A stretch of 39,837 nucleotides of DNA from Ardenticatenia bacterium (lineage in GTDB: Bacteria; Chloroflexota; Anaerolineae; 4572-78; NAK82), in the NCBI GenBank assembly GCA_003130875.1, contig QEXY01000166.1:1-39837 (forward strand). Direction: 5' to 3'. Shown in pieces: positions 1-39,837 of the stretch. Each line of letters starts with the position of its first letter. The stretch's first letter is position 1. A program made the translations under genes and the position numbers. The notes under the pieces were generated by a model. That model was not told the origin of the DNA, did not search any database, and was given only the letters and a program-made list of their open reading frames with translations.

Positions 1-22
1 ATCAACCGATCGCCCCGACCGC

Positions 23-50
23 TTGACAGCGAATGACCTTGTGGTATAAT
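23..50 (+). promoter_or_regulatory. Sigma-70-type promoter for the hybrid histidine kinase
   Basis: Both hexamers match the consensus exactly: TTGACA at 23-28 and TATAAT at 45-50, separated by 16 nt. Transcription would start near 57 and give a leader of about 150 nt before the kinase at 206. No terminator or known riboswitch is recognisable in that leader. Confidence 0.8.
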
Positions 51-205
51 TCTCTGGGGCTGAGAGTTGCCATTCTCCGGAGCACACTACGGGATGTCTG
101 GCTATTACAACTATCTCCGCAATCCATCCATCCCCACTCGCCGCCCGCCTCGATGGCCCGGATGTGCTTCCCCCCTGAAAAGCGCAGGAGCGAAGGCGAA
201 GTTGA

Positions 206-3200
206 ATGGATGAACCGACCCGCATCTTGATCGTGGAAGAGAACGCAGTCTTGCGGCGCCGCCTGGTGCGCTCTCTGCGCCGCCATGGTCACGTGTGGGA
301 AGCATCCACGAGTGCGGAAGCGTGGCAATGCGCCATAGAGATACAACCCGCGCTGATCCTGCTCAGCGTCACCCTGCCCGACGGAGATGCCGCAGCGCTA
401 TGCTGTCGCATCAAAGCGGAGCCCCAACTGCGCGATAGCCTGATCGTGCTCATGGCCGACGCCGACATCCCGAGCGCGCAGCTGGCAACACTGTTGAGTG
501 ACGGTGCCGATGAGCTGATGATCCGCCCCATCCCAGTGCGCGCCCTGTTGGCATGCCTGTCGTTCTGGTCACAGCGCAAGCAGGCCATCGCGCAGTTGTG
601 CTTTCAGATGCAACGTTACCGCCAGATAGTCAGAGAAGCGCCGCTGATAGGCATCATCACGCGCAATGAAGGGGGCAAGCCCATCATCGTGGATTGCAAC
701 AACGCTTTCCTGACCGTCCTCGGCTATGCGCGTGAGGAGGTCATCGGCCGCCCGCTGGCCGACTTCTACACACCTGCTTCTGCCAAGGCTCTGCTGGACG
801 GAGAGGGATACGCGCGGGCGCTGGCCGGGAGGATATCCATCCCTGAAGAACGCCAGCTGGTGGCACGCGATGGGCGCGTGATCGAGACGCTGGTCGTCGC
901 CAAGCCAGATGTGGACGCAATGGGCAACGTCGTCGGGGCATGGGCAGCATATATAGACATCACGGAACGCAAGCGCGCCGAGGAGGCACTGCGCGAGAGC
1001 GCAGCGCGCTTCCGCCGCCTGGCCGAAAATGCCTGGGATCTCATCTACCGCTATCGCCTGCAACCGCCGCGCGGCTTCGAATACGTCAACCCGGCAGCCA
1101 CGCGCATCACCGGCTACACACCCGAAGAACACTACGCCGACCCCGACCTGGGCTTCAAGTTAGTCCATCCGGACGACCGCCCCCTGCTGGAGTCGCTGAC
1201 GCGCGAGGGCGGGGCATTCCTGCGGCCGGTCGAACTGCGCTGGCGGCACAAGGATGGCCATACGATCTGGACGGAACAGCTGAATGTGCCGATCTACGAT
1301 GAGGCGGGCAATCTGGTGGCGATCGAAGGGATTGCGCGCGACATCACAGCGCGCAAAGAGGCCGCGCAGCTGTCCCAGAGGCACCTGCGCGAGCAGGAAT
1401 TGTTCGCCCGCATCGCCATCGCCTCGCTCGAGGCAATCTCGATCGAGCAGTTGGGCGAGATCGCCTGCCAGGAGCTCGCGCGGGTATTTGGCCTGCCGTA
1501 TGTGGCAATCCTGACGGCACGCTCCGATCGCCCCGAGCTTCAGGTAATCGCCGTTCATCAGCCCGAAGGGTCTCCTCCCCTCCGGGGGGTGGTCATTGCA
1601 TTGCCACCTGACAATGCCCTGCTCAGAACCCTTTTAGAGAGCCAGGCACCGCTGGTCGTCGAGGATGCGCAAGCGGATCCGCGCATGGCGCCGTGGCAGC
1701 ACCTGATGGCACTGTACGATGTGCGCGCGCTGGTGTTGGCGCCGCTCATTGTCGCGGGTGAGATGATCGGCGCGATCATGCTGGCAGAGCGCCAGGTGGG
1801 GTGCTTCACCCTGGAAGATGCCCTGGCGGTCCACAACGTTGCCAGCCAGCTGGGCAATGCGCTGGCGCGTATCCGGGCGGATGCAGAGCACATTCGCCTC
1901 AGCACAGCAATTGAACAAGCTGCTGGGCCCGTGGTGATCACGGATAAAGCGGCTCGCATTGTGTATGTCAACCCCGCGTTTGAGCGCCTCACCGGCTATA
2001 GCCGTGCCGAGGTGATGGGCAAAAACCCGCGCATTCTGAAAAGTGGCCAGCAGGACGCCGCATTTTATCGGACATTATGGGCGACGATCACCAGCGGCCA
2101 ACCGTGGCACGGGCGTCTCGTCAACCGGCGCAAGGATGGCAGCCTGTACACCGAGGAAGCGACCATCACCCCGGTGACGGATAAACGTGGCAGGATTACC
2201 AATTATATCAAAGTGGCGTACGACATCACCCGTGAGCTGCAATTGGAACAGCAATTCCTGAGCGCCCAGCGCCTGGAAGCGGTGGGGCAACTGACGGCCG
2301 GCATCGCGCATGACTTCAACAACCTGCTCACCGTCATCAACGGCTTTGCCGAGATGCAACAACAATACCTGCCACCCGATCATCCAGCACACGGGCACTC
2401 CAGGAGAATCTTGGAAACCGGCAAGCGCGCCGCTGCCTTGATCAACCAGCTGCTCGCCTTCGCGCGCAAGCAACCCATCCAGCCCCAGGTGCTCGACCTC
2501 AACCAGGTCATCCGTGAGATGGAGGCACTGTTACACCGCACTCTTGGCGAGGACATCCGGCTGGATATGCAGCTCGCTCCGGAGCTGTGGCCGGTAAAAA
2601 TGGATCCCACGCAGATCGAGCAGGTGGTCATGAACATGGCGGTAAACGCACGCGATGCGATGCCACGCGGCGGCACGTTGACCATCGAGACAGCCAACGT
2701 CCTACTGGACGACGAGTACGTCGCCCGCCATCTCGGGTCACGGCCTGGGGAGCATGTGTTGCTGAGCATCACCGATACCGGCGTCGGTATGAGCCGTGAG
2801 GTGCAGGCGCGCATTTTCGAACCCTTCTTCACCACCAAAGAGATAGGCAAGGGCAGCGGGTTGGGATTGGCGGCCGTCTATGGCATTGTCAAGCAGAATC
2901 AGGGTAACATCTGGGTATACAGCGAAGAAGGGCGCGGCACTACGTTTAAGATCTATCTGCCCCGTACCCATACAGCGACTACGGTGCGATCAGAACAGCC
3001 GATGCCAGCTGCTGCGCTGCCGAGAGGCGGCGAGACCATCCTGGTGGTCGAGGACAGCCCAGAAGTGCGCGAGCTGGCCGTGCTGATGCTCCATCAGCTG
3101 GGTTATCGGGTGCTGGAAGCCTCCAGCGGCGGTGAGGCGCTACGCATAGCCGGGGAGCATCCCGGCGACATCCACCTGCTGCTCACCGATGTCGTAATGC

Positions 3201-3394
3201 CTGACATGAGCGGGAAAGCGTTGGCCGATCAGCTCAGCGCCCTCCGCCCTGGTCTGCGGGTGCTCTATATATCAGGCTACACCGGCAACACAATCGTGCA
3301 TCACGGGGTGATCGCAGAGAACATAGACCTGCTGGAAAAACCTTTCAGCATGGCCTCCCTGGCACAGCGGGTGCGCGCCGCACTGGATCGTTAG
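206..3394 (+). CDS. Hybrid sensor histidine kinase with degenerate N-terminal receiver, three PAS domains, a GAF domain and a C-terminal receiver
   Basis: This 1062-residue protein has no clear membrane segment, so it is probably a cytoplasmic sensor. In order I see a receiver-like domain (about 5-120), PAS (135-255), PAS (265-385), GAF (400-560), PAS (568-675), a HisKA dimerisation domain with phospho-acceptor His702 in GIAHDFNNLL, an HATPase domain (N box near 814, DTGVGM near 857, GKGSGLGL near 881) and a receiver (943-1062) with Asp995 and Lys1045. The N-terminal receiver has Ser54 where the phosphorylated Asp should be and Arg107 in place of the conserved Lys, so it is probably a pseudo-receiver. 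The ATG at 206 follows the purine-rich stretch GAAGGCGAAG; an ATG at 210 is out of frame. No response regulator or target gene is adjacent, so the signal is unknown. It converges on the next gene with a 3-nt gap. Confidence 0.93.
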   Translation: MDEPTRILIVEENAVLRRRLVRSLRRHGHVWEASTSAEAWQCAIEIQPALILLSVTLPDGDAAALCCRIKAEPQLRDSLIVLMADADIPSAQLATLLSDGADELMIRPIPVRALLACLSFWSQRKQAIAQLCFQMQRYRQIVREAPLIGIITRNEGGKPIIVDCNNAFLTVLGYAREEVIGRPLADFYTPASAKALLDGEGYARALAGRISIPEERQLVARDGRVIETLVVAKPDVDAMGNVVGAWAAYIDITERKRAEEALRESAARFRRLAENAWDLIYRYRLQPPRGFEYVNPAATRITGYTPEEHYADPDLGFKLVHPDDRPLLESLTREGGAFLRPVELRWRHKDGHTIWTEQLNVPIYDEAGNLVAIEGIARDITARKEAAQLSQRHLREQELFARIAIASLEAISIEQLGEIACQELARVFGLPYVAILTARSDRPELQVIAVHQPEGSPPLRGVVIALPPDNALLRTLLESQAPLVVEDAQADPRMAPWQHLMALYDVRALVLAPLIVAGEMIGAIMLAERQVGCFTLEDALAVHNVASQLGNALARIRADAEHIRLSTAIEQAAGPVVITDKAARIVYVNPAFERLTGYSRAEVMGKNPRILKSGQQDAAFYRTLWATITSGQPWHGRLVNRRKDGSLYTEEATITPVTDKRGRITNYIKVAYDITRELQLEQQFLSAQRLEAVGQLTAGIAHDFNNLLTVINGFAEMQQQYLPPDHPAHGHSRRILETGKRAAALINQLLAFARKQPIQPQVLDLNQVIREMEALLHRTLGEDIRLDMQLAPELWPVKMDPTQIEQVVMNMAVNARDAMPRGGTLTIETANVLLDDEYVARHLGSRPGEHVLLSITDTGVGMSREVQARIFEPFFTTKEIGKGSGLGLAAVYGIVKQNQGNIWVYSEEGRGTTFKIYLPRTHTATTVRSEQPMPAAALPRGGETILVVEDSPEVRELAVLMLHQLGYRVLEASSGGEALRIAGEHPGDIHLLLTDVVMPDMSGKALADQLSALRPGLRVLYISGYTGNTIVHHGVIAENIDLLEKPFSMASLAQRVRAALDR

Positions 3395-3397
3395 AGA

Positions 3398-3901
3398 TCA
3401 CGCACGTCGCAGCGCCAGCCGTATCCCCTGAAAGGCGATCAGGCCCACCAGGAGGGCTGCCAACGCACCGGCAAGCGTCAAAGAGTTGCCCCGCCATCCG
3501 CCGGTGACCGGGACCAAAGCAGGCCCCACGTTGAAGCTAATCCAATAATATTGCACCAGAGCACCTTGGGCATCGCGTTGTTCGGCGCGCACGGCATAGC
3601 GCCCTGCCGCGGCCTCAGCCGGCACGGTGAGGGTGGTGGAGAAGTTCCCGTTCGCGTCGGGCATGGCTTGGACCAATGCCAGGGCCCCGGCGCCCGTCTC
3701 ACCGTCGGTCACCAACATCACCTGCACCGGCAATCCCACCTGAGCGCCCTGCCCGCTCACCGTGACCGGGGTGCCCTGGGGACCTCCCGCAGGGTTGATC
3801 GTGAAGCTCAGCGCGGTCACTTCGCCGCTGGCCAGGGCGGAATAGGCCGGCAACAATGCCAACACGGCCAGAGTCAGCACAATTCGTACGGTAAGGGACA
3901 T
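3398..3901 (-). CDS. Small secreted protein with Ig-like region and C-terminal sorting-signal-like anchor
   Basis: This is an unrecognised 167-residue protein. Residues 1-25 form a signal peptide with a charged start, a hydrophobic core and an Ala-rich cleavage region around ALASG. Residues 28-127 look like a single beta-sandwich (PAGGPQGTPVTVSG, then AGRYAVRAE). The C-terminus has VPVTG at 130-134, a hydrophobic helix at about 141-160 and a basic tail (RLALRRA). That is the layout of an LPXTG-like sortase signal with Val in the first position; a plain membrane anchor is the alternative. I chose the ATG at 3901 because a GAGGAGG ribosome binding site lies 9 nt upstream; a GTG at 3910 would overlap that site. 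A consensus promoter lies at 4048-4076. Function unknown. Confidence 0.75.
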   Translation of the reverse strand: MSLTVRIVLTLAVLALLPAYSALASGEVTALSFTINPAGGPQGTPVTVSGQGAQVGLPVQVMLVTDGETGAGALALVQAMPDANGNFSTTLTVPAEAAAGRYAVRAEQRDAQGALVQYYWISFNVGPALVPVTGGWRGNSLTLAGALAALLVGLIAFQGIRLALRRA

Positions 3902-4006
3902 GGACAACACCTCCTCTGTAACGGGTACGGCACACTTGTGCCCTCACCTTCCCTCGTCCCTGCCCGATAAGGGGCGTGGAACGAGGCATGATCCTGCTGA
4001 TGACTT

Positions 4007-4039
4007 CATAATGCGCGCTATGGGCTGCGCACCATTATG
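4007..4039 (-). other. Hairpin at the 5' end of the transcript for the secreted protein
   Basis: CATAATG (4007-4013) pairs with CATTATG (4033-4039), and GCGC (4015-4018) with GCGC (4027-4030), around an 8-nt loop. With a predicted start near 4041 the hairpin begins at the second transcribed base, a position typical of 5' stabilising hairpins. That role is inferred. Confidence 0.5.
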
Positions 4040-4047
4040 TTGAGTTC

Positions 4048-4076
4048 ATTATATCCTGAATTGTGATATATGTCAA
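4048..4076 (-). promoter_or_regulatory. Consensus sigma-70-type promoter for the secreted protein gene
   Basis: On the minus strand TTGACA (4076-4071) and TATAAT (4053-4048) are separated by exactly 17 nt. This perfect match predicts a strong constitutive start near 4041 and a leader of about 140 nt. Confidence 0.85.
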
Positions 4077-4120
4077 GTTCTTAGCCGGACAATTTCCCGA
4101 CTTCTTATGAGCCCATGCTT

Positions 4121-5053
4121 TCAGAACCAATCGCGCCGCCAGAAGATCGCTGCTACCGAGAGCGACAACCCTAATGCGATGGCCAGGACGATCCAAAACG
4201 CATCCGGTGCTTCCTGGAATGGCAATGCCACGTTCATGCCATAGAAGCTGGCCAGCATGATTGGGAAGGTGAGGATGATGGTGAACGAGGTCAAGAACTT
4301 CATCACCACGTTCAGATTGTTCGAGATGATGGAAGCGAAGGCGTCCATCATCTGGCTGAGGATGCTGGCGGCGATATTGGTCATCTCGATTGCCTGCTGA
4401 TTCTCGGTCAACACATCTTGCAATAGATCTTCATCGTCTGGGTAGATTCGGAACAGCTGGCTGCGGTGCAGGCGTTCCATCATCAGCTCGTTGGATTTGA
4501 GCGCGGTTGTGAAGTAAGTGAGGCTCTTCTGGTACTTGAGCAGCTCCTGCAGCTCACGGTTGCGCATTGAGAGCTGCAGCTTATCTTCTAGCAGCTCCAC
4601 CGTGCGGTTGATCTCGCGCAGATAGCTGAGGTAACGCATGGCAACGCCCAGAAAGATCTGCAGCACCAGGCGATAGCGTTTGCCGGTGGAAAGCCCTTTG
4701 ATACGGCGGCCCAGCAGATCGCTGATCACCCCATTCTGGGCACGGCATACGGTGATAATGTGATGTTCTGTCAGGATGATGCCTAGAGGTATCGTGGTAT
4801 AGGGAATATCGGCCGCTTCGCCCTGGTAATACGGCACCCGCAGAATGATGAGGATAGTGTTATCTTCCTTCTCGGTACGCGGTCGCTCATCCAAGTCCAG
4901 AGGATAGGTCAGGAAGTCGAGTGGGATGCTCAATTGACTCTGTAGCTCGGCGATCTCCTCCGGCGCAGGGTCGACCAGGTTGATCCAGCAGTTCTCTACA
5001 ATCTCATCTACGGTGACCAGACCACCTTCCGTGCTCTTGTAGACCATTCTCAT
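4121..5053 (-). CDS. corA: CorA-family magnesium/divalent cation transporter
   Basis: This 310-residue CorA-type channel moves Mg2+ or related divalent cations across the inner membrane as a pentamer. A soluble N-terminal alpha/beta domain (1-140) and a long helical stalk (about 140-245) precede two C-terminal membrane helices (about 250-270 and 285-304). The family signature YGMN is at 271-274, followed by the short outer loop VALPFQEAPDAF and a basic C-terminal tail. The ATG at 5053 has GGAGGTG 5 nt upstream and begins MRMVYKST; a longer reading frame to 5170 lacks any CorA similarity and a ribosome binding site. It reads toward the secreted protein gene but is separated from it by that gene's own promoter. 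The upstream leader is gene-free and hairpin-rich, but I do not recognise an M-box magnesium riboswitch in it. Confidence 0.9.
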   Translation of the reverse strand: MRMVYKSTEGGLVTVDEIVENCWINLVDPAPEEIAELQSQLSIPLDFLTYPLDLDERPRTEKEDNTILIILRVPYYQGEAADIPYTTIPLGIILTEHHIITVCRAQNGVISDLLGRRIKGLSTGKRYRLVLQIFLGVAMRYLSYLREINRTVELLEDKLQLSMRNRELQELLKYQKSLTYFTTALKSNELMMERLHRSQLFRIYPDDEDLLQDVLTENQQAIEMTNIAASILSQMMDAFASIISNNLNVVMKFLTSFTIILTFPIMLASFYGMNVALPFQEAPDAFWIVLAIALGLSLSVAAIFWRRDWF

Positions 5054-5503
5054 AGTGCACCTCCAGGATGTAAGCGGAACACCTCCGCCGGGATAATGGC
5101 CTGCCCAGCTCAGGCAGGTGCACGCAAATGCACGGGACGGCTGGAACGAAGAGCGAAACAATCGCGCCATCGGACCAGCAAGGGGACGCCGGATGGGAAG
5201 AGGTGGGCAGTGTGCACATAACCCTCACACCCGAGACGGTGATGGTCATATGTGCCCACAGGACAGCAGCGCGCCTCCGGACGTCACTTTCCCCGGAGGC
5301 GCTCGGAGCAGGGTCGGGGAACGCCTACCGGGGAGCTATGCTATTTTCCCGTCTGACCAATAACATGTTACGCGTCGGGTATTGCAACTACGCGACGCAC
5401 TCTCGTCGTCCACTTCGTCTCACCGTCCTGCATCCACTTCACGACCATTCACACTTCTTCTTATAGCACAAGGTGGTCGATATGGCAAACGCACGCTAGG
5501 AAT
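5054..5503. other. Gene-free region with inverted repeats upstream of corA
   Basis: No supportable gene is present here. A perfect 10-bp inverted repeat lies at 5271-5280/5293-5302 (GCGCCTCCGG and its complement, 12-nt loop), with no T tract on either side. An imperfect repeat joins GTGCACATAACC near 5213 with GGTCATATGTGCCC near 5244. These could structure the corA 5' leader. I do not match them to any known riboswitch. Confidence 0.4.
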
Positions 5504-5532
5504 TTGACACCTGGCGGATAGTCTTATATACT
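5504..5532 (+). promoter_or_regulatory. Strong sigma-70-type promoter upstream of tRNA-Lys and the lysine operon
   Basis: TTGACA at 5504-5509 and TATACT at 5527-5532 are spaced by exactly 17 nt, with a predicted start near 5539. It is the only strong promoter I find on this strand between here and lysW. It is therefore the best candidate for driving tRNA-Lys and, by read-through, the leader peptide and lysine operon. A weaker promoter inside or next to the tRNA gene cannot be excluded by eye. Confidence 0.75.
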
Positions 5533-5653
5533 TAAATCCGAGTTGCTGCCCAGGGAAGTTGAGGCCACAGGCCGGCATAAGAAGTGTGACTTTTCGCTTC
5601 AACCGGTGGGTGGTCACCGCGGAGGGCGAGTGACGCGAAGTGGCAACAGCATC

Positions 5654-5744
5654 ATCCGAGCCGCTCCCGTCAGGGAGCGGTAGGGGCGACCAGCCGATCG
5701 CCCCCTACCCCGCGCGCGGCTCGGATTGAGACAAACCTTGTCTC
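5654..5744 (+). other. Branched hairpin cluster between promoter and tRNA-Lys; possible structured RNA or dispersed palindromic repeat
   Basis: ATCCGAG (5654-5660) pairs with CTCGGAT (5720-5726). It encloses a perfect 8-bp hairpin (CCGCTCCC/GGGAGCGG, 5661-5680) and a second hairpin (TAGGGGCGA with TCGCCCCCTA, 5681-5707). A further 7-bp hairpin, GAGACAA/TTGTCTC, follows at 5728-5744. None has a T tract, so they are not obvious terminators. The TAGGGGCGA palindrome resembles dispersed repeats I recall from other GC-rich genomes; this is not verified. Confidence 0.45.
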
Positions 5745-5796
5745 GGGATGAAATGCACCTGGTCCAAGGTGGCAGCTGATACTGTTTGAGTGAGGC

Positions 5797-5870
<74 letters not shown>

Positions 5871-5926
5871 TGCATTGCAAGCCGCGCGGTTACGGCAATC
5901 GATCCCGTCAAGCAGGAGCGAGAGGC

Positions 5927-5995
5927 GTGAACAACCCCGAGCGACGCATCGTCAAGTCGAAGCACGCGAAGAAGCCGGACCCTGGGTCTGGATAG
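5927..5995 (+). CDS. Lysine-rich attenuator leader peptide of the lysine operon
   Basis: This 22-codon reading frame starts with GTG at 5927, has the ribosome binding site AGGAG (5914-5918) 8 nt upstream, and stops at TAG 5993-5995. Lysine occupies positions 10, 12, 15 and 16, within the run KSKHAKK, and all four codons are AAG. The tandem pair lies at 5969-5974, directly before the pause hairpin, and the stop codon lies inside the antiterminator arm. Its translation, rather than its product, is the likely function: the ribosome senses charged tRNA-Lys. The clustering of Lys codons, the ribosome binding site and the downstream terminator match amino-acid operon leaders such as trp and his. 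Not experimentally shown here. Confidence 0.82.
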   Translation: MNNPERRIVKSKHAKKPDPGSG

Positions 5996-6042
5996 CGGCG
6001 TTTATACACCAGTTGGAATCGTCAGGCCGGTACTCCAGATCC
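5975..6042 (+). promoter_or_regulatory. Pause hairpin and antiterminator of the lysine operon attenuator
   Basis: Segment 1 (5975-5981, CCGGACC) pairs with part of segment 2 (5985-5991, GGTCTGG) as a 7-bp pause hairpin with a 3-nt loop. Segment 2 (5984-5999) alternatively pairs with segment 3 (6026-6042). That gives nine pairs 5984-5992:6034-6042 (one G-U), a bulged C6033, then 5993-5994:6031-6032, one G-G mismatch and 5996-5999:6026-6029, 15 pairs in total. This antiterminator uses the entire 5' arm of the terminator, so the two are mutually exclusive. A ribosome stalled at AAG-AAG (5969-5974) should mask segment 1 and leave segment 2 free; one reaching the stop codon would cover segment 2. 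Confidence 0.8.
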
Positions 6043-6072
6043 ACAAGGAAACAGGGTACCGGCTTTTGTTTT
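6024..6072 (+). terminator. Intrinsic terminator (attenuator) before lysW
   Basis: GCCGGTACTC (6026-6035) pairs with GGGTACCGGC (6054-6063) through ten pairs including one G-U, with an 18-nt loop, and is followed by TTTTGTTTT (6064-6072). It lies 46 nt before the lysW start and inside the operon leader, so it acts as a regulated terminator if the antiterminator model is right. A simple terminator for the tRNA transcript is the alternative reading. Confidence 0.88.
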
Positions 6073-6118
6073 ACCTTACGAGACACAAATATCAACCAAA
6101 TCAAGAGGAGGAAGCCCT

Positions 6119-6292
6119 ATGCCCCAGACAGCCGCTTGCCCTGAGTGCGATGCCCAAATTACGCTGCGCGACGACACGCTGGAAGGCGAGATCGTCCAGT
6201 GCCCTGATTGCGGAGTCGAGTTGGAGGTGCTCAGCCTCGATCCGCCTGAGCTCGATCTGGCACCCGCCGAGGAAGAGGACTGGGGCGAGTAG
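6119..6292 (+). CDS. lysW: LysW, amino-group carrier protein for lysine biosynthesis
   Basis: LysW is a small acidic carrier. The gamma-carboxyl of its C-terminal Glu is joined to the alpha-amino group of AAA, protecting and carrying the intermediate through LysZ, LysY and LysJ. The 57 residues contain a zinc ribbon (Cys7, Cys10, Cys28, Cys31), an acidic tail and the diagnostic C-terminus EDWGE. The protein has no lysine residue at all. AGGAGG (6106-6111) lies 7 nt before the ATG. It is the first structural gene after the attenuator and is followed after 5 nt by lysX, whose product loads it. Confidence 0.97.
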
Positions 6293-6297
6293 CACCT

Positions 6298-7221
6298 ATG
6301 GCCGAGATCACCGCCCATACGCGCATCGCGGTGTTGCTCGACCGTGTGCGCGTCGAGGAGAAGCTGCTTCTGCAGGCGTTCGAAGCGCGTCACATTCCGG
6401 TTGATGTGCGCGATGATCGCGCGCTCATCCTCGACCTGGACGCGCATCGCCGCAAGGAGACGACCGACACCTATGGGCGTGGTGAATGGGTGCGCTACGC
6501 CGTGGTGCTTGATCGCTGCATCACCCATGCGCGCGCCGTGGCTGCGCTGCGCATCCTGAACGATTGGGGCATTTGCACCATCAACCCCGTGGATGTGGTT
6601 GAGACGTGCGGCGACAAACTGGCAACCAGCTCCGCCCTGGTGCGCGCCGGCGTCCCCACCCCCCGAGTGATGGTCGCCTTCACACCCGAAGCGGCCCTGC
6701 AAGCTATCGAGACGATGGGCTACCCGGTCGTGCTCAAACCGGCCATCGGCTCGTGGGGGCGCTTGCTCAGCAAAGTCAACGATCGCGATGCGGCGGAGGC
6801 CATCCTCGAACACAAACAGGTGTTGGGCAGCTACCCGCACCACGTCTTCTATATCCAGGAATACATCCCCAAACCGGCGCGTGACATCCGCGCGTTTGTG
6901 GTAGGTGACGAGACGATTTGTGCCATCTATCGTTATTCAGACCATTGGATCACCAACACGGCGCGCGGCGGCCGTGCGGTCAACTGCCCGGTCACACCCG
7001 AATTGCACGCGCTGGCGCTGGCCGCGGCACGCGCTGTCGGCGGCGGTGTTGTCGCCGTGGATATCCTGGAGACTCAGGATGGGCGGCTGTTGGTCAATGA
7101 GGTCAACCACACCACCGAGTTTCGCAATAGCATCGACACCACCGGGGTTGATATTCCCGGGCGGATTGTGGAGTATGTGCTCCAGGTCGCTGCCGAGCGC
7201 GCCGATCAAGGCGAATCCTGA
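6298..7221 (+). CDS. lysX: LysX, ATP-dependent LysW-alpha-aminoadipate ligase
   Basis: This 307-residue ATP-grasp enzyme of the RimK/LysX/ArgX group couples AAA to the C-terminal Glu of LysW. Visible hallmarks are the central ATP-binding run [17 protein letters not shown], the stretch [21 protein letters not shown] and the metal-binding end [12 protein letters not shown] followed by TTGVDIPG. These match the Thermus LysX pattern as I remember it. The ATG is 5 nt after the lysW stop; its ribosome binding site would be the GGGGCGAG at the end of lysW. It is the only such ligase in the window, so whether it also serves ornithine synthesis (ArgX activity) cannot be told here. The lysine codons here are 2 AAG and 5 AAA, unlike the all-AAG leader peptide. 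Confidence 0.96.
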
Positions 7222-7326
7222 AGGACCAAGCCATCGCGCAGCGATCGTCGACGACGCGGCAGTGCCGCATGGCCCATCCAGTGACATCCCGCAACCGAGG
7301 TGACGAGTGATCTCGGAGAGGTTCGC

Positions 7327-8370
7327 ATGGCAACCGAAGAGAGACGGAAAGTCAGCATCGTAGGCGGCAGTGGCTATGTGGGAGGTGAGCTGCTGCGCCT
7401 GCTCCTCTTTCATCCCCATGTCGAGGTGAAGCAAGTCACCTCGGCCAGCCAGGCGGGGCGCTACGTGCACACGGTTCATCCTAATTTGCGCGGCGTCACG
7501 ACGCTTCAGTTCACCCATCCCGACGTGTTGAGCGAGACCGACATCCTCTTTCTGGCACTGCCCCATGGACAGGCAGCGCGTTCCATCGAGCGTTACGCCG
7601 CGCTTGCCCGGTACCTCATTGATTGTTCGGCCGACTTCCGCCTGCGCGACCCGGCCGCCTATGTGCGCTGGTACGAGATGGAACATCCGGCCAAGGATTG
7701 GTTGGCGCGTTTCGTCTACGGCCTGCCGGAGCGCTATCGAGCGGCCCTCAACGGCGCGCACTATGCCAGCGGGGTGGGCTGCAACGCCACCGCCGCGATT
7801 CTAGGCCTGGCGCCGCTGGCAGATGCCGGCCTGCTGCGCGAAGCGGTCGTGGACATCAAGGTGGGCTCGTCGGAAGCGGGGGCGCAACCCTCGGCCAGTT
7901 CCCATCACCCGGAGCGCAGCGGGGTGATCCGTCCGTTCAAACCCACCGGCCACCGCCACCAGGCAGAGGTGATCCAGGCGCTGGGGAACGGGTTCCCGTT
8001 GCACTTCTCGGTGACATCGGTGGACGTGGTGCGCGGGGTGTTGGCGACGTGCCATTGCCTGCTCCACCGCGCTGTCAGCGAAAAGGAGGTATGGCAGCTC
8101 TACCGAGCGGCTTATCAGCACGAACCCTTTATCCGGCTGGTGCGCAGCAACATTGGCATCCACCGCTTCCCGGAGCCCAAGCTGTTGGCCGGATCAAACT
8201 TCTGCGACATCGGTTTCGAGGTCGACCCGGACACCGGCCGCGTGGTGGTGCTGGCTGCGTTGGACAATCTGATGAAAGGCGCCGCCGGCAGCGCGGTGCA
8301 AAGCATGAACGTGATGCTGGGCTGGGAAGAGACCGCCGGCCTGACCTTTCCTGGCCTGCATCCCATTTGA
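7327..8370 (+). CDS. lysY: LysY, LysW-gamma-aminoadipyl-6-phosphate reductase
   Basis: This ArgC-like NADPH-dependent reductase turns the LysW-bound aminoadipyl phosphate into the semialdehyde. The 347 residues start with a Rossmann nucleotide-binding motif (VSIVGGSGYVGGELLRLL) and carry the catalytic Cys152 in GVGCNATAA. The conserved SSEAGAQPS and HRHQAEVIQAL segments follow, and a C-terminal region ends in LDNLMKGAAGSAVQ. I chose the ATG at 7327 because GGAGAGG (7314-7320) lies 6 nt before it; a GTG at 7300 would add nine residues without a ribosome binding site. The 105 nt between lysX and this gene is the longest gap inside the lys operon and contains only a small GCGGC/GCCGC hairpin near 7257-7269. 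Confidence 0.95.
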   Translation: MATEERRKVSIVGGSGYVGGELLRLLLFHPHVEVKQVTSASQAGRYVHTVHPNLRGVTTLQFTHPDVLSETDILFLALPHGQAARSIERYAALARYLIDCSADFRLRDPAAYVRWYEMEHPAKDWLARFVYGLPERYRAALNGAHYASGVGCNATAAILGLAPLADAGLLREAVVDIKVGSSEAGAQPSASSHHPERSGVIRPFKPTGHRHQAEVIQALGNGFPLHFSVTSVDVVRGVLATCHCLLHRAVSEKEVWQLYRAAYQHEPFIRLVRSNIGIHRFPEPKLLAGSNFCDIGFEVDPDTGRVVVLAALDNLMKGAAGSAVQSMNVMLGWEETAGLTFPGLHPI

Positions 8371-8392
8371 TCCGGTGGGGAGAGCCTGTCCT

Positions 8393-9199
8393 ATGTTGGT
8401 GATCAAGATCGGTGGTGCGGAAGGGATCAACTATGATTTCATCGCGGAGGACATTGCACACCTCATCGCGCAAGGTGAGCGCATGGTCATCGTGCACGGC
8501 GGCTCGGCAGCCACCAACCAGGTCGCGCAAGCGTTGGGTCATCCGCCCCAATTCGTCACCTCGGTGAGCGGCTACACCAGCCGGCGCACCGACCGGCGCA
8601 CGTTGGAGATCTTCGAGATGGTCTATTGCGGCCAGATGAACAAGGGATGGGTGGAGCGATTGCACCAGCGCGGCGTCAACGCCATTGGCCTGAGCGGGTT
8701 GGACGGCAAGCTGTGGCAGGGGACGCGCAAGGATGCCATCACCATCCTGGATGAACGCGGGCGGCGGCGGGTGCTGCGCGATGACTACACCGGCCGGGTG
8801 GAACAGGTCAATACCGCATTGCTCCATATGCTGCTCGAGGCGGGCTACACCCCGGTGCTCACCCCCCCTGCGATCTCGTATCAGGGCGAAGCGATCAACG
8901 TGGACGGCGACCGCGCCGCTGCCGCCACCGCCGTCGCGTTGCAGGCGGAGACGCTCATCATGCTTTCCAACGTGCCCGGTCTTCTGGAACGTTTTCCTGA
9001 CGAGAGCTCCTTGATCCGCCAGATCGCTGCCAACCGACTGGACGATTTTATGGCCGCGGCGCAGGAGCGCATGAAGAAAAAGGTGCTCGGCGCCGGCGAA
9101 GCGATCGCCGGCGGGGTGCGGCGCGTCATCTTCGCCGACGGACGGGTCGAGCACCCCATCCAACGTGCCTTGGCAGGAGAAGGGACGGTGATCGCATGA
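8393..9199 (+). CDS. lysZ: LysZ, LysW-aminoadipate kinase
   Basis: This 268-residue ArgB-like amino acid kinase phosphorylates the side-chain carboxylate of LysW-bound AAA. It begins MLVIKIGGAEG with the kinase glycine-rich start and continues with MVIVHGGSAATNQVAQALG, the substrate-side stretch TSVSGYTSRRT and INVDGDRAAAATA. LSNVPGLLERFPDE and a C-terminal IAGGVRRVIFADGRVEHPI follow. The length matches LysZ rather than the longer bacterial ArgB. The ATG at 8393 follows GGGGAGAG by about 8 nt; a GTG at 8375 overlaps that ribosome binding site. Its stop overlaps the lysJ start (ATGA), implying translational coupling. Confidence 0.95.
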   Translation: MLVIKIGGAEGINYDFIAEDIAHLIAQGERMVIVHGGSAATNQVAQALGHPPQFVTSVSGYTSRRTDRRTLEIFEMVYCGQMNKGWVERLHQRGVNAIGLSGLDGKLWQGTRKDAITILDERGRRRVLRDDYTGRVEQVNTALLHMLLEAGYTPVLTPPAISYQGEAINVDGDRAAAATAVALQAETLIMLSNVPGLLERFPDESSLIRQIAANRLDDFMAAAQERMKKKVLGAGEAIAGGVRRVIFADGRVEHPIQRALAGEGTVIA

Positions 9200-10425
9200 G
9201 AGCCGGGGAACACCTGATGCTGATGGAAGAGATCATCGCGCTCGAGGAGCGGCACACTTCGGGGCTGAATGTCAAGCGCCCGATCGCATTGGTGCGCGGT
9301 CAGGGCGCTATGGTGTGGGATGCCGATGGCCGCGCGTATCTCGACTGCATGACCGGTCACGGTGTCGCCACGCTGGGGCACTGTCATCCCGAGGTGACCG
9401 CTGCCATCCAGACACAGGCAGCCACGCTGGTCGCCTGCAGCGAGGCGGTCTATAACGACCAGCGCGCTGCTCTGATGGAAGAGCTAACCCACCATACGCC
9501 GGGCGACCTCAAGCGCGTCTTCCTGTGCAATTCGGGCGCCGAGTCGATTGAGGCGGCGATCAAGTTCGCGCGTTTCTTCACCGGGCGCACCGAGGTGGTC
9601 GCTGCCATGCGCGGCTTTCACGGGCGCACGCTGGGCGCGCTCAGCGCCACGTGGAACGCCAAGTACCGCGACCCGTTTCTGCCGCTGGTGCCGGGCTTCC
9701 GCCACGTGCCCTTCAACAACCTGGCCGCTATGGAAGATGCCCTCACCGACCAGACCGCTGCGGTCATCATCGAGGTGATCCAGGGTGAGGGGGGAGTCCA
9801 TCCGGCCGACCCGGCTTATCTGGAAGGGTTGCGGGCGTTGTGTACGGAGCGTGGAGTGTTGCTCATCGTGGACGAGGTGCAAACCGGCATGGGGCGCACC
9901 GGCCGCTGGTTCGCCTGTGAGCACTTCGGGGTGCTGCCCGATATGCTCTGCCTGGGCAAGGCGCTGGGAGGCGGCGTGCCGATGGGCGCCGTGATCTGGC
10001 GCGAGGCGTTGGGCAAGTTGCCGGCCGGGATCCACGGCTCCACGTTTGGCGGCAACCCGCTTGCCTGTGCCGCCAGCCGCGCCGTGGTGCACGTGATGGA
10101 GCGGGACGACCTGCCGGGACGTGCCGCCCGCCTGGGCGCAAAGCTGTTGGCCGACCTGCGCGCCATTCGCAGCCCGCTGATCCGCGAGGTGCGCGGACGG
10201 GGGCTGATGGTCGGTGTGGAGTTGCGTCGGCGTGCGACACAGGTCTTGCGCGCTCTGATGGAACGCGGCGTGCTGGCCATGCCGGCCGGCAGCACGGTGG
10301 TGCGGCTGCTCCCACCGCTGGTCATCGCCGAGGAACAATTGGACCAGGTGGTCCAGGCCATGGCCCAGGCACTCGCCGATGTTATGGACACACGGGGCGA
10401 AGCCGCCCGTGAAGAAGAGGAGTGA
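9196..10425 (+). CDS. lysJ: LysJ, LysW-aminoadipate semialdehyde aminotransferase
   Basis: This PLP-dependent class III aminotransferase (ArgD-like, 409 residues) converts the LysW-bound semialdehyde to LysW-lysine using glutamate. Marks of the family are GHGVATLGHCHP, FLCNSGAESIEAAIKFAR, the PLP Asp in LLIVDEVQTGMGRTG, the Schiff-base Lys255 in CLGKALGGGVPMGA and STFGGNPLACAA. The start ATG overlaps the lysZ stop by 4 nt. In-frame ATGs seven and nine codons later are less likely because they would break the overlap. The C-terminus ends in a short acidic tail (EAAREEEE). Confidence 0.95.
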   Translation: MRAGEHLMLMEEIIALEERHTSGLNVKRPIALVRGQGAMVWDADGRAYLDCMTGHGVATLGHCHPEVTAAIQTQAATLVACSEAVYNDQRAALMEELTHHTPGDLKRVFLCNSGAESIEAAIKFARFFTGRTEVVAAMRGFHGRTLGALSATWNAKYRDPFLPLVPGFRHVPFNNLAAMEDALTDQTAAVIIEVIQGEGGVHPADPAYLEGLRALCTERGVLLIVDEVQTGMGRTGRWFACEHFGVLPDMLCLGKALGGGVPMGAVIWREALGKLPAGIHGSTFGGNPLACAASRAVVHVMERDDLPGRAARLGAKLLADLRAIRSPLIREVRGRGLMVGVELRRRATQVLRALMERGVLAMPAGSTVVRLLPPLVIAEEQLDQVVQAMAQALADVMDTRGEAAREEEE

Positions 10426-11570
10426 TGGTCGCCCATCCGGGTGGTGATATGGACGCGGCGGCTGCGATCGACCTGCTGGAAACCCTGGTGCGCATCCCCA
10501 GCCCATCGGGCACGGAGGGCGAAGCGGCCCGTTGGTTGGTGGGCTGGATGCAACAACGCGGATTCGAAGCGTATGTCGACGCAGCCGGCAACGCGCTGGG
10601 CGTGCGGGGCCGGGGCGCGAACCGCATCCTGCTCTTGGGGCACATCGACACCTTCCCCGGCACGTTGCCGGTACGACGCGAGGGCGATTGGCTCACCGGG
10701 CGCGGCAGCGTGGACGCCAAGGGTGCGCTGTGTGCCTTTGCCGTTGCCGCAGCCACGCTGCCGGTAGAGCCGGACTGGCAGATCATCGTCGCCGGCGCAG
10801 TGGAGGAGGAGGTGGCATCCAGCCGCGGCGCGCGCCACCTGTTGCGCACACTGGCACCGCCGTGTTGCTGTGTCATCGGCGAGCCAGGTGGCTGGGAACG
10901 GATCACACTGGGATACAAGGGCCGTCTCATCGTCGAGCTCCATTGGCGTGCTCCGTTTGCCCATTCAGCTGGCCCACAGCAGTTGCCGGCCGAGAGGGCA
11001 ATCGCTCTGTGGAATGCCCTCGTGGCCCATTGCCAGACATTCAACGCAGGACGCGCTAGCGCCTTCGAGCGCCTGGAACCCGCCCTGCGCCACATCGCCA
11101 CGCGCGACGAGGGGGCTTATTGCAACGTTGAGATGACCGTCAGCTTCCGCGTGCCTCCCGAGCTGAGTCCGTCCACGCTCGCCGAACAGGTGCAGCGCTG
11201 GATCTCCGAGGACGGGTTTTCGCTTGTGCGAGCGGGAGATACTGACGATGACGCGAACCGCGATGAGCGGATGCAGCTGGTATTCTTCGGAGCAGAGGAG
11301 GCGTTTCGCGCCCCCAAGAACAATCCACTGGTGCGCAGCTTGCTGCGTGCCATCCGGCAAACCGGCGGCACACCACGCTTTGTGTACAAGACGGGCACCT
11401 CGGACATGAACGTCGTAGGGCCGCCATGGGGTGTACCGATCGTCGCTTATGGGCCAGGTGACTCGACGCTGGATCACACGCCTGGAGAGCGGATTCATCT
11501 GGGTGAGTACTTGCGTGCCATCGAAGTGCTTCGGGAAGCATTGGCAGCATTACAGCGGGGTGCCATATGA
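10425..11570 (+). CDS. lysK: LysK, LysW-lysine hydrolase
   Basis: This M20-family metallopeptidase (ArgE/DapE-like) cleaves the bond to LysW and releases free lysine, regenerating the carrier. It shows LVRIPSPSGTEG, the metal-binding LLLGHIDTFPG with the following catalytic region, GRGSVDAKGALCAF, the Glu pair in VAGAVEEEVASSRGAR and VIGEPGGW. Near the C-terminus are YKTGTSDMNVVG and the last metal-site region GPGDSTLDHTPGERI. The start is uncertain. ATG 10425 overlaps the lysJ stop by one base (TGATG), GTG 10422 overlaps by four, and ATG 10449 has a ribosome-binding-like GGTGGTGAT just before it and fits the N-terminus of homologues. The 3' end overlaps the homocitrate synthase start by 4 nt. 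Confidence 0.94.
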   Translation: MVAHPGGDMDAAAAIDLLETLVRIPSPSGTEGEAARWLVGWMQQRGFEAYVDAAGNALGVRGRGANRILLLGHIDTFPGTLPVRREGDWLTGRGSVDAKGALCAFAVAAATLPVEPDWQIIVAGAVEEEVASSRGARHLLRTLAPPCCCVIGEPGGWERITLGYKGRLIVELHWRAPFAHSAGPQQLPAERAIALWNALVAHCQTFNAGRASAFERLEPALRHIATRDEGAYCNVEMTVSFRVPPELSPSTLAEQVQRWISEDGFSLVRAGDTDDDANRDERMQLVFFGAEEAFRAPKNNPLVRSLLRAIRQTGGTPRFVYKTGTSDMNVVGPPWGVPIVAYGPGDSTLDHTPGERIHLGEYLRAIEVLREALAALQRGAI

Positions 11571-12889
11571 CGCCGAACAGCCCTTTCCAGTTCAGTCGCT
11601 ATCAAGCTCGACCCCTGGAGATCATCGACACCACCCTGCGGGAGGGGTCGCAGAGCTCGTTGTTGCACGACCATTATAAGTACTTCTTCAATCAACAGGA
11701 TAAGGTCGAGATCGTCCGTGCCTTGATCATCTACGGTGTCAAGTTCATTGAGTTGTTCGCCCCCATCGTCAGCGCCCAAGAGCGCGAGGATGTGGAAGCA
11801 ATCAAAGCGGTGCGCGATGAGCTGATCACCCAAAAGGGATATACCTTCCTCCTAGCGCACGTGCGCTGTCATCCGGCGGATGTCGAGTCAGCCATCGAGG
11901 CCGGCTTCGACGGGTTGAACTTTTACATCGGCACGTCACGTTTTGCCCGCGACGCCAGCCACGGCAAGGACCTGGATGAGATCGTGCGCGGTGCGCGCTC
12001 GTTGATCGAACAGGTGCGACGCGACTATCCGCACTTGATCTTGCGTTTCAGCGGCGAGGATGCCTTCCGCACCCGCCCGGAACACCTTTTCCGCGTCTAT
12101 GACGAGATTGTCCCGTTGGTGCACCGCCTGGGCGCCCCGGATACGGTGGGGGTGGCAACTCCAGCGGCCGTGGCGCGTCAGGTGGCCATGTTGCGCCAGC
12201 GTTATCCCGGTGTCGATCTGGAGGGGCACTTCCACGACGACCGCGGCTTTGCGCTGATCAATGCGTTGGAGGCAGTGCGCGCCGGGATGCGTTACATCAA
12301 TACCACTATCCTCGGCATTGGGGAGCGCTCCGGCATCACCTCGATGACCGCCTTGCTGTTCAACCTCTTTGTCGATCGCGAATACGACAAGCTGGAAGGC
12401 TACAACCTGCGTGGCTCCTATCCCATCAACGTCCTGCTGGCGTCCAAGCTCAACAAGCTGGTGCAATCGAAGGAGCCGGTGAGCTTGACCAACCGCACGC
12501 ACACCAGTGGGGTACACCAAAAGGCGGTGCTCAACGACCACGACACCTATGAAGCGCATCCGCTGGATCAGTTCGGCGTCACCGAGTCCGAGATTCTGTT
12601 GGGGCCGCTGAGCGGATGGAATGTCATTTATTACTTCCTCAAGGAGATCAAATACTTCCGCATCGACGAGGAGACCGCCAAGGAAATCACACGGGTTTTC
12701 AAGCAAAGGGTCTATAATATCAGACCAGACGAATCGCCCGGCCAGATCTTGATCGACATCGCCGAAAAGGAGTTCAAGCTGAGCAAGCTGGAGATACCGG
12801 AGCCCTACCGCGACGCGGTCACGCAACGCCTGGACGCGACCCGTCCGGAGGAACGAGGCGAGGCACTCAATGGGACACACATTCGCTGA
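11567..12889 (+). CDS. Homocitrate synthase (divergent, DRE-TIM metallolyase family)
   Basis: It should condense acetyl-CoA with 2-oxoglutarate to homocitrate, the entry step of the AAA route. The 440 residues start the TIM barrel with [15 protein letters not shown] (DRE-TIM signature) and include [19 protein letters not shown]-like [10 protein letters not shown] and the metal-binding [26 protein letters not shown] is close to the homocitrate synthase version of this region, and [12 protein letters not shown] follows. Two deviations stand out: Ser replaces the usual Glu in REGEQ, and HFHDD replaces HGHND. It is about 60 residues longer than the Thermus enzyme as I recall it. The operon context favours homocitrate synthase over isopropylmalate or citramalate synthase. 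Start and stop overlap lysK (4 nt) and the next gene (20 nt). Confidence 0.85.
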
Positions 12890-14153
12890 GAAGCTGCTTG
12901 CGCGCAACGTCGGACTGGCACATGTCCAGCCCGGTCAGGTGATCGACGCCACCCCGGATCTAGTGCTGAGTCACGACAACACAGCCGCGATCATCCGTAC
13001 CTGGCGTCAGCTCGAGCTGTCCCGGGTCAAGCATCCCGAACGGCTCGCCATCGTGCTCGACCATGCCGCTCCGGCGCCCACCACCCAGCATGCCCAGAAC
13101 CATGCCGAAATTCGCCAGTTTGTTGCCGAGCAAGGCATCCCCCACTTCTTCGATATCGGGCGTGGCATCTGCCACCAGGTGTTGTGTGAGGAAGGATTGA
13201 TCCGCCCTGGCATGCTGGTGCTCGGCGCCGACAGCCACAGCACCCACTATGGCGCGTTGGGCGCGTTCGGCGCCGGCATCGGCCGCAGTGAGGTTGCGGC
13301 GCTGTGGGCGACCGGAACGTTGTGGCTGCGCGTGCCCGAAAGCATCAAAATCACCGTCACCGGTCGGCTGGGCGAATGGGTCTCGGCGAAGGATATTGGC
13401 CTGTACATCATCGGTCAGCTGGGCGCCGACGCGGGTAACTATGCCTCAGTCGAGCTGCACGGCGAGACCATCGCCCAACTCTCGATGGAAAGCCGCTTCG
13501 TGTTGCCCAACCTGATGGCCGAGATGGGGGTCAAAAATGCCTGGCTGGCGCCTGACCGGGTGACACTGGAATGGGTCGTTGCCCAGAACCAGAATGCTGA
13601 TCCCGAATTCGCGGCACATTTCTTCGCCCATGCCGTCTATCCAGATCCGGATGCGCCCTATGCTGCCGAGTTCACTTTCGATGTGACCGCTCTCGAACCC
13701 CAGATCGCCTGTCCGCATGCAGTCGACAATGTGGTGCCCATTTCGCAAGTTGCCGGGACGCGGGTGCATCAAGCTTTCATCGGCACCTGCACCAATGCCC
13801 GGCTGGAGGACCTGGCCGTTGCGGCGCGGATCCTGCGGGGTCGCCGGGTACATGCGGACACGCGCCTGTTGGTGATCCCGGCCTCGGCGCGGGTGCTGCG
13901 GGCCGCGCTACACGAGGGTTACCTGGATACATTGTTGGCCGCCGGTGCCATCATCGGACCGCCCGGTTGCGGCCCGTGCATGGGCAACCATCTGGGCGTT
14001 CCGGCGCCGGGCGAGGTGACCATCAGCACGGCCAATCGCAATTTCCGCGGCCGTATGGGCACCCGCGAAGCGGACATCTATCTGGCAAGCCCGGCGGTGG
14101 TGGCCGCCAGCGCCGTCACCGGCCGTATCACCCATCCCGCTGAATTGGAGTGA
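12870..14153 (+). CDS. lysT: Homoaconitase large subunit (LeuC/aconitase family)
   Basis: Together with the small subunit it isomerises homocitrate to homoisocitrate, carrying a [4Fe-4S] cluster. The 427 residues match the short LeuC-type subunit: [41 protein letters not shown] and [14 protein letters not shown]. The cluster ligands are Cys307, Cys367 and Cys370, the last two in [20 protein letters not shown] and [15 protein letters not shown] follow. The start overlaps the homocitrate synthase gene by 20 nt, and the stop overlaps or adjoins the small subunit. Isopropylmalate isomerase is the sequence-level alternative; the lysine context decides the call. Confidence 0.93.
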
Positions 14154-14161
14154 CATACCCT

Positions 14162-14662
14162 ATGCGCGTTTCGGGCAAGGTGTGGAAGTACGGCGACAAC
14201 GTCAATACGGACGTCATCTTTCCGGGGAAGTACACCTACACGCTCACCGAACCGGCTGAGATGGCCGCGCATGCCCTCGAAGACCTGGATTCCACCTTTG
14301 CCACCGCCGTGCAGCCCGGAGATATCATCGTTGCCGGGCGCAATTGGGGCTGTGGCAGCTCGCGGGAACAGGCGGTCATCTGTCTGAAAGCGGCTGGTGT
14401 GGGTGCCATCATTGCGGTCTCCTTTGCGCGCATCTTCTGTCGCAATGCGATCAACAACGGACTGCCCGCCATCGTCTGTCCTGCTGCCGTGGCTGCCCTG
14501 GAACATGGCGAGTGGGCCGAGGTGGACCTTGCGACGGCTGCGATTCGCAGTGCAACGCGTGTGTTCCCCTTTCCTCCTTTCCCTCCCTCGGTGCAGCGCA
14601 TCCTGGCCGAGGGAGGGCTCATTCCTTACCTGAAGCAGCTGCTCGCAGCGGAGCGCTCATGA
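14162..14662 (+). CDS. lysU: Homoaconitase small subunit (LeuD/swivelling domain family)
   Basis: This is the 166-residue swivel-domain partner of the preceding large subunit. Motifs are [20 protein letters not shown] at the start, [20 protein letters not shown] around the substrate-binding Ser/Arg, [16 protein letters not shown] and a short C-terminal tail. The loop after GKY (TYTLTE) is where isopropylmalate and homocitrate enzymes differ, but I cannot assign specificity from it alone. I prefer the ATG at 14162, about 11 nt after TTGGAG. A GTG at 14150 would overlap the upstream stop by 4 nt and add four residues. It overlaps the homoisocitrate dehydrogenase gene (ATGA). Confidence 0.92.
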
Positions 14663-15681
14663 CGACACAGGAAATGCATCTATGTGTCATCCCCGGCGAT
14701 GGCATTGGCCAGGAGGTAATCCCGGCCGCCGTTGCCGTTTTGCAGGCGGTGATGCCTCAGGTGCAGCTGACCTTCGCCGAGGCGGGCTGGGAGACCTTCC
14801 AGCGCACTGGCAATGCCTTGCCGGAAGCGACTTTGGCGGCAGCCCGCCGGGCCGGTGTGGTACTCTTCGGAGCGGTCGCCTCGCCTTCCCATCCGGTGCC
14901 GGGCTACCGCAGCCCGATTGTGGCGCTGCGACGGGAAATGGATGTCTTCGCCAATCTGCGGCCATCACGCCGCTGGCCGCTGCACGACGTGCGCCAGGAC
15001 ATCGACCTCCTGATCGTGCGCGAGAACACAGAGTGTCTGTACGTGGGTCGCGAACGCCTCGAGGGCGATATGGCCATCGCTGAGCGCATCATCAGCCGAC
15101 GCGGCTCCGAACGGGTGGCGCGCGTGGCATTTGCGCTGGCGGCACAGCGCAAGCGTCATCTCACCATCGTGCACAAAGCGAACATCTTGCGCGTCAGCGA
15201 TGGGCTGTGGCGCGAGACCTGTCTGGCAGTGGCACACGAATTCCCCCATGTGCAGACGGACGAGGGTCTGGTCGACTCGGTTGCCTATCATCTGGTGCGC
15301 CAGCCCGGGCGCTATGACGTGCTGTTGACCCCCAACCTGTACGGCGACATCCTGTCTGACCTCGCTGCTGCGCTGGCGGGTGGCTTGGGCATGGCGCCCT
15401 CGCTCAGCCTGGGCGAGGGCTGTGCCATTGCCGAGCCGGTGCACGGCGCTGCTCCGGACATCGCCGGCCAGGGGATCGCCAATCCGCTGGGGGCTATTTT
15501 GAGTGTGGCGCTCTTGCTGCGCCATGTGTGGCAGCGAGGTGACCTGGCTGACACGATCGAGCGCGCCGTCGAACACGTGTTGGCGCGCGGATGGTTCACC
15601 CCGGATATCGCTTCGCCTGCGCAGAAGACGGTTGGCACGCGCGAGATGGAGCAGGCGGTCATCGCCGCTCTGGGGGCTTAG
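14659..15681 (+). CDS. hicd: Homoisocitrate dehydrogenase
   Basis: This NAD-dependent beta-decarboxylating dehydrogenase (340 residues) converts homoisocitrate to 2-oxoadipate. It begins [17 protein letters not shown] and has [22 protein letters not shown] is typical of isocitrate/homoisocitrate enzymes rather than the REL/TGG version of isopropylmalate dehydrogenase. The catalytic Lys region [14 protein letters not shown], the metal-binding [18 protein letters not shown] and the nucleotide-binding [18 protein letters not shown] follow. A longer upstream reading frame is an artefact: the ATG at 14659 overlaps the small-subunit stop. Next after 9 nt is the EamA permease. LysN, which would aminate 2-oxoadipate, is not in this window. 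Confidence 0.93.
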
Positions 15682-15690
15682 GCGGCATCC

Positions 15691-16545
15691 ATGCAACCCG
15701 GCAAGCGCCGAGGCCTGTGGTTGGCGGCCATCGCTGTGTTCTTCTTCTCCACCAGCCCGGTCTTGATGATCTGGGCAGACCCTCTCTCGCCTTATGAGAA
15801 AACTTTCTGGCGCATGGTGGTGGGTGCGCTCTCTGTGTTGGCCATCGCGTTCGTGCAGGGCAATCTGCCACGCTACAACCATGCTGATCCGGTCAAGTTT
15901 CTCGGCTTCGGTTTGGTCACCGCGGTGCACTTCTTGGGGTACATTGCGGCGCTGAACTTCACCTCGATCGCCCACGCGCTGACCATCACGTACACCTCGC
16001 CAATATTTGTCACCCTGTTTTCGGCCATCTATCTGAAAGAACCCATGGCGCCGCGCAAGTATCTGGGCATCCTGGTGGTGCTAGCCGGCATTGCGGTGCT
16101 GGTCGGCTTCCAGCCGGCGCTGGACACCCCGATGCTGATCGGGGATGGACTGGCGCTCATCTCGGCAGTCACCTTTGGCATCTACTCGGTTATGGGACGT
16201 TCACAGCGCGCCACATATCCTTTGTTGGCGTACGCATTTGCCACCTATGGCATGGCCGGCATCTGGATGTTGCCAGCGGCATTGCTCACCTGGACGCCCG
16301 CTGGCTACGGCCTACGCCAGATGCTCGCCCTCATCCTGTCCGGTGCATTGCCGCTGGGGCTCGGTCACACGCTGTACAATGCCGCCATCCGCCACACCCA
16401 TGCGACCTACGTCAATCTCATCGCTACCCAAGAGGTGACCGGCGGTGTGCTTTTGGGTATGCTCATACTGGGTCAAACACCCAGCCTCAACGCGCTCATC
16501 GGCGCGATGATCACGCTGGTTGGCATCGCCATCGTACTGGTGTGA
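15691..16545 (+). CDS. EamA/DMT-superfamily permease at the end of the lysine operon
   Basis: This 284-residue integral membrane protein has ten predicted helices in two EamA repeats, with the typical SPxxxxW...PFxxTFxRM-like start (TSPVLMIWADPLSPYEKTFW) and repeat ends such as TSPIFVTLFSAIYLKEP and ATQEVTGGVLLGMLILGQ. DMT permeases export amino acids and other metabolites. Its place 9 nt after homoisocitrate dehydrogenase suggests co-expression with lysine synthesis and hence perhaps lysine or pathway-intermediate export, which is inference. No terminator is clear in the 110 nt downstream. Confidence 0.85.
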   Translation: MQPGKRRGLWLAAIAVFFFSTSPVLMIWADPLSPYEKTFWRMVVGALSVLAIAFVQGNLPRYNHADPVKFLGFGLVTAVHFLGYIAALNFTSIAHALTITYTSPIFVTLFSAIYLKEPMAPRKYLGILVVLAGIAVLVGFQPALDTPMLIGDGLALISAVTFGIYSVMGRSQRATYPLLAYAFATYGMAGIWMLPAALLTWTPAGYGLRQMLALILSGALPLGLGHTLYNAAIRHTHATYVNLIATQEVTGGVLLGMLILGQTPSLNALIGAMITLVGIAIVLV

Positions 16546-16657
16546 TGCGGCTTCGTTTGCATTTCTGCTAAGCATGTGATAGTTTTGTAACTCGATGTGA
16601 CGTCTGGCCCGCTGCGCACGACAGTCTGCCGACGAGGGCTCTCGAGGTGTCCGGTTT

Positions 16658-18478
16658 GTGACCACACAACACCCCGCTGCTACACCTGTGACATCCTCCT
16701 CTCCAGGGAAGGAAGTCATTGCGCTGCCATGGATGGCACTCTCCGTGGACTGGCTGATCGCCTATTTGCGCTGGCCATGGCTTGCGATGGCCCTTGTGTT
16801 GGTCTGGCTGAACCCGGGGACAGATCCGGAGACCTTTTTCTATGTATATGGCATCGCCGGGTTGGCTGCCTTCCACAATGTACTCCAGACCGCCGCATTA
16901 TACTTTCGTTTCCATCAATTTTGGATGCGCGTGGTGGGCATCGTGGTGGATCTTGCGGTCGCAGGCTTGCTCATCCTGATAGCAGGCAGCCCGTCGAACC
17001 CTCTCCTGCCGGTTGCGATCTTTCCGGTGCTGTGTGCTGCCCTGAGCACAGGGATCGTGGGCGGTCTGTCCGCTGTTGTACCGATGGCCCTTGTCTATGT
17101 CGGCAGCGCCGCCATCCGCCAACAGCTCGACAGTTTAACGGACATCCACACGCTGATCAGCCACATCGCCTTGCTGGTAGTGGTGGCGGGTGTGGCGGGG
17201 CTTCTCCGTTCTGGGAGCGAAACTGGCGCCAGGGGGAGCGGCATCCCGCTCATCGGCGCCCCCTCCCAAGAGCTGGAACAGCTGCGGCGCGCCTATCGCC
17301 ATGCCACTGTGGTGCGCCAGATGGCCACCACCCTCAGCGCAACGCTGAGCTACGAGCGCGTGTTGCGCACAATGTTGGAGCTCAGCATGATCGCGATCAG
17401 CGAGTCCGATGCGATCAACCCCTCATTAGTGGGCCTGGTGATGCTGTTCGAGCAGGAGGGCAATTTTGAACAGTTGCGCGTCTATGCCGGCCGCAACATC
17501 CCACGGGTGGACGAAAATCAGCTCGTTTCCGGAAAGAGCGAGCTGATCGCCCAAACTGTGTCCAGCGCCGAACCGCACATCACCGGCGATGTGAGCGACG
17601 ATCCGGTTTTCAGCCAGCTGCTGTGCATGCGGGGGATCCGATCGGCCTTGTGCGTGCCGTTGCGCGCCGGCCTCGACACATTTGGGGTGGTGGTGCTCGG
17701 CAGCTCCCTCCCCGATTTCTTCAACGCCGAGCACGCCGAATTGCTTTCCACCTTCTGTCATCAGGCTTCTTTGGCGCTCAAGAACGCCCAGCTGTACCAG
17801 AATTTGCAGTTGGAACAACGGCGCATCTTGGAGAAAGAGTCGGAAGCGCGCCACAAGCTCGCCCGCGAACTGCACGATGGCCCCACACAGTCCATCTCGG
17901 CCATCGCGATGCGGCTTAACTATGTGCGCATGATGATCGAGAAACAACAGCCCCTGGACAAGGTGGTGGAAGAAGTGTCCCAAATCGAAGCGCTGGCGTG
18001 CCAAACCACCCAGGAAATCCGCATGATGTTGTTCACTCTGCGGCCGGTCATCCTGGAGACGCGTGGCCTGGTGGCGGCGCTGCGCCAATATGCCGAACGC
18101 CTGCGCCAGACGGATGGGTTGAACGTGCGTGTGGATGCCCAGGGCTACCGGGGGCAACTGGAGAAGGAAGCCGAAGGGATCATTTTCTCCATCGTTGAGG
18201 AAGCGATCAGCAACGTGAAGAAGCATGCGAAGGCACGCAACGTGCTGATCCGCCTGCGGGTCGAGGATCACCTGCTGCGCGTGGAGATCCAGGATGATGG
18301 AGTGGGTTTCGATGCCGAGGCCGCGCGCCTTCGACGCGAAGCGGGGCATATGGGATTGCTCAACATGGAAGACCGTGTGGAATACCTGGGAGGTCATTTC
18401 GTTATTGAGTCGCAACCTGGAGCGGGCACTTGTGTGCGGCTGGAGATCCCTTTGCATCGCTGGAGCACAGTGAGCTAG
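16658..18478 (+). CDS. Membrane-anchored sensor histidine kinase with GAF domain (NarL-type HisKA_3)
   Basis: This 606-residue kinase has about five or six membrane helices (approximately residues 36-180), a GAF domain (about 225-380), a coiled-coil linker and a HisKA_3 domain with His406 in ARELHDGPTQ. An HATPase domain follows (EEAISNVKKHA, then QDDGVGFD and GHMGLLNMEDRVEYLGG). Such kinases normally phosphorylate a LuxR/NarL-type response regulator, but none is adjacent, so it is an orphan in this window. The start is a GTG at 16658 with GAGGTG 8 nt upstream; an ATG at 16733 is the alternative. The following membrane protein gene begins 13 nt after its stop, suggesting an operon. Confidence 0.88.
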   Translation: MTTQHPAATPVTSSSPGKEVIALPWMALSVDWLIAYLRWPWLAMALVLVWLNPGTDPETFFYVYGIAGLAAFHNVLQTAALYFRFHQFWMRVVGIVVDLAVAGLLILIAGSPSNPLLPVAIFPVLCAALSTGIVGGLSAVVPMALVYVGSAAIRQQLDSLTDIHTLISHIALLVVVAGVAGLLRSGSETGARGSGIPLIGAPSQELEQLRRAYRHATVVRQMATTLSATLSYERVLRTMLELSMIAISESDAINPSLVGLVMLFEQEGNFEQLRVYAGRNIPRVDENQLVSGKSELIAQTVSSAEPHITGDVSDDPVFSQLLCMRGIRSALCVPLRAGLDTFGVVVLGSSLPDFFNAEHAELLSTFCHQASLALKNAQLYQNLQLEQRRILEKESEARHKLARELHDGPTQSISAIAMRLNYVRMMIEKQQPLDKVVEEVSQIEALACQTTQEIRMMLFTLRPVILETRGLVAALRQYAERLRQTDGLNVRVDAQGYRGQLEKEAEGIIFSIVEEAISNVKKHAKARNVLIRLRVEDHLLRVEIQDDGVGFDAEAARLRREAGHMGLLNMEDRVEYLGGHFVIESQPGAGTCVRLEIPLHRWSTVS

Positions 18479-18491
18479 CACACCGACAGAG

Positions 18492-19271
18492 ATGGATGTT
18501 CGTTGGCAGGTCGTCGCGTATCTTGTCGCTTCGATGCTCTTCCGATTGGCAGCGGAACGCCTTGCTGTCTTCATCCGAGCGCGTGCTCCCCGACACCCTG
18601 GCTGGATACATTGGGGTTCTTCACTTCTGCGCTTTGGCTACTATATAGGTCTCCCTTATGTTGCCCTCTTGCTGGGCGTGTTACCTGCCGGTTATCTGGG
18701 CTTGGTGGGATTGGAGCAACTGCCACGCGCTGCCGCGCTGGCCGCCGCGAGCGGGATAGGGGAGCAGCTGCGCATGGGCGTGGCGTTGCTGCTGCGCACT
18801 TGGCTGCCTCATCTGGGACAATGGGCCGGCCTGACCGTCCTGATGGCTGGAGTGTTGGCTGCTGCCTGGGCACTCTATCGCGATGCACGCCGCCCGACGC
18901 ACGATGATCCGCGCTCTTTCGAGAGCCTCGATGACGTCGCCGTGCCTGCGACGGTGGTGTATGCCGCCCTCCATTGGAGCTTCTATCGGGCTGCTATCTG
19001 GTGGCTGAGCGATGATCTTTATCTGGGCGTGATGGGGGGTGTCGCGCTGGTGTTGATGGAATCGGGGCTGTGTGCATGGTGGGCAGGACGGCCGTCGCAA
19101 CCGCTGACCTCCGAACGCATCCTGGTCGACGCCAGCCTGCTCATCACCACAGCGGCGATTTTCTACTATGTGCCCAACTTATGGCTGCTCATCCCGACGC
19201 ACTGGTTGCTAGCGCGTTTGTGTCGCCGCCTCATGGCGGCATCCCCAGATTTGGCGCATGTAAGCAATTGA
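18492..19271 (+). CDS. Hypothetical multi-pass membrane protein
   Basis: I do not recognise a family. The 259 residues contain about six hydrophobic stretches, including FGYYIGLPYVALLLGVLPAG, LTVLMAGVLAAAWALY, a segment near LYLGVMGGVALVLMESG, and IFYYVPNLWLLIPTHWLLA. A charged middle section (YRDARRPTHDDPRSFESLDD) probably faces the cytoplasm. It starts 13 nt after the sensor kinase stop, so it could be co-transcribed with it and take part in the same signalling or membrane response. That link rests on position only. Confidence 0.7.
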   Translation: MDVRWQVVAYLVASMLFRLAAERLAVFIRARAPRHPGWIHWGSSLLRFGYYIGLPYVALLLGVLPAGYLGLVGLEQLPRAAALAAASGIGEQLRMGVALLLRTWLPHLGQWAGLTVLMAGVLAAAWALYRDARRPTHDDPRSFESLDDVAVPATVVYAALHWSFYRAAIWWLSDDLYLGVMGGVALVLMESGLCAWWAGRPSQPLTSERILVDASLLITTAAIFYYVPNLWLLIPTHWLLARLCRRLMAASPDLAHVSN

Positions 19272-19341
19272 TGCTAAATAAGGGGAAAAAGAGGCTTTAG
19301 AGTGAAATATTGTCCCACCTGAGGAGGTCAGCAAGATAGCT

Positions 19342-20055
19342 GTGTCAGATAATAATCCATCATCCCAGACGTCCAACGCACCGCGCATTGTGATCGAAAG
19401 GGATGGTCCTTACCATGTCTATGGCGATGTGCCGTTGGTGCGCAAGCGCCAGGTGGTCTCAGAGTACGGGGAACCCTTGACCTGGCAGAAGGAGGGCCCC
19501 ATCGAGACCAAAGGCACTTATACCCTGTGTCGTTGTGGGCATTCTGCGAACAAACCCTTCTGCGATATGACCCATCTCTTCGAGCCGTTTGACGGCAGCG
19601 AAACCGCTGATCTGCGTCCCACGGCCGAGCGCCAAAAGGTCTTTGTCGGCACTAACATCGTGGTGCGGCGCGACTATTCGCTGTGTTCCGAAGCGGGTTT
19701 CTGTGGCACGCGCTCCAGCACCGTGGAACACATGGTGGCCAATACGGATGATACCCACGTGCGTTCACTGGTCATCGCCATGGTGGAACGCTGTCCCTCT
19801 GGCTCGTTCACCTATGCCATCGCCGAAGGGGAGCCGGACATCGAGCCAGACTTGCCCCAGCAGATTGCGGTGACCACCGAGATCACCGCCGAGGGAGCGA
19901 TCCAAGGCCCGCTATGGGTGACCGGTTACATCCCGATTGAGCGTTCCGACGGCCAGTTACTGGAAACGCGCAATCGGGTGACGCTGTGCTGCTGTGGCAA
20001 GTCGAAGAACAAACCTCTGTGCGATGGTTCCCATCGCGCAGAGGGACGTCCATAA
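19342..20055 (+). CDS. Double-CDGSH iron-sulfur protein with central divergent 4Fe-4S domain
   Basis: The 237-residue protein has two CDGSH [2Fe-2S] sites with their three-Cys, one-His ligands: Cys63, Cys65, Cys74, His78 (CRCGHSANKPFCDMTH) and Cys216, Cys218, Cys227, His231 (CCCGKSKNKPLCDGSH). Between them, Cys115, Cys121 and Cys151 mark a divergent ferredoxin-like region often fused to CDGSH domains. The first site has Met where the motif has Gly. Role unknown beyond likely electron transfer or cluster handling. The start is odd. The ribosome binding site GAGGAGGT (19321-19328) is 13 nt from the in-frame GTG at 19342 but 7 nt from an in-frame ATA at 19336. GTG is the conservative choice. Confidence 0.88.
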   Translation: MSDNNPSSQTSNAPRIVIERDGPYHVYGDVPLVRKRQVVSEYGEPLTWQKEGPIETKGTYTLCRCGHSANKPFCDMTHLFEPFDGSETADLRPTAERQKVFVGTNIVVRRDYSLCSEAGFCGTRSSTVEHMVANTDDTHVRSLVIAMVERCPSGSFTYAIAEGEPDIEPDLPQQIAVTTEITAEGAIQGPLWVTGYIPIERSDGQLLETRNRVTLCCCGKSKNKPLCDGSHRAEGRP

Positions 20056-20217
20056 CGAGATGGGCAAAAGTCCTCCGCGGGATGCGCACGACCTCGCACG
20101 AGGGGTCTGCGGGCAGGTGGGTATATTTCGACAAATTTGGGACAGAATGAAGCGTAACCTGGTGTGACGCGCGCGGTTCGGTTGGAGCCCCATCTTGCCC
20201 AAAACTAAAATGCACCT
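20056..20217. other. Convergent intergenic region
   Basis: The 162 nt between the CDGSH gene (+) and gltX (-) hold a small hairpin near 20090-20107 (GACCTC with GAGGGGTC) but no T-tailed terminator that I can support. I see no gene. Confidence 0.4.
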
Positions 20218-21729
20218 CTAACAGGTGATCTGCGGGTTGACTTCAGCCAGCTTCGCCAGGGCGCGGTCCAGACGCCGCAGCACGCGCTCGCGTCCCAGCA
20301 CTTCCAATGTGCCGAACAAAGGCGGAGCGACCAACCGTCCACAGATCGCCACCCGCACCGGCTGGAACAGCTGTCCGGTCTTCACCCCCAATTGCGCGGC
20401 AAGCGCCCGCAGCGCCTGCTCGATGGCATCGTGGGTGAAGGGCTCCACCTGGGCCAGCACCTCGCGCGCATGTTCCAACCAGCTGCGGGTCGCTGGCACG
20501 TCCGCCTGCTTGGGAACTAACAGCTGGGCATCATAGTCGGGCAACTCTTCCACAAAGAGGAAATCCACCAAGCTGGTCACCTGGTCCAGGCGTTCTATGC
20601 GTTCCTGGATCAGGGGCACCATGCGCCGCAGCATCTCGCGCTCGACATGCCAGCCGGCTCGTTGGATGAACGGCATCAGCCGTTCGGCGAGGTCCTCCAC
20701 GCTCAGCTTGCGGATGTACACGCCGTTGAAGTAATCCAGTTTCTGGTAGTCAAAAGCCGCCGCGGTGGGATTGATGCGCTCGATAGTAAAGCGCTCGATG
20801 ATTTCCTCGCGGCTCATCAACTCGGTGTGGGCATCGTAACGCCAGCCGATCAACGCCAGGTAGTTGAACATCGCCTCCGGCAGATAGCCGGCCTCGCGAA
20901 AATCGCGCACATGCACCGGCAACGCACGACCATCCGGCGCGATCTTCTTGCGCTTGCTCATCTTGCCCTTGCCGCTCGGATCGAGCACCACTGGCAGGTG
21001 TGCAATGGCCGGCATCTGCCAGCCGAAAGCACGGTATAGCTGGACATGGCGGGGTGCCGAGGCAATCCATTCATCTGCCCGCAGGATATGGGTGATGTGC
21101 ATCAGATGATCATCCACCACATTGGCGAGATGATAGGTGGGATAGCCATCGCTCTTGAGCAAGACGACATCGTCCTGGGTGCTGTTTTCCACGGTGATAT
21201 CGCCGCGGATCAAGTCGTGGAAGGTAGTGGTGCCTTCCAGAGGCATTTTCAGGCGGATGACCGCTGACTCGCCCGCTGCCACGCGCTCAGCCGCCAGGCG
21301 CGGATCGATCCACCGGCAGCGCCGGTCATAACCGCTAGCGGCGCCGCGACGCGCCACCTGGGCGGGTTCCTCGCTGCCTTGCCGCTCGGGACCACAGAAG
21401 CAATAATAGGCCGCGCCGCTTTCGATCAGCTGACGCGCATACTGCTGATAGAGATGGAGGCGCTGAGACTGAAAGTAGGGGCCATAGGGTCCGCCCACTT
21501 CCGGACCTTCGTCCCAGTCCAGGCCCAGCCAGCGCAGACTCTCCAGCAGGTCGGGCAGGGCACGCGGGTCATAGCGTTTCCGATCGGTATCTTCGATGCG
21601 CAGGATGAAGGCGCCGCCGCAATGGCGCGCGAAAAGCCAGTTGAAAAGCGCTGTGCGCAAGCCTCCGACGTGCAGCAGCCCAGTAGGGCTGGGCGCAAAG
21701 CGCACGCGCACCATCTGGGTTTGACTCAT
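20218..21729 (-). CDS. gltX: Glutamyl-tRNA synthetase
   Basis: This class I synthetase charges tRNA-Glu. The 503 residues show the nucleotide-binding start RVRFAPSPTGLLHVGGLRTA (an HVGG version of HIGH at 20-23), FILRIEDTDRKRY and the KMSKR loop at 256-260 in SGKGKMSKRKK. A C-terminal anticodon-binding helical domain follows. It ends 10 nt upstream of nothing but spacer and begins 10 nt after the glnS stop, so the two are almost certainly co-transcribed. With a dedicated glutaminyl-tRNA synthetase next to it, this enzyme is probably discriminating (charges only tRNA-Glu), which is inference. Confidence 0.96.
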   Translation of the reverse strand: MSQTQMVRVRFAPSPTGLLHVGGLRTALFNWLFARHCGGAFILRIEDTDRKRYDPRALPDLLESLRWLGLDWDEGPEVGGPYGPYFQSQRLHLYQQYARQLIESGAAYYCFCGPERQGSEEPAQVARRGAASGYDRRCRWIDPRLAAERVAAGESAVIRLKMPLEGTTTFHDLIRGDITVENSTQDDVVLLKSDGYPTYHLANVVDDHLMHITHILRADEWIASAPRHVQLYRAFGWQMPAIAHLPVVLDPSGKGKMSKRKKIAPDGRALPVHVRDFREAGYLPEAMFNYLALIGWRYDAHTELMSREEIIERFTIERINPTAAAFDYQKLDYFNGVYIRKLSVEDLAERLMPFIQRAGWHVEREMLRRMVPLIQERIERLDQVTSLVDFLFVEELPDYDAQLLVPKQADVPATRSWLEHAREVLAQVEPFTHDAIEQALRALAAQLGVKTGQLFQPVRVAICGRLVAPPLFGTLEVLGRERVLRRLDRALAKLAEVNPQITC

Positions 21730-21739
21730 AGTGGCCTCT

Positions 21740-23467
21740 CTATGACTCCTGATCCGATCTCTGGGACTGGGACTTCTCGATCTTGGCCCACGTGTCGCGC
21801 AACGTCACCGTGCGGTTGAATACCAATTTGCCGTTTGCCGAATCCGGATCCACGCAGAAGTACCCTAGACGTTCGAACTGATAGCGGCTGCCAATAGGAG
21901 CCCCTTTCAAGCTCGGCTCCACCCAGCAGGAAGGCAACACCTCCAGCGAATTGGGGTTGATGTTCGCTGTGAAATCTTGACCTTCTTCCACGTCGTTGGG
22001 ATCTGGTTTGGTGAAAAGATGGTCATACAAGCGCACTTCCGCCTCGATCGCGTGCGCTGCCGATACCCAATGCAAAGTGGCTTTGACTTTGCGTCCGTCC
22101 GGTGCATTGCCGCCGCGCGTTGCCGGGTCATAGGTGCAGTGGAGCTCGACCACCTCGCCTGTCTGGGGATCCTTGATCACATCCACGCACTTGATGAAGT
22201 AGGCATAGCGCAAGCGCACCTCACGCCCTGGCGCCAGGCGGTAGAACTGCTTGGGCGGATCCTCTCGAAAGTCATCACGCTCGATGTAGAGCTCGCGCGA
22301 GAAGGGCACCTTGCGTGTGCCCATGCTGAGGTCCTCCGGGTTGTTGATCGCGTCGACCTCTTCCACCTGTCCTTCGGGATAGTTCAGCAGCACCACCTTC
22401 AGCGGACGCAGGACGGCCATGACGCGCGGCGCCCGCTTGTTCAAGTCCTCGCGCACACAATGTTCCAACAAAGCGATGTCCACCACACTGTTGGTCTTGG
22501 CGACCCCGATGCGTTCGGCGAAGTTGCGGATCGCTTCGGGCGTATAGCCGCGCCGACGCAGGCCCGAAAGGGTGGGCATCCGCGGGTCATCCCAACCGCG
22601 CACATAGCCGCGCTCGACCAGGGTCAGCAGCTTGCGTTTGCTCAACACAGTGTAGGTGAGGTTCAGGCGCGCGAACTCGATCTGGCGCGGATGATAAACC
22701 CCCAACACATCCAGGAACCAGTCGTACAGAGGACGATGATCCTCAAATTCCAACGTGCAGATCGAATGGGTGATCCCTTCGATCGAGTCGGACAGACAGT
22801 GGGCAAAGTCGTACATCGGGTAGATACACCATTTGTTGCCGGTGCGGTGGTGTTCGGCATGGCGGATGCGGTAGATAACCGGATCGCGCATGTTCAGGTT
22901 GGGCGAAGCCATGTCGATCTTGGCGCGCAGGGTGCGCGCGCCGTCCGGGAACTCGCCAGCGCGCATCCGACGGAAGAGGTCCAGGTTCTCCTCCACCGAG
23001 CGGTTGCGATACGGGCTCTCCCGCCCCGGTTCGGTCAACGTGCCGCGATACTCGCGGATCTCATCCAGTGACAGATCGCACACATACGCCTTGCCCAGCC
23101 GGATCAGCTGCTCGGCATATTCATACAGCTGCTCAAAGTAGTCCGAGGCATAGAACAGCCGATCTCCCCAATCGAAACCCAACCAGCGCACATCCTCGAT
23201 GATCGATTCCACATATTCGACATCCTCTTTGGTGGGATTGGTGTCGTCAAAGCGCAGATTGCACAACCCCCCATACTCCTCCGCCAATCCGAAGTTCAGG
23301 CAGATGGACTTGGCATGGCCGATGTGCAGATAGCCGTTCGGCTCCGGTGGAAAGCGGGTGTGCACCCGTCCACCGAAGCGATTGGTGCGCAGGTCCTCTT
23401 CGATGATTTCCTTGATGAAGTTCGAGGGCGGAGCACCCTCTATTGCGTGGTTTCTTTCTTCGCCCAT
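21740..23467 (-). CDS. glnS: Glutaminyl-tRNA synthetase
   Basis: This 575-residue class I synthetase charges tRNA-Gln directly. Motifs are [19 protein letters not shown], the HIGH motif in [54 protein letters not shown], the KMSKS equivalent VLSKRKL, and a C-terminal beta-barrel anticodon domain. Bacterial glnS is generally regarded as acquired from eukaryotes, and many bacteria lack it. I chose the ATG at 23467 because GGGAGG (about 23480-23485) precedes it; a GTG at 23488 would overlap that ribosome binding site. It lies between DUF362 and gltX in a four-gene minus-strand group. Confidence 0.95.
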
Positions 23468-23550
23468 TATGACCGCATCGCCTCCCACCTTGCAGCATCT
23501 CGACTAGTGTCGCGCGCCGATGTTGTGGGTCGCCCTGTCTGATTTCCCCA

Positions 23551-24639
23551 TTATGGCGTCGATCCCAGGCGGAGCTCCACCTGACGCTGCACCGCCGGCG
23601 AGCGCCAGCGATTCTGTACGTCGCCCAATGCGTGGCGCTTGAAGCGTCGGCGCACTTGCTCCGGCGATGCATTGCCCACCAGCTCGATATCCGCCTCCTC
23701 CCAGGCGCCATATCCTGCCTGCGCGCAGTACCACAGATAGCCCACCTCTTCCAATGCGAAGCCCATCAGCCGCGCTGCAGTGACATCGGCGGCCAGCCAG
23801 TCTGTGCTCGCCAACGCGATGTGCCACGCGACCGCCTCGCCGTCACTCGGGCCGTTGCCTTCCATTGCTTCAAAGCCATCCAGCACCGTGAGGTGCGGAT
23901 ACAGGTGCTTCGCCAGGGTGAAGAGATTGAGATGGATCACCGGGAAGCCCTGGTGCACCGCTGCCTTGCTGGAGCGGCCCACATTGCCGAAGAACAGTTC
24001 CTTAACCTGAGCGATGAAGTGGCTGTTGCGGATCATCGCCGGCAACGCCAGATACATCCCCTCGGCTGCGTGGATGACCCGGCCCGCCCAGCTCGAGCGC
24101 GGCGTGCCCGTATGCCGGTCGACCGAGGAAAGCCGGCTGATCAAGCTGCCCATGATCATGTTCTTCAAGCCCAATGTGACCAACACCACATCATGGGTCT
24201 TGGGCACCGCAAGCGAAATGCGCAGCCGGCTCCGCACCGCAGTACGGCTGGCTTCGAGCGAACGGGGTCGCAGCCGCCAGTCGAAGGCACTCAAAGTGAC
24301 CGGCTCGTCGGCATTGAGGTCCGCAAGCCGGACAGCGCGGTATTCGTCCGCGAGACTCTGATAACCATTGCGCCGGAACGCCTCCCACGTGCTGCTGAGC
24401 GCGGTGCCATCTGCAACCACGATAGGGGCGTCGGTACGCTGGCGCAACCAATCCAACACGGCCCGCACCGCATCCACGTGGGTCACCGCCAGCGGATTAT
24501 CGGCACACACGAGGTTGGGCTTGACTAGAATCTCATCCACCTGCAACAAGGGTGCGACATCCGCCGCGATGGCATCCAGCGCCGCCAGGATGTTCTGGCG
24601 ACGCTCCTCTCCTCGGATTAGACTCACGCGACTCGCCAT
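23551..24639 (-). CDS. DUF362 domain-containing protein
   Basis: This 362-residue protein matches my memory of the DUF362 family: an N-terminal VSLIRGEERRQNI, LVKPNLVCADNPLAVTHVDAVRAVLDWL, VVADGTALSSTWEAF, then ISLAVPKTHDVVLVTLGLKNMIMGS and a GNGPSDGEAVAWHI segment. No ferredoxin-type Cys cluster is present, unlike some members. Biochemical function is unknown. The ATG at 24639 follows the ribosome-binding-like GGAAAGGAAAG; a longer frame to 24747 has no support. It lies between folD and glnS and may be co-transcribed with both. Confidence 0.85.
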   Translation of the reverse strand: MASRVSLIRGEERRQNILAALDAIAADVAPLLQVDEILVKPNLVCADNPLAVTHVDAVRAVLDWLRQRTDAPIVVADGTALSSTWEAFRRNGYQSLADEYRAVRLADLNADEPVTLSAFDWRLRPRSLEASRTAVRSRLRISLAVPKTHDVVLVTLGLKNMIMGSLISRLSSVDRHTGTPRSSWAGRVIHAAEGMYLALPAMIRNSHFIAQVKELFFGNVGRSSKAAVHQGFPVIHLNLFTLAKHLYPHLTVLDGFEAMEGNGPSDGEAVAWHIALASTDWLAADVTAARLMGFALEEVGYLWYCAQAGYGAWEEADIELVGNASPEQVRRRFKRHALGDVQNRWRSPAVQRQVELRLGSTP

Positions 24640-24718
24640 TCTCACTTTCCTTTCCAAACCCACCGAACCATGCCCCAATACGCTCCGCTTTAGCTCTCGT
24701 CCGACCGCGCTCGACCTT

Positions 24719-25603
24719 TTATTGGATGCCGTAGAAGCGCTTGGCACTGTCCACCGTATTGCGCAACAACATCGCGATGGTCATCGGTCCTACCCCGCCC
24801 GGCACTGGCGTGATGGCGCCCGCCACCTCTTTTACTTCATCAAACGCCACATCGCCAACCAGGCGGTGGCCTCCGGGTTTGTCCGGGTCGGGCACGGCGT
24901 TGATGCCCACGTCGATCACCGTCGCGCCGGGCTTCACCCAGTCGCCCCGCACCATCTCCGCCCGTCCGACGGCTGCGACCAGGATGTCAGCACGGCGCAC
25001 CACGTTGGGCAAGTCGCGTGTGCGCGAGTGGCAGATCGTCACCGTCGCGTTGCGGTGCAAGAGCAACATCGCCACCGGCAACCCCACAATATTGCTGCGC
25101 CCCAACACCACCGCCTCTTTGCCCTCGATGGGGATGTGCATACGATCGAGCAGCTCGATGCATCCGCGCGGTGTGCATGGCACAAACAGCGGCTCACGGC
25201 GCTTCATCGAAAGACGACCAATGTTGAGCGGATGGAAACCGTCCACATCCTTTTCAATGCTGATGGCACCCAGGATTTCCTCTTCATCGAGATGTGCGGG
25301 TAGGGGCAGCTGCACCAGAATCCCATGCACCTCCGGATTGGCATTCAGCTCGCGCACAATCTGAAGCAGCTCCGCCTGGCTGATGTTTTCCGGCAGATCG
25401 TATCCGAACGAGGTGATCCCCACCTCGGCGCACGCTTTCTTCTTGCTGCGCACGTACGTCTGAGAGTCTTTGCGCTCTCCCACCAGGACCGTGGCCAACC
25501 CGGGCACTTTGCCGTATTTGGCCTTCATCTCCTCCACTTCCGCTTTGATCTCGGCTCGAATCACCTCCGAGATCGCCTTGCCATCGATGATTTGGGCGGA
25601 CAT
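24719..25603 (-). CDS. folD: Bifunctional methylenetetrahydrofolate dehydrogenase/methenyltetrahydrofolate cyclohydrolase
   Basis: FolD interconverts methylene-, methenyl- and formyl-tetrahydrofolate in one-carbon metabolism. The 294 residues have the catalytic YxxxK pair Tyr50/Lys54 in SQTYVRSKKKAC, the signature GILVQLPLPAHLDE, EKDVDGFHPLNIGRL, PCTPRGCIELL, the NADP-binding VVLGRSNIVGLPVAMLL and the C-terminal ITPVPGGVGPMTIAMLLRNT. The start ATG at 25603 has AAGGAGGAA about 8 nt upstream. An extended-minus-10 promoter lies at 25717-25746, making folD the first gene of the folD-DUF362-glnS-gltX group. Confidence 0.97.
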   Translation of the reverse strand: MSAQIIDGKAISEVIRAEIKAEVEEMKAKYGKVPGLATVLVGERKDSQTYVRSKKKACAEVGITSFGYDLPENISQAELLQIVRELNANPEVHGILVQLPLPAHLDEEEILGAISIEKDVDGFHPLNIGRLSMKRREPLFVPCTPRGCIELLDRMHIPIEGKEAVVLGRSNIVGLPVAMLLLHRNATVTICHSRTRDLPNVVRRADILVAAVGRAEMVRGDWVKPGATVIDVGINAVPDPDKPGGHRLVGDVAFDEVKEVAGAITPVPGGVGPMTIAMLLRNTVDSAKRFYGIQ

Positions 25604-25716
25604 TTCGCGTTCCTCCTTGATGCATGCAATTATTTTGGGGTGCTCTTGGGAAGGTTTCAAAGAGATTTCTCACATACGACCGGAGAGGCAAACCCTGCAC
25701 AGCCCTACCCGGCCGC

Positions 25717-25746
25717 ATTATAACATGGCTATCCTCGATGCGGCAA
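25717..25746 (-). promoter_or_regulatory. Sigma-70-type promoter for folD
   Basis: On the minus strand TTGCCG (25746-25741) is followed after 18 nt by a perfect TATAAT (25722-25717), preceded by TG as in an extended minus-10 element. Predicted start near 25710, about 107 nt before the folD ATG. Confidence 0.6.
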
Positions 25747-25816
25747 TATGCAAAGTGTGAACGGGCGTATTTCAATCCAGGGGCAGGCGAGCGCGCACTT
25801 GTCTGAACGAACCTGA

Positions 25817-26785
25817 TCACTCCAACTCTTCTCGCACGGCGTAGATGGGCTTGTTCTGACTCTCAAAATAAGTGCGCACCACCAGCTCGGCCAACAATCC
25901 CATCAAGACCAGCTGCACACCCACGGTGAACAACATGATGGCGAGCAAGAGCAGCGGTCGCTCGGTCAGCGACACGCCGTAGAGAAACTTGAGCGCGGTC
26001 AGGTACAGGCCGATCGCCGTCCCCAATACGATGGCGATCAGACCCATCAGCCCGAAGATCTGGATCGGACGCGTTGAGTAGCTCAACAGGAAACGCACAG
26101 TGAGCAAGTCCAGGATCACCCGGATGGTGCGCCCAATGCCGTACTTGCTCTTGCCATAGCGCCGGGCGCGGTAGTTGACCGGCACCTCGGCGATGCTCAC
26201 CCCGTAATAGCTGGCGATGGCCGGCACGAAGCGGTGCATGTCGCCGTAGAGGCGGATCTCGCGTGCCACATCGCGGCAATACGCTTTTAGGGAACAGCCG
26301 TAGTCATGCAGGTACACCCCCGTCACCGTGGAGATCGCCCAGTTGGCGATGGCAGAGGGGATGCGCCGCGTGAAGAAGGTCCCCAGCCCCTCTTTCCATC
26401 GGTTGACGCGCCAGCCGCTCACGACATCGTAGCCTTCTTCCATTTTGGCCAGCAGACGCGGAATATCACCTGGCGGATTCTGCAGGTCGGCGTCCATCGT
26501 GATGACCACATCCCCACGCGCCCGGTCGAATCCGGCTGCGAACGCTGCCGTCTGGCCAAAGTTGCGGCGTAGTCGCACAACGCGCACGCGCGGGTCACGC
26601 CGGTGGATCTCAGCCAGGCGGGCGAAGCTGTCGTCACGGCTGCCATCGTCCACCGCGATGACCTCAAAACTGCGCCCGATGGACTCCAGCGTGGGGATCA
26701 GCTCGGCGAAGAGATGTGGGATGTTCTCAGCTTCGTTGTACACGGGCAGGATGACCGACAGTTGGGGTGTAGAAGATGCGCTCAT
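25817..26785 (-). CDS. Family 2 glycosyltransferase of the polyprenyl-phosphate sugar transferase type
   Basis: This 322-residue enzyme resembles DPM1/ArnC/GtrB-type transferases that load a sugar from a nucleotide donor onto a polyprenyl phosphate. It has LSVILPVYNEAENIPHLF, VIAVDDGSRDDS, the DxD motif in VITMDADLQNPP, DYGCSLKAYCRDVA and VNYRARRYGKSKYG. Two C-terminal membrane helices follow (about 233-256 and 268-297). It starts 7 nt after the 838-residue membrane glycosyltransferase gene, whose lipid-linked donor it may provide. Sugar identity cannot be read from sequence. Confidence 0.9.
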   Translation of the reverse strand: MSASSTPQLSVILPVYNEAENIPHLFAELIPTLESIGRSFEVIAVDDGSRDDSFARLAEIHRRDPRVRVVRLRRNFGQTAAFAAGFDRARGDVVITMDADLQNPPGDIPRLLAKMEEGYDVVSGWRVNRWKEGLGTFFTRRIPSAIANWAISTVTGVYLHDYGCSLKAYCRDVAREIRLYGDMHRFVPAIASYYGVSIAEVPVNYRARRYGKSKYGIGRTIRVILDLLTVRFLLSYSTRPIQIFGLMGLIAIVLGTAIGLYLTALKFLYGVSLTERPLLLLAIMLFTVGVQLVLMGLLAELVVRTYFESQNKPIYAVREELE

Positions 26786-26792
26786 ATTCTCT

Positions 26793-29309
26793 TTACTCCA
26801 CAGTAATGGTGATCAACTCAACAGCAGAACCGAGCGAATGGCCATTCTCGTCTTTGGCTTCCAACCGCACACCGGTCTCAGGGTCGTAAACGCCCACCAA
26901 GACCGGATAACGTCCAGGTGGGGTGTCGGGATCGAGCGAGACGCGAAACTGACCGACACCGCTCTGCGGCGGACGCCATTCATCGGTGCGCAGCCGGCAT
27001 ACTGGATCGTCGTCGTGCTGACCCCAAATGCGCTCACGCTCCACGTGGACGAAAGCGCGATAGCGCACAGACATCGGCGCCAGCGCTTGCCAGTACAAGG
27101 CGAGCTCCAGTCGCTCGCCCGGTTTGAGGCGCGTGGCACTTATGTCATATCCGCGCAGCAGCAACCGTTCCCCCCAGACGATATGCAACGGATGTTCGCC
27201 TTGTGAATCGTGCGTGTAACGCGCCGGTGTGGCCATGCGATCGTAGAGCGCTCGATAGTCGTCCAGCCGGTACATAGTGGGAGCCGCCGACTCAGCACCA
27301 TGGCGTTCCCACATAAAGAGCCGCGGCTGGTCGTCCACCAAGACGACGCGTGTCAATCGATAACCCTGCGCAGGCAGTCGGTCGAACTCGGCAGGCAGAC
27401 CGCGCGCGCCCATCGCCACAAAATAATTCTGCGGATCCTCGAAACATGAACGCGGCGTCTGAAACGTGTACCAGATGGGCACGGCGAACGATTCCTTGAT
27501 GGTGCGGAAGTCGCCGCGTAGCGCTCCCTGCGCATAGAGCACGCCGACCACCTTCCAGCCGCTCAGCCGCGGATTGCTGACCAGCTTGCGCGGACGCGGC
27601 AACCCGCCATACACCAGACGATACCACGACAAGTCGGCATAACGCGCATTCGCTTCGGCACGCCAATAATCCGCCACGGTGCCCAGATATTGCAGATGCT
27701 CGTAGAACAAGATGGCACCGCCGCAGGCACCGAGAAGCCCGACCAACGCCCAGCGTGCTACCTTTCCCCAATGGCCCTGCAGCCACGTCCACACCGCCAG
27801 GAAGCCCCATCCGGCCAACAGCATCCAGAAGGGATGCACATTGCGAATGTGCGTGGCGGCGTCGCGTGCGAAGAAGGCGAGTGCTACATAGGGCACGCCG
27901 AACCAGAGGGCCAGGCTTTTGATGTGGAACGCAACATGCTTGGAGAGGACCACTGCGCCGATGAGCAGCACGTAGGGCAGCAGCGCCATATTGAACGCCC
28001 CCCATACCCACAACGCCGGCCAGAGTAACGTGGTCACAATGGCCACCCCGGCGATAGCTGCCAGCCACGCCCCAGCGCGCCCCACGCGACGCAAAGCCCC
28101 CAAAAGTGCCACGGCAGAGAAGAACACCACCCATGGGGTATAGAAACGCGAGCTGTACTCGCTCTCGAGCTCCAGCAAATCGGCTGCCCGATTGTATAAC
28201 CAGGCACTGCCGACGCGCTCTGTCGTGTAGTATTCGACCGCGCGCGGGAAATAAGGATCCTGCACGAAGGGCACATAGAAAGCCGCTGCCAACGCGAGGA
28301 ACAGCACCCCGCCGGCCAGCATCGCCAGACGCGCATGCCGCCACAGCGACCGCCGTCGCCAGAGCGTCAGCACCACCATCCCCATAAAAGGTGGCACATA
28401 GAGGATCATATTAGGATGTGCGACCAGCCCGATTCCAAGCAACCCCCATCCAACTATCAGCCAGGCGCCCGCGTTCCGGTGGTATGGATCGCGCGACTCG
28501 TGGAATCGCCACGCGCACCATGCCGCCAACACCGCCCACAGCACAATGATACTGGGATTCTCCACGTGGCGCGCATAGGCGACCAGCAAGCCATTGACCG
28601 CCACCAGCGCGCTACCGACCAGGCCCACCCCGGCGCCGGCCATGCGCCGCCCCAGCATAAAGACAGCCAACACAGTCAGAGTGCTGCACAGAGCGAAGGG
28701 GGCGCGCGCCAGCCCCTCGTTGATCCAGCCGTGAGTCAGCCACACCGTCGCCGGGATCAGCCAGTGGATAGGCCCTTTGCTGTCCAGGAAGGGAGCGTAT
28801 TCTTCCCCTTTCATCGCGCGCACAGCCAGGACCATGTTTTCGATTTCGTCCTCGTGGAACTCGCCGTAACCCAAGGTGTTCCAGCGCAGATAGATCGCCA
28901 CGATCAGAATGGCCACCCAACCAGCCCGAGTCACACCGCGCGGCCAATGCCATCCGCCGGGCGTGCCGTTGGGCCTCAACGCCGAGAACACCAGCCCACC
29001 CAGCGTTACCACGTGCAGCGCGAGGAGCACCTGGGTGAGGTCAAGCGGCTGGGGCCAATAGACCGCTGCCAGCAAAGCGACCGAGGCGAGGGCACAGGAG
29101 AGCCCGCCCAACAGCACCAGACGTTCGATGCCATCCTGGGTGCCCAACCAGTTCATCCCCCACAACCACGGCAGTCCGGGCAACACGAAGAGCAGTGCCA
29201 TGCCAGCCAGCCAGCGCACCGTGTCGGGGGCGCCGGCCAGGATCACCCCATTGGCCAGCCCAAGCGCACAGAGCAGCGCCACACGAGCGACCAACTTGTG
29301 AGGCATCAC
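26793..29309 (-). CDS. Membrane glycosyltransferase (GT39/PMT-like) with C-terminal beta-sandwich domain
   Basis: This 838-residue protein has about a dozen membrane helices over residues 1-540, an early outer loop with the acidic catalytic pair in YGEFHEDEIENMV and SKGPIHWLIPATVWL. These are hallmarks of lipid-linked sugar transferases of the PMT/ArnT superfamily. A soluble C-terminal region follows, ending in a sandwich-like domain (GERLLLRGYD, ERLELALYWQALAPM, PPGRYPVLVGVYDPETG). The start is the GTG at 29309 or the ATG at 29306, both touching the stop of the upstream flippase-like gene (GTGATG), so translation is probably coupled. Acceptor unknown. Confidence 0.85.
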   Translation of the reverse strand: MMPHKLVARVALLCALGLANGVILAGAPDTVRWLAGMALLFVLPGLPWLWGMNWLGTQDGIERLVLLGGLSCALASVALLAAVYWPQPLDLTQVLLALHVVTLGGLVFSALRPNGTPGGWHWPRGVTRAGWVAILIVAIYLRWNTLGYGEFHEDEIENMVLAVRAMKGEEYAPFLDSKGPIHWLIPATVWLTHGWINEGLARAPFALCSTLTVLAVFMLGRRMAGAGVGLVGSALVAVNGLLVAYARHVENPSIIVLWAVLAAWCAWRFHESRDPYHRNAGAWLIVGWGLLGIGLVAHPNMILYVPPFMGMVVLTLWRRRSLWRHARLAMLAGGVLFLALAAAFYVPFVQDPYFPRAVEYYTTERVGSAWLYNRAADLLELESEYSSRFYTPWVVFFSAVALLGALRRVGRAGAWLAAIAGVAIVTTLLWPALWVWGAFNMALLPYVLLIGAVVLSKHVAFHIKSLALWFGVPYVALAFFARDAATHIRNVHPFWMLLAGWGFLAVWTWLQGHWGKVARWALVGLLGACGGAILFYEHLQYLGTVADYWRAEANARYADLSWYRLVYGGLPRPRKLVSNPRLSGWKVVGVLYAQGALRGDFRTIKESFAVPIWYTFQTPRSCFEDPQNYFVAMGARGLPAEFDRLPAQGYRLTRVVLVDDQPRLFMWERHGAESAAPTMYRLDDYRALYDRMATPARYTHDSQGEHPLHIVWGERLLLRGYDISATRLKPGERLELALYWQALAPMSVRYRAFVHVERERIWGQHDDDPVCRLRTDEWRPPQSGVGQFRVSLDPDTPPGRYPVLVGVYDPETGVRLEAKDENGHSLGSAVELITITVE

Positions 29310-30283
29310 TTCTCCTCGACAGCGCGATAGCTGTGGGCGCCGCGCAGCAGATATGCCACCCCGCCGACCACGCCGGGCGCCACTGTGCCGATGACATACA
29401 CCAACAGGGATAGCGACAATGCCACGGCCTGTGCGGTGCCGGCTTGGGTGAACAAATACACATAGGCACCTTCGCGCACCCCCAACCCAGCGAAGGAAAT
29501 GGGTGCGATGAGCACCACTGAGGTGATCGGCACAAAGACCAAATAGTAGGCCAGCGGCAGGTCCATACGCAATGCATAACCCAGAAGCACGTTCATCGTG
29601 ATGAGCAAGATGTTAAAGCTCACCCCCACCCCAAACGCCCGCACTAATGCCCCGGGGCTGTAGCTCTGCAGCGAGCTGACCAAGGCGTGCACCGGTCGGA
29701 TCGCCCGTGCACGGGCAAAGAGCGGCAGACGTCTTGCCAGTCCATCCCACAACGGCTTCGAAGAGATGAGCCAGGCAACCAGCAAGCTGACGCCGAAGAT
29801 GACCACGGTGAAGATGGCGATTTGGGATGGGATCAGCCACCAGCTGAAAAGCAACGCCACCAGCGCGATGGCTTGCAACGCAAAGAGCCCCATAAAACGG
29901 TCTACCAAAACGGTGCTGATCACCTGAGCGCTCTGGCCCGTGCTGCGTGAGAGCTCATACGCTTTGATGGCATCACCGCCGATACCACTGGGTAGCAAAT
30001 TGGTGAAGAGGAAGCTGACAAACCATAGAATGGTCAGCTCGCCCAGCGAAGCGGAGACCGCCTGGTCGCGCAACAGGATCTGCCAGCGCACCGCGCGCAC
30101 CACCACGCCCAGCATCGAGACGATCAACGCCGCCACCAGATACCAGGGATCGGCGCTCTGCAACACGTTCCAAAGTGTTGCCAGATCCACACTGCGCACA
30201 ATGAGCACAATCAGCACTATGCTGACCAGGATGCGCAGCGCATTGAAGACTTGTTTCTTATATTTTGGCCACCCGTTTCTCAT
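29306..30283 (-). CDS. Lysylphosphatidylglycerol-synthase-TM/UPF0104 family membrane protein
   Basis: This 325-residue protein has about eight helices and the family pattern VVRAVRWQILLRDQ, LPSGIGGDAIKAYELSR, VLVDRFMGLFALQAIALVAL and SFAGLGVREGAYVYLF. It is the membrane half of the MprF/AglD2 group, thought to handle or flip lipids or lipid-linked sugars, without the aminoacyl-transferase domain. I chose the ATG at 30283, 16 nt after the upstream TPR gene stop; a longer frame to 30382 would overlap that gene. It sits among polyprenol-sugar genes, which suggests lipid-linked glycan handling (inference). Confidence 0.85.
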   Translation of the reverse strand: MRNGWPKYKKQVFNALRILVSIVLIVLIVRSVDLATLWNVLQSADPWYLVAALIVSMLGVVVRAVRWQILLRDQAVSASLGELTILWFVSFLFTNLLPSGIGGDAIKAYELSRSTGQSAQVISTVLVDRFMGLFALQAIALVALLFSWWLIPSQIAIFTVVIFGVSLLVAWLISSKPLWDGLARRLPLFARARAIRPVHALVSSLQSYSPGALVRAFGVGVSFNILLITMNVLLGYALRMDLPLAYYLVFVPITSVVLIAPISFAGLGVREGAYVYLFTQAGTAQAVALSLSLLVYVIGTVAPGVVGGVAYLLRGAHSYRAVEEK

Positions 30284-30299
30284 CTGTCGCCCGCTAGGA

Positions 30300-32192
30300 T
30301 CATGGATTGGTAAGTGCCTGATATGCTGCGACCGCGGCAGCCCACTCACCTGCGTCGGCGAGGGCTTCAGCCGCCTCAGCACGCGCCCCCTGCCAGCGTG
30401 GCTGCCGGGCTACCGCCTGCCGGTAAGCATACACGGCTTCCTCAAAGCGCCCTGCCGCCGCATATGCCTCAGCTAATACAACGTAACCCCCTGGAGAAGC
30501 AGGATCATCTGTCACCATCGCCTGGTAGACGGCGATGGCTTCGGCCAGGCGCCCGGCAGCACGCAAGGCATCCCCCAGGAAGAGATAGGCGGCCGCACGG
30601 GTCACGCGCGCGTCGGGTTGCATCAAACCTCGGGCCGTCATCTGTTCGGCCCACTCCGGGGCCGCCGTCACCGCCTGGCGCATCAGGTCGATGACCGCCT
30701 CTTGCAACACGGCGGCCTCATAAACAGGCAGCTGAGGTTCGGAGATCACCAGACCGGGGAATTCCACCGGACGCACCGCTGCCACTGGATGCGGTCGGAA
30801 GCGGGTTACAGCCCACACGCGCCCGCCGCTGACGCGCATACCCTCTATCCGCCCAGGCAACGTCGCCACCAGCATAGCTGGTGTGGTCAGCTCAGCTGGT
30901 CCCCGATAATAATAGCCCAGATAACGCCCTGTGTCGAACAATGCATCGCTGATGATCACGTCACCCGGACGCGTCCGCTCCGTCAGGTAGGCCGCCGCTT
31001 CTCGCCAGGCGGTGCGCACAGGTCGATAGACCTCAGGCAGATGCGATGCGCTGAGCAGGACCAACAAAGCAGCTATGAGGGCAAAAGCACCCGACGAGAG
31101 ACGCCCCCATACCGGTTTCAAGGATTGGGCGAGTCCTCGGATTCCCTGAGCCACGAAGATAAGGTAGAGCGGCAACAAAAAGGCGTAGCGTGCATGTCGG
31201 ACGCGCGGGTCACCCGAAAGTGCTGCCGCCATCAGAGGCAGTATCAGCCAGAGACCACCCCACACGGCCAGATGCCATCGACGTGCTTTCCGGGCACCCG
31301 ATGTGTCGGCGCCTGTGTATAGCAGCCCGATGAGCCAGAGGGTGAACCAGAGCCATGGGGTGGCATTCCTGCCTGGCCCGAGCGCCGAGATCGCTTGTGC
31401 TAGGGAATCGGGCGATGGCACTGTGCCACTATGTGCTGGCAGCGTGGCCGACATCGCAAGGCGCAGGCACACGATTTGCCACACCACCGGCCACCACGGA
31501 AGATAGAGCGCTGAGGCCAACCCTATACTGAGGATAAAGCCGGCCACAGTGGGGCGAACTGCCGTGCGCGTCGGCTGCGCCAGGAGATATACAGCCAGCC
31601 AGACCCCATGCACGAGTGGCAATACCAGACCCACATAGAATGTGTACATACCCGCTGCCGTCGCCAGGGCGTAAGCCAGCCACCATCCGTGCCGGTGCGA
31701 ACGCAGTGCGCAAGTCAGCGCCCATGTGCTCAGCACTCCGATCGCCATGAAAAGTGCATGCATCCGTGCCTCGCGGCTGTAATGCACCGCCACCGGGCTG
31801 AGGGCCAACAAGAACGCTGCCACCAACCCGACCTCTCGTCCCAGCCACGCACGCGCCAAGCGCCAGGTGAGCGCGACGGCCAGTACGCCGGCCAAGGCGG
31901 AGGGCATCCGCCACAGCCAATCCGTGGCAACAGAAGGCGGCCAGGCGACCCAATCGAGCAATCGTGCGGCAGCGCCGACCAAAAGGTAGTACCCGGGCGG
32001 ATGGATGTCGCTGGCTGTCTGGCGCAGCATAGCAGCGAGTGGCAAGCTCGCCTGCAATGCGCTGAAAATCTCGTCCTCCCAGAGCGACTCGGCCGCCAGA
32101 GCATAGGTACGCAACGAGAACACCACCAGGAGACAGAGGATTATGGCAACGGGATAGAATTTTTTGAGATTCTGAAGCGAAAGGAAGGCCAT
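30300..32192 (-). CDS. Membrane glycosyltransferase (GT39-like) with C-terminal TPR repeats
   Basis: This 630-residue protein is the first gene of the four-gene glycan group. Residues 1-400 contain about ten helices with the acidic motif SLWEDEIFSALQA and ASDIHPPGYYLLVGAAARLL, typical of the dolichol/undecaprenyl-phosphate-sugar transferase superfamily. The last 120 residues form at least two tetratricopeptide repeats (RLAEAIAVYQAMVTDDP and RFEEAVYAYRQAVARQPR), a protein-protein interaction module. A TTG at 32195 immediately precedes the ATG at 32192, which I prefer. A weak promoter may be TTAAAA-17 nt-GATAAT at about 32279-32251. Confidence 0.85.
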   Translation of the reverse strand: MAFLSLQNLKKFYPVAIILCLLVVFSLRTYALAAESLWEDEIFSALQASLPLAAMLRQTASDIHPPGYYLLVGAAARLLDWVAWPPSVATDWLWRMPSALAGVLAVALTWRLARAWLGREVGLVAAFLLALSPVAVHYSREARMHALFMAIGVLSTWALTCALRSHRHGWWLAYALATAAGMYTFYVGLVLPLVHGVWLAVYLLAQPTRTAVRPTVAGFILSIGLASALYLPWWPVVWQIVCLRLAMSATLPAHSGTVPSPDSLAQAISALGPGRNATPWLWFTLWLIGLLYTGADTSGARKARRWHLAVWGGLWLILPLMAAALSGDPRVRHARYAFLLPLYLIFVAQGIRGLAQSLKPVWGRLSSGAFALIAALLVLLSASHLPEVYRPVRTAWREAAAYLTERTRPGDVIISDALFDTGRYLGYYYRGPAELTTPAMLVATLPGRIEGMRVSGGRVWAVTRFRPHPVAAVRPVEFPGLVISEPQLPVYEAAVLQEAVIDLMRQAVTAAPEWAEQMTARGLMQPDARVTRAAAYLFLGDALRAAGRLAEAIAVYQAMVTDDPASPGGYVVLAEAYAAAGRFEEAVYAYRQAVARQPRWQGARAEAAEALADAGEWAAAVAAYQALTNP

Positions 32193-32305
32193 CAACGCTT
32201 CTTAAGCTTGTCGAATTTGGCCGACTTGTGCCAGCCGGAGAGTAGCTAAGATTATCGTAGTCCCATGTCCCGTTTTTAAGCAAACCCCTGGTAACAGGCA
32301 GCCCA

Positions 32306-32563
32306 TTAGCGCACCACCGGACGCGCGGTGCACCACGTTCGCACTGTGGCGCGGATGCTGCCTGACTTGTGGTACGGATGTACCCACTGCTCCCTTGCCC
32401 TCACCGAGTACATCGCGTATCCTTCCCAATAAGCCCGTTCGGCCATATGAGGTTCCGCCTGGTGCAGGTGTTTCCACAACTCCGTGGATGCGCGGAGCGT
32501 CGCTTTTGTCCAGATCGTCTCGATCACCGGGTAACGATCTCCTGGTGCAAATACTTCTCTCAC
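32306..32563 (-). CDS. Possible small hypothetical protein
   Basis: A weak candidate. The 85-codon frame starts with GTG at 32563, has GAGG about 10 nt upstream, and ends at 32308-32306. The predicted product is amphipathic and rich in Trp, Tyr, His and Arg (TELWKHLHQAEPHMAERAYW). I recognise no family. The start abuts the minus-35 element of the divergent fmdB promoter. It could be a chance frame, but the rest of the 32193-32631 interval holds no other gene. Confidence 0.3.
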   Translation of the reverse strand: MREVFAPGDRYPVIETIWTKATLRASTELWKHLHQAEPHMAERAYWEGYAMYSVRAREQWVHPYHKSGSIRATVRTWCTARPVVR

Positions 32564-32592
32564 TTGACGATCGCCTCAGTATGACATAGAAT
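32564..32592 (+). promoter_or_regulatory. Sigma-70-type promoter for the FmdB-family gene
   Basis: TTGACG (32564-32569) and TAGAAT (32587-32592) are spaced by exactly 17 nt, each one mismatch from consensus. Predicted start near 32599, giving a short leader of about 33 nt to the ATG at 32632. Confidence 0.65.
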
Positions 32593-32631
32593 AAAAATAA
32601 GCGATTGTCATATTGGCAGGAGCTCCAGGAT

Positions 32632-32874
32632 ATGCCCCTATACGAGTACTGTTGTGCCGATTGTAATAGCAAGACCGAGGTGCTGCGCCCGATGAGCCAG
32701 GCCGACGAGCCGGTGGAGTGCCATGTGTGTCATAGCTGGCGCACGTCCCGCAAGCTCTCGGTATTTAGCGCTTTCAGCAAGACGGGCGGCAACGGGAGCT
32801 CACAGGCTATTTCCGGCACGGGCAGCTGTGGCTCCTGTGCAGGCGGCCACTGTGCCTCCTGTGGCTCGCGTTAA
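32632..32874 (+). CDS. FmdB-family putative regulatory zinc ribbon protein
   Basis: This 80-residue protein starts MPLYEYCCADCNSKTEVL, the FmdB/CxxC_CxxC_SSSS zinc ribbon signature, with a second CxxC in VECHVCHSW. It ends in a Gly/Ser/Cys-rich tail (GSCGSCAGGHCASCGSR) that could bind metal. AGGAG lies 9 nt before the ATG at 32632; a longer frame from 32605 lacks a ribosome binding site. These proteins are widespread and mostly uncharacterised; the regulatory label comes from the methylotroph fmd locus. Confidence 0.9.
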   Translation: MPLYEYCCADCNSKTEVLRPMSQADEPVECHVCHSWRTSRKLSVFSAFSKTGGNGSSQAISGTGSCGSCAGGHCASCGSR

Positions 32875-33213
32875 CCGGTCATCATTGCATTTTCTTCTTT
32901 TGTGCCGTTATGCCAAGCCGTTGGCGAGCATGGGGGCTCGCTCGGATAGTACACGACCATCGCAGAAGGTTGTCATGGTTTGTCCCCTCGTTCGGACAGA
33001 CAGGAGGCGCCTTTAGAGGAGGTTCTGCCCCTCGTGCTCAAAGTCCGGAGAGGGATAGAACCAGCTCGGCTCCACTTATAGACCTCAGAGCAAGGTCCTC
33101 GTTCGAAGCAGCCGAGGCCGTTCTACAAAGAAGTCCCCTTCCCCCACAGACGGGCATTATCACATCAAAGGTTCATGACCCGGTGGTTCAGCTGTGAAAG
33201 TGGAGAGATATCT
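32875..33213 (+). other. Structured gene-free leader before the nucleotidyltransferase fusion gene
   Basis: No gene is evident in these 339 nt. Hairpins include GCGAGC/GCTCGC near 32924-32941. A longer one lies at 33021-33062, where GGTTCT pairs with AGAACC and CCCTC with GAGGG. A weak promoter candidate is TTGGCG (32921) with GATAGT (32945) after 18 nt. No known riboswitch is recognised. Confidence 0.35.
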
Positions 33214-35712
33214 ATGAAAGCAGTGGTCATGGCAGGTGGTTCGGGCTCGCGATTACGCCCCCTCACAATCGCGCGTCCGAAGGCATTGGTGCCGGTGGTC
33301 AACAAGCCGGTGTTGGCGCATATATTGAACCTTTTGAAATTCCACCGCATCACCGAGGTGATCATCACCGTATATCATCTGGCAGATCAGATCCAAGACT
33401 ATTTCGGAGATGGCAGTGAGCTGGGTATGCTGATTCGATACTCGTTCGAGGAGTCTCCGCTGGGCACCGCTGGCGGTGTCAAACAAGTACAAGATCTGTT
33501 GGACGATACCTTTCTCGTGATCAGCGGTGATATCCTCACCGATGTCGACCTGTCAGCCCTCGTGCAGTTCCATCGCTCTCGGGAAGCATTGGTGACCCTC
33601 ACCCTCAAACGCGTGGCAGATCCATTGGACTACGGCCTGGTGATCAGCAACCCAGACGGCCGCATCACCCAGTTCACGGAGAAACCGGGATGGGGGCAGG
33701 TGATCTCGGACACTGTCAACGCCGGTATTTACGTACTCGAGCCCGAGGTACTGGACCGTCTGCGCCCCCATCAAAGCTATGACTTCTCACAGGACGTGTT
33801 GCCCAGTTTGTTGGAGGAAGGCGCACCTCTCTATGGTTACATCGCCGAGGATAGTTACTGGTGCGACATCGGCACCGTCCCAGCCTATATGCGCGCTTTC
33901 AGTGACGTACTGGAGGGTCGTGTGCGACACATCCAGCTGGGCCAGGAGCTCGGCAACGGGGTTTGGGCCGAACCAGGGGTGGAAATCGCGCCCGATGCCA
34001 CGATTTATGGTCCGGTTTATCTGGGGCAGGAAGTCAAGGTCAAAGGAGGCGCCACTATCTATGGACCCGCAATGGTGCGCGACTTCACCATCGTGGATAA
34101 TCGCGCGCAAATCGAACGCGCGGCGATATGGAGCCATTGCTATATCGGCGAATCAGCCGAGGTGCGCGGTGCCATCGTATGCTCGCAGTGCAATATCCGA
34201 GCGAAATCCATCATCCTAGAAGGCGCCGTCATCGGCGATAACACGCTGGTGGGCCGCGGGACGGTAATCCACCCCAATGTGAAGATCTGGCCCGGGAAGG
34301 AAATTGAGACGGGTATCACTGTACGGAACAGCATCATCTGGGGGTCGCAAGGGCGACGTGTCCTCTTTGGTCAATACGGTGTGACCGGCGTCGTCAATGT
34401 GGATCTGACGCCGGAGTTCACCGCCAAGCTGGGCACCGCTTTCGGCAGCATCTTGCCGAAAGGCTCCCTGGTGACCATCAACCGTGATCCTCATCGTAGT
34501 CCTCGTATGTTGAAGCGAGCGCTGATCTCGGGCTTGCCATCAGCAGGTATCAACGTATGGGATCTGGGCACTCAACCGGTGCCTATTGCCCGCTATTACA
34601 CGTGTCAATCGGTGGCGGTGGCCGGCATCCATGTGCGCCTGTCTCCATACGATGAACGGATGGTGGATATCCGGTTTTTCGACCATACTGGCGCCAACCT
34701 GGACGAAACCAGCAAACGCCGTGTGGAGCAGAGTTTCTTTCGGGAGGACTTTCGTCGCGTCTATCTGGACGAGATCGGGACGATTGCCTACGCTCCTGCG
34801 GTCGTGGAGACCTATCTGCGCAGCTTTCTGCAAAGCGTTAATCGGGATGTCATCCGCCATGCGCGCTTCTATATCGTGGTGGATTACGCCAACTCGCCTG
34901 TGGCGAGTGTGTTTCCGACCATCCTCAATGAAGTGGGATGTAATGTGGTGGCGCTCAACGCCAACATTGACGAATCGCGCCTGGCTATCCAGCCATATGA
35001 GTTCCAGGCGGACCTGGAACGCCTGGGGATCATCACAGGGACGCTTAAAGCCCGTCTGGGCATCCGTTTTGATGTCTCGGGCGAGCGCATATTCCTGGTC
35101 GACGACACGGGGAAGCTCATCCCGGATTCGCTGGCTGCCCTGGCATTTGCGGATTTGGTACTGCGCTTCCATCCGGGCGGTACCATCGCGGTCCCGGTAA
35201 AAATGCCCGATGAATTTGAGTTGGTTGCAGCGCGCTACGGCGGACATGTAGTGCGCACGCGAACGGATGCCCGTGCGCTCAGCAATGCTGCCTGTGGTAA
35301 CAATATCGTCATGGCGGCTGCCGGCAATGGCAGTTTCATCTTCCCCGCCTTTCAGGCCACCAGCGATGGGATGATGGCGGCGGTGCGTTTGTTGGAGTAT
35401 CTGGCGCTGAGCGATATCCCGCTCTCCGCCATTGTGGCCGATTTGCCCCCCTCTTATACGCTTCACCAGGCAATTTCATGTCCATGGGAGGCAAAGGGTA
35501 TTGTGATGCGCCGGATCAGCCAGCACTTTCGGAACGAGGAAATCGACAACACCGATGGCATCAAGATCCGGTTCGGCAAGAGCGATTGGGTGCTATTGCT
35601 CTCCGACCCCGATTATCCCCTGTTCCAGGTATATGCGCAAGCGCCATCACAGCCTCTGGTATCCGAGCGAATGGCTTCTTTCGTGAATCTGGTGCTCGAA
35701 TTCCAGAAGTAA
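33214..35712 (+). CDS. Mannose-1-phosphate guanylyltransferase-like/phosphomannomutase-like fusion protein
   Basis: The 832 residues comprise an N-terminal nucleotidyltransferase (about 1-235: [41 protein letters not shown]). A left-handed beta-helix follows (about 245-375, hexapeptide repeats such as [14 protein letters not shown]), then a phosphohexomutase-like region (about 380-830). The first part likely makes a nucleotide sugar for glycan synthesis, fitting the nearby glycosyltransferases. The mutase part has lost its signatures. The phosphoserine loop reads VRLSPYD (474-480) instead of a TASHNP type, the metal loop DVSGER (620-625) instead of DGDxDR, and the sugar loop AAAGNGS (701-707) instead of GGExSGH. 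The ATG at 33214 follows GGAGAGA by 6 nt. GDP-mannose, UDP- or dTDP-sugar specificity is uncertain. Confidence 0.9.
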
Positions 35713-35716
35713 CCCA

Positions 35717-35775
35717 GGGGATATCCCCCTCTCCTCGCCCGAGCCACGTCTTGCGACCCCTGACGAGGAGAAGGG
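35717..35775. other. Inverted repeats in the convergent gap after the fusion gene
   Basis: A 12-bp palindrome GGGGATATCCCC (35717-35728) overlaps an 11-pair stem formed by CCCTCTCCTCG (35727-35737) and CGAGGAGAAGGG (35764-35775, one bulge). The gap separates the + strand fusion gene from the minus-strand rplL. The stem could act as a bidirectional transcription barrier, but no T tract is present on either strand. Confidence 0.35.
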
Positions 35776-35794
35776 AATGGAAAGGGATGGTTCC

Positions 35795-36184
35795 TTATTT
35801 GATCTCGACCGTGGCGCCCTCAGCTTCCAGCTTCGCCTTGGCGTCCTCGGCGACCTCTTTGCTGACCCCTTGCAGCACAGTGCTGGGAGCGCTCTCAACG
35901 AGCGCCTTGGACTCCTGCAAGCCCAGATCGGTGAGCTGACGTACTACCTTGATGACCTGGATCTTTTTGGCGCCCACTTCCTTGAGAATGACATCAAACT
36001 CGGTCTTCTCTTCTACCTCGGGGGCAGCAGCGGCCGCAGCTGCCGGAGCACCCGCCACGGCGGCCACGGCGACCGGCGCGGCTGCGGTCACCCCCAACTT
36101 CTCTTCAAGGATCTTGACGAGCTGGGAAGCTTCGAGCAACGTAAGTCCCTGGATTTCCTCAGCTAGCTTCTGTAAATCTGCCAT
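35795..36184 (-). CDS. rplL: Ribosomal protein L7/L12
   Basis: This 129-residue stalk protein recruits translation factors to the ribosome. It has the N-terminal dimerisation helix pair ([21 protein letters not shown]), an Ala/Pro-rich hinge and the conserved C-terminal domain ([33 protein letters not shown]). The ATG at 36184 follows GGGGAGGAAGA; a frame beginning at 36223 is spurious. It is last in the cluster, 56 nt after rplJ, with which it forms the stalk. Confidence 0.98.
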
Positions 36185-36240
36185 ATCAAATCTTCCTCCC
36201 CAATATGTGATAAATGGAATCACTTGCTAATTTGCGTCCG

Positions 36241-36780
36241 TCAAGCAGCTGCCGGAGTACTTTCGAGCTTATCCGCATATGCTTGGATGGTTGCCGCCAG
36301 CTTGCTGCCGGCTGCGTTGAGCACCCCCGCCAAGCGCGCGGCGGGTTGCTGGATAAGGCCGAGCAGCTGGGCCATCAAGATCTCGCGTGGCGGCAGATCG
36401 GCCACAGCGCCAACCTGAGCCGCATCCAACACCCTGCCCTCCACGACTCCGCCTTTTACTTGTAGAACCTTTGTCTCGCGCGCATATTCCATCAGCAGCT
36501 TGGCAACGGCGGCTATATCCCCGTAAGCAAAGCCGATGGCGATCGGACCTGTCAGCAGCTCCTCAGGAACAGGCCACCCCATCTTCTCCAGCGCGATCTG
36601 GGCCAGTGTGTTCTTGACCACCATATAACCGCCCTGCGCTTCTCGGAGCTTGGCGCGCAGCGCCTGAATGTTCGCCACGGTCAAACCCCGGTAATCGGTG
36701 AGAAAGATGGCCTTGCTACGGGACAGCTCCGCTACATATCGTGCCACTATCGCTTCTTTTTTTTCACGTGTGATCGCCAA
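36241..36780 (-). CDS. rplJ: Ribosomal protein L10 with TTG start
   Basis: L10 (179 residues) anchors L7/L12 dimers to 23S rRNA. AITREKKEAIVARYVAELSR and AIFLTDYRGLTVANIQALR are typical of the N-terminal domain. The first possible start, GTG at 36789, lies inside the Shine-Dalgarno sequence AAGGAGGTGA. The TTG at 36780 has that sequence at normal spacing and gives the standard L10 N-terminus, so I use TTG. The rare start and the attenuator-like leader just upstream both suit a tightly autoregulated gene. Confidence 0.95.
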   Translation of the reverse strand: MAITREKKEAIVARYVAELSRSKAIFLTDYRGLTVANIQALRAKLREAQGGYMVVKNTLAQIALEKMGWPVPEELLTGPIAIGFAYGDIAAVAKLLMEYARETKVLQVKGGVVEGRVLDAAQVGAVADLPPREILMAQLLGLIQQPAARLAGVLNAAGSKLAATIQAYADKLESTPAAA

Positions 36781-36827
36781 TGGATTCACCTCCTTTTCTC
36801 AACGACACACCTCTGTCTAGAATCAAA

Positions 36828-36857
36828 GTGTCTTTGCACCTGCCGATGCAAAGACAC
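36828..36857 (-). terminator. Terminator-like hairpin in the rplJ leader
   Basis: An 11-bp perfect stem, GTGTCTTTGCA (36857-36847) with TGCAAAGACAC (36838-36828), encloses an 8-nt loop and is followed by TTTGATTCT. The T tract is interrupted, so partial termination is likely. It is mutually exclusive with the antiterminator described for the rplJ leader. Confidence 0.6.
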
Positions 36858-36987
36858 TCCACAGACCGAAAGATCGGCTCTTCAGAGCTACGAAAACTTT
36901 GCCTCGGCAGGCTGGCCAACATTTTCAGCCTTCGCTACATTCGAAGACATTTTGGATTAAGCGTCGTCTGACGCGCCTGCTGTCTTC
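36828..36987 (-). promoter_or_regulatory. L10-leader-like RNA with antiterminator/terminator switch before rplJ
   Basis: On the minus strand GAAGACAGCAGG (36987-36976) and GCCTGCCGAGGC (36912-36901) resemble the conserved halves of the L10 leader. GCAGGC pairs with GCCTGC to close a multibranched fold with hairpins GCGTC/GACGC, CTTCG/CGAAG and GGCTG/CAGCC. The 15-mer at 36911-36897 (CCTGCCGAGGCAAAG) can alternatively pair, with one mismatch, with CTTTGCATCGGCAGG (36853-36839), which includes part of the terminator-like hairpin. L10 binding would hold the first fold and allow termination. This logic is known for Bacillus rplJL and inferred here. Confidence 0.72.
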
Positions 36988-37044
36988 AGCACTATTCAGT
37001 TGGGCATGTCCGAGTCTATTTCGGAAATCCAACCCTCCGGACGA

Positions 37045-37758
37045 TCAAGCTGTCTGAAGTTGTAATGCCTGATGCACGTCCACTTTGATGCCTGGCCCCA
37101 TTGTAGGGGCGATGGTGACACGGCGGATATACTGACCTCGTGCAGCGGCTGGTTTGGCACGTTGCACCGCTTCCATCAGGGCGGCCAAGTTTTCAAGCAG
37201 CTGCTCATTGCTGAAGCTCACGCGGCCGATGGGTACATGGATGTTAGCCGTCTTGTCCAGACGGAATTCCACCCGGCCTGCTTTGAGCTCCTTGATCACA
37301 CGGGGCAGGTCATCCTCCGGCACAATTGTCCCCGACTTGGGACTGGGCATCAAACCACGGGGACCGAGTTGGCGCCCCAATCGCCCCACCTTGCTCATAA
37401 TCGAGGGAGTTGCCACGGCAACATCGAAATCAAACCAGCCATCCTGGATGCGCTTGATGAGGTCGTCGCTGCCCACATAGTCAGCGCCCGCCTCACGAGC
37501 AGCCTTCTCGGCCTCTCCCTCGGCGAAGACAAGCACTCGCACTGTGCGTCCCGTGCCATGCGGCAGGGACACTGTGCTCCGCACTTGCTGATCTGCCTGG
37601 CGCGGATCAACCCCCATTCTCAAGTGCACTTCGACAGTGGCATCGAAATTGGCATAGGAGACCCGTCGCGCCAGGTCGATCGCCTCAGCGGGTGAATATG
37701 TGCGATTCCTATCCACCAATTTAGCGGCTTCTCGATACTTTTTTCCTCTTTTGGGCAT
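37045..37758 (-). CDS. rplA: Ribosomal protein L1
   Basis: This 237-residue 50S protein binds the L1 stalk of 23S rRNA and in many bacteria represses its own operon. Conserved parts are [78 protein letters not shown] with the signature near the middle, and a C-terminal [11 protein letters not shown]. It follows rplK in the usual order and precedes the rplJ leader. Confidence 0.98.
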
Positions 37759-37836
37759 CGGGTGTCAAACCTCCTGTGGTGCTAACGGACCCGTCTTACG
37801 ATCCTTCCACAAACTTCTCGGAAATGTGCGGTTGCT

Positions 37837-38262
37837 TTAATCCTTGATGGTGATCCCCATGCTACGCGCGCTCCCCTCGATTTGCTTCATCGCCCCTTCG
37901 AGGTCCACAGCATTCAGATCCCTCATCTTGATCTCTGCAATCTCGCGCAACTGGGCGCGGGTGATGCTAGCCACCTTGGTACGATTGGGCGTGGCCGAAC
38001 CCTTCTCGATACCGGCTGCCTTTTTAAGCAGATCGGTTACCGGCGGTGTCTTCGTGACGAAGGTGAAGGTCTGATCTTGATAGACCGTTATCTCCACCGG
38101 TATAATGGAACCCACCTGGCCCGCGGTGCGGGCGTTATACTCCTTGCAGAATGCCATAATGTTCACGCCATGCTGGCCCAAGGCCGGGCCCACAGGCGGG
38201 GCAGGGGTTGCCTTACCCGCCGGCAGCTGCAGCTTGATAATTGCCTTTACTTTCTTAGCCAT
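37837..38262 (-). CDS. rplK: Ribosomal protein L11
   Basis: This 141-residue protein of the GTPase-associated centre has the N-terminal [20 protein letters not shown] and [18 protein letters not shown]. The flexible linker region and the RNA-binding C-terminal domain follow, ending EGSARSMGI. The length is standard. It lies between nusG (44-nt gap) and rplA. Confidence 0.98.
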
Positions 38263-38306
38263 GCGTACTCTGATCCCTCCAATTTTGCCATCCCAACCAG
38301 GTCTCG

Positions 38307-39023
38307 CTAAATGCGTTCGACCTGCAGGAAGTCCACTTCAATCGGTGTCTCTCGGCCAAACACACTGACGAGCACGCGTACTCGTGCCCGGTCGGTGTCG
38401 ATGGCATCGACGACGCCCACGAAGTCCTCGAAGGGGCCCTCCGTGATGCGCACCTTCTGTCCTACTCGGAAGCTCACCCTGATCTTGGGAGCTTCTGCCT
38501 CCATACGCCGCAAGATTTTGTCCACTTCTTCCGGCCGCAGCGGCACCGGCTTGGAACCCGAACGCACGAAGTCCGTGACACCAGGGGTATTGCGCACCAC
38601 ATACCAGGTATCGTCGTTCATCACCATCTCCACCAGGACATATCCTGGGAAGATGCGTCGTTCAGTTGTACGGCGTTGACCGTCTTTGAGCTCCACCTCT
38701 TCCTCGGTGGGGACGATCACCTGGAATATCTGATTTTGCATCCCCATCGATTCGATGCGGTGCTCAAGATTTTTCTTGACCTTGTTTTCATAACCGGCGT
38801 AACTGTGCACGACATACCATGCCGTGCCCTCCGGTCGCGGTGGTTTCTCCGCCGGTTTTTCCTGTGCTTCTCCCTCGGGCGCCGCAGGTTTCCTCACCTC
38901 AGACTCGGCTGGAGCTTCGGCTTGCGCAGAAGCCTCAGGAGCTGCCCCGGCGCTCAACGTGGCCTCAGGCTCGAGCTTGGCTACCGCTTTGGTCTTCGAC
39001 TTCGTACGAGTCGTCTTAGCCAT
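38307..39023 (-). CDS. nusG: Transcription elongation/antitermination factor NusG with long N-terminal extension
   Basis: NusG links RNA polymerase to ribosome, Rho and S10. The NGN domain starts near residue 67 ([20 protein letters not shown]) and includes [12 protein letters not shown] and [12 protein letters not shown]; the KOW domain follows ([19 protein letters not shown]). Total length is 238, about 55-60 longer than typical NusG. The extra residues 1-66 form a low-complexity stretch rich in Ala, Glu, Pro and Lys, probably disordered. The extension is in frame with no internal start preferred, so I keep ATG 39023. Confidence 0.96.
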
Positions 39024-39086
39024 TTCCCCACAACGGATCGCTATCCAATAAAGTCACCGATGTCATCCTGATAGGTATATGATCGC

Positions 39087-39395
39087 TCACTCTCTCTGGA
39101 TCAAGTACCATGCGAGCACACCGGCGGCCACAACAACCAGACCGGCCACATAGCCCACCCAACTGCCCAAGACAAGCTGTTTCATAATCTCTGCAAAAGC
39201 GAAGTCGGCCAATCCCAAGATCGCCGCCATGCCCGCCGTGGCACCCAACACGATGAGGGTGAGATGCCATGCCTCCTGGCGAGTAGGCCATGTGACCTTG
39301 CGCAGTTCGGCCCGCGTGTCACGCAAATATTGCACCACCGGCTGTATCAGCCGGCTCATTGCCCTTGTCTGGAGGAGACTTGTTGCTTTGGCCAC
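39087..39395 (-). CDS. secE: Preprotein translocase subunit SecE with a second hydrophobic segment
   Basis: SecE (102 residues) clamps SecY in the inner membrane. The conserved amphipathic motif is DTRAELRKVTWPTRQEAWHL, followed by one membrane helix (about 48-67). A second hydrophobic stretch (about 79-97, VGYVAGLVVVAAGVLAWYL) is not found in the shortest SecE proteins. The start is a GTG at 39395 with AGAGGTG 5 nt upstream; an ATG at codon 13 is an alternative. It lies between rpmG and nusG as in many bacteria. Confidence 0.92.
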   Translation of the reverse strand: MAKATSLLQTRAMSRLIQPVVQYLRDTRAELRKVTWPTRQEAWHLTLIVLGATAGMAAILGLADFAFAEIMKQLVLGSWVGYVAGLVVVAAGVLAWYLIQRE

Positions 39396-39414
39396 GGTAC
39401 ACCTCTGATTGTCA

Positions 39415-39446
39415 GAGCCGGCAGGATATCTTGCAATCCTCGGCTC
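39415..39446. other. Inverted repeat between rpmG and secE
   Basis: GAGCCG (39415-39420) pairs with CGGCTC (39441-39446), and AGGAT/ATCCT continue the stem after a 2-nt bulge. No T tract follows on the minus strand, so an RNA processing or stability role is more likely than termination. Not confirmed. Confidence 0.35.
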
Positions 39447-39469
39447 AAGCGCCCAGGGTCTTGCGGTTA

Positions 39470-39634
39470 TTATTTCGTCTCACGATGTAAGGTGTGAGTG
39501 CGGCAACGCGGACAGAACTTCCTCAGCTCCAGGCGTGCCGTGTCATTGCGTCGGTTCTTTTCCGTTGTATAGTTCCGCTCGCGACACTGGGTACAAGCCA
39601 ACGTGATCACCGTTCGGATTGCTTTCTTCGCCAT
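39470..39634 (-). CDS. rpmG: Ribosomal protein L33 (zinc-binding form)
   Basis: This short gene of 54 codons reads [20 protein letters not shown] and ends with a Lys-rich tail. Cys14, Cys17, Cys41 and Cys44 form two CxxC pairs, so this is the zinc-binding (C+) paralogue. [12 protein letters not shown] is the family signature. Its ribosome binding site is weak (GGCAAG just before the ATG), and the tuf terminator ends only 9 nt upstream. It lies between tuf and secE, a conserved position. Confidence 0.95.
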
Positions 39635-39643
39635 CTTGCCATT

Positions 39644-39677
39644 AAAAGGGGGGCTTTGAGTTTATCTCCTGCCCCCC
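39644..39677 (-). terminator. Intrinsic terminator downstream of tuf
   Basis: On the minus strand GGGGGGC (39677-39671) pairs with GCCCCCC (39654-39648) around a 16-nt loop and is followed by TTTT (39647-39644). It should end most tuf transcripts before rpmG, with read-through or another promoter feeding the rpmG-secE-nusG group. Confidence 0.8.
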
Positions 39678-39738
39678 ACCTCCTTTCTCAAAGAAACTGG
39701 ACGCGCAGATGGAGCAAACTTATCCGGTGCGCATCAGA

Positions 39739-39837
39739 TTATTCCAAGATCTTGGTGATGACCCCGGCGCCCACGGTGCGACCACCTTCGCGGATGGCAA
39801 ACCGGCTGCCCGCCTCCAGCGCCACCGGCACGATCAG
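39739..39837 (-). CDS. tuf: Elongation factor Tu, C-terminal fragment (cut by window edge)
   Basis: Only the last 32 codons are present, encoding the end of EF-Tu domain 3: [14 protein letters not shown] followed by VITKILE and the stop. The match to EF-Tu C-termini is essentially exact. The rest lies beyond the right edge of the window. Confidence 0.97.

Follow-up and report, generated by a model that had tools for sequence, protein, structure and literature searches.

A probable ribosome-mediated attenuator of a LysW-type lysine operon, and a Chloroflexota-wide family of leaders with one RNA chassis and exchangeable sensor codons

The DNA analysed here (the window) is a stretch of 39,837 nucleotides from an Ardenticatenia bacterium of the phylum Chloroflexota (assembly GCA_003130875.1, contig QEXY01000166.1). 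The part under study carries a candidate promoter, a tRNA-Lys gene, a short leader ORF overlapped and followed by alternative RNA hairpins, and a run of lysine-biosynthesis genes:

5504..5532, plus strand: candidate sigma-70-like promoter, TTGACA-17-TATACT (11/12 consensus positions; 0.3 expected in shuffles)
5797..5870, plus strand: tRNA-Lys(CTT), which reads AAG; 56 nt 5' of the leader start
5914..5918, plus strand: Shine-Dalgarno sequence AGGAG, 8-nt spacing to the leader GTG
5927..5995, plus strand: leader ORF, 22 codons, VNNPERRIVKSKHAKKPDPGSG*; homologous leaders in other genomes
5954..5974, plus strand: sensor codons, AAG at 5954, 5960, 5969 and 5972, within the last 7 codons 5' of the hairpin
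5975..5991, plus strand: segment 1:2 hairpin, CCGGACC-CTG-GGTCTGG, 7 pairs; sequence-conserved core of the family
5984..6042, plus strand: antiterminator, 5984-6000 with 6026-6042, 15 pairs
6000..6004, plus strand: G-Y-T-[TG]-G tract, here GTTTA, 9-13 nt past the hairpin
6026..6072, plus strand: intrinsic terminator, 6026-6063 with a 10-pair outer stem, tail TTTTGTTTT
6119..6292, plus strand: lysW, 57 aa, CPEC...CPDCG...EDWGE; DNA-similar lysW in relatives
6298..7221, plus strand: lysX (TIGR02144, 1e-101)
7300..8370, plus strand: lysY/argC-type reductase (TIGR01850, 1.7e-113)
8375..9199, plus strand: lysZ, [LysW]-aminoadipate kinase (NF010659, 2e-130)
9196..10425, plus strand: lysJ-type transaminase (NF042418, 2.6e-137, under that profile's own cut-off; over the TIGR00707 cut-off)
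10422..11570, plus strand: lysK, [LysW]-lysine hydrolase (NF003367, 2.2e-119)
11567..12889, plus strand: homocitrate synthase (TIGR02146, 5.6e-67, under the curated cut-off)
12870..14153, plus strand: homoaconitase / IPM dehydratase-type large subunit (TIGR02086, 4.8e-156)

The profile matches of the downstream genes, together with the EDWGE end of LysW, bear out an earlier reading of the DNA (the first-pass annotation) in which the operon was called LysW-type; the 46 nt that it counted between the terminator end at 6072 and the lysW ATG at 6119 are likewise correct. The promoter candidate is the first one upstream of the tRNA and the leader, lies 264 nt 5' of tRNA-Lys, and is separated from the leader by no terminator that we could find. 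A G+C-rich inverted repeat, spotted by eye, occupies 5660-5727, between the promoter candidate and tRNA-Lys. AAG, the only Lys codon used in the window leader, is decoded by the adjoining tRNA-Lys(CTT), to which the assembly holds no second match of >80% identity.

The leader ORF starts with GTG at 5927 and stops with TAG at 5993-5995. Its AAG codons are numbers 10, 12, 15 and 16, and codons 15 and 16 (5969-5974) abut segment 1 of the hairpin. The 22-codon leader, ribosome binding site, four Lys codons and tandem AAG-AAG claimed in the first-pass annotation are all present in the sequence, and the 7-bp hairpin, 15-pair antiterminator and 10-pair terminator lie where it had placed them. Its further claim, that the antiterminator uses up the terminator's 5' arm completely, holds for the span but not for the pairing: the ten bases of that arm are all spanned, but just eight are paired, with 6030 and 6033 bulged. 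As in attenuators of the trp/his type, the leader has a short ORF with a start codon and a Shine-Dalgarno sequence, cognate codons sited such that a stalled ribosome would mask segment 1, mutually exclusive 1:2, 2:3 and 3:4 pairings with a U-tailed terminator, and, downstream, genes for the amino acid sensed. The segment 1:2 hairpin is a candidate pause / anti-antiterminator hairpin. The G-Y-T-[TG]-G tract, which is conserved by column composition, is suggestive of an RNA polymerase pause site.

The leader region is more stable than shuffled sequence (z = -3.65; 0/200 shuffles), and the calculated energies are -10.4 kcal/mol for the hairpin (5975-5995 folded), -26.8 kcal/mol for the antiterminator duplex (5984-6000 / 6026-6042) and -20.3 kcal/mol for the terminator (6026-6063). 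The full leader, folded without constraint, pairs segment 2 with segment 3 and segment 1 with segment 4, rather than forming 1:2 and 3:4, and the alternative folds in the window are close in energy. The minimum-energy fold switches between two nearby start points: it is the antiterminator when the RNA is free from 5983, and the terminator when the RNA is free from 5985. The proposal that a stalled ribosome would mask segment 1 only is accordingly plausible as geometry, yet a shift of 1-2 nt changes the fold. Since energy alone leaves the outcome undecided, the order of synthesis and the position of the ribosome must matter, as they do in classical attenuators.

In the mechanism that we propose, RNA polymerase would make the leader and probably pause at hairpin 1:2 for as long as no ribosome has begun on the leader peptide. 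When Lys-tRNA is scarce, the ribosome would stall on the AAG codons next to the hairpin, covering segment 1; with segment 1 covered, segment 2 would pair with segment 3, and the operon would be transcribed. When Lys-tRNA is plentiful, the ribosome would translate as far as the stop codon, which lies in segment 2, and the 3:4 terminator would form. The same hairpin-antiterminator-terminator block, where it follows Arg, Pro or Ala codons in other operons, would control argC/argG, proS operons and alaS. Pausing, stalling and read-through are the steps that we infer from sequence.

The window element is one copy of a family block, CCRGACC-NNN-GGTCTGG-ATAG followed by a terminator. When 41 related genomes are searched at the DNA level, the block AAGAAGCCGGACCC.GGGTCYGGATAG has near-exact matches in distant genomes of the class, and a pattern that omits the Lys codons has 28 matches in 396 class genomes, as compared with 3 for a reversed-pattern control. 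The same block stands 5' of lysine genes in many genomes, and the block in the window is therefore more than a chance occurrence. A first covariance model, built on 19 seeds, has matches in 134/396 class genomes; a second, built on 109 matches, has matches in 189/396 class genomes and 124/222 genera, and, in a sample drawn from the phylum, in 49/400 genomes, some of them from families that do not belong to the window's class. The conservation figures lean to the Lys, Arg and Pro types, because the models were seeded with Lys leaders, Arg leaders and one Pro-type leader; and models, gene classes and codon counts rest on overlapping data, the phylum sample and a set of twenty further loci (below) excepted. 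The strict motif occurs in Chloroflexota records of Anaerolineae, Ardenticatenia, Caldilineae, Thermoflexia and Ktedonobacterales.

Outside the phylum, 15 genomes picked for the hairpin motif reach no more than 29 bits, except for one doubtful contig (L187), as compared with 40-80 bits for typical family members. An exact-pattern scan of 84,980 species returned 37 loci, about 20 of which are Chloroflexota leaders, together with one odd 'Phycisphaerales' contig; the remaining loci are without leader or terminator and resemble coding sequence or chance. Contig L187, labelled Phycisphaerales (SpSt-1214), carries two Lys leaders 5' of dapB (383-668), and these are the sole matches in that genome, which points to mis-binning or transfer. 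Within the window's class, some lysW genes have no recognisable Lys leader (L006, L010, L011, L014, L017), and no clear Lys-rich leader ORF was found 5' of lysW in class genomes that have no model match there. At about 13 loci two leaders stand in tandem (L062, L043, L064, L068, L080, L086, L103, L106, L119, L128, L156, L187, L291); all are of Lys type, each copy has a terminator, and the copies are ~150-410 nt apart. Tandem copies of an attenuator would steepen the response. The attenuator described in the first-pass annotation is real, but its scope was understated there: the element is one member of a Chloroflexota-wide family, not an isolated case.

The codons directly 5' of the hairpin vary with the operon. 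Reading of the flanks reveals Lys codons 5' of lysW, lysX, homocitrate synthase, homoaconitase and dapB; Arg codons 5' of argC and argG; Pro codons 5' of proS, either directly or with a metallophosphoesterase or TIGR00730-like gene between; and Ala codons 5' of alaS. In related genomes, the Lys codons are kept at the same place, 5' of lysW and other lysine genes. Cognate codons occur only within the 8 codons nearest the hairpin on its 5' side, with at least two in 130/133 de-duplicated leaders. In a permutation of codons against genes for 49 leaders (one per family and class), for which each leader was read in the best of its three frames and genes were classed by their similarity to a small panel, the observed total was 182 cognate codons and the permuted totals had a mean of 130 and a maximum of 164, with 0/100,000 permutations reaching the observed total. 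Of twenty further loci outside model building, all but the argC locus L285, which is weak, have cognate codons, including five consecutive Ala codons 5' of alaS (L276) and Pro codons 5' of proS (L275). Codon choice is likewise distinctive: among Arg codons, AGG has a share of 39% in Arg leaders vs. 4% in the genes that follow, and among Lys codons, AAG has a share of 91% in Lys leaders vs. 71% in their genes. The preference for rare AGG and for AAG fits a sensor of translation, as expected.

The results for reading frame indicate that it is the RNA, not the peptide, that is conserved. In the cognate frame the hairpin reads P-D-x-x-S-G in 113/130 leaders and it lies in another frame in 17/130, and in 9 leaders a stop codon precedes the hairpin; the three bases of the hairpin loop are free, by column composition. 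Because the frame in which the hairpin is read varies between leaders, we conclude that RNA sequence is what is maintained; because the hairpin is identical for Lys, Arg, Pro and Ala, we conclude that it is not the specificity element and that the codons carry specificity.

Two-sided base changes occur at 9 pairs, every one in the terminator. For the antiterminator, the covarying position pairs the base after CTGG in segment 2 with the base before CCAG in segment 3, with counts of A-T 57, T-A 22, C-G 5 and G-C 2 vs. A-A 5 and T-T 10 (p = 0.010 by permutation on unique family-class-pair combinations). Each leader's own segment 3 also pairs better than swapped ones (7.81 vs. 7.13; maximum 7.62 in 200 swaps). 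In the 19-seed alignment taken alone, antiterminator covariation was not significant (119/500 shuffles). The antiterminator (2:3) and terminator (3:4) pairs thus covary in relatives, as the first-pass annotation had asked of its model, and the covariation in the antiterminator appears significant, if modest, after de-duplication. The 1:2 hairpin varies little, and its conservation may have another cause.

From the anatomy, recurrence, codon-to-gene match, frame independence and pairing observed here, we conclude that 5927-6072 is very probably a ribosome-mediated attenuator that controls the lysine operon and belongs to a Chloroflexota-wide family in which one RNA chassis is combined with exchangeable sensor codons. 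The trp/his logic that had been proposed for lysine at this locus appears well supported, both by anatomy and by the comparative test.

Other readings have to be weighed against this one. The conserved hairpin could be a site for a protein or ligand, in a riboswitch or an RNA-binding antiterminator that senses the amino acid, with the leader ORF incidental. Its sequence is strongly conserved and common to different operons, it is without an Rfam match and could conceivably be a new element, and a common role in interaction with RNAP or a protein, beside attenuation, is possible; but one hairpin serves Lys, Arg, Pro and Ala, with specificity residing in the codons, and enrichment of rare codons requires translation, and we consider this reading very unlikely. 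Known elements of this kind were also considered. A lysine riboswitch (L-box) is rejected, the window region being without an Rfam match to it, and a T-box is rejected, there being no match to the T-box covariance model in the leaders of the window region and of 12 loci. The Rfam search of the window region, at E up to 5, returned tRNA and chance matches only, with the Trp, His, Leu and Thr leaders unmatched, and in the 12 loci, searched at gathering score, the matches were limited to a CRISPR repeat, a tRNA and a T-box separate from the leaders. A terminator that acts constitutively, without regulation and with Lys codons there by chance, would be compatible with alternative folds of similar energy; it would predict neither a recurrent position of the cognate codons across many families nor covariation in the antiterminator, both of which are observed, and is extremely unlikely. 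The C-terminal PDxxSG-stop could be an arrest peptide, TnaC/SecM-like, with the nascent chain holding up the ribosome as translation terminates: P-D-x-x-S-G-stop ends most leaders, and a rule on the peptide would conserve DNA too. However, the same nucleotides occur in other frames (PGPAVW*, SQTIGLDVEVA*, GQTEGLDCCAA*) or past the stop codon, and the loop codons are unconstrained. With no single conserved frame (17/130 in other frames, 9 stopping earlier), we reject nascent-chain arrest as scarcely credible.

A further alternative is a variant of the attenuator reading that allows the same mechanism: the shared hairpin would have arisen by convergence, under constraints of pausing and pairing, and not by descent with codon switching. 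Classical attenuators, too, conserve complementary triples over large distances (PMC1262725), and the leader block is too short for a tree; but about a dozen conserved positions, including the G.U/A-U pair 3-15, the TAG and the G-Y-T tract, are shared by leaders of all four amino-acid types and between classes. We regard convergence as improbable, though worth keeping in view. Common descent of the chassis, which the shortness of the block leaves us to infer, is part of a broader proposal towards which we lean slightly: that an ancestral chassis spread by duplication through Chloroflexota and acquired new specificities by swapping the few codons 5' of the hairpin, as a counterpart of the T-box regulon, with a cognate tRNA placed in the Lys and Arg transcripts.

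A same-strand tRNA gene lies directly 5' of the leader in 3/168 leaders with at least 280 nt upstream, and in 3/3 cases the tRNA is cognate: the window and G001 both have tRNA-Lys(CTT), and G153 has tRNA-Arg(CCG) 5' of argC and its Arg leader, with a promoter-like sequence immediately 5' of tRNA-Arg. The tRNA arrangement pointed out in the first-pass annotation is therefore real, and it recurs independently with tRNA-Arg and an Arg leader. Co-transcription of tRNA and leader is likely; the independent lineages with the arrangement are few, at two. If so, a cognate tRNA in the same transcript, in the Lys and Arg cases, may couple tRNA supply and attenuation. At L067:1500-1760 (minus strand), a promoter-like site, tRNA-Arg(CCG), an Arg leader, a terminator and argC follow one another; a T-box (RF00230) at 1852-2110 of L067 is on the strand opposite the Arg leader and is a separate element.

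Attenuators of the trp/his type in Proteobacteria and Actinobacteria resemble the Chloroflexota leaders in having a leader peptide with cognate codons, exclusive hairpins and an intrinsic terminator, and in controlling biosynthesis genes and some aminoacyl-tRNA synthetase genes. They differ in that each amino acid has a separate family, whereas the Chloroflexota block is one sequence for at least Lys, Arg, Pro and Ala. Leader-peptide attenuation of the lysine cluster of Thermus thermophilus was reportedly described by Tsubouchi et al. in J Biol Chem in 2005; there, a Lys-codon leader peptide is reported likewise to precede an AAA-pathway lysine cluster, in another phylum. The T-box is likewise one chassis with specificity set by a codon, senses tRNA charging, and controls biosynthesis and aminoacyl-tRNA synthetase genes; the T-box binds tRNA directly, whereas the Chloroflexota leaders would sense charging via the translating ribosome. 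T-boxes are present in Chloroflexota (PMC3766115). Classical attenuators also govern pheST, trpS and leuS (PMC1262725). The Salmonella speF leader, which reportedly responds to arginine and controls polyamine synthesis (PMC6386406), is likewise a regulatory leader with arginine codons, but a single case outside any shared chassis.

According to the published surveys consulted, attenuation by leader peptides is mainly a feature of Proteobacteria and Actinobacteria (PMC2965389, PMC1262725, PMC3766115). In 2010 such attenuators were reported as not yet demonstrated beyond these two phyla, and a his case in Firmicutes was added (PMC2965389); an Rfam-based survey of 2013 contained His, Leu, Thr and Trp types only and suggested a gammaproteobacterial origin (PMC3766115). 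Our literature search, whose coverage left out most subscription journals, found no report of such leaders in Chloroflexota. For the window element alone the mechanism would be an ordinary one; the novelty would lie in the family, which is apparently undescribed. If the reading as a family with exchangeable codons is correct, attenuation sensed by the ribosome is capable of modular evolution in the manner of the T-box, and an operon in which three or four codons are changed should respond to a different amino acid. The family also offers a route for annotation of amino-acid-related genes in a poorly cultured phylum.

Some of the genes behind the leaders deserve separate mention. Leaders precede LysE-type translocators at L217, L232, L243 and L248: at L217, Lys codons stand 5' of a LysE-type gene (PF01810), and at L186/L232, L243 and L248, Ktedonobacteria-like leaders have runs of Gln codons 5' of LysE-type translocators. 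Leaders 5' of LysE-type exporters are at odds with a simple logic of response to starvation, since a starvation-induced exporter would be odd. The Pro-leader operons L256, L257, L261 and L262 open with a small metallophosphoesterase, TIGR00730-like or MazG-like gene, and in the two that were checked, L256 and L257, proS follows the first gene.
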